From Bifidobacterium thermophilum DSM 20210 (GTDB lineage: Bacteria > Actinomycetota > Actinomycetes > Actinomycetales > Bifidobacteriaceae): 64,000 nt of DNA. The notes below the pieces were generated by a model. The model was not told where the DNA came from, ran no database searches, and worked only from the letters and a program-made list of their open reading frames with translations. The translations under genes were made by a program, and so were the position numbers. The stretch lies in contig JDUB01000001.1 of NCBI GenBank assembly GCA_000771265.1, positions 310,001-374,000 of the forward strand, read 5' to 3'. This document shows, piece after piece, positions 1 through 64,000 of the stretch (position 1 is its first letter; every line of letters begins with the position of its first letter).

Positions 1-2
1 TC

Positions 3-1091
3 TCGCCGCAACCGGTATCTCAGCCGGTTCGCCCCGTACAGCCCGCTGCGTTGGAGTCGCAGTTCGACCAGCGGTTCATGAAATCACCGGCGCCGGGGGT
101 TACAGTCCCGCATCAGACAGCATCGCCGGCGCAGTTGTCGGCGACGATTCCTGAAACGAATACCGCTTACACCGCGCTGGATTCGGTGACGGGCGACAAT
201 CTTGATTCCTCTCCTGTCGGCTCTCTGCGGCAAACCAAGCCGCAGACGGGTCCCGATTCCCGGCTGATGCTGAATTCCCTTGGCGGAGTCGATGAACATG
301 GAGATATATCGGTGTTCGCCCTCGGCGCTCCGGTGATGACGCCTGACGGGCCTGCGTTTACCATGGGCGTAGGGCCGGGCCGATCCGATGCCATGCAGGA
401 GGATTGGGGTCAATATACCACGGTGAAAGCAAAACTTCGTCGCTTGAGTATGCGATTGAGAAGATATCGTTGGTTTGCGGTGCTGACCTGCATCTGGGTT
501 GCCTTAGGGCTGTTTGCTCTTATCGCGCCGCTGTTTGACAAGATGCTGGTGCATTATTATGCGCAATGTGCGCTGTGCTTGTTCGTATCCCTCGCATTGA
601 TAGTATGCATCGTTGATTGTGTGTTCGATAGGCTTCATGGAATTTGCGGTTTGTGGCAGGAACTCTTGGGAATAATGTCAGTCACACTGATGATGTTCTG
701 TATATGTGTGGCGCAGGACCTCATCAACGATATTCCGCAATTGTCAAATCCCACGACGGTAACCATCGTCCCTTCCGAGTCTGTCACGTATTCCCACCCC
801 CTTCCATATCCTGACCACAGACTCATAGGAACGAATACCGCGACCGGCAAGACGGTCGTGTTGAAGGTGACGGGCAAACAGCTGCAGGAATGCGATACCC
901 TCTTGTCTGCTGCTCATCGTGGTGACGGGAATCGACACGCTACGGCGCATTACCTGCCGTCTACCGGATACGCATTCGATGTGGCATGCACCGTGGACGC
1001 GAAATCCTCGCAACAGGACTCTTCGGCGAGCGGGACGAATGCCGCTGGGGCTTGGAATGACGCGATTGCCGTGGGGCAAAGCGAGAAATAA
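3..1091 (+). CDS. Membrane protein of unknown function, 5' end outside the window
   Basis: The reading frame is open to the left edge, so the start lies upstream. A TTG at 51 is possible, but the frame before it continues the same proline/glutamine-rich composition, so truncation is the better reading. The visible part has a long low-complexity N-terminal region, probably cytoplasmic, then three hydrophobic segments (about 460-535, 545-615 and 660-725 on the DNA) and a C-terminal soluble domain of about 110 residues. No catalytic motif or family was recognised. The next gene faces it (converges) and is also a single-domain membrane-anchored protein with a C-terminal domain, so the two may be related in role, but this is inference. 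Confidence 0.6.
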   Translation, partial: SPQPVSQPVRPVQPAALESQFDQRFMKSPAPGVTVPHQTASPAQLSATIPETNTAYTALDSVTGDNLDSSPVGSLRQTKPQTGPDSRLMLNSLGGVDEHGDISVFALGAPVMTPDGPAFTMGVGPGRSDAMQEDWGQYTTVKAKLRRLSMRLRRYRWFAVLTCIWVALGLFALIAPLFDKMLVHYYAQCALCLFVSLALIVCIVDCVFDRLHGICGLWQELLGIMSVTLMMFCICVAQDLINDIPQLSNPTTVTIVPSESVTYSHPLPYPDHRLIGTNTATGKTVVLKVTGKQLQECDTLLSAAHRGDGNRHATAHYLPSTGYAFDVACTVDAKSSQQDSSASGTNAAGAWNDAIAVGQSEK

Positions 1092-1151
1092 GGTAATCAG
1101 ACAACGCCCATCGCCATGTCTGTCTGCCAGACCCGGCTGGGTTCCTTCGGC

Positions 1152-1772
1152 TCACCGCCAGTCGCACACCATCTCGCCCGATGAGGAGTAGTAGATGCAC
1201 GAGCCGGGCAGATGGACGTTTTCGCCAATCACGATGTATTCATATGCCGGCGCGCCGTCGCGGCTGTTGTGCCTGATGGTGATGGAATCGCCGGCATGCA
1301 TAGGGATGCGCGTCCCCGCATTGAGCGCGTCTTTGGTGATGACACCGCTATCGGCAGTCAGAAAACAGGTATTCGGATCGGGGCAGGAGACGTCTCCGTT
1401 GATGAAACCGGTGTTGCCGTGGTTCTGCAGCAGCATGTCGTCAACAATTTCCATGGTGGATACGACATCATCGGCTACGGCGTTCTGCCAACGGTTGCGT
1501 TGCACTGCGCGGTATATGGGGATGCCAATGGCTATGGATAGGATGATTGTCATCAGCGCGGCAAGAGTGCGGATACTCACGCGGTATCGCGCCTGCGTGT
1601 GTTCGTCTGGCTCCTGCTCGATGCGTTCGACGACACGGGTGCCCACCGGACCTATCGGACGCAGCGGGGTGGTCTGTTCCATCGGATCATATGTCGAAAT
1701 CATGGAGACGTAGTCAATGGTGGAGCCGTCGATGTCGGTGGAACCGCCAGATAAGTCGTCTGTGCCGTTCAT
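1152..1772 (-). CDS. Membrane-anchored hypothetical protein
   Basis: This is a 206-residue protein. The start at 1772 was chosen because AAAGGAGCGGAG lies directly before that ATG; a longer frame to 1985 has no ribosome site and a shadow-like composition. The N-terminal 65 residues are polar and acidic. One membrane helix follows at about 68-88, and then an extracytoplasmic domain of about 115 residues with four cysteines (including one CPDPNTC motif) that could form disulfides. The layout resembles a signal-anchored surface protein, or loosely a pilin-like protein, but no prepilin peptidase site is clear. The function is not recognised. Confidence 0.7.
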   Translation of the reverse strand: MNGTDDLSGGSTDIDGSTIDYVSMISTYDPMEQTTPLRPIGPVGTRVVERIEQEPDEHTQARYRVSIRTLAALMTIILSIAIGIPIYRAVQRNRWQNAVADDVVSTMEIVDDMLLQNHGNTGFINGDVSCPDPNTCFLTADSGVITKDALNAGTRIPMHAGDSITIRHNSRDGAPAYEYIVIGENVHLPGSCIYYSSSGEMVCDWR

Positions 1773-2000
1773 CTCCGCTCCTTTCACAGGGCTCGCTTCT
1801 TCGCGTTGTCCCAGCGTTCTCGCCGATAGTGTGATGCGCCATATGCGTCGGTGGGGAATGCTCTGTCTGCTTGCATCGATGCGCTTCCCTGACGTCATCG
1901 GAGGGGTGCGGCCGTCGTCCGACGAACCGCCGTTGGTTCGAACGGTTACCATTATAGTCGCCCCGTTGCGTTGCGGCCGTCCCACGCCACAGATGTTTCT

Positions 2001-2164
2001 ACCGCCGCTGAGTGGTCTGTCAGCGTCGGTGGAGGGTTGTCGTTCTGTTTCTGCGCCGCTGGGGAGGGTGTGAGTGTCGGTAGAGGGTGTGCCGACGGTG
2101 GGTGGTCTGTGTGTTTGGCAGAAGGCGTTACCGACGGTGAGAGTCCTCTGAGCGTTGGTAAGAT
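2001..2164. repeat. Four imperfect tandem repeats of about 35 nt
   Basis: Related units start near 2001, 2053, 2091 and 2130, each of the form (A/G)C(C/G)CCG(A/C)CG..TGAG..GT(C/T)GGTAGAGG. Unit spacing is 52, 38 and 39 bp. The core TGAGTGTCGGTAGA in the second unit recurs exactly at 21387-21400 upstream of rpsL. Function is unknown. Confidence 0.5.
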
Positions 2165-2246
2165 TGCGTGTAGTTTCTTGCCGGATGGCGTATGAGGCGC
2201 GGCAACTAGGGCGGGCGGTGAGTATCTATCGCACACCGGAAACCAT

Positions 2247-2286
2247 AAGGCCGGTCGCCTCCCGCAATGGGGAAACGACCGGCCTT
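2247..2286. terminator. Hairpin downstream of purL
   Basis: An 11-bp perfect stem pairs 2247-2257 with 2276-2286 around an 18-nt loop. It lies about 100 nt beyond the purL stop on the minus strand. Flanking T/A runs are short on both sides, so it is probably a modest bidirectional terminator. Confidence 0.6.
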
Positions 2287-2384
2287 TCTGATGATTCATT
2301 CGCTGCGGGGGATCGCCTGACGGGTCGCCCGGGGCAAATCCGCCCAAGGCAATCCGTCGTAGCGAGTCCGGATTACCGGACCAC

Positions 2385-5300
2385 TCAGGCGGTGAAATAC
2401 TTCACACCGCTGGTGAACAGCGGTTGGAGCTTGTCGCCGGGCACATTGACGAAGGTGCCGTCCGTGTACCGTTCGGAATGACCCATCTTGCCGAACACGC
2501 GGCCGTCCGGGCTGGTGATGCCTTCGATGGCGAGCATCGAGCCGTTCGGGTTGACGTCCAGATCCATGCCGGGCACGCCGTCGGCGTCCACATACTGCGT
2601 GGCGATTTGGCCGTTGGCCTTGAGCTTGGCGAGCACGTCGTCGGAAGCCACGAACCGGCCCTCGCCGTGCGAAATCGCGATGGTGTGCACGTCGCCGACC
2701 GCGCTTTCCGCCAGCCACGGGGACAGGTCGGAAGCCACACGCGTACGCACCAGACGGCTCTGATGGCGGCCGATTGTGTTGAAGGTCAGCGTCGGGCAGG
2801 CGTCGGTCATCGGCACGATGTCGCCGTACGGCACGAGGCCCAGCTTGATGAGCGCTTGGAATCCATTGCAGATGCCAAGCATCAAACCGTCGCGGTTCTT
2901 GAGCAGGTCGCGCACGGCGTCAGTGACGGCTGGGGCGCGGAAGAACGCGGTGATGAACTTCGCCGACCCGTCAGGCTCGTCGCCGCCAGAGAAACCGCCA
3001 GGGATCATGACGATCTGGCTACGGCGGATCTCGTCGACCAGCGCCTGCGTGGATTCGGCGACGGCCTGCGGAGTGAGGTTGTTCACGATGAGCGTGCTCA
3101 CATCGGCGCCTGCGCGCTCGAATGCCGCCGCGGAATCGTACTCGCAGTTGTTGCCCGGGAACACCGGAATCACCACATGCGGCTTGGCGACGGGAGAGCC
3201 CGTGTATACGGTCTTCTTCGGGGCGTGGAATTCCTCGGCTTCGGTGACGCTGCCGCGTTCCTCGCCTTTGGAGCGGTACGGGAAGACGCTTTCCATTGCG
3301 GATTCCCAGTCTTCCTGCACCTGGTCGAGATTGAGGCACTCGCCGCCGGCGACGAATTCGTACGCGTCGGTCGTCTCGCCGATTACGCCGATTTCGACGC
3401 GGTTGGACACCGCTGGCAGCTTCGCATTGTCATCAAGCTCAACGAGGAACGAGCCATAGGCCGGGGTGAACAGGTCGTCCACGGCGATGGTGTCGGCGAG
3501 CTTGACGCCGATGCGATTGCCGAGCGTCATCTTGAATAGCGCTTCGGCGCTGGCGCCATAGCCCGGGGTGGACACGGCGAGCGCATCATGGAATTCGGTG
3601 AGCGATTCGACCACGTCCATCGCCTCGAGCAGGCCATCCTTATCAGGGGTGAGCCCATCGGCCGCATACCGCGGGGCGATACGCGCAATCCGATGGCCGG
3701 CCTTCTTAAACTCGGGGGAGGTCGCGCGATGCATGTTGCCGACGGCCACAGCGAAGGAGATAAGCGTCGGTGGCACGTCGAGATCCTCGAAGCTGCCGCT
3801 CATCGAATCCTTGCCGCCGATAGCGCCGACACCGAGGTCGACCTGCGCCATCAGGGCGCCCAGCACCGCCGCGGCGGGCTTGCCCCAGCGTTCCGGCACG
3901 TCACGCAGCTTGCCGAAATACTCTTGGAAGCTCAAGTAGGCGTCTTCGCGGCGGAAGCCGGCGGACACGAGCTTGGCGAGGGATTCGACCACCGACAGGT
4001 AAGCTCCGGTGAACTGGTTCTTCTCCATGATGTACGGGTTGAAGCCCCATGCCATCGCGGAGGCGGTGGTGGTTTCGCCGAACACGGGCAGCTTGGCGAC
4101 CATGGCCATGCTTGGGGTCAGCTGGCGCTTGCCGCCGAACGGCATGAGTACGGTGGCGGCACCGATCGTGGAGTCGAAGCGTTCGGACAGGCCTTTGTTG
4201 GAGGCCACGTTGATATCGGTGACCAGCGCGTGCATCCGGTCCTTGAACGAGCCTTCGCGCCACGGGGTGGTGTAGGAACCGCCCTGCTCGACGTGCACGG
4301 TCTGATGCTTCGGTGCGCCGTTGGAGGCGAGGAAGGCGCGGCTCAGATTCACGATGGTGTCACCCTGCCAGGTCATGCGCATGACCTTCTCTTCGGTGAC
4401 AGTGGCGATAACGGTGGCTTCGAGGTTTTCCTCGCGCGCATAGCCGAGGAACTCGTCCACGTCATCGGCGGCCACGTCAACAGCCATGCGTTCCTGAGAT
4501 TCGGAAATCGCCAGTTCGGTGCCGTCCAGGCCTTCGTACTTCTTGGGCACCAGATCAAGGTTGATGGTCAGGCCGTCGGCGATCTCGCCGGTTGCCACGG
4601 ACACGCCGCCCGCGCCGAAATCGTTGCAGCGCTTGATCAGACGGCAGGCGTCCTTGCGGCGGAACAGACGCTGGAGCTTGCGTTCGACGGGGGCGTTGCC
4701 CTTCTGCACTTCTGCGCCGTCTTTTTCAAGGCTTTCCTCATCGTGCGCCTTCGAGGCGCCGGTTGCGCCGCCGATGCCGTCACGGCCGGTACGCCCGCCC
4801 AGCAGGATGATCTTGTCGCCGGGGGTCGGGGTTTCACGGCGGACATGGTCGGCCGGGGTTGCACCCACGACGGCGCCGACTTCCATGCGCTTGGCCACAT
4901 AGCCCGGATGGTAGATCTCGTCGACCTGACCGGTCGCCAGACCGATCTGATTGCCGTACGAGGAGTATCCGGCGGCCGCGGTGGTGACAATCTTGCGCTG
5001 GGGGAGCTTGCCCTTGAGCGTTTCGGAAACCGGGACACGCGGGTCGCCGGCGCCGGTCACGCGCATCGCCTGATACACGTAGGAACGGCCCGACAGCGGG
5101 TCGCGGATGCACCCGCCGATGCAGGTGGCCGCGCCGCCGAACGGTTCGATTTCGGTCGGGTGGTTGTGGGTTTCGTTCTTGAACAGGAACAGCCAATCCT
5201 GGTCCTCGCCGTTCACATCGACCTTCACCTTGACGGTGCAGGCGTTGATTTCCTCAGATTCGTCGAGGTCCTTGAGGATGCCGTTCTTCTTGAGCCACTT

Positions 5301-6119
5301 GGCGCCGATCGTGCCCATATCCATGAGGCACACCGGTTTGCCGTCGCGCCCGAGCTCATGGCGCATGGCCATGTACTTGTCGAATGCTGCCTTGACCACA
5401 TTGTCGTCGATATCCACCTCGTCAAGCTGCGTGCCGAAGGTGGTGTGGCGGCAGTGGTCGGACCAGTAGGTGTCGATTACCTTGATCTCGGTGATGGTCG
5501 GTTCGCGGTGTTCGCCGTGGAAATACTCCTGGCACACCTTCGCATCCGCCAGATCCATCGCGAGACCGCGCTCGTCGATGAACCGCTGGAGGCCTTCGTC
5601 ATCCAGCTCGTCGAATCCGGCGACCACCTCGACCTTCGCCGGCTTGGCGACCTGCACCTTGAGGGTGCTCTTCGGCTCGAGGGAGGCTTCGCGAGCTTCG
5701 ACCGGGTTGATTACGTACTGTTTGATCTGCTCGACGGCCTGCTCGTCCAGACTGCCCTCCAACGCGTAGACCTTGGCGCTGCGCACGGTCGGGCGCTCGC
5801 CTTGGCTGATCAGCTGGATGCATTCGCTGGCCGAATCGGCACGCTGATCGAACTGCCCGGGCAGGAACTCGACGGCGAACACCGCGCTGTCGCCGAAATC
5901 GGGCATCTCCTCGCTGGCGTTATCCACCTGCGGTTCGCTGAACACGGTTGTGGTGGCCTGATCGAACAGCTCACGGCTGATGCCTTCGACGTCGTACCGG
6001 TTGACGATACGCAGACCGGTAAGCCCCTTAATCCCGAGAATCGTCTTCAGCTCGTTCTCCAGTTGCCTGGCCTCGACGTCAAAGCCCGGCTTCTTCTCGA
6101 CATAAACGCGAAAAACCAC
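2385..6119 (-). CDS. purL: Phosphoribosylformylglycinamidine synthase, single-chain
   Basis: This enzyme converts FGAR, ATP and glutamine to FGAM, the fourth step of purine synthesis. It has 1244 residues, the length of large single-chain PurL with an N-terminal PurS-like segment, two ATP-binding AIRS-type halves and a C-terminal class I glutaminase. Visible motifs include FKNETHNHPTEIEPF, the GGKDSMSGSF segment, and the glutaminase nucleophile LGICNGFQ with a downstream HGEGRF histidine. The start is the GTG at 6119, preceded by AGAAGGAATACC and giving VVFRVYVEKK. The frame runs 43 codons further upstream through a hairpin and was rejected. It lies 125 nt after purC on the same strand, with a terminator-like hairpin between them. 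Confidence 0.97.
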   Translation of the reverse strand: MVFRVYVEKKPGFDVEARQLENELKTILGIKGLTGLRIVNRYDVEGISRELFDQATTTVFSEPQVDNASEEMPDFGDSAVFAVEFLPGQFDQRADSASECIQLISQGERPTVRSAKVYALEGSLDEQAVEQIKQYVINPVEAREASLEPKSTLKVQVAKPAKVEVVAGFDELDDEGLQRFIDERGLAMDLADAKVCQEYFHGEHREPTITEIKVIDTYWSDHCRHTTFGTQLDEVDIDDNVVKAAFDKYMAMRHELGRDGKPVCLMDMGTIGAKWLKKNGILKDLDESEEINACTVKVKVDVNGEDQDWLFLFKNETHNHPTEIEPFGGAATCIGGCIRDPLSGRSYVYQAMRVTGAGDPRVPVSETLKGKLPQRKIVTTAAAGYSSYGNQIGLATGQVDEIYHPGYVAKRMEVGAVVGATPADHVRRETPTPGDKIILLGGRTGRDGIGGATGASKAHDEESLEKDGAEVQKGNAPVERKLQRLFRRKDACRLIKRCNDFGAGGVSVATGEIADGLTINLDLVPKKYEGLDGTELAISESQERMAVDVAADDVDEFLGYAREENLEATVIATVTEEKVMRMTWQGDTIVNLSRAFLASNGAPKHQTVHVEQGGSYTTPWREGSFKDRMHALVTDINVASNKGLSERFDSTIGAATVLMPFGGKRQLTPSMAMVAKLPVFGETTTASAMAWGFNPYIMEKNQFTGAYLSVVESLAKLVSAGFRREDAYLSFQEYFGKLRDVPERWGKPAAAVLGALMAQVDLGVGAIGGKDSMSGSFEDLDVPPTLISFAVAVGNMHRATSPEFKKAGHRIARIAPRYAADGLTPDKDGLLEAMDVVESLTEFHDALAVSTPGYGASAEALFKMTLGNRIGVKLADTIAVDDLFTPAYGSFLVELDDNAKLPAVSNRVEIGVIGETTDAYEFVAGGECLNLDQVQEDWESAMESVFPYRSKGEERGSVTEAEEFHAPKKTVYTGSPVAKPHVVIPVFPGNNCEYDSAAAFERAGADVSTLIVNNLTPQAVAESTQALVDEIRRSQIVMIPGGFSGGDEPDGSAKFITAFFRAPAVTDAVRDLLKNRDGLMLGICNGFQALIKLGLVPYGDIVPMTDACPTLTFNTIGRHQSRLVRTRVASDLSPWLAESAVGDVHTIAISHGEGRFVASDDVLAKLKANGQIATQYVDADGVPGMDLDVNPNGSMLAIEGITSPDGRVFGKMGHSERYTDGTFVNVPGDKLQPLFTSGVKYFTA

Positions 6120-6211
6120 GGTATTCCTTCTGTTGTTGGTATGGCGGTTGTCTGGGTGATGCAGGTGGTCGCGTGGGTGTGTTCGCCTTGCGCGGCGCAT
6201 CCGAAAAATGT

Positions 6212-6239
6212 GGCCCGCATCGGAAAACCGGTGCGGGCC
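6212..6239 (-). terminator. Hairpin between purC and purL
   Basis: A 12-bp GC-rich stem (6212-6223 with 6228-6239, one wobble pair) has a 4-nt loop. On the minus strand it is followed within a few bases by a run of five T (ACATTTTTC). It therefore looks like a factor-independent terminator or attenuator separating purC from purL. Confidence 0.7.
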
Positions 6240-6244
6240 CGGGG

Positions 6245-6997
6245 TCACTCGGCGTCCTTGACGCCCTCGGAATCGGCGAGCTGCTTGAGACGGCTGTAGA
6301 TCTCCTCGTATGCGGGGATGATGTTGCCCAGATCGCGGCGGAACAGATCCTTGTCAAGATGCTCGATCTTGCCGCTATGATCCTTGAGGTCCCACAGACG
6401 GCAGGTGTCGGGCGTGATCTCGTCGGCGAGCAGAATCGTGCCGTCGGAGGTCTTGCCTTCCTCGATCTTGAAATCGACAAGCTGTACGTCAATCTTGGAG
6501 AAGATATCCTTGAGTGCTTCGTTGACCGCGCGCGCCTGACGGGAGATCTCCGCGAGCTCGTCCTCAGAAGCCAGACCAAGGGCGATGATGCCGTCATCGT
6601 TGATGAACGGATCGCCCAGATCGTCGGACTTCAAGCAGAATTCGAGGATCGGCTTCTTCAGCGGCGTGCCTTCCTTGACGCCATACCGCTTGGCGAACGA
6701 ACCGGCGGCGGTGTTGCGCATGATGATTTCCAACGGGTACATGGTCATCTTGCGCACCAGCTGCTCGGTGTCGGACAGGCGCTTGATGAAGTGGCTGTCA
6801 ATGCCGCGAGCCTTGAGCAGTTCGAAAATCACGGAGGTGATGTGGTTGTTCAGGTTGCCCTTACCGGCGATCTGCGCCTTCTTCGCGCCGTTGCCGGCCG
6901 TCGCCTGGTTCATGTATTCGACCCACAGAACGTCGGGATCGTCGGTCGCATACATTTTTTTGGCCTTGCCCTCATAGAGCTTTTCCAGTTTCTGCAT
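6245..6997 (-). CDS. purC: SAICAR synthetase
   Basis: Phosphoribosylaminoimidazole-succinocarboxamide synthase joins CAIR and aspartate with ATP. It has 250 residues, typical for the family. The start at 6997 gives [16 protein letters not shown], the hallmark GK(A/T)K N-terminus, and has GAGGAAGG eight bases upstream. Other visible motifs are the [14 protein letters not shown] segment and the metal/ATP-site region LVDFKIEEG. It is the first gene of the leftward purC-purL pair and is divergent from purT, so the 220-bp gap between them should hold both promoters. Confidence 0.97.
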
Positions 6998-7216
6998 GAC
7001 TCGCCTTCCTCGTAAGCACGAGATGGATTGGGGGTATATACGGTGGACAGGATACCAAGCGCCGGCTACATCGGGCGGCACGGCGTGGGGGCGGTATCGC
7101 CCGAGAATCACCCGACTGCCTATCCGGTATCGGCGCGGCGGCAAACGGGTTCGATTCGGGGCCGGGCAACACCGTCGGCAACGGTTCTGACAACCCCCGA
7201 TGGCAAGATGACGGGT

Positions 7217-8548
7217 ATGAGTGATTACGCCGAAGCCACAGTCAACGCAAGCCAGTCCAGTGCATCACAATCAGCCTCCGTCGCGACACCAGCCGATCCG
7301 CGGCTTGGTACCCCGCTCGACCGATCCGACGATGCCGCGCGCACCAAGGTTCTGCTGCTCGGCTCCGGTGAGCTTGGCCGCGAAATCGCCATCGAACTCA
7401 TGCGCTTGGGCGCGTGGGTGTGCGCCGCCGACAGTTACGAAGGCGCCCCGGCACAGCAGGTCGCTCACGAATACCGTGTCCTCGATATGGCCAATCCTGA
7501 GCAGCTGGACGCCCTGTTCGCCGAAATCAAGCCGGATATCGTCATCCCTGAAGTCGAGGCGATCGCCACGTCCGAACTGGATGCCGTAGCCGCGAAAGGC
7601 GTGCAAGTCGTGCCGAGCGCCGGCATCGCCGCCATCTGCATGGACCGCGAGCGCCTTCGCGTGCTCGCCCACGAGAAACTTGGGCTGCCGACCACACCCT
7701 ACCGTTTCGCCGGGTCGCTCGAGGAGCTGCGTGCCGGCGCGCAAACCGTAGGCTACCCGTGCGTCGTCAAACCGATTATGAGCTCTTCCGGTCACGGCCA
7801 GTCTGTTGTACGCACCCCGGATGCCATCGACGCCGCCTGGCATGAGGCGCAGGTCGGTCGTCGTGCGGCTGGTGAAGGCGGTATTTCTCGCGTTATCGTC
7901 GAAGCGCTCGCACCGCTTGATTATGAGCTGACCGTGCTGACCGTCAGCTCGTCCTCGGGTGTCGTCACCTGCACTCCGATCGGGCAGCGTCAGGAAAGCG
8001 GCGATTACCGCGAATCCTGGCAGCCGGCGGCTGTCAACCCGGACACCTTGAGAATCGCGAAAGACCTGGCACGCCGTTGTGTCGAAGGGCTGGTCGCCGA
8101 CGCGCACGAGCACGGCGAGCGCGGCTGGGGCGTGTTCGGTGTCGAACTGTTCGTCCTCACCGACGGTTCGGTGCTGTTCAATGAGGTCTCCCCGCGTCCG
8201 CACGACACCGGTATGGTGACCATGATTTCCCAACGGCTGAGCGAATTCGCGCTCCACGCGCGGGCGGTTCTCGGTATCCCGGTCAGCCAGGAGCATGTCG
8301 ATTTGGCGCTCGGCGACGGGCAGGTTGGCGCGAGCCATGCCATCGTCGTCGAAGGCGACGGCCGAGCGATTTTCTCGAATGTGCCGCAGGCGCTCGCCGA
8401 GCCGGACACCAACCTGCGTATCTTCAACAAGCCGGAAGTCCACGGGCATCGTCGCATGGCCGTGGCACTCGCCATCGGGGACAGTGCCGATGACGCCCGC
8501 GCCAAGGCCGGACGCGTCGCCGATGCGCTGACTGTCACGGTACGGTAA
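7217..8548 (+). CDS. purT: Formate-dependent GAR transformylase
   Basis: PurT uses formate and ATP to make formyl-GAR, bypassing folate-dependent PurN. It is an ATP-grasp protein. The N-terminal [17 protein letters not shown] nucleotide-fold loop, the [16 protein letters not shown]-binding strand, and the [13 protein letters not shown] carboxylate/Arg region are all present. From the ATG at 7217 it has 443 residues, about 50 more than the E. coli enzyme because of a Ser/Ala-rich N-terminal extension. The start is uncertain: there is no clear ribosome site, and an ATG at 7208 is equally possible. It is divergent from purC. Confidence 0.93.
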
Positions 8549-8596
8549 TCGGCGTGGCATTCCGGCTTCGTGGGGCTTGAGGCTTACGATACCGGT

Positions 8597-9796
8597 ATGA
8601 GTATGAAGAATCAGGAGTTTTCTGTGGCGGCTGGCAGCACCGAGGATGCCGGTCGCCCGCTGGTCATCGCGCTGGTCGTCGACACCGCGGGCAACGAGGG
8701 CAACGGCACGTCGAATTCGGCGTTGCAGTATGCCAAGGAGCTGCGCCGGCAAGGTCATACGGTCCGTCTGGTCGGTATCGGTTCGCCCGAGTATCCGATT
8801 CGCGTGCATCATGTCCCGCTGGTCTCTTGGATCGCGGCGAAACAGCAGATGCAATTCGCGCAGCCTGACCGGGCGATGTTCCGCAAGGCGTTTGAGGGCG
8901 CGGATGTGGTCCACGTGTACCTGCCGTTCAAATACGGCCGCATGGCGGTGCGGACCGCACATGAGATGGGCATCCCCGCAACTGCCGGATTCCACTTGCA
9001 GCCGGAGAACGTCCTGTATTCGGCGGGGCCGCTGCGGTATATCCCCGGCGCTTCGGCGTTCATCTACTGGCTGTTCGACCGCATGCTGTACCGGCATATC
9101 CGGCATATCCACACGCCCTCGCATATGATCGCCGCGCAGTTGCGGGCGCATGGCTACCGGCAGCGACTGCATGTGATCTCCAACGGCTATTCGCCCAGAT
9201 TCACCGCCAAACAGCAGCGTGAACCCGGTTCGCCGTCGCCAAGACCGTTCAGAATCGTCGCTTCGGGGCGTCTAGCCAGCGAGAAGGACCATGTGACGCT
9301 GATTCGGGCGGTCGCGTTGAGCCGGCATGCCGAGGATATCGAATTGTCGATTTGCGGCACCGGGCCGTTGCAACATGAACTGCGGCGAATGGCGGCGCAA
9401 TTGCTGCCCGGACGTTGGTCGATCGGTTTCCATGACAATGCGCAGATGCCCGCATTCCTGCGTTCGTGCGATCTGCTGGTGCACCCTTCGATTGTTGATA
9501 TCGAATCGTTGAGCGTTCTGGAGGGCATGGCCTCCGGACTTGTGCCCGTCATCGCCAGGTCCACGCAGAGCGCCGCCGGGCAGTTCGCATTGAACGACCA
9601 TTCGCTGTTCGAAGCCCAAGACCCGGCCATGCTCGCCCAACGCATCGATTGGTGGATTGACCATCCTGACGAGTTGAGCCGTTGGGGTGCCGTCTATGCC
9701 GAGCACACGCGTGAGGAGTATTCGATTGCATCGTGCGTGCGTAAGTTCGTCGCGATGGAACGCGAAGCGATCGCCGACTTCGATGGCAGGTTGTGA
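8597..9796 (+). CDS. GT4-type glycosyltransferase
   Basis: This is probably a retaining GT-B glycosyltransferase of about 399 residues. The N-terminal half begins with a Rossmann strand and a GNGTSNSALQYAKELRRQGH segment typical of the acceptor domain. The C-terminal half has ASGRLASEKD and PSIVDIESLSVLEGMASGLVP, the E-x7-E pattern of GT4 enzymes that binds the sugar-nucleotide donor. Family members include diacylglycerol glucosyltransferases and phosphatidylinositol mannosyltransferases; the acceptor here cannot be set from sequence. The start ATG at 8597 lacks a good ribosome site; TACGAT lies seven bases before it, so a leaderless transcript is possible. It lies 48 nt after purT. Confidence 0.85.
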   Translation: MSMKNQEFSVAAGSTEDAGRPLVIALVVDTAGNEGNGTSNSALQYAKELRRQGHTVRLVGIGSPEYPIRVHHVPLVSWIAAKQQMQFAQPDRAMFRKAFEGADVVHVYLPFKYGRMAVRTAHEMGIPATAGFHLQPENVLYSAGPLRYIPGASAFIYWLFDRMLYRHIRHIHTPSHMIAAQLRAHGYRQRLHVISNGYSPRFTAKQQREPGSPSPRPFRIVASGRLASEKDHVTLIRAVALSRHAEDIELSICGTGPLQHELRRMAAQLLPGRWSIGFHDNAQMPAFLRSCDLLVHPSIVDIESLSVLEGMASGLVPVIARSTQSAAGQFALNDHSLFEAQDPAMLAQRIDWWIDHPDELSRWGAVYAEHTREEYSIASCVRKFVAMEREAIADFDGRL

Positions 9797-10122
9797 ACGA
9801 TGAATCCGCCGTAATTGGCGCATTGCCGGTTCGGGCGATTTCATACGGTCGGGGCGTGGGAGCGTTGCGCCCGCCACCCCATGACCGCTTCTGCCAGACG
9901 CGCTTCGGGAGCGCGGGTATGACATCATGCTCGGAATCGTGTCATGCAGTCCGCTGATTGCATTTCGCAATGTTGCGGTAACGCCGATGATACGAAAATC
10001 GCATACCATGCCGCCAAACGCGAAGAAAAAACGCATTCCAAAGGCGCTCGCGCAACGAAAAACGCACGGGATTGCCTTTCGGGGTGCGTATGGCGTGAAG
10101 TATGACAACGAAAGGCGACACG
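9797..10122 (+). promoter_or_regulatory. Upstream region of the semialdehyde dehydrogenase with operator-like motifs
   Basis: This 326-bp gap has no gene. It contains CGCAATGTTGCG (9966-9977), a 5+5 palindrome nearly identical to CGCAATATTGCG at 12700-12711 beside the Lrp-type regulator. It also contains ACGAAAATCGCAT (9992-10004), which recurs exactly at 18191-18203 before the aminotransferase. Several further CGCA half-sites follow up to the start codon. These are candidate binding sites for the Lrp/AsnC protein at 12089. Confidence 0.6.
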
Positions 10123-11466
10123 ATGAGCAGATATGCAGTGACCAATCCGGCGACCGGACAGGTCGAGGAAAGCTTTGAAACCTTCACCGACGAGCAGGTC
10201 GCCGCGGCGGTGGATGCCGCCGACGAAGCATACCGCACGTGGGGGAGGACCACGACCATCGAGCAGCGTGCCGCGTTGATGCGCAAGGCGGTGGCGGCGT
10301 ATCGCGACCAGCAGCAGGAGCTCGCCACCATCATCAACCACGAGATGGGCAAATTGATGGACGAGGCGCTGGTCGAGGTCGAATTCTCGGCGGAGATCCT
10401 CGAATACTATGCCGATCATGCCGCCGAGTTCCTTGCCGACGAGCCGATTGACCGTGCTGCGGCGGGCACGGCGTTCATCCGGCACCTGCCGATTGGCCCG
10501 CTGGTCGGCGTCATGCCGTGGAATTACCCGTATTATCAGGTCGCCCGGTTCGCCGGCCCGAATCTGATGCTTGGCAACACCATCATGCTCAAGCACGCGT
10601 CCCTGTGCCCCAAGTCGTCGGCGGCGATGGAGCGGATCTTCCTGGAGGCGGGCTTCCCGAAGGGCGCGTTCGTCAACATGTACGCCACCAACGAGCAGAT
10701 CGCCAAGGTCATCGCCGATCCGCGCGTCCGCGGTGTGTCCCTGACCGGTTCCGAACGTGCCGGCAAGGCGATCGCCCAGGAGGCCGGCGCCGCCCTGAAG
10801 AAGGTCGTGTGCGAACTGGGAGGCAATGACGCGTTCATCGTCATGAGCGCCGACGATCTGGATGCCGCAGTCGAGGCCGGCGCGAACGCTCGGTACGAGA
10901 ACAGCGGCCAGATCTGCAACGGCGCCAAGCGGTTCATCATCATCGATTCGCTGTACGACGAGTTCTTGAAGCGGTTCATCGCGGTGTCCAAGGAACGCAA
11001 GCTTGCGCCCTTGTGCTCCGCGTCCGCCGCCGACGGCCTGGCAGCCCAGGTGCAAGCCGCGATTGATGACGGGGCGAAGGTGGTGTTGGGCGGCACCGAA
11101 CATGACGGGGCCTTCTACCCGGCGACCATCCTGACTGACATTCCCGAAGGCTCGGCCGCGCGTCATACGGAATTCTTTGGCCCGGTCGCCCAGTTCTACC
11201 GGGTGTCCAGCGAGGATGAGGCCATTGCGGTCGCCAACGACTCGCCGTATGGTCTCGGCTCCTACGTGTTTACCACCGATCATGAGCAGGGGCTGCGCTT
11301 CGCGGACCGTCTGGAATCCGGCATGACGTATATCAACGAGTCTGGTGCCGATTCCGCGGAGTTGCCGTTCGGAGGTGTGAAGAATTCCGGGTTCGGCCGT
11401 GAGATGGGCCCGCTTGGTATCCGCGAGTTCGCGAACTACAAGCTCGTCACCGAAGCCGCGCACTGA
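10123..11466 (+). CDS. gabD: NAD(P)-dependent succinate-semialdehyde dehydrogenase, Sad/YneI type
   Basis: An aldehyde dehydrogenase of 447 residues that most resembles the Sad/YneI branch, which oxidises succinate semialdehyde to succinate. The family signature is complete: MPWNYPYYQ, the Lys in MLKHAS (157), TGSERAG at the cofactor site, Glu231 in ELGGND and the catalytic Cys265 in SGQICNGAKR. A loop after the cofactor domain (around residue 290) is a few residues shorter than in E. coli Sad. The start at 10123 has AAAGG eight bases upstream. With the Pot-type transporter and aminotransferase downstream, it probably ends a pathway turning GABA or a similar amine into succinate. The exact substrate is inferred. 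Confidence 0.85.
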   Translation: MSRYAVTNPATGQVEESFETFTDEQVAAAVDAADEAYRTWGRTTTIEQRAALMRKAVAAYRDQQQELATIINHEMGKLMDEALVEVEFSAEILEYYADHAAEFLADEPIDRAAAGTAFIRHLPIGPLVGVMPWNYPYYQVARFAGPNLMLGNTIMLKHASLCPKSSAAMERIFLEAGFPKGAFVNMYATNEQIAKVIADPRVRGVSLTGSERAGKAIAQEAGAALKKVVCELGGNDAFIVMSADDLDAAVEAGANARYENSGQICNGAKRFIIIDSLYDEFLKRFIAVSKERKLAPLCSASAADGLAAQVQAAIDDGAKVVLGGTEHDGAFYPATILTDIPEGSAARHTEFFGPVAQFYRVSSEDEAIAVANDSPYGLGSYVFTTDHEQGLRFADRLESGMTYINESGADSAELPFGGVKNSGFGREMGPLGIREFANYKLVTEAAH

Positions 11467-12088
11467 GCTGTATGCACTTGAACAGTATCGGCATGATGGC
11501 CGGTCGCCGTACCACTGGCGGCCGGCCGCTTGCGTGTCGGGTGGTCTATTCACCGTCATGCCTACCTATCGGCGTCGGCAAACGTCATTGTTCCCACGGT
11601 TCCGGGGTATGCCGGCCATCGGTTTCCGACCGCTTCGTCGCACCGGAATCAGCCGGCAATATCCGGCAATATTCCACGATATGATTACGTGTCTCACATG
11701 TTAGACATTGAGGCGTGTGGTCGTTCTCGGCGTCTGCCGGATGCATGGATAACTCTGAGTCCCCGGGGCCAAGGCTGCGCATGAATCGGCGGAGATGCGG
11801 GCAGCGTCGTCAAGTTGTGCCGATTGGGGCGCTTTCGGGCATGTTCTGCGCGGGTATGGATACACGAACCCCGAGAAAGGTCGATATCGTGCGGTTCCTG
11901 CACTTTGCGCCCGGGGCGCGTCGGCGCGTGTCGCCGGTTCGACCCCCAGCAGTCGTTCCTGCCCTGTGCCCAGGGACTCGTCCCGCGTCCTGCGCGCTGG
12001 CGTGAGTGCCCAGGTGATCGCGCCCACATGCGTTCGTGTGTCCCGCTTCCCGCTCGTCGCACGCAATCGCCGTATCGGCGCGTAATAA
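11467..12088. other. 622-bp gap without a recognisable gene
   Basis: This gap lies between the converging dehydrogenase and Lrp-type genes. An 11-bp hairpin with one mismatch (11498-11508 with 11517-11527) follows the dehydrogenase and may end its transcript, although no T-run follows. A direct repeat CCGGCAATAT occurs twice in tandem (11653-11672). Short frames here overlap each other on both strands and have no ribosome sites. Confidence 0.5.
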
Positions 12089-12646
12089 TCACCGCACGCC
12101 GTAATCATACCGTTGCTCGATAAGCCGCAGATACGTGAATACTTCCGTGTGGTCGACGCCTGGGATCCTGCGGATGCGCATCACCAGGTCAAGCAGATCG
12201 TCATCGTCGGCGGTGAAAACCTCCAGCAGCATGTCGAAACGCCCCGCCGCGGCGACAATGTAGTCAATGCCGTCGGTTGCGCGCAATTGGTCGGCGAGCG
12301 CGTCCAAATCCCCGCTCGTGTTCACTCCGATCATGGCCTGCCTGCGGTAGCCGAGCTGGACCGGGTCCGTGACGGCGACGATCTGGATGATTCCTGTCTC
12401 GACCAAGCGCTGCACTCGGCCGCGCACGGCGGCTTCGGACAGGCCGACGACTTTGCCGATCGCCCCGTAAGGTTTGCGGCCGTTTTTCTGCAATTCGCGG
12501 ATAATGGCCTTGTTGGTCTCGTCAAGCAGCGACGGCGATCGGCGCTGCTCGGGGCTGGTCTCATTGTCCGGTGTCTCGTGTGTCTCTGCGGCGAACGGCT
12601 CGCGCATGTCATGTTGAACTCTCATGCGACCATCACAGCAGGCCAT
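12089..12646 (-). CDS. Lrp/AsnC-family transcriptional regulator
   Basis: A DNA-binding regulator of about 185 residues. A helix-turn-helix of the AsnC type spans about residues 43-90 (LLDETNKAIIRELQKNGR, then IGKVVGLSEAAVRGRVQRL). An alpha/beta ligand-sensing (RAM) domain follows, with AAAGRFDMLLEVFTADDDDLLDLV and a conserved RIRRIPGVDHTEVFTYL end. The N-terminal 40 residues are poorly ordered, and starts at 12625 or 12607 are also possible since none has a clear ribosome site. It is divergent from the transporter operon and shares a 231-bp gap with it. That gap holds CGCAATATTGCG, so the protein probably controls that operon and possibly itself. The ligand is likely an amino acid or amine, by inference. 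Confidence 0.88.
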   Translation of the reverse strand: MACCDGRMRVQHDMREPFAAETHETPDNETSPEQRRSPSLLDETNKAIIRELQKNGRKPYGAIGKVVGLSEAAVRGRVQRLVETGIIQIVAVTDPVQLGYRRQAMIGVNTSGDLDALADQLRATDGIDYIVAAAGRFDMLLEVFTADDDDLLDLVMRIRRIPGVDHTEVFTYLRLIEQRYDYGVR

Positions 12647-12877
12647 TGTTCACGATGCGAGACCGTGGGGAAAATTTCGCGTTACGCCGCTTTTTTAGTC
12701 GCAATATTGCGTTTACGCAACGGAAATCATCGCAACCTTTGATGAATCACAACGAAAACAGCAGAGACCAAGCCTCGCACGCTATCGAACTCGAAGTTCT
12801 CGCAAGCCACGCACGAACGTGACGCGTCCCGCGGACAGGCGCCGCAGGATGACCGGACGAATTACCAAGGAGGAGCG
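12647..12877. promoter_or_regulatory. Divergent promoter region between the regulator and the transporter operon
   Basis: The gap carries the perfect palindrome CGCAATATTGCG (12700-12711), an overlapping inverted repeat TTGCG-TTTA-CGCAA (12707-12720), and then CGCAACGGAAATC and ATCGCAAC (12716-12736). The last two match the region before the aminotransferase (18187-18209) apart from a 2-nt gap and a G/A change. AACGAAAAC follows at 12751. The clustering suggests several dimers binding on one face of the DNA, as is usual for Lrp-type proteins. Confidence 0.65.
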
Positions 12878-14062
12878 ATGACCACGACACAATCACCTGT
12901 CCAGGATGCGGTCCCGTCATCATCTGCGGCGGAATCGCATCAGCCGGATGATACCGGCGTCCGTATCGGCCGTGACAAGGACGTGGAACTGAGAGAAAGC
13001 GGCCTGACAATCAACCGCGCCCGCAAGACCTTCCGGTCGGCGGAAGGCAAATTGGTCCACGCCATCGACGACGTGAGCCTGAACATTGAAGCCGGCGAAT
13101 TCTTCGTGCTGCTCGGCCCCTCCGGTTGCGGCAAGACGACACTGCTGCGGTCCATCGGCGGTCTGGAAACCCTGGATGCCGGCGAAATCTACTTGGGCAA
13201 CCAGCGCATCGACGAGATGCCGCCATACGAGCGTCCGGTCAACACCGTATTCCAAAGTTACGCATTGTTCCCCAATATGACGGTGGAACAGAACATCGCT
13301 TTCGGCTTGGAAATGGAAAAGAAGCCGAAGGACTACATCAAGCGCAAGACGCGGGAAATGCTCGATCTGGTGCATCTGAGCGAAATCGGCAAGCGTCTGC
13401 CCAGCCAGCTGTCCGGCGGCCAGCAGCAGCGTGTTGCGCTCGCCCGGTCGCTCGCGAAAAGCCCGAAGGTGCTGTTGCTTGATGAATCCCTGTCCGCGCT
13501 TGATTTCAAGTTGCGACGCCAGATGCAAGTCGAATTGAAGCGTCTGCAGCGAGAGACCGGCATCATCTTCATTTTCGTCACACACGACCAGGAGGAAGCC
13601 CTGTCAATGGCCGACCATATCGCCGTGTTCTCCAAGGGCAAGCCCGAACAGGTCGGCACCCCGGAGGAAATCTACGACAAGCCGGCCAATCGGTTTGTCG
13701 CCGACTTCATCGGTGATATCAACTTCCTCGACGCCACCGTGCATGATGCCGGCTCGGTTGAGGTCGAAGGCAAGATCTTCCCCGTGACACAAGACCTGAG
13801 CGAGTATGGCAGGGGAGCGGCTGTGAGCGCTGCCGTCCGTCCCGAGCGTATTACGCTTGGTGCGGCGAAGGACGGCGGTCTGCAGGCGAGCGTGGAAACC
13901 GTGACCTATATGGGCTCCGACATCCGCTGCCATGTCCGTCTCGCCGACGGCACACCCGTGCAGATCCGCGTCAATCCGCCATTTGACTCCGAACTGCTCA
14001 CAGTCGGTGCAAAGGTCGGTGTGACGGTCAGCCCCGACCATATGAGGGTGGTGGAACGATGA
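12878..14062 (+). CDS. potA: Polyamine-type ABC transporter ATPase
   Basis: Nucleotide-binding subunit (394 residues) of an importer of the spermidine/putrescine class. Walker A is at about residues 80-87 (GPSGCGKT), the Q-loop in NTVFQSYALFP, the ABC signature LSGGQQQR at 178-185, Walker B VLLLDE at 198-203, and the switch His236. A C-terminal TOBE-like beta domain follows from about residue 290. The N-terminal extension of 40 residues is unusual but has no motif. AAGGAGGAGCG precedes the ATG. It is the first gene of a tight four-gene operon and overlaps the next gene by four bases (ATGA). Confidence 0.92.
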   Translation: MTTTQSPVQDAVPSSSAAESHQPDDTGVRIGRDKDVELRESGLTINRARKTFRSAEGKLVHAIDDVSLNIEAGEFFVLLGPSGCGKTTLLRSIGGLETLDAGEIYLGNQRIDEMPPYERPVNTVFQSYALFPNMTVEQNIAFGLEMEKKPKDYIKRKTREMLDLVHLSEIGKRLPSQLSGGQQQRVALARSLAKSPKVLLLDESLSALDFKLRRQMQVELKRLQRETGIIFIFVTHDQEEALSMADHIAVFSKGKPEQVGTPEEIYDKPANRFVADFIGDINFLDATVHDAGSVEVEGKIFPVTQDLSEYGRGAAVSAAVRPERITLGAAKDGGLQASVETVTYMGSDIRCHVRLADGTPVQIRVNPPFDSELLTVGAKVGVTVSPDHMRVVER

Positions 14063-15063
14063 GCGAAACCTCTTCCGCTTTGGACGGCAGCAAGCCGCCG
14101 ATTTCTGCGCCTTCGCAAGACGGTGGGGCGACGACTTCCCGTCGCCGCCGCACCCTGTTCGCCGCCTCGGGCAGCATCAAGTCCGGCATGCTCTCGCACT
14201 GGTATTCGATTCCCGCAGTTGTCGTCGGACTGCTGTTCACACTCGGCCCGATATGCGTCATCGTCGCGTTCTCCTTCATGAGCCAGCCGGATGTCGGTGG
14301 CGGCGTGGTCTACAAGTTCTCCACGAACGCTTACAAGAAGCTGCTGTTCACCACCGACTTCCTGGGCCGCACCTCCTTCGACCCGCGGTATCTCAAGGTG
14401 TTCGGCACCTCGTTGTGGCAGGCGCTTATCACCACGTTCATATGCATCGTGCTGTCCTTCTTCATCGCCCTGTGGATGTCGTTACGCAAGCCGTCAACCC
14501 AGCGCCTGCTGGTGTTGCTGATCAACATCCCGTTCTGGACGAACCTCATCGTCCGTACCTACGCGTGGATGCTCATCCTCAACGAAAACGGCCCGATCAA
14601 TGGCTTCTTGAAGTTCATCGGTGTAGGTAGCAAACAGCTGCTGTACACGTCGGGTGCCTCGCTGATCGGCTTGATATTCACCTTCCTGCCGTTCGCAATC
14701 ATGCCGATGTATTCGGCGCTGTCCGGGTTCGACTTCCGTCTGGTCGAAGCCGCATACGACCTGGGCGCTCGTAAACTCACCGTCATGCGGCGGATTATCC
14801 TGCGCGCCGCGAAACCAGGCGTCACCTCAGCCATTGCGTTGTGCTTCATCCCGGCTTTCGGATCCTATGTGCAGCCCGTGCTACTTGGCGGCGGGCGTGT
14901 CCTCATGGTCGGCAACCTGATCGCATCCCAGTTCTCTGAAGCGCGCAACTGGCCGTTCGGCGCGGCATTGTCCACGGTGATCCTGCTGATCACGTTGCTG
15001 TGCGGTGTCGCGGCAAGCATCGGCGGCGGCAAAGCGGCGCGTGACGCCGGCATGGCGGTATGA
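14059..15063 (+). CDS. potB: Polyamine-type ABC transporter permease 1
   Basis: Inner-membrane permease of 334 residues with about six membrane helices, the first at about residues 55-75. The EAA loop that contacts the ATPase is clear: EAAYDLGARKLTVMRRIILR. The family is PotB/PotH. It starts inside the potA stop codon (ATGA) and ends 19 nt before the second permease, so the four genes are surely co-transcribed. The N-terminal 45 residues are Ser/Arg-rich and cytoplasmic. Confidence 0.9.
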   Translation: MSETSSALDGSKPPISAPSQDGGATTSRRRRTLFAASGSIKSGMLSHWYSIPAVVVGLLFTLGPICVIVAFSFMSQPDVGGGVVYKFSTNAYKKLLFTTDFLGRTSFDPRYLKVFGTSLWQALITTFICIVLSFFIALWMSLRKPSTQRLLVLLINIPFWTNLIVRTYAWMLILNENGPINGFLKFIGVGSKQLLYTSGASLIGLIFTFLPFAIMPMYSALSGFDFRLVEAAYDLGARKLTVMRRIILRAAKPGVTSAIALCFIPAFGSYVQPVLLGGGRVLMVGNLIASQFSEARNWPFGAALSTVILLITLLCGVAASIGGGKAARDAGMAV

Positions 15064-15082
15064 ACAGAACGAGGTGAGTGCA

Positions 15083-16105
15083 ATGACTAGCAGCAACAAG
15101 GAAATCAAGCATACCAGGGAAGCAGCGGATATCCGCACAGCCGCCGGGACACACGACAGCGAAACCGCTCCGGTCGTCCACATGGATTACGGCACCGCGG
15201 CGGAATTCGGCGCCATCGTCGAACGGACCATCGACGAACGTGGCGAACACGCGTCCGCCCAGATGCCGCAATGGCTCGAAGACAAGCAGCCCGACCGGGC
15301 GCTAAGCACCCGGCGTTCCGGGCGAAACCGGCTAAAAACCTTCCCCGGCGTCGCGTTCATCAGTGTGCTTGTCATCCTGTTCCTGTATCTGCCGATGCTC
15401 ATGGTTGTGATGTTCTCTTTCAACGGCGGCCGTCAAGCGTTGCTGTGGAAAGGGTTCTCCTTCTCCTGGTATGGCACGGTGTTCCATGATCCGGCGATCA
15501 TCTCGGCAACCCTGACCTCGCTCCAAGTCGCCGTCATCGCGATGGTCCTGTCCACGGTCATCGGTGTGCTGTTCATCCTTGCCGCGGACCAGATGTCACG
15601 GGCGGGTTCGGCGCTCGCCGGCTGGCTGATCAACGCGTCGCTGATTATCCCAGAGGTCGTGCTCGGCGTCGCAACCATGGGCTTCATCCGTATGATCGGC
15701 CTGAAGCCGGGATTGCTGCCACTGATTCTCGCGCACACCACCTTCTGCATCCCGTTCGTGGTGATGCCGCTGCGCGCAAGGTTGCAGACCATCGACACCT
15801 CGTGCTTCGAAGCCGCAGTGGATCTCGGTGCGTCGCCAATCATCACGGTCCGCCGCGTCACACTGCCGCTGCTGGCTCCGGCCATCGTCTCCGGCGCGCT
15901 TATGGCATTCGTGATTTCGATGGATGACTTCATGATTTCGAACTTCCTGACATCCGCGGGCACGACGACACTGCCGATCTATATCTTCTCGCTTATCCGC
16001 AAGGGCGTGAACCCGAGCATCAACGTCGTCGCCACGCTTCTGCTCCTGCTCGCTGTCATCGTGACCGTCATTTCCTCGGTCCTGACCAACCGCAAGGACG
16101 ACTGA
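15083..16105 (+). CDS. potC: Polyamine-type ABC transporter permease 2
   Basis: Second permease, 340 residues, PotC/PotI family, with six predicted helices from about residue 90 on. The EAA loop reads EAAVDLGASPIITVRRVTLPLL. It has an unusually long N-terminal cytoplasmic tail of about 85 residues, rich in Glu, Arg and Thr, before the first helix; typical PotC proteins have about 15. The start at 15083 is fixed by GAGGTGA seven bases upstream; a longer frame starting in potB was rejected. Confidence 0.9.
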   Translation: MTSSNKEIKHTREAADIRTAAGTHDSETAPVVHMDYGTAAEFGAIVERTIDERGEHASAQMPQWLEDKQPDRALSTRRSGRNRLKTFPGVAFISVLVILFLYLPMLMVVMFSFNGGRQALLWKGFSFSWYGTVFHDPAIISATLTSLQVAVIAMVLSTVIGVLFILAADQMSRAGSALAGWLINASLIIPEVVLGVATMGFIRMIGLKPGLLPLILAHTTFCIPFVVMPLRARLQTIDTSCFEAAVDLGASPIITVRRVTLPLLAPAIVSGALMAFVISMDDFMISNFLTSAGTTTLPIYIFSLIRKGVNPSINVVATLLLLLAVIVTVISSVLTNRKDD

Positions 16106-16155
16106 ACGACGGCGTGCGCCAGAACGCAGCCGTCATATCGAAGAAAGGAGCCGTT

Positions 16156-17367
16156 ATGCGCACCTCATCAGCTGTTATCCCTTCCAATCATTCACATTTC
16201 GACTACCGTGAGAGCGGGCGCGGCTGTGGCAGCAGGCACGGTCGTGGCCACGTGGGCAGGACGTTCCGTCGCATGGCGTGCATGGCGCTCGCTGTCGCAG
16301 GCCTGCTGTCGTCTGCCGCATGCTCAGGCGGTATTTCGGATTCCGCGCGCACAACTGATGTCGTCGCCAACGGGGCATACCACGAGGCGCACGGCGGCGA
16401 GTTGCATATCTACACGTGGGCCGGGTACATGCCGGATGATGTCATCAAGAAATTCGAAAAGGAAACCGGCATCAAGCTCACCGTGGACACTTTCGAAAGT
16501 AACGAGGCGCTGGAAGCCAAGTTGCAGTCCACGGGCGGATCCGGCTATGACATCGTGATGCCAAGTGACTACATGGTCTACCAGCTCATCCAGGAGCATA
16601 TGCTCGTGAAATTCGATGTGTCCAAGCTGCCCAACGGCAAGAATATCTCCAAGGAGTTCTCCTCGCCGTACTACGATCCCAAGCTCGAATATTCGGCACC
16701 GTATGTGGTGGGTTACACCGGATTCATGGTCAACGCCAAGAACATCCCCAAGTCCGCGGCGCCGACCAGTTGGAAGGAGTTCTTCGCGCTGTCATCGAAG
16801 TATGGAAAGTCGCAGCTGCTCAACGATTCCATCGAGGTGACCAACGCGGCATTGCGCGCTGTCGGTTCCGAGCAGTGCACCACCGATGCGCGCGCCTATC
16901 AAAACGCGAACGATCTGCTGCAGTCCTACCGGTCAAAGGTTGGTGTCGTCAGCTCGGAAGGTGTGGCGGATCGCCTGGCTTCCGGTGAACAGGTCATCGG
17001 CATGATATGGAGTTATGACGCCTACCAGGCGCAGCAGTCGAACAAGGATCTCGAATTCGTCTACCCGTCCGACGGCACCACCCAGTTCGTGGACAATATG
17101 GCAATCGCCGCGGGGGCGCAGAACATCGACCAAGCGAAGACCTTCATCAACTACATGCTGGATCCGAAGAACAAGGAAGCAATTGACGAGTCCGCGGGCG
17201 CCGGGTCTGTGCTCAAGGGCGGCGACGCGTTGCTGCCGAGCGAGATGCGGTCGTCCAACACGATTGTGCCGAGCGCGGATGAGCTCAAGCATGCGGTGAC
17301 TGAGAAGGCATGCTCGAACGCCATCAACGACAACTACACGCAGCTGTTCGAGAACTTCAAGCAGTGA
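16156..17367 (+). CDS. potD: Polyamine-type substrate-binding lipoprotein
   Basis: Extracytoplasmic binding protein, 403 residues, PotD/PotF family. A basic N-terminus and hydrophobic stretch end in a lipobox-like LSSAAC, with the lipidated Cys at about residue 56. The mature part starts with LHIYTWAGYMPDD, matching the aromatic-rich start of PotD. Pocket residues known from PotD can be placed: the Trp and Tyr of YTWAGY, Asp and Glu in NDSIEV, the Trp of MIWSYD, and the Asp of FVDNMA. The Trp before that Asp in PotD is Phe here, so the amine specificity may differ. AAAGGAG lies before the ATG. It is the last gene of the operon. Confidence 0.9.
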   Translation: MRTSSAVIPSNHSHFDYRESGRGCGSRHGRGHVGRTFRRMACMALAVAGLLSSAACSGGISDSARTTDVVANGAYHEAHGGELHIYTWAGYMPDDVIKKFEKETGIKLTVDTFESNEALEAKLQSTGGSGYDIVMPSDYMVYQLIQEHMLVKFDVSKLPNGKNISKEFSSPYYDPKLEYSAPYVVGYTGFMVNAKNIPKSAAPTSWKEFFALSSKYGKSQLLNDSIEVTNAALRAVGSEQCTTDARAYQNANDLLQSYRSKVGVVSSEGVADRLASGEQVIGMIWSYDAYQAQQSNKDLEFVYPSDGTTQFVDNMAIAAGAQNIDQAKTFINYMLDPKNKEAIDESAGAGSVLKGGDALLPSEMRSSNTIVPSADELKHAVTEKACSNAINDNYTQLFENFKQ

Positions 17368-17435
17368 TGCGTGTGCGGCTGCGCAAGGAGTGCGGCGGGT
17401 GCGGCTGTGCGTCTTGCGTGGTTGCGGGGGCAATC

Positions 17436-17467
17436 GGGTCATCCGGAGGGAAACCTCCGTATGACCC
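17436..17467 (+). terminator. Terminator after the transporter operon
   Basis: A hairpin pairs GGGTCAT (17436-17442) and CGGAGG with CCTCCG and ATGACCC (to 17467) around a GAAA loop, with one base-pair offset. It is followed by ATTGTTGTGTTTG. It lies 70 nt after potD. Confidence 0.7.
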
Positions 17468-17618
17468 ATTGTTGTGTTTGGGGGAGTACTGGACTGATCG
17501 TGCTTGACTGGACTTTGGGCTCATTCGTGATGCGGAGTGCGTCAATCGCGCAATGGCGTGTTGGTGCGTGATGACAGTGGTGCCGCCTTCCGCGTCACCC
17601 GGCGTCGTGCCCGTCATC

Positions 17619-17934
17619 GTGTGAGGATTCGCTCGCATGGTGACCGGTTGGTTGGGTCGGATGTTGTGGATGGGGTGGTTTGAGGGTGGTTGTGTGAGGT
17701 TTGGCTCACACGGTGACCGGTTTGGTGCACGGGATCGTTGATTCGGTGGTGCGAGTCTGCCATCGTGTGAGGATTGACTCACAAGATGGCGGTTGATATG
17801 ACCGGGATACGGCCTGAAGACTGCGTATCCGTCGTTGTGCGGGGATTCGCTCACATGGCGGACATGTTCCCGCCTTCCATCGCCTGGCTGACAGTCCGTC
17901 CACCGGTCCGTGCGAGGTTATACTCACATGCCGG
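17619..17934 (+). repeat. Array of five palindromic repeats with a 73-bp period
   Basis: Five related units start at 17619, 17692, 17765, 17837 and 17910 (intervals 73, 73, 72 and 73 bp). Each begins GTG(T/C)GAGG, has a 5-6 nt variable centre, and closes with CTCACA or a one-base variant, so each can fold into a 6-7 bp stem. Units 1 and 2 are alike over 36 nt (30 of 36 positions, including GGTGACCGGTT). The remaining sequence between units is different each time. No cas gene is in the window. The array could be a decayed CRISPR (36 + 37 nt) or an array of protein sites spaced seven helical turns apart. Confidence 0.75.
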
Positions 17935-18186
17935 GCCCCATCGTCGCCTGAGGCGTTGGCGCTCATGAATCCTTGGTATTCCTGGCCAATCCCCAAATCT
18001 CCCATCGGCCGCAATCTGGACGAGCCCGACACGATGCTCACCGCGGCTGCGAATCGCCTCTCGAAAGCGAACATCCATGTTGACGAATTGTTACGAGTGG
18101 AAAAACAGTTCCGGAATCAGAAATCCCAACGAAATAATGCGGGTTTTACCTATGAATGTACGAAATTCGTAGTCAAGTCGATAGAA

Positions 18187-18209
18187 CGCAACGAAAATCG
18201 CATCGCAAG
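18187..18209 (+). promoter_or_regulatory. Operator-like motif before the aminotransferase
   Basis: CGCAACGAAAATC followed by GCATCGCAAG. Its core ACGAAAATCGCAT is identical to 9992-10004 before the dehydrogenase, and the whole matches 12716-12736 before the transporter except for a 2-nt gap and one A/G change. It lies 24 nt before the start codon, a position that would suit repression or close activation. Confidence 0.6.
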
Positions 18210-18232
18210 ACTACCGAAGGAAAGGATTCGAC

Positions 18233-19609
18233 ATGACGGCAAGCATCAGTGAAGCCAGGATCAAGGAACTCACCGCCAAGGAAGGTGAGAAACTCAACGC
18301 CAAACTCGGCAAGTCCCGCGAGATGTACAACGAAGCCCGCAAGCACCTGTGCAACGGCGTCGCATCCTCCTATCAGCTGCGCGATCCGTGGCCGATCTAC
18401 GTCGATCACGGCAGCGGTTCCAAGCTGTGGGATGTGGACGGCAACGAATACTACGATTTCCACAACGGCTACGGTGCCATGGTGCAGGGCCACGGCAACC
18501 CGGAGATCGGCAAAGCCATCGCTGAGCGTTTCCCGAAAGGTACGCATTTCGCGCTTCCTGATGAAGATGATTTCGTTGTCGCTGACGAACTGACCCAGCG
18601 GTTCGGCCTGCCGAAGTGGCGTTTCACCAACTCCGGTTCCGAGGCCACGATGGACGCAATCCGCATCGCTCGCGCCTACACGCACCGCGACCATATCATG
18701 AAGATCTTCGGTTCCTACCACGGTCACCATGATGCGGTGATGATTTCCATCGTCGGCGATTACGAGAACATCGGCGATAAGAACCACTTGAAGAAGATTC
18801 CGTACGGCGCCGGCATCCCGAAGTCCCTGATCCCGCTGACCGTGCCGGTGCCGTTCAACGACGCCGACGCGCTCGAGGCCCGCATCCGGGAGATGGAAAC
18901 CGATGACGAGGCTCCTGCCTGCCTGATCATGGAAGCCTGCCTGATGAACATGTCCATCGTGCCTCCGGAGCCCGGCTACCTCGAGAAGGTGCGCGAAATC
19001 ACCAAGCGTCACGGCATCGTGCTGATTTTCGATGAGGTCAAGACCGGCCTGACCATTGGACCTGGCGGTGCCACCAAGCTGTTCGGTGTGACTCCGGACA
19101 TGGTCACCATGGCCAAGGCGATTTCCGGTGGCCTGCCGATGGGCGCCATCGGCGGCACTGATGAGGTGATGAGCGTCGTCGAATCCGGCGAAGTCTACCA
19201 GGTCGGCACCTACTCCGGCAACCCGCTGTGCGTGGCGGCCGCCCGTGCCAATCTCGAGAAGGTGCTCACTCCGGAAGCCTACGAGCTGTTCGATCATCTG
19301 AACAACCGCCTGATGGAAGGCTGCACCGAAGTCATCAAGAAGTATGACTTCCCGGGATACTCCATCGGTTTCGGTGCCAAGGGCTGCGTCACCTTCTCCC
19401 CGCACAAGATCGTCGACTATGTGACCTTCAAGCAGGGCCAGCGCACCGACTTGAACCAGCTTTGCTGGCTGTATGCGGCCAACCGCGGCGTGTTCATGAC
19501 TCCGGGACGTGAGGAAGAATGGACGCTGTCGGTGGCCCACGATGACGCCGCGTGCGACGCCTACATCAACGCCTTCGCCGAGATGGCGCATGATGTGACC
19601 GCCGAGTAA
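18233..19609 (+). CDS. Class III aminotransferase (GSA-aminomutase-like fold)
   Basis: PLP-dependent enzyme, 458 residues. It has DVDGNEYYDFHNGYG near the N-terminus, the phosphate-binding NSGSEA (133-138), Asp267 in DEVKTG that pairs with the PLP ring nitrogen, and the Schiff-base Lys295 in MAKAISGG. Similarity of layout is closest to glutamate-1-semialdehyde aminomutases, but no haem genes are near. The neighbours (Pot-type transporter, semialdehyde dehydrogenase, Lrp regulator) point instead to an omega-aminotransferase acting on putrescine, GABA or a similar amine. This is inference. GGAAAGGA precedes the ATG by six bases. Confidence 0.85.
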   Translation: MTASISEARIKELTAKEGEKLNAKLGKSREMYNEARKHLCNGVASSYQLRDPWPIYVDHGSGSKLWDVDGNEYYDFHNGYGAMVQGHGNPEIGKAIAERFPKGTHFALPDEDDFVVADELTQRFGLPKWRFTNSGSEATMDAIRIARAYTHRDHIMKIFGSYHGHHDAVMISIVGDYENIGDKNHLKKIPYGAGIPKSLIPLTVPVPFNDADALEARIREMETDDEAPACLIMEACLMNMSIVPPEPGYLEKVREITKRHGIVLIFDEVKTGLTIGPGGATKLFGVTPDMVTMAKAISGGLPMGAIGGTDEVMSVVESGEVYQVGTYSGNPLCVAAARANLEKVLTPEAYELFDHLNNRLMEGCTEVIKKYDFPGYSIGFGAKGCVTFSPHKIVDYVTFKQGQRTDLNQLCWLYAANRGVFMTPGREEEWTLSVAHDDAACDAYINAFAEMAHDVTAE

Positions 19610-20100
19610 CCCCAATCAAGCCTGCTCTAAGCCGGGTCCAATACATTGCACTCCTCTTGCCCGGCTTGGGGTGTCATCCGCGACCGTGGTCGAGTGGCAT
19701 CGCGTATGCGGTGCTGTTTGGCCACGGTCGTTCCACTTCTGCGGGGTGGTTCATGGTGGTGCGGGGTGGTGTTGGCGCGTCGTTCTGCTGGTCGTGTCAT
19801 CGATGGCGGTGGAAAGAGGTGCGGCGCGTTAGGACTCGAGACGGCAGGGCGGTGTGGTGCGTTGCAGTGTCGTTTGGACGGGTGTTTTCGTCGAAGGTGT
19901 TGTGAATGGGCATCGCACGCCAGGACTTTGCAGCGCGGAGTGCCCAGGCGGCTGCGACACGCCGGAAGTTCCCAGGGTCTGTGTCGTGTATTTCTGTGAT
20001 TGCAGGAAAAACGACGCGCCGGGAAGCGTACGTCCTGAACATCGTGTATAGTCTTTGACTGTTGTGCGAAACGAGGTTCACCTCGGTTCGACACCACATG
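19610..20100. other. Gap between the aminotransferase and tRNA-His
   Basis: AAGCCGGG (19629-19636) can pair with CCCGGCTT (19660-19667), and CGACCGTGG (19681-19689) with CCACGGTCG (19722-19730). Either could end the aminotransferase transcript, though loops are long and T-runs weak. TATAGT at 20047-20052 is a likely -10 element for the tRNA. No gene is seen. Confidence 0.5.
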
Positions 20101-20176
20101 GTGGATATAGCTCAGCCGGTAGAGCATCTGATTGTGGTTCAGAAGGTCGCGCGTTCGAGCCGCGTTATCCACCCCA
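20101..20176 (+). tRNA. tRNA-His (GTG anticodon)
   Basis: The acceptor stem is GTGGATA (20101-20107) with TATCCAC (20166-20172). The anticodon stem is TCTGA/TCAGA around loop TTGTGGT, with anticodon GTG at 20134-20136. The T-loop GTTCGAG is present. The discriminator is C (20173) and CCA is encoded (20174-20176). The base at 20100 is G and can pair with the discriminator C, matching the extra G-1 that HisRS requires. Confidence 0.95.
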
Positions 20177-20178
20177 TC

Positions 20179-20209
20179 AACCCCGGGTTCGCCCGGGGTT
20201 TCGTTTTTC
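20179..20209 (+). terminator. Terminator after tRNA-His
   Basis: A perfect 9-bp stem (20179-20187 with 20192-20200) has a TTCG tetraloop and is followed by TCGTTTTTC. Confidence 0.9.
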
Positions 20210-20880
20210 TTCCCGGCTCGTGCCCGCGAGGAGACAGTGTGCATCAGGTCCTTGGCACTCTCGCAATCGTCGCTCTCACAACCGGGTTATTGGGGTTATA
20301 TACCGGAATGTGTGTCCGGTGGTGGTGTGTATGGGAGCCTGGATCATCGTTCCGGCCTGCGTGCGCATCCTGTATGCCGTGGCATGCGAAGCCGGACAGA
20401 TGTCGATGGAAAGCGGCGGCATGCCTCCGTGTCCCGCGGCTTGCGCATGCCCGAACATACGTAAGCCGGCATGTCACCCCTGGGATGGGACGTGATGTCC
20501 CGCGTCTGCCGTGCGGCGTATGCCGGGGCATACGCAAACCGGCATTACCGTACCCAGGCCGGCAGGGAGACCTTCCAGCAGGCGGGTCCTGTATGCTGTG
20601 GCATGCGCGGCGCGGCGCATTAGAACCGCCCGCACGCCTTGCGCCGCAACAGGTCCGTGCCGATTCCGGGCACGTATTCCGGTCCGGCTCGAAAGTGGCG
20701 GCGTGGGGATCCGGAGCCGCGACACGCCCGGCAGGACACCCCCCCCACACCCGATTCCGGACACACATTTTCGCCAATAACCCGCGGAAGCGCTGTCACG
20801 AAGCTTTATCCAGCGGCCTGCCCGTCGTGTTCCGCCGTCACGAATCCGGCGTTTCTTTTTCTGCCGGTCTGCGCAAATCC
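20210..20880. other. Gap between tRNA-His and the RNA candidate
   Basis: It contains the second 73-bp array and, further on, CCGATTCCGG twice (20660-20669 and 20751-20760), each followed by (G/A)CAC. Long frames cross the region in several phases, but all are GC-rich shadows with Arg/Pro-rich products and no ribosome sites. Confidence 0.5.
20370..20618 (+). repeat. Second palindromic array, four units, exact 73-bp period
   Basis: Units start at 20370, 20443, 20516 and 20589, exactly 73 bp apart. Each is a palindrome of the type (C/G)(T/C)GTATGCC-G-GGCAT(A/G)CG followed by a conserved AA(G/A)CCGGC tail in the first three. Units 1 and 4 share CCTGTATGC(C/T)GTGGCATGCG (20 nt, one mismatch), and units 2 and 3 are alike at about 24 of 30 positions. 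The 43-nt stretches between them differ. A weaker copy differing mainly by transitions may sit near 20297. The sequence is unrelated to the array at 17619, but the period is the same. Confidence 0.75.
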
Positions 20881-20882
20881 GG

Positions 20883-20888
20883 TATAAT
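20883..20888 (+). promoter_or_regulatory. Consensus -10 element of the RNA candidate
   Basis: A perfect TATAAT. The sequence 17 nt upstream (TCTGCC) is only a weak -35 match. Transcription would start near 20895. Confidence 0.65.
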
Positions 20889-20894
20889 TACAAG

Positions 20895-21225
20895 TGAAGG
20901 CCGGAGTTGGATTCAGCCGAGCAAGTCGGCGGGATCCAATGGAGCGCAAGCCCGTAAGGGCAGGTGCAACGCCTTCGAGATAATTCAATATCGAAAACTG
21001 AATATTGGTGATGATTATGTGCGGCACGGGCAGTACGGCAAGGTAGGCCGGGCCGCTGAAGCCAGCTGGCGTAACAAGCGCATGAGGCGCTAGGTATGTT
21101 GTGTTGGTGAATGGCATAAGGTTTAGGTTGCCGCGCGAGGTGGCGCGGCGTTGGACATGATGATCACCTCCTTCCAGGTGGCCCCCGCAGATGCAGTTAG
21201 GCATCGCGGGGGCCACCTCATTTTT
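20895..21225 (+). ncRNA. Candidate structured non-coding RNA of about 330 nt
   Basis: The segment runs from just after a perfect TATAAT to a very strong terminator and has no credible reading frame. The 5' part can fold into a two-part stem: TTGGATTC with GGATCCAA, enclosing AGCCGA with TCGGC. Further stems are GCCC-GTAA-GGGC, GCGGC/GCCGC, GCCAGCTGGC, GCGC/GCGC and CCGCGC/GCGCGG. Near the 3' end GATCACCTCCTT (21162-21173) equals the tail of 16S rRNA, and CACCT there can pair with AGGTG at 21176-21180, competing with the terminator stem. It lacks the conserved motifs of RNase P RNA, tmRNA and SRP RNA. The identity is unknown; a raiA-type or lineage-specific RNA is possible. Confidence 0.55.
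21176..21225 (+). terminator. Strong terminator of the RNA candidate
   Basis: A 13-bp stem (21176-21188 with 21206-21218) is extended by GATGC/GATGC-complement pairing (21190-21194 with 21201-21205) around a 6-nt loop, then CATTTTTCC. This is among the most stable hairpins in the window. Confidence 0.85.
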
Positions 21226-21734
21226 CCTGGGATTATCCGGTTGCGGGATTCCAAAGGGTTAGGCCCATGGGTCTTCCCGGTGCTGGAACCCATACCGAGT
21301 AGCCTCAATAACCGTCTGCGGACTCTGACTGAGCCTTTAGGGTCGGCGGAGGCGGAACGACATCTTCTGTCGACGTCAGGGGCGGCTGAGTGTCGGTAGA
21401 AGTGAAGTGGCGACCGTCTGCCGGCGATCGGATAGGGTTGACATCGGAGGAGGGGCGAAGTCAGGACTCTTTGGTGGGTGCGTTGGCGTGTCGCACCCAG
21501 TCCGATGATATAGTAGGAATTCGTGTGTGCCAGCGGCATGCCTTATGTAACAGGCGTGGGCGCTGGGATATCCCGGAATCCGCTAGATTGCGCGCGGTAA
21601 CGTGGCGGCAGGAGGAAGACGGGCCATCGGGCCGGTGGACTGTGGCTGTTTCTTGTCTCCGATCAACGGATGCATGGGGCTGCAGCGCGGCGGCTTCACC
21701 TGAACAACAGTATCAATGAATCGGAGAACTGAAG
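21226..21734 (+). promoter_or_regulatory. Upstream region and leader of the str operon
   Basis: This 509-bp gap has no gene. TGATATAGT (21506-21514) is an extended -10 element, about 220 nt before rpsL, and so would give a long leader. G-rich copies of GTCGG(C/T)(G/A)GA occur at 21341-21400, one of them sharing TGAGTGTCGGTAGA with the repeats at 2071. No r-protein autoregulatory site was identified. Confidence 0.5.
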
Positions 21735-22106
21735 TTGCCTACGATTGAACAACTTGTCCGCAAGGGACGTAAGGCCAAGCCGAAGAAGTCCAAGACTTTG
21801 GCCCTGAAGGGAAGCCCGCTGCGCCGTGGCGTGTGCACCCGTGTGTATACCACCACCCCGAAGAAGCCGAATTCGGCTCTGCGTAAGGTCGCTCGTGTGC
21901 GTCTGAGCTCGGGCATCGAAGTCACCGCTTACATCCCCGGCGAAGGCCACAACCTGCAGGAGCACTCCATCGTGCTCGTGCGCGGCGGCCGTGTGAAGGA
22001 TCTGCCGGGCGTGCGTTACCACATCGTGCGTGGCGCGCTTGATACCCAGGGCGTCAAGGACCGCAAGCAGGGTCGTTCCCTGTACGGAGCAAAGAAGGCG
22101 AAGTAA
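21735..22106 (+). CDS. rpsL: Ribosomal protein S12
   Basis: Decoding-centre protein of the 30S subunit, 123 residues. The sequence carries the universally conserved [13 protein letters not shown] and [27 protein letters not shown] segments. Both lysines linked to streptomycin response (about positions 43 and 88) are wild type, which predicts a sensitive ribosome. The start is TTG, with GGAG(A) about nine bases upstream giving [12 protein letters not shown]. It is the first gene of the str operon. Confidence 0.98.
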
Positions 22107-22111
22107 GAGAT

Positions 22112-22582
22112 ATGTCACGTAAAGGACCCGCTAAGAAGCATCAGGTGCTGCCCGATCCGATCTACGGTTCGACCGTTGTGGCGCAGCTCATCAACAAGAT
22201 CCTGCTCGACGGCAAGAAGTCGATCGCTGAGGACATCGTGTATTCAGCTCTTGATATGGTCAAGGAGAAGACCGATCAGGAGCCGGTGGCTGTGCTCAAG
22301 CGCGCACTCGACAACATCCGCCCGAGCCTCGAGGTCCGTTCCCGCCGCGTCGGCGGTGCGACCTACCAGGTCCCGGTCGAGGTGAAGCCTGCTCGCGCGA
22401 ATACGCTGTCGCTGCGCTGGCTGACCGACTTCTCCCGCGCTCGTCGCGAGAAGACCATGGCCGAGCGCCTCGCCAACGAGATTCTCGACGCGTCCAACGG
22501 TCTCGGTGCTTCAGTGAAGCGTCGCGAGGACACCCACAAGATGGCGGAGGCCAACAAGGCGTTCGCTCATTACCGCTGGTAA
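22112..22582 (+). CDS. rpsG: Ribosomal protein S7
   Basis: Head protein of the 30S subunit that nucleates assembly of the 16S 3' domain, 156 residues, standard length. Conserved stretches are [36 protein letters not shown] and [20 protein letters not shown]. It starts 5 nt after the rpsL stop, so translation is probably coupled. Confidence 0.98.
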
Positions 22583-22615
22583 TTGACCGAAGAGAACAAG
22601 AGCTAAGGAACACTT

Positions 22616-24745
22616 ATGGCACTGGACGTGCTTTCCGACCTGCATAAGGTCCGCAACATCGGCATTATGGCTCACATCGATGCCGGTAAGACAACCACCA
22701 CCGAACGCATCCTGTACTACACCGGCAAGAACTACAAGATCGGTGAGACGCACGATGGCGCTTCGACGATGGACTTCATGGCTCAGGAGCAGGAGCGCGG
22801 CATCACCATTCAGTCCGCTGCAACCACCTGCTTCTGGCATCGTCAGACCCACGACGTGGACGATGAGTTCCAGATCAACATCATCGACACCCCTGGCCAC
22901 GTGGACTTCACCGCTGAGGTGGAGCGCTCCCTGCGCGTGCTCGATGGCGCCATCGCCGTCTTCGACGGCAAGGAAGGCGTGGAACCGCAGTCCGAAACCG
23001 TGTGGCGTCAGGCTGACAAGTATTCGGTTCCGCGTATCTGCTTCATCAACAAGATGGATAAGCTCGGCGCCGACTTCTACTACTCCGTGCAGACCATCAA
23101 GGACAAGCTGGGCGTCAAGCCGCTCGTCATTCAGCTGCCGATCGGCGCTGAGAACGACTTCGCCGGCGTCGTCGACCTGGTCCGTATGAAGGCTTACGTC
23201 TGGAACGACGTCAAGGACGATCTCGGTGCGCACTACGACACCGTCGACATTCCGGATGATCTCAAGGACAAGGCCGAACAGTATCGCGCCGAACTGCTCG
23301 ACGCGTGCGCTGAGACCGATGAGGATCTGCTCGAGAAGTACCTCGAATCCGGCGAAATGTCCGAGGATGAGATCCGTACCGCGATTCGCAAGCTCACCAT
23401 CGCCCGCGAGGCCTTCCCGGTGACCTGCGGTTCCGCGTTCAAGGACAAGGGCGTGCAGCCGATGCTCGATGCAGTCGTCGACTACCTGCCGAGCCCTGAG
23501 GACATCCCGGCCATCAAGGGCTTCAAGCCTGGCGACGAATCCGTCGAAATCGACCGCAAGCCGACTATGGACGATCCGTTCTCCGCGCTGGTCTTCAAGA
23601 TTTCGACCCACCCGTTCTACGGCAAGCTCGTGTTCGTGCGTGTCTACTCCGGCTCCGTCAAGCCCGGCGACACCGTCCTCGACTCCACCAAGGACAAGAA
23701 GGAACGCGTCGGCAAGATCTTCCAGATGCACGCCGACAAGGAGAACCCGGTCGACGCCGCAGAAGCTGGCAACATCTACACATTCGTCGGTCTGAAGAAT
23801 GTGACGACCGGCGATACGCTGTGCGATGAGAAGAACCCGATCTCCCTGACCTCCATGACCTTCCCCGACCCGGTGATCGAGGTCGCCGTGGAGCCGAAGA
23901 CCAAGGCCGATCAGGAGAAGATGAGCATCGCTCTGGCGAAGCTGTCCGACGAGGATCCGACCTTCCGCGTCAAGACCGACGAAGAGTCCGGCCAGACGCT
24001 GATTTCCGGCATGGGCGAGCTTCAGCTCGACATCATCGTCGACCGTATGCGTCGCGAGTTCAAGGTTGAGGCGAATGTCGGCAAGCCGCAGGTCGCGTAC
24101 CGCGAGACCATCCGCAAGGCCGTCATGAACCAGGAGTACACCCACAAGAAGCAGACTGGTGGTTCCGGCCAGTTCGCTAAGGTGCTCATGAACTTCGAGC
24201 CGATCGATCCGGCTTCCGGCAAGACCTACGAGTTCGTCAACGAGGTCACCGGCGGCCACATCACCAAGGAGTTCATCCCGGCAATCGACGCTGGCGTCCA
24301 GGAAGCCATGCAGTCCGGCGTGCTCGCCGGATTCCCGGTGGTCGGCGTCAAGGCGACCGTCACCGATGGCCAGACCCACGATGTCGATTCCTCGGAAATG
24401 GCGTTCAAGATCGCCGGCTCCATGTGCTTCAAGGAAGCCGCTCCGAAGGCCAAGCCGGTCATCCTCGAGCCGATTATGGCCGTCGAAGTCCGTACGCCGG
24501 AAGAGTACATGGGCGACGTCATGGGCGACCTGAACTCCCGTCGTGGCTCCATCCAGTCCATGACCGACGCCACCGGCGTGAAGGTCATCGACGCGAAGGT
24601 TCCGCTCTCCGAGATGTTCGGTTACATCGGCGATCTGCGTTCCAAGACGCAGGGTCGCGCAATGTTCACCATGCAGATGGATTCGTACGCAGAGGTCCCG
24701 AAGGCCGTCTCGGACGAGATCATCAAGGCCCAGCGCGGCGAGTGA
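22616..24745 (+). CDS. fusA: Elongation factor G
   Basis: Translocase GTPase, 709 residues. The G1 box AHIDAGKTT, switch [13 protein letters not shown]3 DTPGHVDFT and G4 NKMDK are all present, followed by domains II to V of normal length. It is preceded by AAGGA seven bases before the ATG. Only one EF-G-type gene is visible here, as expected for the str operon. Confidence 0.98.
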
Positions 24746-24765
24746 CACACTGAGCCACATCGGAC

Positions 24766-24793
24766 TTGCCCTGTCCCCAGTCAGCGCTAGAAT
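24766..24793 (+). promoter_or_regulatory. Promoter of tuf
   Basis: TTGCCC (24766-24771) and TAGAAT (24788-24793) have a 16-nt spacer and lie about 120 nt before tuf. An inverted repeat GCCACATC/GATGTGGC flanks the region. This suggests tuf has its own promoter as well as read-through from fusA. Confidence 0.6.
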
Positions 24794-24915
24794 AGACAAG
24801 CGTTGACTGGGTTCGGGCTCTGATGTGGCACACAACCCAGAAACCCAGTAATATGTAGCGAGTGCCTTGTGCGAAGATCGCACAGGCAAACTACGAGACG
24901 TCCAGGAGGACACAC

Positions 24916-26115
24916 ATGGCAAAGGAAAAGTACGAGCGTACTAAGCCGCACGTTAACATCGGCACCATCGGCCACGTCGATCACGGCAAGACGACCCTGA
25001 CCGCCGCCATCTCCAAGGTGCTGCACGAGGAGTATCCGGATCTCAACCCGGAGTATGACTTCGACCAGATCGACGCCGCTCCTGAAGAGAAGCAGCGTGG
25101 TATCACCATCAACATCGCCCACATCGAGTACCAGACCGCGAAGCGTCACTACGCTCACGTGGACTGCCCTGGCCACGCCGACTTCGTGAAGAACATGATC
25201 ACCGGCGCTGCTCAGATGGATGGCGCCATCCTCGTTGTGGCCGCCACCGACGGCCCGATGGCTCAGACTCGCGAGCACGTGCTGCTCGCTCGCCAGGTCG
25301 GCGTGCCGCGCATCCTGGTCGCTCTGAACAAGTGCGATATGGTTGACGACGAAGAGCTGATCGACCTCGTCGAAGAAGAGGTCCGCGACCTCCTCGACGA
25401 GAACGGCTTCGATCGTGACTGCCCGGTCATCCGTACCTCCGCGTACGGCGCTCTGCACGACGATGCTCCGGATCACGAGAAGTGGGTCCAGACCGTCAAG
25501 GATCTTATGGATGCCGTCGACGACTACATCCCGACTCCGGTCCACGATCTCGACAAGCCGTTCCTGATGCCGATCGAAGATGTCTTCACCATCTCCGGCC
25601 GTGGCACCGTGGTGACCGGCCGTGTTGAGCGTGGTAAGCTCCCGGTGAACTCCAACGTGGAGATCGTCGGTCTGCGCGACACCCAGACGACCACCGTCAC
25701 CTCCATCGAGACCTTCCACAAGCAGATGGACGAGGCCGAGGCTGGCGACAACACCGGTCTGCTGCTCCGTGGCATCAACCGTGACCAGGTCGAGCGTGGC
25801 CAGGTCGTGGCTGCTCCGGGTTCCGTGACCCCGCACCACAAGTTCGAGGGCGAAGTCTACGTCCTGACCAAGGACGAGGGCGGCCGTCACTCGCCGTTCT
25901 TCTCGAACTACCGTCCGCAGTTCTACTTCCGCACCACCGACGTTACCGGCGTTATCACCCTGCCGGAAGGCGTCGAGATGGTCCAGCCTGGCGATCACGC
26001 GACCTTCACGGTCGAGCTGATCCAGCCGGTCGCCATGGAAGAGGGCCTCACCTTCGCTGTGCGTGAAGGTGGCCATACCGTCGGCTCCGGTCGTGTGACC
26101 AAGATCATCGAGTAG
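24916..26115 (+). CDS. tuf: Elongation factor Tu
   Basis: Carrier of aminoacyl-tRNA, 399 residues. G1 GHVDHGKTT, switch [16 protein letters not shown]3 DCPGHADF, G4 NKCD and the G5 SAYGAL region are intact, as are domains II and III ending in [10 protein letters not shown]. The start at 24916 is set by CCAGGAGGA and gives [14 protein letters not shown]. The frame extends 18 codons upstream but without family similarity. Confidence 0.98.
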
Positions 26116-26157
26116 TCTGCATATCGCAGGTACTCCCTGATACGCTGAAGTAGCGTT

Positions 26158-26195
26158 AACGCCCCCTGAGGTTATCCTCGGGGGGCGTTTTATTT
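26158..26195 (+). terminator. Terminator of the str operon / tuf
   Basis: A 14-bp stem (26158-26171 with 26176-26189, one wobble) has a TTAT loop and is followed by TTATTT. Confidence 0.92.
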
Positions 26196-26511
26196 CCCCG
26201 GTCATTCCGGCCAATCTTGGTCATTCCCTGCAATTTCTGGTCATTCCCGGTACATCCCCCGGTGATTCCTGGTAAATCAATGTCATTCATCATGCATGTA
26301 CCCGGCATACCTACCCAGCGATTGTGGCCTTGGCAATTATGGGACCGAATACCAGCTATCGAAAGAAGCGATACCCTGACCGGGCCGCATCGCGGAACGT
26401 CATACGGATTCCTTACCCCCGCACTTCTAATGTTCTCTACATCACAGATGGCAGTCGGCGTGTCACGATACCGCAGGATAGCCGGCACAGCAGATGAGAG
26501 GACGTGAGAAT
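26196..26511. other. Gap between tuf and the alpha-hydroxy-acid oxidoreductase
   Basis: Apart from the GGTCATTCC repeats, nothing distinct was found. Frames on both strands here are shadows with no ribosome site. Confidence 0.5.
26200..26290 (+). repeat. Tandem 20-bp repeats of GGTCATTCC
   Basis: GGTCATTCC occurs at 26200 and close copies at 26219, 26239, 26261 (GGTGATTCC) and about 26281 (GTCATTC). Intervals are 19, 20, 22 and 20 bp, near two helical turns. The array lies between the tuf terminator and the alpha-hydroxy-acid oxidoreductase gene, so it could be an operator array for that gene. Confidence 0.65.
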
Positions 26512-27585
26512 ATGGATTGGACCGCGATACACGCACAGGCGACGGCAAACATGACCGAAGCAGGATTGCAGTATGAGGACGGCAATGCAGATATCGACGG
26601 CGGACAGCGTGACATCGACACCTTGGCGTGGCGGCGTCTCGGTATCCTGCCGCGGGCGTTCCACAATGTAGGGGACATCGATACGGCTGTCACCATCGGT
26701 GGGCGTACCATCTCCACGCCGATTTTCGGAGCGCCTACCGCATACCACCGGCTGGCTAGCAAGAATGGGGAGATTACCTCACAAAACGGCATGGACCGTG
26801 CCGGCACGTTCATCGTCTACCCGACGAATGCATCCGAGCCCGTAGAACATTTCGCCGCTGAGGCACAAGGCGATTGGTGGCAGCAGGTCTACCTGTTCGA
26901 TAACCGTAAGGTTTCCGAGGCTTTCATCGAACGTTCCGTGGCGTCCGGTGCCAAGGCACTCATGTTGACTTTGGACTGCCCGGGTTATCGCCGCGACTTC
27001 GGATTCCGCAACGGCATCGACGGCACATGGGAAGGGGCAAGCGGCAATTTCCCGAACATGCATATGACCGATTGGACACTCAACCTCGCGACATCCATTA
27101 CCCCGAAGGACATCCAATGGCTCAAGGAAATATCGGGGCTGCCGGTGTACGTCAAGGGGGTGATGCGTCCCGAGGACGCCGTCACCGCGATGAATGCAGG
27201 AGCGGCCGGTGTCATGGTATCCAATCATGGACGACGCCAAGTTGACGGTGTCGTTCCTGTGGCGTATGCGCTGCCCAGAATACGCCGCGCGCTCGGGCGC
27301 GATGCCGAAATTTTCGCTGATACCGGTATCCGCACCGGCGGTGACGTCTTCCGCGCACTTGCGCTTGGGGCGAACGCGGTAGGTCTGGGGCGTCCCATTC
27401 AGTGGGCCGCAGCTGCCGGGGGAGAGAACGGCATCACGAAGATGATTGAGCGCATCACCGATGAGCTGGCTCACACCATGAACTCCGCAGGAGTGTCTCG
27501 CATCGCGGATATCGACGAATCCTTCCTGGTGGAAGGGCAGGGGCCGTCAGCCTTCCTATCAGGGGTTCCCGGCATCGTCGCATGA
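26512..27585 (+). CDS. FMN-dependent alpha-hydroxy-acid dehydrogenase/oxidase
   Basis: A TIM-barrel flavoprotein of 357 residues in the glycolate oxidase / lactate dehydrogenase / lactate oxidase family. Active-site residues can be placed: the Tyr in QQVYLF, Asp in TLDCP, the Lys in VYVKGV that contacts FMN, and the catalytic His and Arg in SNHGRRQVDG. The FMN phosphate loop is FADTGIRTGGDVFRALALGA. The N-terminal Tyr region is divergent from lactate oxidases, so the natural substrate is open. The start at 26512 has AGAGG about ten bases upstream. An enzyme of this kind could use O2 or a quinone; in a fermentative anaerobe it is worth noting. Confidence 0.85.
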   Translation: MDWTAIHAQATANMTEAGLQYEDGNADIDGGQRDIDTLAWRRLGILPRAFHNVGDIDTAVTIGGRTISTPIFGAPTAYHRLASKNGEITSQNGMDRAGTFIVYPTNASEPVEHFAAEAQGDWWQQVYLFDNRKVSEAFIERSVASGAKALMLTLDCPGYRRDFGFRNGIDGTWEGASGNFPNMHMTDWTLNLATSITPKDIQWLKEISGLPVYVKGVMRPEDAVTAMNAGAAGVMVSNHGRRQVDGVVPVAYALPRIRRALGRDAEIFADTGIRTGGDVFRALALGANAVGLGRPIQWAAAAGGENGITKMIERITDELAHTMNSAGVSRIADIDESFLVEGQGPSAFLSGVPGIVA

Positions 27586-27646
27586 GGGTGTCGTTGATGT
27601 GCCGTAGCCGGAATGAATCGCGCCTGTTTTGCGGTCAACTCGTTGT

Positions 27647-27654
27647 GGCATAAT
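27647..27654 (+). promoter_or_regulatory. Extended -10 element before efp
   Basis: TGGCATAAT is an extended -10 match (CATAAT at 27649-27654) located 53 nt before the efp GTG start. The -35 region is weak. It probably drives the efp-nusB-carAB operon. Confidence 0.5.
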
Positions 27655-27707
27655 GGGCAAGGCATTTTTTGTTTTGCCTCAAGTAACTGAAGAATAGGTG
27701 AATACAC

Positions 27708-28271
27708 GTGGCACAAACTACCAATGACATCAAGAACGGCTCTGTTCTGAATCTCGACGGCCAGCTGTGGCAGGTCATTAAGTTCCAGCACGTCAAGCCG
27801 GGCAAGGGGCCCGCTTTCGTGCGTACCACCATCAAGAACGTGCTGTCGGGCAAGATCGTCGACAAGACCTTCAACGCCGGCATGAAGATGGAATTCGAGA
27901 CCGTCGACAACCGCACCCTCCAGTACTCCTACGAGGACGGTGACAACTACGTGTTCATGGATATGACCACGTATGACCAGATCATGATTCCGAAGGAGCT
28001 CATCGGCGAGCAGAGCAAGTATCTGCTCGAAGGCACCGATTGCATCGTCAGCTTCCATGACGGCACTCCGCTGAGCGTCGAGCTGCCGGCTTCTGTCATC
28101 CTGACCATCACGCACACCGAGCCGGGCCTGCAGGGCAACCGCTCCAACGCGGGTACCAAGCCTGCGACCGTCGAGACCGGCGCTGAGATCCAGGTTCCGC
28201 TGTTCATCAACGAAGGCGAGAAGGTCAAGGTCGACACGCGTGACGGCTCCTACCTCGGTCGTGAGAACTGA
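27708..28271 (+). CDS. efp: Elongation factor P
   Basis: Relieves ribosome stalling at polyproline. It has 187 residues: an N-terminal KOW-like domain and two OB folds. The tip loop reads VKPGKGPAF, with Lys at the position modified in E. coli. No epmA/poxA homologue lies in the window, so modification cannot be judged. The start is GTG. The C-terminus is [10 protein letters not shown]-like, matching the conserved RT(G/R)xYxxR end. nusB follows after 20 nt. Confidence 0.97.
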
Positions 28272-28291
28272 GAGCGAGGATTTGAGGCTTC

Positions 28292-28927
28292 ATGGCACGT
28301 TCCACCGCCCGTAAGAGGGCTCTGAACACGTTGTACGAAGCGGATGAGAAGGGACAGGATATCCTGTCCCTTCTTGCTGAGCGCATCGCCAACCCTGGTA
28401 CGCAATCACCGCTTCCCGACTATGCGATTGAAATTGTCCGCGGCGTCGCTGAGCACCGTGGAGAGATAGACCATCTGCTCGACGAACATTCCACCGGCTG
28501 GAAAGTCAAGCGTATGGCCGTTGTCGATCGCAACGTCCTGCGCATCGCCACTTGGGAGATCCTGTACAACGACGAAGTGCCGGACAAAGTCGCCATCGAC
28601 GAGGCGATCAGTCTCGCCAAGACGTTGAGCGACGAAGGTTCGACATCGTTCATCCACGGATTGCTCAGCGCCATTTGCGGTGTAAAAGAAGAGCACCTCG
28701 CCCATCAGGCCGAGTTGGAACGGCAGCGCGAGCAATCGGAGTCTCAGCCCGAAGGCGACGTGCCTGAGGCATCGGGCGTCGATGATGCCGAGGACTCGGA
28801 GCCGCCCACACAACAGACGACATCCGATGGCGAATCGACGGATACGGTTCCCAACGATCCGGGAACGGCATCCGGATCGGATGATTCGCATGAGGACTCG
28901 CCGCAAGACCAGCACACGACCAACTGA
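28292..28927 (+). CDS. nusB: Transcription antitermination factor NusB with acidic tail
   Basis: An RNA-binding all-helical protein that, with S10, assembles on boxA of rRNA operons. The core (about residues 1-145) has the conserved MARSTARKRALNTLYEADEKG start and the RNVLRIATWEILY and KVAIDEAISLAKTLSDEGSTSFIHGLL segments. After this comes a tail of about 65 residues made almost wholly of Asp, Glu, Ser, Thr, Gln and Pro, which most NusB proteins lack. The tail is probably disordered. It is the second gene of the efp-nusB-carAB operon. Confidence 0.95.
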   Translation: MARSTARKRALNTLYEADEKGQDILSLLAERIANPGTQSPLPDYAIEIVRGVAEHRGEIDHLLDEHSTGWKVKRMAVVDRNVLRIATWEILYNDEVPDKVAIDEAISLAKTLSDEGSTSFIHGLLSAICGVKEEHLAHQAELERQREQSESQPEGDVPEASGVDDAEDSEPPTQQTTSDGESTDTVPNDPGTASGSDDSHEDSPQDQHTTN

Positions 28928-29005
28928 CACCGGGCATCGGCCGGCGTGAGAGTCCCAGCCGGCCGGTATCCTTGGTACGAATACCCAAAGAATAAGGGGG
29001 TTTTG

Positions 29006-30218
29006 GTGAACCAGAACGATTCCGAAGCCGTGGATTTCTCACTTGACGATGCAGTACTTGTCCTCGAAGACGGGCAAGTGTATGTCGGCGAGCCGTACGG
29101 CGCAATCGGTACGACCCACGGGGAGATCGTCTTCACGACCGGCATGACCGGATACCAGGAGACGCTGACCGACCCGAGCTACGATCGCCAGATTGTGGTG
29201 CAGACATTCCCGCACATCGGGAACACCGGAATCAACAAGGAGGATCCAGAATCCTCCCGAATCTGGGTCGCCGGTTACGTGGTGCGCGACCCAAGCCCAA
29301 ATGTGAGCAACTGGCGCGCCACGGGAAGTCTTGACGATGATCTGACCGACAACGGTATCGTCGGCATCAGCAACATCGACACCCGAAAACTGGTGCGCCA
29401 CCTGCGTTCCGCAGGCGTCATGCGTGCAGGAATCTTCTCGGGCGACGCTCTGATTGACAGCGGAACCGGCAAACCGCGCACTGTCGCGTCCATGATCGAC
29501 GAAGTGCGTGGCATTCCGCAGATGAAAGGCATGAGCCTGTATGACGAGGTCAGCACCGAGCAGATGTACACCATCGAGCCGTGCGGCCAATTCGAAGGCA
29601 AAGAGCCGCTGTTCACCGTCGCCGCGGTGGATCTGGGCATCAAGGGTATGACCCCGCACCGCATGGCCGAACGAGGGTGCCGCGTGCATGTCGTTCCTTC
29701 CACCATCACCTTCAAAGAACTCGAAGACCTCCACCCCGACGGTGTGTTCTTCTCCAATGGTCCGGGCGACCCTGAACAGGCCGATCCGGAAGTCAATCTG
29801 CTGCGTCAGGTATTGGACGCAGGACACCCGTTCTTCGGCATCTGCTTCGGCAACCAGCTGCTGGGCAGGGCGCTTGGCTTCGGCACATACAAACTCAAAT
29901 TCGGCCATCGCGGCGTCAACCAGCCGGTCAAGGACCTGACCACGGGCAAGGTTGAGATTACCGCGCACAACCACGGCTTCGCGGTCGACGCCCCGGTCGG
30001 CCAGCCGGTGGATGCGCCCTACGGGGACGGCAAGTACGGCAAGGTGTTCGTCTCGCATATCGATCTCAATGACAATGTCGTAGAAGGCCTGCAATGCGAA
30101 GATATCCCGGCCTTCTCCGTGCAGTACCACCCCGAGGCCGCTGCCGGCCCGCACGACGCCTCCTACCTCTTCGACCGTTTTGTTGAGCTCATGCGTTCCG
30201 CCAAGGAGGAAAACGCCA

Positions 30219-30226
<8 letters not shown>
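29006..30226 (+). CDS. carA: Carbamoyl-phosphate synthase small subunit
   Basis: Glutaminase subunit that supplies ammonia to CarB for arginine and pyrimidine synthesis. It has 406 residues. The class I amidotransferase triad is Cys280 (GICFGNQ), His375 and Glu377 (QYHPEA). The GTG at 29006 was chosen because AAGGGGG lies six bases before it; a 20-codon longer frame has no family similarity. Its stop overlaps the carB start by eight bases. Confidence 0.96.
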
Positions 30227-33601
<3,375 letters not shown>

Positions 33602-33605
<4 letters not shown>

Positions 33606-34534
33606 GCAGCAGCCCCACTGACAGCGAACGCAAAGCGATGAGATCGGAGTTCGGTGTGCGCCTGCGCACGTCCATGGACCATTACGGCCCATTGTGCGTG
33701 GGTATCGACCCGCATCGCAAGCTACTGACTGACTGGGGCTACAATGTCGACGCCAGCGGCGCGGAAATGTTCTCCATGCGCATGCTTCAGGCTGCGAATG
33801 GCCGTGCCGCTGCCGTCAAATTCCAGGAATCGATGTTCGAACGGTACGGTTCTAAGGGCATCGCGGCACTGGAACGGGTGTTGTTCGCCGCGCGGCAGAT
33901 GGGCATCATCACTATCGTCGATTGCCTACACGGCGGTCTTCCGACTACGATTTCTGCCCTTGCGGACGCGTATTTCAAGTCGGGTGCGCCGTTGCTCGCT
34001 GATGCGATCACCTTGCTGCCATATTACGGTGCACGCTCATTGAGCGGTCTGATTGACGAAGCGCTTGACAATGGGCGGGGAGTGTTCGTTGCATCGCTCA
34101 CATCGAATCCCGAAGGTGCGAGCCTGCAAACGGCGATCCGCCAAAAAGGCGAGTACAGAGGCAAAACCGTCGCCTACGGTATTGCCAGTACCGCGCAGAA
34201 ATTCAACGACACCATGCCCGGCATGGGTTCAGTCGGCCTGATTATCGGGGCGACCATCGGCCAATGGATTGACGAAAGCGGCATCGACCCGTCCCAGTTC
34301 ACCGGACCGATTCTCTCACCCGGATACGGGTGGCAAGGAGCGGAAGCCGACGATCTGCGCACCGTATTCAAGGGCACCAAAGGCAATGTGCTGGTCACGG
34401 TGTCGCGTTTCATCGCCAAGAACGGGCCGGATATCTCCAACCTCTCCGCGGCGACGGAAGCCATCGCGCTTGACATCAGACAGGCGTTGATGGACGCGAC
34501 CCTCGAAGCGGATGACAGCGCCGACCAAGCCTGA
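33602..34534 (+). CDS. OMP decarboxylase-like protein lacking the catalytic Lys
   Basis: Clearly homologous to actinobacterial type-2 orotidine 5'-phosphate decarboxylase along its full 310 residues: LCVGIDPH near the start, [12 protein letters not shown] with the first conserved Lys (73), SNPEGAS, and the phosphate loop [13 protein letters not shown]. The catalytic D-x-K-x-x-D motif, DAKRGD in functional relatives, here reads D107-C-L-H-G-G112. The proton-donating Lys is Leu and the second Asp is Gly. The frame is intact and overlaps carB by ATGA. By family knowledge such changes should abolish decarboxylation, so it is probably a paralogue with a binding or regulatory role, and an active pyrF should exist elsewhere. 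A variant active site cannot be excluded. Confidence 0.8.
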
Positions 34535-34636
34535 AGAAGTGATTTTTCACGCAATTGGTTGCTGCACGGACAGCATTCGGTCAATTACACTCGGTTCCAG
34601 ACAAGACATGCATTTGACGATGAAAGGCGGTATGGG

Positions 34637-35257
34637 ATGACAATCGCGGGTCACAGCGATTCGGCACACAGCACAGGTGGACGGCTTATCGTACTGACCG
34701 GCCCGACTGCGGTGGGTAAAGGAACGGTGGAAGCCGCCCTACTGGCCAAGCACCCAGAGGTGTGGGTGTCCGTGTCAGCGACGACCCGTGAGCCTCGCCC
34801 CGGCGAAGTCAATGGCGTGAACTACTGGTTCATGAGCGAAGCTGAATTCGTGCGCAAGGAGCAGGAGGGAAAGTTCCTGGAAACGGCGGTCGTCCACGGC
34901 ATGGCCCATTACGGGACACCACTGCAACCGGTACTTGATCATTTGGCGGCCAACACGCCCACCATCCTCGAAATTGATTTGCAGGGTGCCCGCCGTGTCA
35001 AGCAGAAAGCCTCACAGATGGGGCTTGATGTCGTCTACGTGTTCATCGCGCCGCCCAGTTACGAGGAACTGGTACGGCGGCTGATCGGTCGTGGTACAGA
35101 GAACGAGGAGCAGCGTGCGAAGCGGCTGGAAACAGCGAAGGTCGAACTCGCCGCAGAACCCGAATTCGACGTGGTCATCGTCAACAACACGGTCGATCAG
35201 GCGGCGGACGATCTGTGGAAGGTCATCGCCGAAGAATACGGCATCAGCGGGGACTGA
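34637..35257 (+). CDS. gmk: Guanylate kinase
   Basis: Phosphorylates GMP to GDP with ATP. It has 206 residues. The P-loop is GPTAVGKGT, where Ala replaces the more usual Ser and Gly the Ser/Thr region. GMP-binding residues are in SATTREPRPGEVNGVNYWF, and the lid has RRLIGRGTENEEQRAKRL. The start at 34637 has AAAGGCGG upstream. It follows the pyrF-like gene after 102 nt. Confidence 0.95.
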   Translation: MTIAGHSDSAHSTGGRLIVLTGPTAVGKGTVEAALLAKHPEVWVSVSATTREPRPGEVNGVNYWFMSEAEFVRKEQEGKFLETAVVHGMAHYGTPLQPVLDHLAANTPTILEIDLQGARRVKQKASQMGLDVVYVFIAPPSYEELVRRLIGRGTENEEQRAKRLETAKVELAAEPEFDVVIVNNTVDQAADDLWKVIAEEYGISGD

Positions 35258-35324
35258 GACGACACAACCAGTCCGCGAGCAACTTGCGAAACTGCTCGAT
35301 TGCGACGATACAACCGCGATAAAT

Positions 35325-35361
35325 GATTGGGCCCTGCAACTTCACGCTGCAGGGCCCAATC
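35325..35361. terminator. Bidirectional terminator between gmk and ilvD
   Basis: A perfect 14-bp stem (35325-35338 with 35348-35361) has a 9-nt loop and sits between two converging genes. Confidence 0.85.
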
Positions 35362-35394
35362 ACGTTTCAACGTAAGTTCAGCAAGTCAACTGAA

Positions 35395-37257
35395 TCACTT
35401 CAGACCGCTGAGCTTATTGATGAGATCAGGATCGCGGGTTGCGCCCTTGTCTGCGGAGCGGGCGAAGGCGGCGTACGCCTTGAGCGCCTGGCTGACATGA
35501 CGGTCGCGGTGGGCGACATAGCCGTCGCCGGCCTCGAGTTCGGCACGACGCTGCGCGAGCTGCTCGTCGGTCAGCTCCACGTTGATCGAACGATTCGGAA
35601 TATCGATGTCAATCATGTCGCCGTTCTTGATGAGCGCGATCGGACCCTTGTTCGCGGCCTCGGGCGCCACATGGCCGATGGCCAGGCCTGAGGAGCCGCC
35701 GGAGTAGCGGCCGTCGGTGATCAGCGCGACGTCCTTGCCGATGCCCTTGCCCTTGACGAAGGAGGTCGGGTACAGCATTTCCTGCATGCCCGGGCCGCCC
35801 TTCGGGCCCTCGTAACGGATGACGAGCGCCTGACCGGGCTTGAGCGTGTCGTTGAGAATGACCTTGATGGCCTCTTCTTGGGATTCCACGACCAGTGCCG
35901 GACCATGGAACTTCCAGATGCTTTCGGGCACGCCGGCGGTCTTTACAACGCAACCGTCAGGGGCGAGATTGCCGCGCAGCACCGCGAGACCGCCCTCGGC
36001 GATCTCCGGGTGGTTGATGTCGTGGATGGCGCCGTGCACGCGATCGGTGTCGAGCGTGTCGAACAGCGTCTCATGCGTCCATGGTTCGGGAGAGACGATA
36101 TGGCCGGGGGCTGCGTGGAACAGCTGTTTCGCTTCAGGCTTGCAGGTGTCGCGCATGATGTCCCAGTCGTTGAGCTTGGACTCGAGATCCGGATAATCCA
36201 CGGAATGCGTGTCGCGATGCAGCTTGCCTGCGCGATCGAGCTCGCCGAGGATGCCGCAGATGCCGCCGGCGCGGTGAACGTCGGAAATCTCCCATTCGCC
36301 GGAAGGCGCGGCCTTGCAGATGCAGGGCACGGTGTGGGAGATGCGCTCGATGTCGTCAAGCGTGAAATCGACGTCGGCGCTTTGCGCTGCGGCGAGGATG
36401 TGCAGCACGGTGTTCGTGGAGCCGCCCATGGCCACATCCATGGTCATGGCGTTTTCGAAGGCGTGCTTGGTGGCGATGGAACGCGGCAGCACGGAGTCGT
36501 CGTCCTCGTCGTAATAGCGGTGGGCGAGCTTGACAATCATCTCGCCGGCGCGCTCGAAGAGCTTCTTGCGGTAGACGTGGGAGGCGAGCGTGGTGCCGTT
36601 GCCGGGCAGTGCCAGGCCGATGGCCTCGGTCAGGCAGTTCATAGAGTTGGCGGTGAACATGCCGGCGCAGGAGCCGCAGGTCGGGCACACGGTCTTTTCG
36701 TAGGCGAGCAGGTCTTCGTCGGAGCAGTTGTCGTCGGCGGTCGCGTACATGACATCGATGAGGTCGGTGTGCTCCTTGACGGTGCCGTCGGACAGAACGG
36801 TGGTGCCGGCTTCCATCGGGCCGCCGGAGACGAAGATCGTCGGGATGTTCAGGCGCAGCGCTGCCATGAGCATGCCCGGAGTGATCTTGTCGCAGTTGGA
36901 AATGCAGATGAGGGCGTCGGCGCAATGCGCGTTGACGGAATACTCGACGGCGTCGGCGATGATGTCGCGGCTCGGCAGCGAGTAGAGCATGCCGGTATGG
37001 CCCATGGCAATGCCGTCGTCAACGGCGATGGTGTTGAACTCGCGGGGGATACCGCCGGCCTTCTTCACGGCTTCGGACACCAGGCGACCGACCTTGTTCA
37101 GGTGGACATGGCCGGGGACGAATTCATCGAAGGAGTTGGCGATGGCCACAATCGGCTTGCCGAAGTCCTTGCCGTCAACGCCAGCGGCGCGGTACAGAGC
37201 GCGAGCGCCCGCAAACACTCGCCCGTTCATCAATTTTGCGGATCTCATTTCTGCCAT
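35395..37257 (-). CDS. ilvD: Dihydroxy-acid dehydratase
   Basis: Third step of branched-chain amino acid synthesis. It has 620 residues. Iron-sulfur cluster cysteines are visible in SNCDKITPG and [17 protein letters not shown]. The Mg-binding DDGIAMGH and the C-terminal [10 protein letters not shown] are present. The ATG at 37257 gives [24 protein letters not shown] and the usual length; the 42 codons further upstream are rejected. A 12-bp palindrome GTATGGCCATAC lies about 110 bp before the gene (37368-37379) and could be an operator. Confidence 0.96.
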
Positions 37258-37422
37258 GGTTCCATTCAAGTGCCTTGCGGGGACAGGTGGCAGTCTTGGG
37301 CCGAATAGTGAAATTACGCTAGGAGAGTAGGGTTTTGTCGGGATTTCTGCTGATTGGGGACGCGAAAGTATGGCCATACCCATGCCCTAAGATGCGCGGG
37401 TCGCGATATCGGGGGCTTGCAG

Positions 37423-37428
37423 TATAAT
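37423..37428 (+). promoter_or_regulatory. -10 element of rpoZ
   Basis: A perfect TATAAT lies 65 nt before the rpoZ start. The -35 region (near 37400) is weak. Transcription is divergent from ilvD. Confidence 0.6.
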
Positions 37429-37492
37429 GAATTATTTGAAATACCACGCCCGCATTGGACGTGGCCATGCGCATGATGGGAGATTGACACCT

Positions 37493-37777
37493 ATGGCACT
37501 TGGCACTGAGCCGCATCCGCAGGGACTTGCGGATCCGCCTATCGACGACCTGATGCAGCACGCTGATTCCAAGTACGCGCTGGCGATTTTCGCCGCGAAG
37601 CGCGCCCGTCAGATTAATTCGTATTTCACGCAGCTCAATGAGGGTCTCCTGCAGAATGTCGGCCCGCTGGTTGAATACGAGAATCAGGAGAAGCCGCTGT
37701 CTATCGCTTTCCGCGAAATCAACAGCGGTTTGCTTGAAGAGACGCTGGGCGAGGACGATCTGAGCGAAGGCAACTGA
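37493..37777 (+). CDS. rpoZ: RNA polymerase omega subunit
   Basis: A small RNAP assembly subunit, 94 residues. It has [26 protein letters not shown], the conserved omega core with the SKY(A/S)L and AKRARQ(I/L) motifs that wrap the beta-prime C-terminus. The C-terminal stretch [15 protein letters not shown] matches actinobacterial omegas. The start at 37493 was chosen to fit the [12 protein letters not shown]-terminus; GGGAGA lies 9 bases before it. A strong hairpin follows. Confidence 0.9.
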
Positions 37778-37797
37778 TCGCAGACCTCATCGAGGTG

Positions 37798-37862
37798 TGC
37801 CCCCGGTGCTGGATTTTTCCGCCGTTTAGGTATGGCGAAATTCAGCCGGGGGCATTATTCTT
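37798..37862 (+). terminator. Terminator after rpoZ
   Basis: A perfect 9-bp GC stem (37798-37806 with 37846-37854) is topped by a second imperfect stem and followed by TTATTCTTA. Confidence 0.8.
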
Positions 37863-37950
37863 ACTAACCAGTTGCATATTGTGTGATTCCTGCTTCGGCT
37901 TTCCGTCGCCGTCGTGGGCGGACATTTGACGGAAAGACAGCGAGGGGAAT

Positions 37951-39162
37951 ATGGAGCGTCGCCTGATTTCGGCGGAATCCGTCACTGAAGGGCATCCTGA
38001 CAAGATCTGCGACCAGATTTCGGACGCGATTCTGGACGATATGCTGCGGCAAGACCCGCATTCGCATGTCGCCGTGGAGACGTCGGCCACCAAGGGCCAG
38101 TTCTTCGTCTTCGGCGAGGTGACCAGCGAAGGATACAGCGATATCCAGCGCATCGTGCGTGACGTGGTACGCAATATCGGCTATACGAGCTCCGAGATCG
38201 GCTTGGATGCTGATTCCTGCGGCGTGGTGGTGTCGCTGAGCGAACAGAGCAAAGAAATCAACCAGGGTGTGGCGCGTCTGAATCCCGAGCAGGAGTCCGC
38301 TGCCTCGCGCGAGGAGCGCTACGAGGCCCAGGGCGCCGGCGATCAGGGCGTGATGTTCGGGTATGCAACCGACGAGACCGAAGCGTTGATGCCGCTGCCG
38401 ATATATCTGGCGCATCGGCTGGCCTTCCGCCTGGCCCAGGTGCGCAAGGACGGTATCGTCCCGCATCTGCGTCCGGATGGCAAGACCCAGGTGACCATCG
38501 AATACGACCAGGAGGACCGGCCGGTCCGTCTGGACACGGTTCTGGTGTCTACCCAGCATGATCCCGAAGTCGACCATGACTGGCTGCTCGCCCAGCTGCG
38601 CGAGCACGTGATCGAACCGGTGCTTGCCGAAGTGCTTGGCGCCAAGATCCGCCATGACGACTACCGCATCCTCGTCAATCCGACCGGCTCCTTCGTGCTT
38701 GGCGGCCCGGCGGCTGACGCCGGCTTGACCGGGCGCAAGATTATCGTCGACACTTATGGCGGCGCGGCTCACCATGGCGGCGGCGCGTTCTCCGGCAAGG
38801 ACCCGAGCAAGGTCGACCGTTCCGCTGCCTATGCTGCGCGTTGGGTGGCGAAGAACATCGTCGCCGCCGGTCTTGCACACAAAGTCGAAGTACAGGTCGC
38901 GTATGCGATTGGCGTCGCCGATCCGGTCAGCGTCAATGTGGAGACCTTCGGCACTGAAATCGGCGGGGTCACCCGCGACCAAATCCAGGCAGCCGTCCGC
39001 AAGGTCTTCGATCTGCGTCCCGCGGCCATCATCGACGAACTCGACCTGCTGCGTCCGATTTACTCCAAGACCGCCGCCTACGGCCATTTCGGACGCAACG
39101 ATCCGGACTTCACATGGGAGCAGACCGACAAGGTCGACGAACTCAAGGCTGCCGTCAAGTGA
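37951..39162 (+). CDS. metK: S-adenosylmethionine synthetase
   Basis: Makes SAM from methionine and ATP. It has 403 residues. The N-terminal [16 protein letters not shown] has the conserved His; [15 protein letters not shown] and the [18 protein letters not shown] loop bind ATP and substrates. GAGGGG lies five bases before the ATG. No known SAM riboswitch motif was seen upstream. The neighbouring gene is a SAM-using cyclopropane synthase. Confidence 0.97.
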
Positions 39163-39223
39163 GTGACGGCACCATGATGACACCGCTGCGCCGGCCACAG
39201 GGCCGATGTCGACTGTCATGACC

Positions 39224-39260
39224 GGAATGTGCCTGGCGCACCGTGCGCCCGGCACATTCC
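39224..39260 (+). terminator. Hairpin after metK
   Basis: Nested stems: 39224-39233 pairs with 39251-39260, with GGCGCA/TGCGCC inside. There is no T-run, so termination strength is uncertain. The arm GGCACATTCC nearly recurs just after the next gene (GGGCACATTCC at about 40662-40672). Confidence 0.55.
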
Positions 39261-39336
39261 ACAGGCTTACCGGGGCGAGGGGCTCCGGCGATTGAATGGG
39301 AAAGTTTGAAATCGTAATCCTCACAAGGAGAAGCAC

Positions 39337-40623
39337 ATGGCAGGTATGACAGTTGCACAGATGATAGAACTGTTCGTCGAACCGAACGCGCCGCTGCGCA
39401 TCGAGGCGTTCGACGGGTCGGTATTCGGACCGGCAGACGCGCCCGTATGCATCAAGGTCAACAATTCACGAGCGGTGTATTACATGGTCGACCATCCCAA
39501 TGAGCTGGGGCTGGCACGCGCATATCTGCAGGGCGATATCTCCTCGCCGCAGATGATTCCGGGCGACCCGTACGAGGTTTTCAAGGACCTCGTCAATGTC
39601 AAGCCATACTTCCATAAGCCCGATCCGGTCGGGGTCGCCAAGGCGCTTGCCTCGGTTGCCTCGCATGGCATCCGGCATCCGAAGGCGCCGAGTATCGAAG
39701 GGCCGAGCCGTCTACGCCGCGCAGCCGAAGGCCTGCTGCCGCACAGCAAGGCCGGCGATGCGGCGACCGTTAGTTACCATTACGACCAGTCGAATGACTT
39801 CTACCGGCTCATTCTCGGGCCGACCATGACGTACACGTGCGCCCTGTTCAACAAGCCGACCGACACCTTGGAGGCCGCGCAGGAAGCCAAGCTCAACCTG
39901 GTGCTCGACAAGCTCGGTCTCAAGGCCGGAGACCGGCTGCTGGACATCGGCTGCGGCTGGGGGTCCATGGAGGTCGTCGCCGCACGGCGCGGCATCCACG
40001 TGATCGGCGTGACCCTCGCGGACGAGCAGGTTGCGTGGGGCAAGGAATGGATCAAACGCGAAGGCCTTGAGGGCCTCGCCGAAATCCGTCTCATGGATTA
40101 TCGCGATGTGCCGGAAGCCGGATTCGACGGCATCTGCTCGCTGGGCATGATGGAGCACGTCGGCGTCAAGAACTACCCGTCCTACTTCCGCGAGATTTTC
40201 GACAAACTCAAGCCCAACGGCATGCTGCTCAACCATCAGATCACCCGCATCAACTCTCATGCCGGGCACGCGGCGGGCGAGTTCATCGACCGCTACATAT
40301 TCCCCGACGGCCAGCTCGCGTCCCCCGGCGAAATCGAGATGAACATCCAGGACACCGGTTTCGAAGTGATCCACGAGGAGAACCTGCGGCAGCATTACGC
40401 GTTGACCCTGCATCATTGGAACCGCAATCTCGTGGACAACTGGAATGCGGCGGTCAAGTTGGTCGGCGAGCCGAAGGCACGCCTGTGGGGCCTGTACATG
40501 GCCGGCTGCGCGTACAACTTCGAGATGAATAACATCCAGATTCACCAGTACCTGTGCGTCAAGCCGAACGAGGAGGGGACAGCCACCTATCCGCTTCGGC
40601 CGTGGTGGGTTCATCAGGCCTGA
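39337..40623 (+). CDS. cfa: Cyclopropane-fatty-acyl-phospholipid synthase
   Basis: A SAM-dependent enzyme that adds a methylene bridge to unsaturated acyl chains of membrane lipids. It has 428 residues. The N-terminal domain of about 130 residues contacts lipid. The catalytic part has the SYHYDQSNDFYRLILGPTMTYTCALF signature, the SAM loop LDIGCGWGSMEVVAA, and the MMEHVGVKNYP and Cys/Tyr active-site segments. CACAAGGAG precedes the ATG. Placement after metK suggests a link to SAM supply, by inference. Confidence 0.93.
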   Translation: MAGMTVAQMIELFVEPNAPLRIEAFDGSVFGPADAPVCIKVNNSRAVYYMVDHPNELGLARAYLQGDISSPQMIPGDPYEVFKDLVNVKPYFHKPDPVGVAKALASVASHGIRHPKAPSIEGPSRLRRAAEGLLPHSKAGDAATVSYHYDQSNDFYRLILGPTMTYTCALFNKPTDTLEAAQEAKLNLVLDKLGLKAGDRLLDIGCGWGSMEVVAARRGIHVIGVTLADEQVAWGKEWIKREGLEGLAEIRLMDYRDVPEAGFDGICSLGMMEHVGVKNYPSYFREIFDKLKPNGMLLNHQITRINSHAGHAAGEFIDRYIFPDGQLASPGEIEMNIQDTGFEVIHEENLRQHYALTLHHWNRNLVDNWNAAVKLVGEPKARLWGLYMAGCAYNFEMNNIQIHQYLCVKPNEEGTATYPLRPWWVHQA

Positions 40624-40673
40624 CCTGACACCGACATGCGCTGACCGGTCGATGCACGGCCGGGCACATTCCA

Positions 40674-40713
40674 GGGGTGTGGGGCACGGCGTTTTAGCTG
40701 TGCCCCACACCCC
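40674..40713 (+). terminator. Terminator after cfa
   Basis: A 17-bp stem (40674-40690 with 40697-40713) with one mismatch has a GTTTTA loop. No long T-run follows. Confidence 0.75.
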
Positions 40714-40806
40714 TTCCATATGTGGGCTGTCACGTGCCGCCGCTCACATACGTGGTGCGGGCGGAAACATGTTTTGTACGGCGACACGCCGAGTCTTGCA
40801 GGTGAT

Positions 40807-43053
40807 ATGGTGAACACCATGACTATCCCAGACGCCGAACAACCTGCCTTTGAGGGGCTTGAGCCGCGGCGCAGACGCAAGCGCACGACGGTGAAGCGGC
40901 AGCGTGCCGAGCACCAGCCAATTGCGCGCGTCGTACTGGACGTGCAGGCCGCGCATCTGGGACAGACCTTCGATTACCTCGTACAGGATAAGCAGAATAC
41001 ACAAGCGGTACCCGGCACCTTGGTGCGCGTGCGATTCGGGGGCAGACGCGTCAACGGCATCATCTGGGAGCGCGCCGAACGCAGCGAGACCCCAGACTCC
41101 TCGCTGCGGTACCTCGAACAGATGCTGGGCGGGGAAATCCTGGTTCCCGCTAGGCTTAGGGACGATATTACGCTGATCGCACAGGCGTACGGCGGCACCC
41201 GCGCCAATATCGTCAGACTCGCTGTGCCCCCGCGTGTCGCGCGCGTCGAACACGAGCAGCGGCTTGCCGCATCGTTCAGTGGGGATGCTGGTGCGCGCCA
41301 AACGATGTGTGCGCAGCGGGCCGATGACCTGGGCGAGCGGCTTATACCTGATTACGAGAACCTGCGGATGCTTGGCGAGACCTTGTCCACAGGGGGCAAA
41401 GGCGCTTTCGTGGTCGACGCCATGCCAGGGGCTGGGCATTGGGCGCTGCTGTTCGCCTGGATGGTGTTGCGTGCGCTCGCCGCCGGTCGCGGGGTTGTTG
41501 CGGTGATGCCGTCGATGCGTGCCGTGGACGATGCCGTGCGGCAATTGGGGTCGTTGGGACTGCGCCTCTTCGGTCCGCGTGCCTCGCAACAGGGCGGGTA
41601 CATGGGAGATATTGCCGTGCTCGGCGCTTCGATGTCTCCGGCGGAGCGATACCGGTCCTATCTTGCCGTCGCATGCGGGCAGGTGCGCTGCGTCATCGGC
41701 ACACGTGCCGCCATGTATGCGCCGATCGATGGCAACGCGATGTTCGTCATCGTCGACGATACCGCCTACCAACAGGCGGATGGCATGGCGCCGTACGCGA
41801 ATGCACGCGGCGTGCTGCGGCTGAGGGCCAAGGCGCATGACGGTGTGTTCGTCGCGCTCGGCAATGCGAGGAGCCCGTTGAGCCAGTGGGAGACTGACGG
41901 CGGTCATGTCGCCGAGTCGCCGGTGAGCGGGTACAGCACTTCAATCCAACCCTTGCCGGCAGCCCTCAAGGAGCGTTCGCCTTGGATCAGGTGGCTCAAC
42001 CGTGAGGAGCTTACGCGGCTTGCCGATCCCACCATCGGTTCGCGGGTGCCGCATACCGCGGTCGCCGTGCTGTCGCGGGCGCTGAAAACCGGCCCCGTGC
42101 TGCTGTCCATTCCCCAGGACGGCATTGCGCAAACACTCAGTTGTGCGGCGTGTCACCGGCAGGCGAGGTGCGGCAAGTGTACCGGGCCTTTGGAAATGGT
42201 GCCCGGCGTTTCGCAGCCACGATGCCGTTGGTGTGCCGCGGCGGCGGTGAATTGGACATGTCCGCACTGCCATGGCGACCGTATGCGTGTCGTGCGGGTG
42301 GGGGCTGCAGGAACCGTGCAGGAGCTGCGCGGCCTGTTCAGGAACATCCCCATGGTGGTGTCTTCGCCTCACCAGCCTCAGGGGGTGATTGCCGATGTCG
42401 CCGATGCGCCGATGCTGGTAGTGGCCACCCCCGGAGCGGAACCCCGGGTGCGTGCCGATGACGGCGGCGTGGGAGCGTACCGCGCGGTGGCGATTCTCGA
42501 CGCGTGGACCAGCCTGTATTCCCCAGGCATTGATGCCAGGATTGATGCGCTTGATTCGTGGATGCGAGCCATTCAATGGTGCGCGCCGCGCTCCACAGGC
42601 GGTCAGGCGATGCTCATCGGGGAGGCTGACCCATTAGTCGCCCAATCCCTGATGACTTGGAATGCGCGCCTGCTTGCTTCCAAAGAGCTTGAAGAACGTG
42701 CCCAGACCGGATTACCACCGGTATTCGCTTCGGCATGCGTATGGGGGTCGCGCCCCGCGGTCCGGACGATGCTGCAAGGCGCCGGATTGCTTGCCGGAGG
42801 CGATTGGGCGCTGCTGGATACCCAGTTCGGTCCGATGCCGGCCGTGCTTGGCCCGGTACCGATTCCGCCGCCGCGAACGGTTGACGCGCGTGAGCTGGAA
42901 ACCATGGCGGACCGGGTCAAAGTCGTCGTGCGTGTCCCGCAATCCAAGCGCGCTGAACTCGCCGAGCGTCTGCACCGGGAAAGCGCCCGGCATGTTGCCT
43001 CGCGCGAACCGGGGGAATTGCGCTTCCAGCTCGATCCGAAAGACCTGATCTGA
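40807..43053 (+). CDS. priA: Primosomal protein N' with degenerate helicase motifs
   Basis: PriA restarts stalled replication forks by loading DnaB. The protein has 748 residues. The N-terminal DNA-binding domain begins with ARVVLDVQAAHLGQTFDYLV. The zinc modules are visible (CAACHRQARCGKC and CRWC...CPHC, eight cysteines). The ATPase motifs are lost: the Walker A position reads MPGAGHWA instead of GxTGSGKT, and the DEEH box position reads VDDTA. Actinobacterial PriA proteins are often of this probable helicase-inactive form. The start is probably ATG 40807, with ATG 40819 as an alternative. Confidence 0.88.
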   Translation: MVNTMTIPDAEQPAFEGLEPRRRRKRTTVKRQRAEHQPIARVVLDVQAAHLGQTFDYLVQDKQNTQAVPGTLVRVRFGGRRVNGIIWERAERSETPDSSLRYLEQMLGGEILVPARLRDDITLIAQAYGGTRANIVRLAVPPRVARVEHEQRLAASFSGDAGARQTMCAQRADDLGERLIPDYENLRMLGETLSTGGKGAFVVDAMPGAGHWALLFAWMVLRALAAGRGVVAVMPSMRAVDDAVRQLGSLGLRLFGPRASQQGGYMGDIAVLGASMSPAERYRSYLAVACGQVRCVIGTRAAMYAPIDGNAMFVIVDDTAYQQADGMAPYANARGVLRLRAKAHDGVFVALGNARSPLSQWETDGGHVAESPVSGYSTSIQPLPAALKERSPWIRWLNREELTRLADPTIGSRVPHTAVAVLSRALKTGPVLLSIPQDGIAQTLSCAACHRQARCGKCTGPLEMVPGVSQPRCRWCAAAAVNWTCPHCHGDRMRVVRVGAAGTVQELRGLFRNIPMVVSSPHQPQGVIADVADAPMLVVATPGAEPRVRADDGGVGAYRAVAILDAWTSLYSPGIDARIDALDSWMRAIQWCAPRSTGGQAMLIGEADPLVAQSLMTWNARLLASKELEERAQTGLPPVFASACVWGSRPAVRTMLQGAGLLAGGDWALLDTQFGPMPAVLGPVPIPPPRTVDARELETMADRVKVVVRVPQSKRAELAERLHRESARHVASREPGELRFQLDPKDLI

Positions 43054-43106
43054 GCCGCCTCACCGAATTCTCGCACGCTCAGCACTGTACTCGGCGGGAA
43101 GACGGT

Positions 43107-43406
43107 TCAGGCCAGCACAGCGGCGGCTTCGGCGCCTGTCATGCCGTCTTTGACGCCGGCGGCACGGGCCGCTTCGGTCATGCCCTTGATCGGGTTGGCG
43201 AGCACGGCCGCGAAATCCGCGCCTCCCACGAGCACGGCGGCATCGCCGAACTTCTCGGCGGCGGCGAGATTGAGATACCCGCACATGAGATAGCCTTTGC
43301 GCCCCTGCACCAGAATCATGTTCGGGTGGCCTTCACCGCCCGGGGCAACGACCATCGTGCCCTGCACCGTGGCTCCGTTCGCATCAAGTTGTTCGATGTT
43401 CAGCAT
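43107..43406 (-). CDS. DUF1805 (YunC-like) protein
   Basis: A 99-residue protein whose MILVQGRKGYLMCGYLNLAAAEKFGDAAVLVGG core is characteristic of the YunC/DUF1805 family, a small alpha/beta protein of unknown function. GGAGGAACC lies directly before its ATG. It stands alone on the minus strand between priA and the HAD gene. Confidence 0.8.
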   Translation of the reverse strand: MLNIEQLDANGATVQGTMVVAPGGEGHPNMILVQGRKGYLMCGYLNLAAAEKFGDAAVLVGGADFAAVLANPIKGMTEAARAAGVKDGMTGAEAAAVLA

Positions 43407-43583
43407 GGTTCCTCCATACGTTGTGGCGTCTCAGCCGATGAGACGCGAATTGATCATCACAACAGTCTTATCACGAGCATGTCACGCGCCGGCGGCTGTG
43501 TCTTGCGGCCGCTGTCCCGGCTATGCTGGAAGCGGATAGGAACCCAATGCGATGGGCGTGCACAGAACCCGAGTGAGGTGGAT

Positions 43584-44291
43584 ATGAAAGGCTGGCCGGG
43601 AGAACCGCAGATGGCGTATGACGAGCTGATGGCGCGGGATGCCGCCGCAGCCGCAGAAGGGGCGCCAATCACCCAGGTGATTTTCGATTTCGGCAACGTG
43701 CTGCTGTATTGGGATCCCGAAGCGGTGATGATTCCACGCTACAGCCAGCGACTTGTGGACGGGTTCCTTGACAACGACATCTCCTCCTTCTACGACGCGA
43801 ACGATCTGATGGACGCCGGCGCCTCGCTCGAGGAGGGCGTCGCGTATGTCCGCGAGCACAAAGGCGAGCCGTGGGCGTCGATGACGCGCTATTACGTGGA
43901 TAATTTCCGCGATTCGCTGACCGGCGTGGTCACGGGTGCGCGTGTTCTGATCGACGACCTCCATGCTGCGGGTATCGGGGTGTGGGGGCTGTCGAACTGG
44001 CAGCAGGATTTGTATCACATCGCCGACCGTGATTGTGATCTGCTTGGCATGCTCGACGGCAAGGTCGTCTCGGGCCAGGTGCGGATGCGCAAGCCGAACC
44101 GCGATATCTACGAGTACGCGTTGCACAGTTTCGGCATTCGCGCACGGGACAGCGTGTTTATTGACGACAAGGCGATGAACATCGTCGGGGCAAATCAGGC
44201 GGGGATTCGCGGCATCCGGTTCCGTGATCCGAGGAAGCTTCGCGCCTGCCTGATTGCGGCGGGCGTACCAATCCCGCCGGTCCGGGACTGA
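43584..44291 (+). CDS. HAD-superfamily hydrolase
   Basis: A probable phosphatase of subfamily IA, 235 residues. Motif I is VIFDFGNVL (nucleophile Asp, with Gly at the second position as in YihX-like members), motif II the Ser in LSNW, motif III the Lys in RKPNRDIYEYAL, and motif IV FIDDKAMNI. A helical cap lies between motifs I and II. The N-terminal 32 residues before motif I are extra. The start ATG at 43584 has GAGG seven bases upstream. The substrate is unknown. Confidence 0.88.
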   Translation: MKGWPGEPQMAYDELMARDAAAAAEGAPITQVIFDFGNVLLYWDPEAVMIPRYSQRLVDGFLDNDISSFYDANDLMDAGASLEEGVAYVREHKGEPWASMTRYYVDNFRDSLTGVVTGARVLIDDLHAAGIGVWGLSNWQQDLYHIADRDCDLLGMLDGKVVSGQVRMRKPNRDIYEYALHSFGIRARDSVFIDDKAMNIVGANQAGIRGIRFRDPRKLRACLIAAGVPIPPVRD

Positions 44292-44423
44292 TTGGCCGAA
44301 TCCGGCGAACCGTGACGATGCCGGCACTCTGGTAAGGTGCTGTTGCAGTCGTTTGTTGCCGTCCGGAGCGCCGGTCACTGATGCGCGAGTGGAATACGGC
44401 ATCGATGTACAGAATCGAGGATT

Positions 44424-45392
44424 ATGCTCAAGGTCTTGTTCGCAGGCACGCCTGATGTGGCGGTGCCATCGCTGAAACTGCTGGCTGCTGATACGGAGCA
44501 TTTCGAAGTGGTGGCGGTGCTCACCCGTCCCGACGCACCGCAGGGCAGGGGACGCAAATTGACACCGAGCCCGGTCAAGCAGGCCGCATTGGAATTGGGT
44601 TTGCCGGTAATCGAATCCGATCCCTCGGAGGAATGCTTCGTCGCCGAACTCGCCGCCACCGGTGCTGAGGTCGCAGCGGTCGTCGCCTACGGCAAAATCC
44701 TCAAACAGCGGGTGCTGGACGCGCTGCCGCTTGGCTGGTACAACCTTCATTTTTCGCTGCTGCCGCAATGGCGTGGTGCCGCTCCAGTGCAACGCGCGAT
44801 TTGGGCGGGGGATACAATCACCGGGGCCACGGTGTTCCGCATCACCCGCGGTATGGATGAGGGGCCGGTCCTGGCTCAGTCCACGGTTGAGATTGGCGCG
44901 CATGAGACCGCAGGGGAGCTGCTCGGGCGTCTGGCCGAAGACGGCTCGCATCTGCTTGCCGCCTCACTTGAGGCGATGGCTGAAGGCCGTATCAGTCCGG
45001 TTGACCAACCGCAGGGGGCCTATGAGGTCGCCGACAAAATCCGCACCGAGGACGCACATATCCGGTTCGATGTGCCGGTGTTCGCCGCTGACCGGCAGAT
45101 TCGCGCATGCACCCCGCATCCCGGCGCATGGTGTACGCTCCATGCCGAAGGCGCAGACGGCGAATCCCAGACTCTGCATGTGCTTGAAGCGGCGCCCGCC
45201 GATATGGCCGACCCGAACCTGCCGGGGGCGCTTGAGGCCGGAAAACTCGCGCTGAGTAAGAAACACGTGTGGATTGGAACGAAAAGCCAGCCTCTGGAGT
45301 TGATTCGGGTCAAGGCGCAAGGCAAAAAAGCGATGCGCGCGGCGGATTGGGCACGAGGTGCCCGGCTCACCGGAGAGGCCTACTGCGATTAA
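44424..45392 (+). CDS. fmt: Methionyl-tRNA formyltransferase
   Basis: Formylates initiator Met-tRNA with formyl-THF. It has 322 residues. The N-terminal Rossmann domain has [14 protein letters not shown], the active site has [17 protein letters not shown], and a C-terminal OB-like tRNA-binding domain follows (from about residue 205). A PHPGAW motif is in place. The gene has a modest ribosome site. Confidence 0.96.
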
Positions 45393-45419
45393 CTGAACAG
45401 GTACGGCGCCTCGCCATGG

Positions 45420-45465
45420 CTGGTTGTGCCGACGCTGATAGCGTATTCAGCGTCCGCACAACCAG
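45420..45465. terminator. Hairpin between converging fmt and serB
   Basis: A 10-bp stem (45420-45429 with 45456-45465) is extended by 8 bp (45431-45438 with 45447-45454) with one-base bulges. There is no T-run; it is probably a bidirectional terminator. Confidence 0.65.
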
Positions 45466-45471
45466 GCCGGG

Positions 45472-46155
45472 TCAGTCACGCGACAGTAGTCCAAGCACCT
45501 GGCGCAGGTCGCGTTCGTTGATTGCGACATCGGCAGCGAGCTGTACTTTCGGCTTGGCGCAGAACGCCACGCCGAGGCCGGCCGCCTTGATCATCGGTAT
45601 GTCGTTGGCGCCGTCGCCGACCGCGACCGTCTGGTCAACGGCAATGCCATCGAGTCGAGCCCACGCCTGCAAAGCATGCAGTTTCGTGGTTTTGCATACG
45701 ATTTCACCGAGAACTCTGCCGGTCAGCCGGCCGTCAACGACCTCCAGTCGGTTCGCCAGCGCATGGTCGATATGCGCATCTTGCACCAGACGGTCCACCA
45801 CCTCGTGAAACCCGCCGCTGACCACGCCGACCGTCCAGCCATGCTGGTGCAGGGCGTCAATCAAATCAAGCGCGCCATTGGTGAACGTGATCCGGTGATA
45901 CACCTCGTCGAACACGCTCACCGGCAGTCCGGCAAGCAGCTTGACCCGTTCGCGCAACGCCTCGCAGAACTCCAGTTCACCGGCCATCGCGCGGGCGGTC
46001 ACGGCGGCAATCTGCCCGCCGACCCCCGCGGCGACACCCAGCTCGTCGATCACTTCCTGGTCGATGAGCGTGGAATCCACGTCCATCACCAAGATGCCCG
46101 GGCGGGCGAGGGTAGGGGTGGATTCGTTGGAAGCTTGCAAAGGTTCATCGGTCAT
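45472..46155 (-). CDS. serB: Phosphoserine phosphatase
   Basis: Last step of serine synthesis. It has about 227 residues, HAD fold. Motif I is MDVDSTLIDQEVIDELG, motif II SGGF, motif III the Lys in VCKTTKL, and motif IV VGDGANDIPMIKAAGLGVAF. It lacks the N-terminal ACT domains of longer SerB proteins. The start is uncertain: ATG 46155 is chosen, but ATG 46194 is possible and would abut the divergent dedA gene. Confidence 0.92.
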   Translation of the reverse strand: MTDEPLQASNESTPTLARPGILVMDVDSTLIDQEVIDELGVAAGVGGQIAAVTARAMAGELEFCEALRERVKLLAGLPVSVFDEVYHRITFTNGALDLIDALHQHGWTVGVVSGGFHEVVDRLVQDAHIDHALANRLEVVDGRLTGRVLGEIVCKTTKLHALQAWARLDGIAVDQTVAVGDGANDIPMIKAAGLGVAFCAKPKVQLAADVAINERDLRQVLGLLSRD

Positions 46156-46192
46156 GCCTTCGATTGTCTGAAAATACTGGGACAATGCCGAC

Positions 46193-46927
46193 ATGCGTGT
46201 TATTGCTCTTGCGACCACTGCCCCCATGTGTGACACATCCGACGGCGGCCTCATCGGCACCATTACCACATGGCTGGTGGAACTTATGGAATCCATCGGC
46301 GGCATCGGCGTGATGCTTGCCATCGCACTCGAATCAATATTCCCTCCCATTCCTAGTGAAATCATTCTTCCATTGGCGGGATTCACCGCTTCACGAGGCA
46401 CCATGTCCCTGCCTGCGGCCATCGTGTGGGCCACCGTCGGCTCGCTTGTCGGCGCGCTGACCTTATACGGCGTGTCGCGTCTTGTCGGGCTGCACCGTAT
46501 CCACCGTGCCGCCGACCTCATTCCGGGTGTGAGTCGCGATGACGTCAATCGTGCCAGCGATTGGTTCAGCCGCTACGGCACATGGTCCGTGCTGATTGGC
46601 CGGGTCATTCCGGTGGTGCGTTCGCTGATTTCCATCCCCGCCGGTTTCAACCGAATGAATCTGGTACAGTTCAGCGGCTGGACCCTGCTCGGTTCAGCTG
46701 TCTGGAACACGGTGCTCGTCACTGCCGGCTACTTGCTGGGAGACAACTGGTGCTCGATTCTGGGCGTGCTCAACGTATTCGAGGACGTCGTCATCGCCGC
46801 GGTTATCGTGGTCGTGCTCGTGTTCATCGTGCTGCGGACGCGTAAGCTGATTGAGGGCAGGCGTACGCGCGCGGAGGAGACCGACGAGCCTAATCGCGCA
46901 ACGAGGAACGACCTGCAGGAGCGGTGA
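46193..46927 (+). CDS. DedA-family membrane protein
   Basis: An integral membrane protein of 244 residues. The family signature is clear: ESIFPPIPSEIILPLAGF in the first re-entrant region and FSRYGTWSVLIGRVIPVVRSLISIPAG in the second, with the conserved Glu, Pro and Arg residues. DedA/VTT proteins are linked to lipid translocation (undecaprenyl-phosphate or phospholipids). The C-terminal tail of about 30 residues is charged. Its stop overlaps a possible GTG start of the next gene, so it may be co-transcribed with the pupylation genes. Confidence 0.88.
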   Translation: MRVIALATTAPMCDTSDGGLIGTITTWLVELMESIGGIGVMLAIALESIFPPIPSEIILPLAGFTASRGTMSLPAAIVWATVGSLVGALTLYGVSRLVGLHRIHRAADLIPGVSRDDVNRASDWFSRYGTWSVLIGRVIPVVRSLISIPAGFNRMNLVQFSGWTLLGSAVWNTVLVTAGYLLGDNWCSILGVLNVFEDVVIAAVIVVVLVFIVLRTRKLIEGRRTRAEETDEPNRATRNDLQER

Positions 46928-46953
46928 CGGCCACCGCAGGAAGCGAGACGACC

Positions 46954-48627
46954 ATGAGCGATGACGAGACGAAAACGGCACAGGGGCCCGGTCAGGCGGA
47001 CTGCCAAACCGATGCGCTTCAAGCGCGGGATCGTGCCCTTGATGAGCTCGCGCAAGCCAATGATCAGCTGATGGCGAAGAACCATGCGCTGGCGGCCGCG
47101 CTCACCCGCGCGAGTCAGGAGCTGACAAAAGCAAAATCCCAACTCGGCCAGTTCGCTCAGCCGCCGCTGAATTTCGCGACGATGGTCGCGGTTGAATCCT
47201 GCGCCACCGATGATCTAGGCGTTCAGCACGCGAGCGCGGAGATCCTTTCCGGTTCCCGCCGCATGATTGTCCCCGTCTCGACGACCTTGCAGGCATCGCG
47301 CCTGAAGCCGGGGGATACGGTACTGCTTAACGAGAATATGGTGATCGTTGGCCGCAGGGACGCAGACCGTCTCGGTGCCGTGCTGCACGTCAAGCAGGTG
47401 TTCGCGGACGGCCGCGTACTGGCCGCCGATGCCGGCGGAGCCTTGCAGGTCGTCCGTCCGACGGCGGTGTCGCTCGAATCGACGCTGGAACCCGGCGACC
47501 GTGTGCTGACTGATGCCGCCCGCCGTTTCGTGCTCGACGTGCTGCCTGCGCAAGAGGATGCCGATTTGGTGTTGGAAGAGACCCCGGATGTCGCTTTCGA
47601 CGACATCGGCGGGCTCGACGAGCAGATCGGGCGTATTCGGGACGCTGTACAGCTGCCGTTCCAGCATCGGGAGCTGTACCGCAGGTATCATCTCAACGCG
47701 CCGAAGGGCATTCTCCTATATGGCCCTCCGGGCAACGGCAAGACGATGATTGCCAAGGCCGTCGCCCATGCGCTCGCCCAAGGGGCGGATGCTGGTTCCG
47801 GGGTGTTCCTGTCAGTCAAGGGTCCGGAACTGCTCAACAAATACGTGGGGGAGTCGGAACGCTTGATTCGCCTGATTTTCCGCCGCGCCAGGGAGCGTGC
47901 GGCTGACGGGCGTCCGGTCATCGTATTCATCGACGAGATGGATTCACTGCTTCGCACGCGCGGTTCCGGCGTGTCCAGTGACGTGGAAACGACGATTGTC
48001 CCGCAGTTCCTGGCCGAGCTGGACGGTGTGGAGCGGCTGGACAATGTGATGGTCATCGGCGCCTCGAACCGTGTGGACATGATTGATCCGGCGGTGTTGA
48101 GGCCAGGGCGGCTCGATGTGAAAATCCGCATCGACCGTCCGCGCGAGTCGCAGGCTTGCCAGATTGTGCGGCATTATCTGACCGATGATCTGCCGTTGGA
48201 ACCTGGAGTCGATGTCGATGCGCTGGTCGGGGTGCTGGTGCATGACCTGTTCGCGCATGGCGAACACCGGCATGTGGCGGATGTGCTTGACGATTCCGGC
48301 GTGTGGTCCCCGCTGTATCTGGGCGATGTCGTCTCGGGCGCGATGCTCAAGAACATCGTCGACCGTGCCAAAACCCGGGCTGTCAAGGCGTCGATTGAGA
48401 CCGGCTCGGACGTCGCGTTGAGTGTCGCGATGCTCGCCGGAGCCGTGGACGGCGAATTCCAAGAGACCCGTGATGCCGTGCTCGACGCCGATCCGGTGCA
48501 ATGGTCCCGCATCAACGGCATCGCCGGCGGCCGTGTCGTGCGTATCCGGCCGGCGGCAGGGTACCGGGCGGGGTATGCGACCGGTTATGATGCCGGTACT
48601 GATGAGGTCCGCACAAGCGGCGAGTGA
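46954..48627 (+). CDS. arc: ARC/Mpa-type AAA ATPase
   Basis: A hexameric unfoldase of the Mpa/ARC family that recognises pupylated proteins. It has 557 residues from ATG 46954 (AGGAAG upstream); a GTG at 46924 is an alternative. A coiled coil (about 19-64) that would bind Pup is followed by OB domains, then the AAA module with Walker A GPPGNGKT (257-264), Walker B VIVFIDEMDS and second-region RPGRLDVKI. The C-terminus ends in VRTSGE and lacks the Gln-Tyr-Leu-type tail by which Mpa opens the 20S proteasome. It is the first gene of the pupylation cluster. Confidence 0.93.
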   Translation: MSDDETKTAQGPGQADCQTDALQARDRALDELAQANDQLMAKNHALAAALTRASQELTKAKSQLGQFAQPPLNFATMVAVESCATDDLGVQHASAEILSGSRRMIVPVSTTLQASRLKPGDTVLLNENMVIVGRRDADRLGAVLHVKQVFADGRVLAADAGGALQVVRPTAVSLESTLEPGDRVLTDAARRFVLDVLPAQEDADLVLEETPDVAFDDIGGLDEQIGRIRDAVQLPFQHRELYRRYHLNAPKGILLYGPPGNGKTMIAKAVAHALAQGADAGSGVFLSVKGPELLNKYVGESERLIRLIFRRARERAADGRPVIVFIDEMDSLLRTRGSGVSSDVETTIVPQFLAELDGVERLDNVMVIGASNRVDMIDPAVLRPGRLDVKIRIDRPRESQACQIVRHYLTDDLPLEPGVDVDALVGVLVHDLFAHGEHRHVADVLDDSGVWSPLYLGDVVSGAMLKNIVDRAKTRAVKASIETGSDVALSVAMLAGAVDGEFQETRDAVLDADPVQWSRINGIAGGRVVRIRPAAGYRAGYATGYDAGTDEVRTSGE

Positions 48628-48667
48628 TGCGTTGTACGTGCCGGAATGCGGCGGATAAGGAGGCCGA

Positions 48668-50278
48668 ATGAGCGTTCGCAGAGTGATGGGGACGGAAACC
48701 GAATATGCGGTCAGCCGGCCGGGCGATGCGCGCGCGAATCCGGTGCGGCTGAGTTTCGATGTGGTCGCCGCCGCCGACGACGGCACCCGTGGTGGTATCC
48801 GCTGGGATTACCGGCAGGAGGACCCGGTCAATGACGCACGCGGACATCGGTTGGAGCGTGCAGCCGCCCGTCCCGACATGCTCACGGACGCGCCCCAGCT
48901 GCATATCACCAATATCATCGCTCCCAACGGTGGTAGGGTGTACGTCGACCACGCGCATCCCGAATATTCCGCGCCGGAGACGACCGACCCGTTCGAAGCG
49001 ATCCGCTACGACCATGCCGGCGACTTGATTATGCATCGTGCGGCGCAGGAGGCGTCGCGGCGCACCGGCAACCCGGTGGCCTTGTACCGCAATAATGTTG
49101 ATGGCAAAGGTGCCAGCTGGGGCACGCATGAGAACTACATGATGCTACGTTCCGTGCCCTTCGACCAGGTTGCGGCGCTCATGACTGCGCATCTGGTCAC
49201 ACGCCAGCTGTATACGGGGTCAGGGCGTGTGGGGCTGGGGGAGCGGTGCGAGCATGCGGGCTTCCAGCTCAGCCAGCGCGCCGACTACATCCATACGCGC
49301 GTCGGATTGCAAACCACCTTCGATCGCCCGATCGTCAACACGCGCGACGAATCGCATAGCACGGGAGAGTACCGGCGTCTGCATGTGATTGTCGGGGACG
49401 CCAATCGCATGGATGTGCCGCAGGCATTGAAACTCGGCACAACAAGCCTGCTGTTGTGGCTGCTGGAGGCGGCACCGGAGGTTTCCTACGATGTGGACAC
49501 GTTGCTCTCGCAAGTGACGTTGGACGATCCGGTCGCAGCGATGCACGAGGTTTCGCATGACTTGACGCTGGGCATACCGTTGCAGCTGGCCGATGGCGGG
49601 ACGATGACCGCATGGCAGATTCAGACGCGGCTGCTCACCGCCGTGTTCGAGATTGCGGCGATGCGCTACGGCACCGACAGCCAAGGCACCCCGATATGGC
49701 CGGATGTACAGACACGCAGGATGATCGGATTGTGGCGTCAGGCGCTCGCCGATGTCGCCGCCGTCAGACATGCGAATGACGACACGCGGTTGACGATGGT
49801 TGACGAGGGGTCGCGCCTGGAATGGCTGCTCAAATGGCAGCTACTGGAGCGTATGCGCCGCCGGTTGGGCGCCCGACCGGGGCACGAGGCGTCCTGGTCG
49901 GACCCAAACATCGCCGCGCTTGACCTGCGTTGGGCGGCCTTGGACCCGAAGATTTCGCTGTTCGAGGCGGTGAAGGCGCGCACTGAGCGTCTTGATGATC
50001 CTGACGCCGATGCGTTAGTCGCTGAGGCCGCCGTGCAGGCGCCGGAGACGACCCGCGCATGGTTGCGGGCGCATATAGTCGAAGGGTTCACACCTCAAGT
50101 CGTGGCGGCATCGTGGTCGCGGTTGACAGTGCGTGAATCGGATGGCTCGTTGTTCGGCTTCGATATGTCCGATCCGCTGTCGTGGACGCGGGCACGTTGT
50201 GAACACGCCGTGCACGATGGCTTGACTCAGGGCAAATCCGCGGCGGATGTGCTTCGTAACATCATCGCCGACAGGTAA
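48668..50278 (+). CDS. dop: Pup deamidase/depupylase
   Basis: Converts the C-terminal Gln of Pup to Glu and removes Pup from substrates. It has 536 residues in the glutamine-synthetase-like carboxylate-amine ligase fold. The N-terminal ATP/Mg motif is GTETEY (8-13). The catalytic Asp94 lies in VDHAHPEYSAPE. The Dop-specific loop region after residue 40 is present (DDGTRGGIRWDY). AAGGAGG lies five bases before the ATG. Since the local pup ends in Gln, Dop is needed for conjugation. Confidence 0.95.
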   Translation: MSVRRVMGTETEYAVSRPGDARANPVRLSFDVVAAADDGTRGGIRWDYRQEDPVNDARGHRLERAAARPDMLTDAPQLHITNIIAPNGGRVYVDHAHPEYSAPETTDPFEAIRYDHAGDLIMHRAAQEASRRTGNPVALYRNNVDGKGASWGTHENYMMLRSVPFDQVAALMTAHLVTRQLYTGSGRVGLGERCEHAGFQLSQRADYIHTRVGLQTTFDRPIVNTRDESHSTGEYRRLHVIVGDANRMDVPQALKLGTTSLLLWLLEAAPEVSYDVDTLLSQVTLDDPVAAMHEVSHDLTLGIPLQLADGGTMTAWQIQTRLLTAVFEIAAMRYGTDSQGTPIWPDVQTRRMIGLWRQALADVAAVRHANDDTRLTMVDEGSRLEWLLKWQLLERMRRRLGARPGHEASWSDPNIAALDLRWAALDPKISLFEAVKARTERLDDPDADALVAEAAVQAPETTRAWLRAHIVEGFTPQVVAASWSRLTVRESDGSLFGFDMSDPLSWTRARCEHAVHDGLTQGKSAADVLRNIIADR

Positions 50279-50383
50279 GATACCCCAAGAAGATATTGTG
50301 ATATGCGGCGTGGCAACGGCTGCCCGAACGGCGTTGCGCCGCCCCGAGCCGGACAGGCCGGCGAACGACAGGTGAGGTGAAAC

Positions 50384-51217
50384 ATGGATCTGCAGCAGCT
50401 GGCGCTTGAAGCCGCCCGTGTGGCACAGGATGTGGGCAAGCATGCGTTCCAGGCGCAGGCAAACCCGTCCAGTATGGTCGAGGTGCACATCCCGGATGTT
50501 CCCGGCGAACCTCCGGTGTTGCCAGTCAATGAACGTCTCGTGCCGTTCATCGAGAACCGCTTGACCTATCTTGACCGGTTCAACGGGTTCTGGCATGACC
50601 GTCCGGAGCATTGCCAGCCGGGAGAGCGCTATTGGTGCGTCGGCCGGATTGATGGGGCCATCAATTTCGTACGCGACATGTCCGAATGGACGGTGACGAT
50701 TTCCCTGTTCGAAATCGACGAGCATGGGGGAGCGAACCCGATTCTCGGCATCGTTCACGCCCCGGCGCTCGAGCTTACGTATCTTGCCGCGCAGGGCAAA
50801 GGCGCGATTCGCATCTGGCGTACCCCGTTCGGGGACAAGCGGCAGAAGATTATCCCCACCACGCGTGCCAGCCTGGAAGGCTCCGTCATTAGCTATGGCA
50901 TGTCCTACGTGCCATCGGAATCGGAACGCGCGCTGCACGTGGTGGCCGCGCTCGCCGGCAAGCCTGCCGACATCAAGCGGGTCGGCCCGGTATCGCTGGA
51001 CATGTGTCGGGTGGCTGACGGCACGTATGACGCGTATTTCGAACCGCATCTGCACTCTTGGGATATTCCAGCCGTATCTGCAGGCACGGTGGTGGTGCGT
51101 GAAGCACAAGGCCAGGTGTCCCGCTGGGACGGCGGGGACATCCGTTGGCGTGAGGCCAACGACGTCGTGGCTAGCAATGGTCTGCTCATCGACCAGTTGC
51201 GACCGTATCTGCGCTGA
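50384..51217 (+). CDS. IMPase-like protein with missing metal ligands
   Basis: A relative of inositol monophosphatases, 277 residues. The first signature, W-x-x-D-P-I-D-G-T-x-N-F in active members, reads W84-C-V-G-R-I-D-G-A-I-N-F: the first metal-binding Asp is Gly87 and Thr is Ala92, while Asp90 is kept. The usual GEE(S/T) segment is not recognisable. The C-terminal WD motif (W226-D227, SWDIPAVSAG) is intact. It lies between dop and pup in the same orientation, where proteasome-bearing actinobacteria have no such gene. It may be a catalytically poor or non-catalytic protein with a binding role; a different metal site is possible. Confidence 0.75.
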   Translation: MDLQQLALEAARVAQDVGKHAFQAQANPSSMVEVHIPDVPGEPPVLPVNERLVPFIENRLTYLDRFNGFWHDRPEHCQPGERYWCVGRIDGAINFVRDMSEWTVTISLFEIDEHGGANPILGIVHAPALELTYLAAQGKGAIRIWRTPFGDKRQKIIPTTRASLEGSVISYGMSYVPSESERALHVVAALAGKPADIKRVGPVSLDMCRVADGTYDAYFEPHLHSWDIPAVSAGTVVVREAQGQVSRWDGGDIRWREANDVVASNGLLIDQLRPYLR

Positions 51218-51370
51218 TCGCCGAACGGCTTCGAGACTTATTGCGTACGCGTCGGCACAGCCCTGTATAGGCTGTAAGCCTCGGTGGTTCGGCCATCTGC
51301 GGGTATTCGGCTGTCTAGGCGCGGTACGCTGGAATTTGGGACCGAATCGGTCGAATGAAAGGAGTGGGTC

Positions 51371-51562
51371 ATGCCACAGGAATTCGCGCAAGGCCGTGCG
51401 CGAGGGGAACAACGCGCCGATGATAGCCAACAACCGTTGGAACGTGCGCAAGCTGAAACCCAAACCGACGCGCTCGACCAGGTGCTTGACGATATAGCCT
51501 CCACCTTGGAAACCAACGCGCAGGACTATGTGAACAGCTTCGTACAGCAAGGCGGCCAGTGA
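51371..51562 (+). CDS. pup: Prokaryotic ubiquitin-like protein Pup
   Basis: A 63-residue intrinsically disordered modifier. The N-terminal half is charged and Gln-rich; the C-terminal half has LDDIASTLETNAQDYVNSFVQQGGQ. The ending Gly-Gly-Gln requires Dop deamidation before PafA can attach it to lysines. The helix-forming part (about 25-55) would bind the ARC coiled coil. AAAGGAG lies six bases before the ATG. Its stop codon shares one base with the pafA start. Confidence 0.95.
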   Translation: MPQEFAQGRARGEQRADDSQQPLERAQAETQTDALDQVLDDIASTLETNAQDYVNSFVQQGGQ

Positions 51563-53079
51563 TGCCGCAGCTGCGCGACAGCGGGACCCATGCGCTCACC
51601 GGCTCCGACGGGGTAGACGCGCCGCGTTCGCCACAATACGGGACAGGCGAGCGGATCTTCGGCATCGAAACCGAATACGGAGTCTCCATGACCGGCGGCG
51701 AACGCCGCATTGATGCCAGACAAGTCGCGGCGACGATGTTCTTGCCCGTGGTCGCACAGGCGCGTTCGACGAACACCTATCTGCGCAATGGCGCCAGACT
51801 CTACCTTGACGTGGGCTCACATCCTGAGTATGCGACCGCTGAAACGCGTGACCCCCTCGACGCGCTCGAACAGGACCTTGCCGGCGAATCGGTGATCCGC
51901 AAGCTCGCCCTTCAGGCGCAGGAACGCATTCGCGCCAAAGTCGGGGAGCATGCCATGGTCCACGTGTTCAAGAACAACGTCGATTCCGCGGGGCACGCCT
52001 TCGGATGCCATGAGAATTATCTGGTTCGCCGCTACGTGCCGCTTCCGGTCATCGAACGTGAGCTGCTGCCGTTCCTGATTACCAGACAGCTGTTTTCCGG
52101 TGCGGGCAGGGTCACCGATCATGGATTCGAACTGTCCCAGCGCGCCGATTACCTTGATGAGGCGGTGTCCTCGGCGACCACGAGGGCTCGTCCGATGGTC
52201 AACACCCGGGACGAACCGCACGCCGACCCCGACCAATTCCGCCGGCTGCATGTGATTATCGGCGATTCCAACCGCTCACAGTTCGTTACCTTCATGAAAC
52301 TCGCCACCACGCATCTGGTTCTTGGGGTCATCGAATCCAGCGTGCGTGCCGGACGCGCCTCGGGATTCCAAGCGTGTACGCTTGCCGACCCCAATCTTGC
52401 GAATCGGGCGATTAGCCGCGATATCACCGGCAGAACGGCAGTACGGCTCGCCGTCGACCGCGGTGATGGGAACGCTGCATGGCATCCAGAAGGTTCGGCC
52501 AGTGCTCTGGAAATCCAACAGTATTATCTCGATATCGTCAGGAAGGCGGTCACCGCAGACCCGGATAGTGTCTCCGGGACGCTGCCCAGAACCGATGTGT
52601 CTCGCGTCCTGGACGATTGGCAGGAGCTGCTGGACCTCATCGCTGCGAATGACGTGGCCGCGCTCGCCGACAGACTTGATTGGGCGGCGAAATACCGGCT
52701 GCTGTCTGCGCTCGGAGGGCATGGGCGGCGCATTGACCCGTGGCGCGCCCAACAGCTTGATATGGATTATCACGATATCGTCAACGGCAGCGTGTACCCG
52801 GCCTTGGTACGTCGCGGCATGATGCGCGTGCTCGTGTCGGAACAGGATGTTGGGCGTGCGGTTGACCGACCGCCCGCCGATACGCGTGCGGCGATGCGTG
52901 GACAGTTCGTCCGGGAGGCGATGTGGCGCGGGGCGCGCTATTCATGCGATTGGACCCGATTGACGCTGAGCGAACCGGTGCACGGCGAGGTGGTCATGCT
53001 CGATCCCTTCGACGCCGGCCCGTCTCCGGCCTTCGACGAGGTGCTAGCCCGGCTCGAGAAATCCGCGTCGCAGGCCTGA
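51562..53079 (+). CDS. pafA: Pup--protein ligase
   Basis: Ligates the C-terminal Glu of Pup to substrate lysines with ATP. It has 505 residues. IFGIETEYGVS at about 32-42 binds ATP/Mg, and the catalytic Asp83 lies in LYLDVGSHPEY. A smaller C-terminal domain packs on the glutamine-synthetase-like fold. The ATG at 51562 overlaps the pup stop (TGATG). In proteasome-bearing actinobacteria prcB and prcA lie near this position, but here pup and pafA touch. Confidence 0.95.
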   Translation: MPQLRDSGTHALTGSDGVDAPRSPQYGTGERIFGIETEYGVSMTGGERRIDARQVAATMFLPVVAQARSTNTYLRNGARLYLDVGSHPEYATAETRDPLDALEQDLAGESVIRKLALQAQERIRAKVGEHAMVHVFKNNVDSAGHAFGCHENYLVRRYVPLPVIERELLPFLITRQLFSGAGRVTDHGFELSQRADYLDEAVSSATTRARPMVNTRDEPHADPDQFRRLHVIIGDSNRSQFVTFMKLATTHLVLGVIESSVRAGRASGFQACTLADPNLANRAISRDITGRTAVRLAVDRGDGNAAWHPEGSASALEIQQYYLDIVRKAVTADPDSVSGTLPRTDVSRVLDDWQELLDLIAANDVAALADRLDWAAKYRLLSALGGHGRRIDPWRAQQLDMDYHDIVNGSVYPALVRRGMMRVLVSEQDVGRAVDRPPADTRAAMRGQFVREAMWRGARYSCDWTRLTLSEPVHGEVVMLDPFDAGPSPAFDEVLARLEKSASQA

Positions 53080-53177
53080 CTGTGCGCTACTCGCAATCGC
53101 CAAGCGTCGCAAGAGCACTGCTGCGCGTCAACAGCAGCACGTCATGCTCTTGGCGGCGACAGGTTGCATAGAAACAG

Positions 53178-53208
53178 AAAACCCCGGCCGCCAATGGTCG
53201 GGGTTTCC
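53178..53208. terminator. Bidirectional terminator between pafA and HU
   Basis: An 11-bp stem (53179-53189 with 53196-53206, one wobble) has a 6-nt loop, an A-run on the left and TTTCCTT on the right. Confidence 0.88.
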
Positions 53209-53239
53209 TTGTCCTTCACAGGGTGAAACTGGAATCAGT

Positions 53240-53521
53240 TCACTCGGCGACGGCCTTCTTCAGCAGGGAGCCTGCGGAGATGCGCACGCCGTAGGAAGCC
53301 GGGATCTTGATGGTCTCGCCAGTGCGCGGGTTGCGGCCGGTGCGCGCAGCGCGCTTGACACGCTCAGCGGAGAACAGACCGGTGAGCTTCAGACCCTCGC
53401 CGGACTTCATTGCCTCGACGAACACATCCTGGAACGCGTTCACGGCGGCTTCGGCCTGAGCCTTGGTCAGGTTGGACTTCTGCGCGATCTTCGAGACGAG
53501 ATCAGACTTGTTGTATGCCAT
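53240..53521 (-). CDS. hup: DNA-binding protein HU
   Basis: A nucleoid protein of 93 residues, dimeric, bends DNA. It has the conserved core GLFSAERVKRAARTGRNPRTGETIKIPAS, including the beta-arm with Arg-Asn-Pro that inserts into the minor groove. It lacks the long Lys/Ala-rich C-terminal tail seen in mycobacterial HupB. AGAAGGATGC lies before the ATG. Confidence 0.97.
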   Translation of the reverse strand: MAYNKSDLVSKIAQKSNLTKAQAEAAVNAFQDVFVEAMKSGEGLKLTGLFSAERVKRAARTGRNPRTGETIKIPASYGVRISAGSLLKKAVAE

Positions 53522-53649
53522 AAAGCATCCTTCTTGTCAGGGGCCTTCACATTACGAAAGGCCGTGTCAACAGTCGATAATAGCGCAGATTCTGGAGAAA
53601 CACGGCTATTTTCCGGGGTTTTCCGCCACTTTTTAGGAAATCGGCACAT

Positions 53650-56187
53650 TCAGATGAGATTGTGGCGGTTCAACCACTGCATGGCGAGCGCACCGAGCGG
53701 GATACGCAGCCAGTAGAAGCAGATGCGGTACAGCAGGGTTGCCGACAAGGCCACCGCCGCAGGCACGCCGACTGAGCTGAATGCGAAGGTCAGGGCCGCT
53801 TCGATGGCGCCCAGGCCGCCCGGGGTTGGCACCGCCGATCCCAAGGTGTTCGCGAGGATGAAGATGAACATCGTTTCGATGGGATTCGTCCGGTATCCGA
53901 AGGCGAGGAGCGCGGCCCAGAACCCCATGCCGATGGCGAGGTTCAAGATGATCGCTCCCGCGATGGCGATGCCGAACTCCTTGGGCTTGGTGAGCATTTC
54001 GACCAGTTGGCGCGCATACGAGCGGACGATCGGCAGGTAGGTGGTGGTGATTTTCTTGCGCACCGGCGGAATGATCATCGCCAGCGAAATCACCAAGGCG
54101 ACGATGGCAATGGCGATGATCAAGGTGTTGGTGGGCACCATGCCCGAGAGGGTGTTGCGGCCGGAGAAAATGCCGATGCCGAGCAGCAGCGCGACCGTGG
54201 TGAGCGCCTGCGAGACGACGACGGCGCTCATAATTGCGGTCGCCGAGGTGTTCTTGTAGCCGCTTTTGCGTAGGAATTGCAGGTTCACGAACGCCGGGCC
54301 GACGCCTGCTGGCATGGACACCGCCGTGAAGCCGGATGCCGCCTGCGAGCAGAAGATGCCGAAGATGTGGCGTTTGTCCTTGTCCATGAACGCGGCGAGA
54401 GTCAGGCCGGTGCCCATCCACGCAACCATGCTGAACAGCATACACAACAGCGCCCACCACGGGTTCGCGTTGCGAATCGCCTGGATCATCGCGTCAGGAC
54501 GCAATTGTGTGAAGATCACTGCGATGGCGACGATGGTCAGGGTCAGGGCGATGAACGATCGCAGACTGAACCGTGAGAGCGTGACGGTTTCCAACGGTTC
54601 GTCGGCGTCTTCGGACAGCAGGGTTTTCAATCTGTCGCGCAAGGCGCCGAGCAGGTGCTTGTCCCAACCAGGCATCGCGCGTGTCGCCGCAGGAACCGCG
54701 GCTTTCTGCACGAACGGGGCGATGTCAATCAACGTGGCGTCCCCCCATATGTCCCGGGCCGCTGCAATGGAGCGTTCCACACCGATTGAGGCGCACAGCA
54801 GGGCGAGCAGCTGGACCTTGTCGAGGGCCATGTTCGCAGCGTTGCTCGCGCAGTCGCCGTTCTGCCATCCGGCAATGACCGGAGTGGCACCATCCAGCAA
54901 TGCGATGGTGGACGGGGTAATTCTGCGATGAGTGTATCCGCGCATATTGGCGTGGCTGAGGTATGCGAGCAGATCCCGCGCCTGGGCGTCGCTCATATGC
55001 TGCAAATCACACGGTGCGAGCCGGGTGTTCGAATCGAATATCAGAATCGAGGATTCCGCGGCATCCGCCACCCCGTATGCCGAAGGGGTTTGCAGGCCGA
55101 TATTGCGCAAACCCAAGAGCATGGCGAGATGATGGTGCATTGCGTCCTGGGCGGAACGGTCGCGGCGCACGACGACACCGTTGAGCCGGATCCACTGCCA
55201 CAGTTGGCTGAAATAGCCGGCGCTGTGTTTCTGGTCGTCGAGCACGGAAACCACGTAGTCGTGGCCCTTGGTGTCCGTAACGTCGTAGATGCGCGAATTC
55301 TCGATCAGATCATCATCCACGCAGGTTTGGATGACCGCGTTATCGTTATTCGCTTCGATGCGTCGTGCCAGAGACGCGGCATCAATGCCGACACCGCGCA
55401 GGGCTTCGACCAGGTGTTTGCCCCAGATGCCTTTGTTTTCGCTACCGGCAGCGAAACGGATAAGCATGCCGATGACACGGGCCAACGCGAATGAGACCAG
55501 CACGCCGGGTACTGAATGCCAAGAGACGATGACCAGGATTGCGGCGACGATATACAGCGTGTTCCAGCCCCACCGGACGGTGGAATGGATGCGCCTAGGC
55601 CCGGCGACGGTGAGGAATGCTCCAAGACCGGCATAGATATCCGGCAGCAGGGACAGTGGGGAGGCGCCTGTTCCGTTTGATGCGAGTGCGGAGATGAGGT
55701 TGATGCTGCCGGTGGCATGGAGTCCGGCGCTCAGTAGCGCGCAACAGGCATAACCGCTGAGCAGCGCGAGGATTGAGACGACGGAGTGCAGCCATTCGCG
55801 GTTCATCAGGATTTGGATGAGCACGCTGATCACGATGCATACAGCGGTCAGCTGCTGCAGCATGGTGGTGGGAACGTCCATCAGCCAGTCGAGCGCCTGA
55901 CCGGCATTGCGTGCATCGGTTTCCACGCCTTTAGTCATGCCGTTGAGATAGGCGGCGATCAGGAGGATGGCCACCATGGCGAGCAACGCGGCGACCGCGT
56001 GGGTCAGGTCTGTGAAATCACGGGTCCTGCGGGGCGGGATATCATGGATCGTGGCTGTTTGCGCATCCTCGTTCCCAGACGGCGAGGCTTGTCCGGAACG
56101 CTTGGATGCGTCTGCTTCCTTGGGGACGATATCATCTGTCGGTGATGCTGGGGTGTGATGCACGGCTTGTCTTTCCGGGATAGACAT
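53650..56187 (-). CDS. Large membrane protein: LPG-synthase-type TM domain with degenerate kinase-like domain
   Basis: About 845 residues from ATG 56187. After a polar N-terminus come about six membrane helices (roughly 60-245), a soluble domain (about 255-520) and a C-terminal block of about eight helices (about 540-845) of the lysylphosphatidylglycerol-synthase TM type, also known from flippase-like UPF0104 proteins (RPDAMIQAIRNANPWWALLC, PAGVGPAFVNLQFLRKSGY, VPTPGGLGAIEAALT). The soluble domain looks like a decayed protein- or sugar-kinase: YTHRRITPSTIALLDG sits where H-x-D-x-x-x-x-N would be, lacking the catalytic Asp. No aminoacyl-transferase domain is present, so it probably moves or senses lipid rather than making LPG. 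Confidence 0.72.
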   Translation of the reverse strand: MSIPERQAVHHTPASPTDDIVPKEADASKRSGQASPSGNEDAQTATIHDIPPRRTRDFTDLTHAVAALLAMVAILLIAAYLNGMTKGVETDARNAGQALDWLMDVPTTMLQQLTAVCIVISVLIQILMNREWLHSVVSILALLSGYACCALLSAGLHATGSINLISALASNGTGASPLSLLPDIYAGLGAFLTVAGPRRIHSTVRWGWNTLYIVAAILVIVSWHSVPGVLVSFALARVIGMLIRFAAGSENKGIWGKHLVEALRGVGIDAASLARRIEANNDNAVIQTCVDDDLIENSRIYDVTDTKGHDYVVSVLDDQKHSAGYFSQLWQWIRLNGVVVRRDRSAQDAMHHHLAMLLGLRNIGLQTPSAYGVADAAESSILIFDSNTRLAPCDLQHMSDAQARDLLAYLSHANMRGYTHRRITPSTIALLDGATPVIAGWQNGDCASNAANMALDKVQLLALLCASIGVERSIAAARDIWGDATLIDIAPFVQKAAVPAATRAMPGWDKHLLGALRDRLKTLLSEDADEPLETVTLSRFSLRSFIALTLTIVAIAVIFTQLRPDAMIQAIRNANPWWALLCMLFSMVAWMGTGLTLAAFMDKDKRHIFGIFCSQAASGFTAVSMPAGVGPAFVNLQFLRKSGYKNTSATAIMSAVVVSQALTTVALLLGIGIFSGRNTLSGMVPTNTLIIAIAIVALVISLAMIIPPVRKKITTTYLPIVRSYARQLVEMLTKPKEFGIAIAGAIILNLAIGMGFWAALLAFGYRTNPIETMFIFILANTLGSAVPTPGGLGAIEAALTFAFSSVGVPAAVALSATLLYRICFYWLRIPLGALAMQWLNRHNLI

Positions 56188-56226
56188 GACGCAGCCCCCG
56201 ATGGGTCTGCGGTTATGAACGTGGCA

Positions 56227-56263
56227 AAGGCGCGTCACGGCCTTATCCGCTGTGACGCGCCTT
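56227..56263. terminator. Hairpin downstream of purB
   Basis: A 12-bp perfect stem (56227-56238 with 56252-56263) has a 13-nt loop, 70 nt beyond the purB stop on the minus strand. The T-run there is short (CTTTGCC). Confidence 0.65.
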
Positions 56264-56333
56264 CGTTGGCGGACTGTCAGACGCGCGAATGCGAGCTCGC
56301 TAGGGCACACACCCTGCGCCTGATGTCTGGTGG

Positions 56334-57779
56334 TTACTGGCGGTCGAAATCGACCAGCTTCGACGCAGCGCCGGTATAGGTAGCCGGTGTCAGTGCCTTG
56401 AGCCGTGCCGCGGTGGCCGAATCGAAGGACTGCTCGTCGATGAACCGTTCGACGTCCGCCTTGCCGATGCTGTGGCCGCGCATGAGCTCCTTGACTTTCT
56501 CGTACGGATGATCCATACCAGGCTCGCCCGCCAGCTCGCCGGCGCGCATCGCTGTCTGGATGGGTTCGCCGAGCACCTCCCAGTTCTCATCCAGCTCGCG
56601 GCTGATGACGATCTCATTGGGGTGGATGGACTTGAGACCGCCGAGCAGGTTCGTCAGGGCAAGGACGGAATAGCCGAGCGCGGAGCCGATATTGCGCTGC
56701 GTGGTGGAATCGGTCAGGTCGCGCTGCCAACGGCTTTCCACCAGCGTGGCGGACAGGGTGTCCAGCAGCGAGCAGGAGATCTCGAGATTGGCTTCAGCGT
56801 TTTCGAAGCGGATCGGATTGACCTTGTGCGGCATGGTGGAGGATCCGGTGGCGCCCTTGACCGGCTCCTGGGCGAACACGCCGCGGGAGATGTACATCCA
56901 CACGTCCACCGCGAGATTATGCAGGATACGGTTGGTGTGGCTGATGGTGCCGTAGAGCTCCGCCTGCCAGTCGTGGCTTTCGATCTGCGTGGTCAGCGGA
57001 TTCCAGGTCAGGCCCATGCGGTTGGTGACGAACTCTTGGGAGACGGCGATCCAGTCGACGTCCGGCAGGGCGGCCAGATGTGCGCCGAAGGTGCCGGTGG
57101 CGCCGTTGATCTTGCCGAGGTATTCCTGTTCGCGCACATGCTTGAGCTGGCGGTTGAGACGGTGGACGAACACGGCGAGCTCTTTGCCCAGCGTGGTCGG
57201 CGTGGCCGGCTGGCCGTGGGTCAGTGCGAGCAGGGACATGTCGCGATACTGTTCGGCTTTTTCGGTCAGCAGGTCGACAATCGCCTGCGCGTCAGGCAGC
57301 CACACCTGTTCGATTGCGTTCTTCACGCAGCGGGCGATGGACAGGTTGTTGATGTCCTCGCTCGTGCAGGCGAAATGCACGAGGGTTTTCAGATGGGTCA
57401 GCTGGGTTTCTTCACCGAGCGCGTAGGCGGCTTTGTCCAGTTCGTCGTCGATATAGTATTCGACCGCCTTCACGTCATGATGCGTGATTGCCTCATGTGC
57501 CGCATGACGGGCGATGCCCTCCGCGCCGAACTGTTCGGGAATGGCGCGCAGATACTCCTGCTCGGCTTGGGTCAGCGGCTTGACACCGGGGATGATCGGC
57601 TGGTTGCCGTTGCCGGAGAACCCGTTGGCGAGCAGGATCATCCATTCGACTTCCACACGCATGCGCTCGCGGTTGAGCGCCGGTTCGCTCATGTATTCCA
57701 CCAAGGGAGCCGTCTGCTTGTGGTAGCGCCCGTCGAGCGGGGTCAGTGCGATTGCTGGGGTGATATCAGTAAGCTTCAT
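56334..57779 (-). CDS. purB: Adenylosuccinate lyase
   Basis: Cleaves SAICAR and adenylosuccinate, steps 8 and the last AMP step. It has 481 residues, the E. coli-like long form. The fumarase-family signature GSSTMPHKVNPIRFENAEAN holds the catalytic Ser loop. THGQPATPTTLGKE carries the catalytic His, and TSEDINNLSI is present. It is the third purine locus of the window after purL/purC and purT. The gene reads leftward. Confidence 0.97.
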   Translation of the reverse strand: MKLTDITPAIALTPLDGRYHKQTAPLVEYMSEPALNRERMRVEVEWMILLANGFSGNGNQPIIPGVKPLTQAEQEYLRAIPEQFGAEGIARHAAHEAITHHDVKAVEYYIDDELDKAAYALGEETQLTHLKTLVHFACTSEDINNLSIARCVKNAIEQVWLPDAQAIVDLLTEKAEQYRDMSLLALTHGQPATPTTLGKELAVFVHRLNRQLKHVREQEYLGKINGATGTFGAHLAALPDVDWIAVSQEFVTNRMGLTWNPLTTQIESHDWQAELYGTISHTNRILHNLAVDVWMYISRGVFAQEPVKGATGSSTMPHKVNPIRFENAEANLEISCSLLDTLSATLVESRWQRDLTDSTTQRNIGSALGYSVLALTNLLGGLKSIHPNEIVISRELDENWEVLGEPIQTAMRAGELAGEPGMDHPYEKVKELMRGHSIGKADVERFIDEQSFDSATAARLKALTPATYTGAASKLVDFDRQ

Positions 57780-57805
57780 ACTGCTCAGGATACTTCCTAC
57801 CGTGA

Positions 57806-57835
57806 ACCGGCGGCGGTCATGCTCCCGCCGCCGGT
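57806..57835 (-). terminator. Terminator of the DUF58-VWA-hydrolase operon
   Basis: A perfect 11-bp GC stem (57806-57816 with 57825-57835) begins right at the hydrolase stop codon on the minus strand and is followed by TTCACGG. It separates the operon from purB. Confidence 0.7.
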
Positions 57836-57836
57836 C

Positions 57837-59405
57837 TCATCGCGTCATGCGGCCCTGCCAGTAGCTGGTTTCCTCCAAGGTGCCGCCGACGACCTGGCTG
57901 AAGTGCCGGTCATGTGAGGACACCGCCCTGGAACCAAGCGCGAGCGCGTTGGTGTACGCGGCTTGATGGAATTTCAGATGATGTGACATTTCACGGTGTT
58001 TGACGCTTTGCGGCACCGGCGAAGCCATATCCGCCGTATTGCTCTCATGGTGTTCGGGCTGTCGGCTGACCGAGCCGCGGATGGTGAGCCATGATTCGCT
58101 TGCCGGATTAGGCGTGCCATCCAGCGCCGCGACCAGTTCGTCGTCCATTTCGATGCTTGTGGTCCATACTCCTTCGCGGATCGGATGGTTCGCCACAGGT
58201 GAGCCTGCGGTGACGATATGCCTGATGTTGTACCCGCTGTCGGCGGCGAGTGCGGCGGCCACGATACCACCTTGGGAATGCCCGATGACGGCGACGGGGT
58301 CGTCGTGCTTGACGCCGGCGCGGTCCATGGCCTCCATGACCATCCGCGCGCTGTCGGCCCCGATCCTGGTATCCGCGTCGCTGCTCATCAGCTCGATATT
58401 CTGTGGCCAGCCGAATGGGGAATCCGCGTGGCCGTCCGTGCCGGGTACGATGACGAGCCATCCAACGCTCCCGTCGTCGCGCCGGTAGCGTTGGATGGCA
58501 ATTGTCGCATATGACAAGCCGTTGTCTGTTCCGGTGCCGTACTGGCTTTCTGCGAGGGAACGCAGTTGCGCGATGGCCCCAGCGATATCATCGACCGGTT
58601 GCACGACTTGTCCGGGAGGGTGCTTCCGGGTCAGATCGAGACGGTTGCCTTGCCGGTTGTCGTTGAGTGAGGCGGTGAGTGAGGCGAGTTGCCCGGCGGC
58701 GATGTTGACGCGTTGCTTGGTAAGCATGCCCTGAAACAGATCGTCGGCTCTCCGGGCGCTGCCCGTTCCGTCGTCGCTGCCTGGTGCGTAGCCGCCTGCG
58801 GTCCGTGTCACTGCTATGCCGCCGAGGACCATCGCGCTGAACCCCGCCATGATGGCCTCATGATAGGGGGCAGTGGAATGCAGTGCTTCGAGCGCAGCCT
58901 GCCGCGCGTCGCCGCCTGCGCGTATCGATCCGATGGATTCGAGGATCGAGGCGGCAAGCCCTTTCAGGCTCGGTGCGGATGTTGCCAGCGGGTCTGTGGG
59001 GATTGAACCGCCGTACGACGAAGCGCGGTGTTCGGCATCCAAATACAGGCCGTGGGCGCGCGCCACGAGCCGGGAGAGCGTATCAAGCCGTGCGGCGACG
59101 GCATGGCAGTCGCGGGTCTGTTCATCGCACCAGTGCGACAGTTCGCGGTGCCGCAGGGGGATATGTCTGAACGCGTTGATGGCGTTGCTGTGGCTGCCGG
59201 GACTGATCTGTCGATTGGCCGGGCAGCATCCGGATTGAAGCTGGGAGGAGACAATGCGTTCGCGCGCCTCGGACCATAGCCTTGCCTGAAGCGTCATCCT
59301 GCGCGAAGCCTGCTCAAGTGAGGCGATCAGCGCTTGGAACTGCTGCGCATCGGGAACGCTCAACGTCGGGCCGCCTGAGATGCGGGATGTGACCTGCCAT
59401 GTCAT
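57837..59405 (-). CDS. Alpha/beta hydrolase with long helical N-terminal domain
   Basis: A 522-residue protein. Residues about 1-290 are mostly helical, with SVPDAQQFQALIASLEQASRRM at the start, and lack a signal peptide. The C-terminal part is a serine hydrolase: the elbow GHSQGG has nucleophile Ser377, AGSPVANHP follows, an acid may be in IEMDDEL, and a candidate His is in REMSHHLKFH. GGGAGG precedes the ATG, and the start overlaps the small WXG-like gene by four bases. This resembles WXG-fold/hydrolase proteins near type VII secretion loci in actinobacteria; no EccC-type ATPase is in the window, so export is unproven. Confidence 0.72.
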   Translation of the reverse strand: MTWQVTSRISGGPTLSVPDAQQFQALIASLEQASRRMTLQARLWSEARERIVSSQLQSGCCPANRQISPGSHSNAINAFRHIPLRHRELSHWCDEQTRDCHAVAARLDTLSRLVARAHGLYLDAEHRASSYGGSIPTDPLATSAPSLKGLAASILESIGSIRAGGDARQAALEALHSTAPYHEAIMAGFSAMVLGGIAVTRTAGGYAPGSDDGTGSARRADDLFQGMLTKQRVNIAAGQLASLTASLNDNRQGNRLDLTRKHPPGQVVQPVDDIAGAIAQLRSLAESQYGTGTDNGLSYATIAIQRYRRDDGSVGWLVIVPGTDGHADSPFGWPQNIELMSSDADTRIGADSARMVMEAMDRAGVKHDDPVAVIGHSQGGIVAAALAADSGYNIRHIVTAGSPVANHPIREGVWTTSIEMDDELVAALDGTPNPASESWLTIRGSVSRQPEHHESNTADMASPVPQSVKHREMSHHLKFHQAAYTNALALGSRAVSSHDRHFSQVVGGTLEETSYWQGRMTR

Positions 59406-59692
59406 TGCGCGTCCTCCCGGTGGTTGGCGAGTATGATGCGTGCGCGTTGCCCGATGGTGTCGGCTTGAGCGATCAGCATGTTGAGTGATTGTCTCATCAG
59501 TGTCGCTGCCTGGCCTTGCCAGTGTGCGGCGGTGGCGAGCGCCGTGCATTCGTCGAGTGCCGTTGCACCCTCGCGGGTGTGGGAATACGCGGTGTCGAGC
59601 GCGCCAATCGCTGTGGTGGCGGCACGCCGACATGTGCATGTCACTGGTTCGCCCATGAGCGGTGAAGTATGAAATGGTGTGAATGATGTCAT
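59402..59692 (-). CDS. Small WXG-like helical protein
   Basis: A 96-residue protein. The middle reads LDECTALATAAHWQGQAATLMRQ and is followed by a second helix, so the W-x-G turn of WXG100 proteins is present with helices on both sides. It lacks a clear C-terminal Y-x-x-x-D/E export signal. It overlaps the hydrolase by ATGA and is surely co-expressed. The start is modestly supported (TGGAAGC before ATG). Confidence 0.6.
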   Translation of the reverse strand: MTSFTPFHTSPLMGEPVTCTCRRAATTAIGALDTAYSHTREGATALDECTALATAAHWQGQAATLMRQSLNMLIAQADTIGQRARIILANHREDAQ

Positions 59693-59810
59693 GCTTCCAT
59701 CGAAGCGTATGACGCGACCAGATGCACGTCTGAGGCTTCGATGTGGTCAAAAGTTGATCAGGCTTGTACTGTCGCCGTTTTGTCGCCGCAAGCGCAAGCC
59801 CGACCAGCAT

Positions 59811-60419
59811 TCACCATGGTTTGACGCTCCCACTGGGGGTGGGGGTTGTCGTTCCCGTGGTGGGGCTCGTCGATGGCGAGGGCGAGGCGGACTGGTTAGC
59901 TTTGAGCAGATCCTGCACCTGTTGACGTTGTTCATCGTTCAACCCGTCCTGGGAAGGCGATGGGGACGAAGAAGCCGATGGCTGTTGCGCAGAACCATCC
60001 CCGGAATCGGCTGAAGAGGACGAAGCCGCGCCCTGCTGCTGTTTGAGTTCCGCAGCGATGCGCTTGGTCAGGGTGTGTGATGTGGCACTGTTGGCGGCGA
60101 TGAGCTGTTTGAGCTCAGGCAGCAGTACGGCGTTCCATGTCGCTGCCTCAGCGAACTGATCGTCGGTCTGCTCTTGACGTGCCGCGAGCGTCGACCAGTC
60201 CGCGGTGGCCTTCGCTGACGCCGTCAGATCGGCTTTGAGACTTGCAGTGGCCTGGTTGTAGGCGCTCTGAGCCTGCAGATTAGCCGCCGCAACCAAGGCC
60301 AGAATCAGCGCGAGGCACGCGAACACAACCAGCGCGATGCGGACCGCGAGTGCAGCGCGTTTCGTGCCGGTGACAGGAGGTTTAGGCAGCGAGTCCGATG
60401 TGCCGTTCGTGGCGGTCAT
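59811..60419 (-). CDS. Single-pass membrane protein with Ser/Pro-rich tail
   Basis: A 202-residue protein. One helix lies at about 25-45 (ALAVRIALVVFACLALILALVAAA), then a helical segment with many Ala/Lys/Gln, and a tail of about 70 residues almost wholly Ser, Pro, Thr, Gly and Gln, probably extracytoplasmic and disordered. AAGGAG precedes the ATG at 60419, which overlaps the stop of the VWA gene upstream. The function is not recognised; the operon places it with VWA proteins. Confidence 0.68.
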   Translation of the reverse strand: MTATNGTSDSLPKPPVTGTKRAALAVRIALVVFACLALILALVAAANLQAQSAYNQATASLKADLTASAKATADWSTLAARQEQTDDQFAEAATWNAVLLPELKQLIAANSATSHTLTKRIAAELKQQQGAASSSSADSGDGSAQQPSASSSPSPSQDGLNDEQRQQVQDLLKANQSASPSPSTSPTTGTTTPTPSGSVKPW

Positions 60420-61435
60420 AGCAGTCTCCTTGACATTCCTACCCATGCGCCGAACTCCCATGCCAGCAGCGCGGCGATGGCGATGGCGATCGGCCAGACC
60501 ACGGGTGTGGTGCGTTGCCGTGTCTTTGCGGTGGAGGTGGTCCGCCACGTCTTGGACGCCTTCGGCAGCGAATCGGTCGCGGTGTGGGTGGCGTCCAGCA
60601 TGACGGCGGTGCCGCTGAGCTCGTCGGCTATGGTGCTCAGCGTATCCGGGCTGAGTTTTGAAATACCGGGTTGGCCGGTGGTCGGGTCGGTCACCCAGGT
60701 TTCTTGGCCGTCAGGACTGTCGTCTGAACCGTCGGCGGGGATTTGCCCGCCTGTAGTTGATCCGGCGCCCAGCACGAGTGCATCATCGAGATACCGGCGC
60801 AACGACGAGTATGTTCTGCGCGTGGTGGTCGAGGTCTGCTCGCCGTCGCTGATCAGGAACAGTACGATGGTGTCGTCCTGATGGCGTTGGCGGATGTCTT
60901 TGAGCGTGAGCAGCAGTTTGTCCAGCGGAGTGTCCAGCGACGATCCTGACGATGTCGTCGTGGGCTCGACGCTTAACGTATCCGCCCAATTGTCGATGGC
61001 AAGCGTGTCGGGCGTCAGCGGGACGTCCAGCGAGGCGCTCGCCCCGAAACTCATCGCGGAGAAACTGGCGGCGGGGTAGGCTTTGGTCAGGTCGTGGACG
61101 GCGTCTTTCGCGGCGTCGAGACGGCTGATTGTCGTCGCGTCGCCGTAGGTCGCGTCTTTGACCGCCATGGAGCTCGTGGTGTCGATGGCAATGACGATGT
61201 CGGTGGCGTTGACTGCTTTGCTGGTGGTCTCTGCGACGGTGCTCGGCGTCAACACCGCGACGGCCGTCAGCAGGCAGATCAGCGTCCGTCGTACGCATGA
61301 GGCCGCGGTTTCGTCGCTTGCGGAGCGCCGCCGGATGTAGATGACGATTTCGGCGATTGCGCATGCCGTCATGATCACGGCGAGCGCGACACCTGCCGGC
61401 CAGCCGAGTGCGGGGGATAGTGTCCATCCGTTCAT
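60416..61435 (-). CDS. VWA-domain membrane protein, BatA/BatB-like
   Basis: A 339-residue protein. Two N-terminal helices (about 12-35 and 50-65) are followed by a von Willebrand A domain whose MIDAS reads D85-T-T-S-S89, a variant of D-x-S-x-S, and FLISDGEQ near the third ligand. A final helix is at about 315-335. The start is fixed by GGAGG and by the ATGA overlap with the gene before it. It is the second of two VWA proteins in the operon. Confidence 0.8.
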   Translation of the reverse strand: MNGWTLSPALGWPAGVALAVIMTACAIAEIVIYIRRRSASDETAASCVRRTLICLLTAVAVLTPSTVAETTSKAVNATDIVIAIDTTSSMAVKDATYGDATTISRLDAAKDAVHDLTKAYPAASFSAMSFGASASLDVPLTPDTLAIDNWADTLSVEPTTTSSGSSLDTPLDKLLLTLKDIRQRHQDDTIVLFLISDGEQTSTTTRRTYSSLRRYLDDALVLGAGSTTGGQIPADGSDDSPDGQETWVTDPTTGQPGISKLSPDTLSTIADELSGTAVMLDATHTATDSLPKASKTWRTTSTAKTRQRTTPVVWPIAIAIAALLAWEFGAWVGMSRRLL

Positions 61436-62517
61436 CGTCTCAGCCTCCAAGCGAATGCGAGCCATACGATGATGCACACTGCAAGGGCGAGTGTCCACCA
61501 GCCCGGGGCGTCATCGACGGCTGATTGCGCGTCGCGTTTGCTGTGCGCGCTTTGGCGCTCTTCGATGGTTCGAACCATGGATTCGATCGATGAGCCGTCG
61601 GCTTGTGACATGAACGTGCCACCGTGCGATTCGATCTGCCGTTTGAGGCTGGTGGTCGTCGTGTCGCTCAGACTTTCCTTGGCACCGGCATACACCGCGT
61701 CCACGCTGATGGAAGCCGTGCGGGTCAGGTCTAGCGCCTGCTTGAGCGTGTAGGTCTCCTGCCCGGACACGACATTGTCGGTGGCCAGCACAATGGATGA
61801 CGAACGCCGGCGTGCAGCACCCTTGGTGGAGGACGCCTGCTGCGCAGCATTGCCGTATGCGAAACCGGGCAGCATCGCCGCGCAACTGACGAGCCCGTCG
61901 CCGATCAGGGATGTAGCGTTGGTCTTGTTCTGCGTGCCGTCCAGCCAATCAGAGACCTTCTGGTAGTCTTCGTCGCTCATCTTGTCGATGTCATCCTGCG
62001 TCTGCACGCCTTTGAGAATCGATGCGGCGGATTTGAGCTGGCTGGTCACCAGCGCATAGTCGTCGGTCAGCGGGAACACTGTGCGCGAAGTCGAGTTGAA
62101 GATGCTCATGCCGATGCGTTCGCCTTGGAAATTCGACACGAGTTTGAGATACGTGTCGATGATCTGCCGGTCGTAGGGGAGTGTTGAGCCGGATACGTCA
62201 AGGCAGAGGACGATGTCGCGGCTCGCCGAGCGTTCCTGTTCCTCGTTGATGGTCGATGGCCGGGCGACCAGAGAGACGGACAGGATCAGCGCGGCGACGA
62301 GCGCGCCCGCCGCAATACGGTTGAAAGTCCGCCATTGGCGGAACAGCTCTGAGGCGTGCTCGGTGTTCAAGTCTTCGTCAAGACTGTACGATTTGAGGTC
62401 GGGATTGCGCCCGGACGCCTTGCGTTCCCGCCATGCGGCGAGCATCGAGGCACCCGCCGCAATCACGCAGGCGGTGCCCAAGGCAATCAGCGCGGCCCAA
62501 GGCCATTGCCATCTCAT
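61432..62517 (-). CDS. VWA-domain membrane protein, BatA-like
   Basis: A 361-residue protein. Helices are at about 8-28 and 68-88, and the VWA MIDAS is canonical (D107-V-S-G-S111). A C-terminal helix is at about 340-358. The ATG at 62517 is chosen over GTG 62526 because AAAGGTGG lies five bases before it and it forms an ATGA overlap with the preceding gene. MoxR-DUF58-VWA sets are widespread and are thought to act in metal insertion or assembly of envelope complexes. Confidence 0.82.
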   Translation of the reverse strand: MRWQWPWAALIALGTACVIAAGASMLAAWRERKASGRNPDLKSYSLDEDLNTEHASELFRQWRTFNRIAAGALVAALILSVSLVARPSTINEEQERSASRDIVLCLDVSGSTLPYDRQIIDTYLKLVSNFQGERIGMSIFNSTSRTVFPLTDDYALVTSQLKSAASILKGVQTQDDIDKMSDEDYQKVSDWLDGTQNKTNATSLIGDGLVSCAAMLPGFAYGNAAQQASSTKGAARRRSSSIVLATDNVVSGQETYTLKQALDLTRTASISVDAVYAGAKESLSDTTTTSLKRQIESHGGTFMSQADGSSIESMVRTIEERQSAHSKRDAQSAVDDAPGWWTLALAVCIIVWLAFAWRLRR

Positions 62518-63083
62518 CGGCGCCACCTTTCAACGAGTGTGGATACCCATTCGGCCCCCTGTTCAACGCTTGTCGACCGGGCTGCGTCATTGTACCGTTC
62601 GTCGGCGAATTCCGGTGGATACAAGGCCGCGATGGTCTGACGCAGCAGCATGAATCCGGCTTTCTCATTGCCTGTAGACGTCGGTATCGTGCGGTTGAGA
62701 TCGGACAAGGTCCGGGTTTCCATGGTGTCGTCCGCCATGCCGGACGCGTATGCGCGGGCCAGCGAGGCGAGTTGGGCGAAGGCCTGGTCTCGGCTGATGT
62801 CGCCCGCATGGAATCGGTCCACCACTTCGTCGATGCGCCGGTGCCAGATCCGGGTGCCGCTGGTCTGGTGATGCACTCCGCGATGCGCTCGCTTGGCTTG
62901 TGGGTGGGGTCGACGCGGTTTGGACAGCACAACGGCCAAGACGACAAACAGACACGCCAGGGCGAGTGAAGCCACAAGGACGGCGGCGATTGCTCCGGCG
63001 CCAGTGTACGTCTGCTCCGGTTTGAGGTCGTCGAGCTTGATCGCTGCGACGATATGGACGATGTCGGTGATAGCAGTGCTCAT
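62514..63083 (-). CDS. Membrane protein of the DUF58-VWA operon
   Basis: A 189-residue protein. One N-terminal helix (about 28-52) is followed by a cytoplasmic region rich in Arg and His and a helical domain (about 80-185, FHAGDISRDQAFAQLASLARAYASGM). AGGAGACC precedes the ATG. Both ends overlap neighbours (ATGA). The position between DUF58 and VWA genes suggests it belongs to the same complex, as DUF4381-like proteins do elsewhere; the family could not be confirmed. Confidence 0.72.
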   Translation of the reverse strand: MSTAITDIVHIVAAIKLDDLKPEQTYTGAGAIAAVLVASLALACLFVVLAVVLSKPRRPHPQAKRAHRGVHHQTSGTRIWHRRIDEVVDRFHAGDISRDQAFAQLASLARAYASGMADDTMETRTLSDLNRTIPTSTGNEKAGFMLLRQTIAALYPPEFADERYNDAARSTSVEQGAEWVSTLVERWRR

Positions 63084-64000
63084 AAGCGGTCTCCTGCCTT
63101 GCCGGTGGCGCCAAGGGCCTTCGGGGGAGCCACCGGATGGGTCGAGAAGCCGGTGCGCGCGAGTGTCACGGATACCGTGCGCACGAAAGTACGGAACATG
63201 GCTTCGCTCGATGAGGCGCGCATCAGCGTCGAACCCCCGGCATGCAACTGGGCTTCGAGCTGGGCGGCGAGATAGCTGCGGTGAGTGTCCACTTCACGCT
63301 TGCTTACGGCGTCGATGAGGAACGCCGGCAACCTTCTGCCGGTATCAGCGTCGGCGACCGTACGCTGGCGGGCGGCGAACGGGTTGATGGTTTCCACGTC
63401 GACAATCACCATTGGGTGGGTCCGGGCGATGGCGTGGATTGTGCCGAGCTGACGCTCACCAAGCGCATGTTCGTCGGTCGCCAGCACAATCAGGGCGTTA
63501 CGGTCGTTGATGCGCCGCGCATAATCCAACAGAGCATCCATATTACGAGGATGGTCCCAAGGGCGTTCCAGCGCGCGGTCGAGCGTGTGCTCGAACTGTG
63601 CGAAACCGCCATGGAACGGCACTCTGGTGATACTCGCCGAATCAGCGCAGACCAAGGAGATGTCATCGGACCTGCGCAAGCTCAACGCGGCAAACATCCG
63701 CAGACCGTTCGCCGCAACCTGCCACGCCATTTCCCCCGACTCGCACGAGCCGGTCATCTCTCGGCCCGTGTCCATCAGCATCCATACGCGAGACGTGACC
63801 CGCCGCTGCCTGTGGACGACCATTGGCCTGCCGCTGCGCGCGCTCGTATGCCAATCGATGCGCCGCGCCTCGTCCCCGGGCTCGTACGGGCGGATATCCA
63901 TGATGTCGTCGCTGCCGAACCGCCGGTGGGATGGGTGTTCGCCTTCAAGGGTGCCCAACGCCCGCCTCACGGTCGGCAAACTGAGCGTGGTGGCGAGCGC
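63080..64000 (-). CDS. DUF58 protein, 5' end outside the window
   Basis: The frame is open to the right edge. The DUF58 signature DIRPYEPGDEARRIDWHTSARSGRPMV is near the visible start, so only a short N-terminal part is likely missing; in actinobacterial members this motif comes about 50 residues after the start. The remainder is a VWA-like fold (VWMLMDTGREM). The gene order suggests a MoxR-type AAA ATPase just beyond the edge. Confidence 0.85.
   Translation of the reverse strand, partial: ALATTLSLPTVRRALGTLEGEHPSHRRFGSDDIMDIRPYEPGDEARRIDWHTSARSGRPMVVHRQRRVTSRVWMLMDTGREMTGSCESGEMAWQVAANGLRMFAALSLRRSDDISLVCADSASITRVPFHGGFAQFEHTLDRALERPWDHPRNMDALLDYARRINDRNALIVLATDEHALGERQLGTIHAIARTHPMVIVDVETINPFAARQRTVADADTGRRLPAFLIDAVSKREVDTHRSYLAAQLEAQLHAGGSTLMRASSSEAMFRTFVRTVSVTLARTGFSTHPVAPPKALGATGKAGDRL

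Follow-up and report, generated by a model that had tools for sequence, protein, structure and literature searches.

REP and BIME units are interspersed, intergenic palindromes that vary in copy number by whole motifs and are possibly bound by nucleoid proteins. The matS and parS sites, recognized by MatP and ParB, are short palindromes present in many copies and bound by dimers, which assemble into higher-order complexes. In Table 1 of a 2015 CRISPR survey (PMC4521832), a cas-less array of five 23-bp repeats, TTGTGTGAGGATTTGCTCGCACA, is listed as "Undetermined" in B. thermacidophilum subsp. porcinum. In the open-access literature searched (subscription journals and preprints were outside the search), this was the only paper found to print the palindrome called F1 below, and no functional description of it was found. 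Here, we describe two unrelated families of DNA-site palindromes, F1 and F2, which form arrays at dozens of intergenic loci within one small clade of Bifidobacterium. The starting point was a 64,000-nucleotide stretch of the Bifidobacterium thermophilum DSM 20210 genome, referred to as the window (positions 310001 to 374000 of contig C1; the assembly, G000, comprises 2.22 Mb in 48 contigs).

Two unrelated palindromes with one 73-bp step

The F2 array of the window consists of four GTATGCC-type palindromes (20372-20606), with a tRNA-His gene on one side and the ribosomal S12 gene (rpsL) on the other. Its dyads start at 20372, 20445, 20518, and 20591, a spacing of 73/73/73 bp. When the outer boxes are included, each unit has a 44-bp footprint, to which no strand is assigned: unit 1 at 20358-20401 (core GTATGCC-GT-GGCATGC, 20372-20387), unit 2 at 20431-20474 (GCATGCC-CG-AACATAC, 20445-20460), unit 3 at 20504-20547 (GTATGCC-GG-GGCATAC, 20518-20533), and unit 4 at 20577-20620 (GTATGCT-GT-GGCATGC, 20591-20606). 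The F1 array, 2.7 kb away, is flanked by genes for a solute-binding protein and a class-III aminotransferase and has five GTGTGAG-type palindromes, with dyads starting at 17619, 17692, 17765, 17837, and, for a degenerate fifth, 17910 (spacing 73/73/72/73). All five units are on the plus strand: 17611-17646 (GTGTGAG-GATTCG-CTCGCAT, core dyad 17619-17638, with the asymmetric core GATTSR reading on that strand), 17684-17719 (GTGTGAG-GTTTGG-CTCACAC), 17757-17792 (GTGTGAG-GATTGA-CTCACAA), 17829-17864 (GTGCGGG-GATTCG-CTCACAT), and 17902-17937 (GTGCGAG-GTTATA-CTCACAT). The last was found by direct match and lies under the profile threshold used below, which also drops some diverged units. Comparison of the consensus sequences, GTGYGAG-GATTSR-CTCRCAY for F1 and GTATGYC-NN-GRCATAC for F2, shows that the two palindromes are unrelated. 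A preliminary description of the window, made from the sequence alone, had claimed an exact 73-bp period for the F2 array and no relation between the two palindromes. Both claims held, and the unit positions it gave (20370, 20443, 20516, and 20589) are in the same register, 2 bp upstream.

Two other inverted repeats were seen near the arrays. A long hairpin at 17435-17466, GGGTCATCCGGAGG-GAAA-CCTCCGTATGACCC, lies 3' of the solute-binding protein gene and resembles an ordinary terminator; a related hairpin is present in B. apri and is not obvious in genome G101 or in B. boum. A perfect 13-bp inverted repeat at 21176-21218, AGGTGGCCCCCGC/GCGGGGGCCACCT, lies upstream of rpsL and is possibly a terminator or an attenuator.

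An F1 unit measures about 36 bp and has arms with the boxes CTCACAC and TGRC around a conserved asymmetric 6-bp core, which occurs as GATTGG, GATTCG, GATTCA, GATTGA, or GATCCG. The core direction is uniform in 33 of the 39 arrays and mixed in the other 6, and no relation was found between F1 core orientation and the replication strand as judged by local GC skew. The F2 unit has the symmetric half-site GRCATACGCAA, a random 2-bp center, and outer boxes about 18 to 22 bp from the center. F1 spacers carry a weak motif near their midpoint, where columns 31, 32, 37, 41, and 42 exceed 99.9% of the null, and spacers are G-rich on the strand of unit orientation. The median identity of adjacent spacers is 0.43 for F1 and 0.39 for F2, against 0.37 and 0.35 for comparisons with other arrays and about 0.33 after shuffling. 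The spacers of neighboring units are thus diverse and nearly unrelated, although the spacing is kept.

In the whole genome of B. thermophilum, we counted 157 forward matches to GTGTGAGN6CTCACA when up to one mismatch was allowed, compared to 1 for the reversed control, and 91 to the F2 palindrome GTATGCCNNGGCATAC when up to two were allowed, compared to 9. Almost all F1 and F2 copies examined are located in intergenic arrays at dozens of loci, and none of the arrays falls within a called gene (array contexts rest on simple open reading frame calls). The strands of the two flanking genes are ++ in 20 cases, +- in 20, -+ in 15, and -- in 11, with no preference for gene direction, and the consistent placement 3' of genes expected of terminators was not seen in these contexts. 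In the draft assembly, several contigs break off within an F1 array or next to one (C12 end, C23 start, C4 end, and C20 end). The C12 end and the C23 start carry the same array units, so the array repeats probably break the assembly.

Position-weight profiles built from the whole-genome matches were run over fetched loci of four related species. F1 intervals were 73 bp in 138 of 196 cases, 74 bp in 34, 72 bp in 16, and another length in 8; F2 intervals were 73 bp in 120 of 163 cases, 72 bp in 25, 74 bp in 11, and another length in 7. As the fetched loci were partly picked for holding sites, these counts characterize the arrays and should not be read as an unbiased census. Pairs of similar palindromes at lags of 30 to 200 bp were also sought in 264 kb of the B. 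thermophilum genome not chosen for arrays; this unsupervised scan ranked 73 bp first and 146 bp second. Autocorrelation of palindromes alone was too noisy for pairs and gave a 73-bp peak for triples only, the extra matches being coding sequence. Where F1 and F2 arrays adjoin, the junctions of 38 to 112 bp show no helical phasing (vector strength, 0.21 to 0.23; P about 0.4), and F1 and F2 complexes would therefore share no single lattice.

These results bear on the view in the preliminary description that a period shared by two unrelated palindromes is unlikely to be due to chance, a view to be refuted if 73 bp were not the commonest period and the two arrays were isolated. The view held, with both families in genome-wide excess over their reversed controls. 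The refutation failed, as 73 bp was the top lag of the unsupervised scan and both families extend through the genome.

Constraint, turnover, and distribution of the arrays

Under strict unit-by-unit orthology between species, half-sites of F1 diverge by 2.8% and spacers by 16.5% (Fisher P = 1.7e-7); the values for F2 are 7.1% and 14.4% (P = 0.018). The net length change is at most 1 bp in each of 31 orthologous intervals from one unit to the next. There are 0.10 indels per substitution inside arrays versus 0.39 in the flanks just outside, i.e., about 4-fold fewer. The sample is small (15 F1 units, 10 F2 units, and 11 control flanks), and the profile used for unit detection is slightly biased toward conserved units. 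When four orthologous arrays were compared more crudely, without filtering, palindromes (7.0%) and spacers (6.9%) had diverged equally, and the contrast between half-sites and spacers emerges only under strict orthology. With the reservation that orthologous pairs are few, we conclude that the half-sites and the 73 ± 1-bp step evolve under constraint. The common spacing constraint suggested in the preliminary description is thus supported, the step being kept to 73 ± 1 bp in hundreds of F1 and F2 intervals and to within 1 bp between orthologues.

Orthologous arrays of different species differ by whole units, with 5 versus 6 or 4 versus 6 units and alignment gaps of 73 and 146 bp. At another locus (L168/L208), one unit corresponds to four. 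In the trio L201/L050/L220, with 6, 3, and 2 units, the shorter arrays have a hybrid unit, its left portion from unit 1 and its right portion from unit 3 or 5, and the exchange points fall within the palindrome. One- or two-unit duplications have occurred recently at L204 and L217, and some F2 arrays at different loci are paralogous over more than 200 bp. Some orthologous loci have lost or lack the array, which means that none of the arrays is essential by itself. One orthologous slot (L046/L211) holds nine F1 units in B. thermophilum and four F2 units in B. apri. Neither clean insertion ends nor target duplications were seen where an empty orthologue was tested. The arrays gain and lose whole units via exchanges inside palindromes. 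As to the suggestion of a common way of origin in the preliminary description, what is supported is a common mode of change, in which whole 73-bp units are gained or lost through recombination between palindromes.

We investigated the distribution of F1 and F2 in 112 genomes of the genus. The two families occur together in the same five, namely those of B. thermophilum, B. apri DSM 100238 (G008), B. boum LMG 10736 (G014), G101, and, sparsely, G049; elsewhere only background was seen. The first four form one clade with EF-G identities of 95 to 99%, and the next genome is at 88%. F1 was found in no other genome among 395 sampled across the phylum, and IMG/VR gave no exact match to the F1 core. 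Mapped F1 and F2 counts per 400 kb are 12 to the right of oriC, 6 to the left, and 7 opposite the origin. A role in an origin domain is not supported for these families, as the sites are not confined to one chromosomal domain.

The EF-G of G049 is only 85% identical to that of B. thermophilum, and its clustered array copies all flank a single cod-type gene cluster, which is 95% identical to that of G101 and is enclosed in the layout F2-F1 ... F1-F2. On contig C6 of G049 (L199:19017-19590 and L200:8154-8700), similar broken transposase-like frames lie in inverted orientation at the ends of a 7.7-kb block, and this block holds the F2 and F1 arrays around the cod-type cluster. The disparity between 95% for the cluster and 85% for EF-G, together with the inverted transposase-like frames, leads us to read this as horizontal transfer, likely mediated by insertion sequences, which carried the arrays into a distant species. 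The idea that the G049 arrays are themselves the ends of a mobile element was rejected in favor of this reading on the same evidence. RAYT transposases (PF01797) were also considered as mobilizers of F1 and F2 and rejected, since the 7 of 112 genus genomes that encode one include none of the five array genomes.

A third palindrome family with a 51-bp step

The unsupervised scan, applied to three other species, revealed a third family, F3, with the palindrome TGTCCGATTC-N4-GAATCGGACA (also TGTCCGWTTC-N4-GAATCGGACA) in arrays with an exact 51-bp step. Examples are found at L270:183-286, 1295-1550, and 9298-9401, at L268:17125-17279 in genome G041, at L278:12289 in G019, and across 64 to 279 kb of contig C1 in G001. 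F3 is present in 20 of the 112 genus genomes, about 13 of them with at least 13 copies, and none of these is an F1/F2 genome. In complete genomes, F3 clusters 50 to 150 kb to one side of oriC, unlike F1 and F2; G001 has 21 copies in the 400 kb to the right of oriC, 1 to the left, and none in a 400-kb stretch opposite the origin. The F3 palindrome is listed in the same table of PMC4521832 as an "Undetermined" CRISPR in B. dentium and B. ruminantium. F3 resembles F1 and F2 in forming palindrome arrays with an exact step and diverse spacers and in this CRISPR listing; it differs in its palindrome, its ruler, its genomes, and its one-sided clustering near oriC. That F3 belongs to the same functional class is possible, by analogy and from the array layout only.

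Interpretation, rival explanations, and known systems

Our preferred reading is that the F1 and F2 arrays are architectural docking arrays of dimeric DNA-binding proteins. We hold this inference as likely to be right as wrong, with no binder identified and no data from cells. The criteria for phased binding-site arrays are met, in that the symmetric half-sites are conserved and vary independently and the spacing is under constraint. Each palindrome would bind a dimeric protein, one per family, perhaps paralogues. As 73 bp is about 7.0 turns at 10.4 to 10.5 bp/turn, neighboring dimers would face the same side of the helix, where they may contact each other or wrap the DNA, and an array would nucleate one ordered nucleoprotein complex. 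Within arrays, units 6 or 8 turns apart hardly occur, so helical phase alone would be insufficient and the distance itself must be set by the assembly, for example, through wrapping or a rigid linker. The F1 spacer-midpoint motif and the F2 outer boxes are, we infer, as expected of an extended protein-DNA lattice. The arrays show no regard for gene direction, and an F1 array in one species can occupy the intergenic slot that holds an F2 array in another. The most likely output is therefore architectural and would lie in anchoring or bridging the nucleoid at intergenic points, or in its topology there, with regulation of adjacent genes less likely.

An RNA-level reading, in which the arrays are transcribed into hairpins at 73-nucleotide steps (a small RNA or protection or termination hairpins), has some support from folding, which was somewhat better than in shuffled sequences in three of the four strand/array combinations (z scores of -2.3 to -2.8), the exception being the plus strand of the F2 array (z = -1.4). 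Against it, no covariation of the arms was found across F2 dyads (total z = -0.9, as expected from independent half-sites); that for F1 (total z = 2.2) is carried by three positions and is absent in the set from B. thermophilum only. G·U-type pairs across F1 and F2 dyads are not favored over A·C, the arrays have no orientation relative to genes, and an Rfam search matched tRNA only and none of the arrays. RNA hairpins are therefore very unlikely, and the processing at 73-nucleotide steps proposed for checking in the preliminary description is not supported. Degenerate or orphan CRISPR arrays would account for a constant period with diverse spacers, and one F1 array was so listed in 2015. This can be all but excluded: arms and core differ between units of every array, so the repeats are not near-identical; the arrays occur at dozens of loci; adjacent spacers can be homologous; and F1 and F2 share a period with unrelated repeats. 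The window arrays had no match in the single collection tried for each, plasmids for F1 and phages for F2, at low stringency and without the spacers of other arrays. No cas gene was matched by PADLOC among seven proteins beside the window arrays, tested at this locus only; the only defense-system matches were ABC-ATPase cross-hits, and the neighbors are an ABC transporter, an aminotransferase, a tRNA, and rpsL. Arms without covariation and random gene orientation favor DNA-level dimer sites over RNA hairpins, terminators, and CRISPRs.

Among DNA-level readings, selfish or neutral interspersed palindromes (REP/BIME-like or satellite), which would spread by tandem duplication and dispersal and inherit the 73-bp step from founders, remain possible. 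The whole-unit changes between species (5 versus 6, 4 versus 6, 1 versus 4, and 3/6/2), the recent duplications, the F2 paralogy, and the presence or absence of arrays at orthologous sites all speak for them. On the other hand, half-sites have diverged less than spacers, intervals have kept their length better than the local indel rate predicts, the step is common to two palindromes that are unrelated, RAYT is missing from the five array genomes, and empty orthologues show no clean ends or target duplications. Operator arrays, at which transcription factors regulate neighboring genes, would fit the independently varying palindromic half-sites and the intergenic position, and TGTGAG, the F1 half-site, is similar to known operators of HTH proteins. 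We consider them unlikely: arrays are no rarer between convergent than between divergent genes (20 versus 15), the neighbors are functionally unrelated (phosphorylase, tRNA synthetase, DnaB, and glycerate kinase), and there are hundreds of sites. Sites of a site-specific, tyrosine-type recombinase are suggested by the inverted F1 arms around a conserved, directional core (GATTSR), by the exchange points inside the palindrome at L201/L050/L220, by the F1 arrays of mixed orientation, and by one orthologous unit whose core is reversed between species in the array alignment. With recombination only inferred, this too is unlikely, as the F2 center is a random 2 bp, no core is inverted in the 15 F1 units compared under strict orthology, the same deletions arise equally from ordinary slippage between direct repeats, and the spacers hold no genes.

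If the docking-array reading is right, each genome holds several hundred regularly phased sites, belonging to at least two families that share a ruler, which have either gone undescribed or been mislabeled as orphan CRISPRs. They would point to a DNA-binding protein able to sense how far apart its sites lie (73 bp in one clade and 51 bp in others), would make directly testable in vitro how nucleoid proteins build regular higher-order complexes, and would correct the bifidobacterial CRISPR catalogue. A bolder inference, without binding data and in our estimate less likely than not, is that F1 and F2 (73 bp, in the boum group) and F3 (51 bp, in other species) represent an unrecognized class of chromosome-architecture systems, in which fixed-step arrays would scaffold sequence-specific, polymerizing DNA-binding proteins as a bacterial analogue of positioned chromatin particles. 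Some of these arrays already stand in the literature as cas-less CRISPRs.

With CRISPR arrays, F1 and F2 share a repeat of about 36 bp plus a spacer of about 37 bp and a spacing that varies by only ±1 bp; they differ in that the repeats of one array are not identical, the chromosomal loci number in the dozens, the half-sites are constrained, and no cas genes were seen next to the arrays of the window. The REP/BIME elements of Enterobacteria and Pseudomonas, including BIME-2 arrays and REPINs, are similar as intergenic interspersed palindromes in short arrays with whole-motif copy variation, whereas the F1/F2 genomes lack RAYT, keep a strict 73-bp ruler in two unrelated palindromes, and have mostly one core orientation per array. 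Like matS and parS, F1 and F2 are many short palindromic DNA sites, for which binding by dimers is inferred; unlike them, they are organized as fixed-step tandem arrays, in two families, and are not confined to ori or ter.
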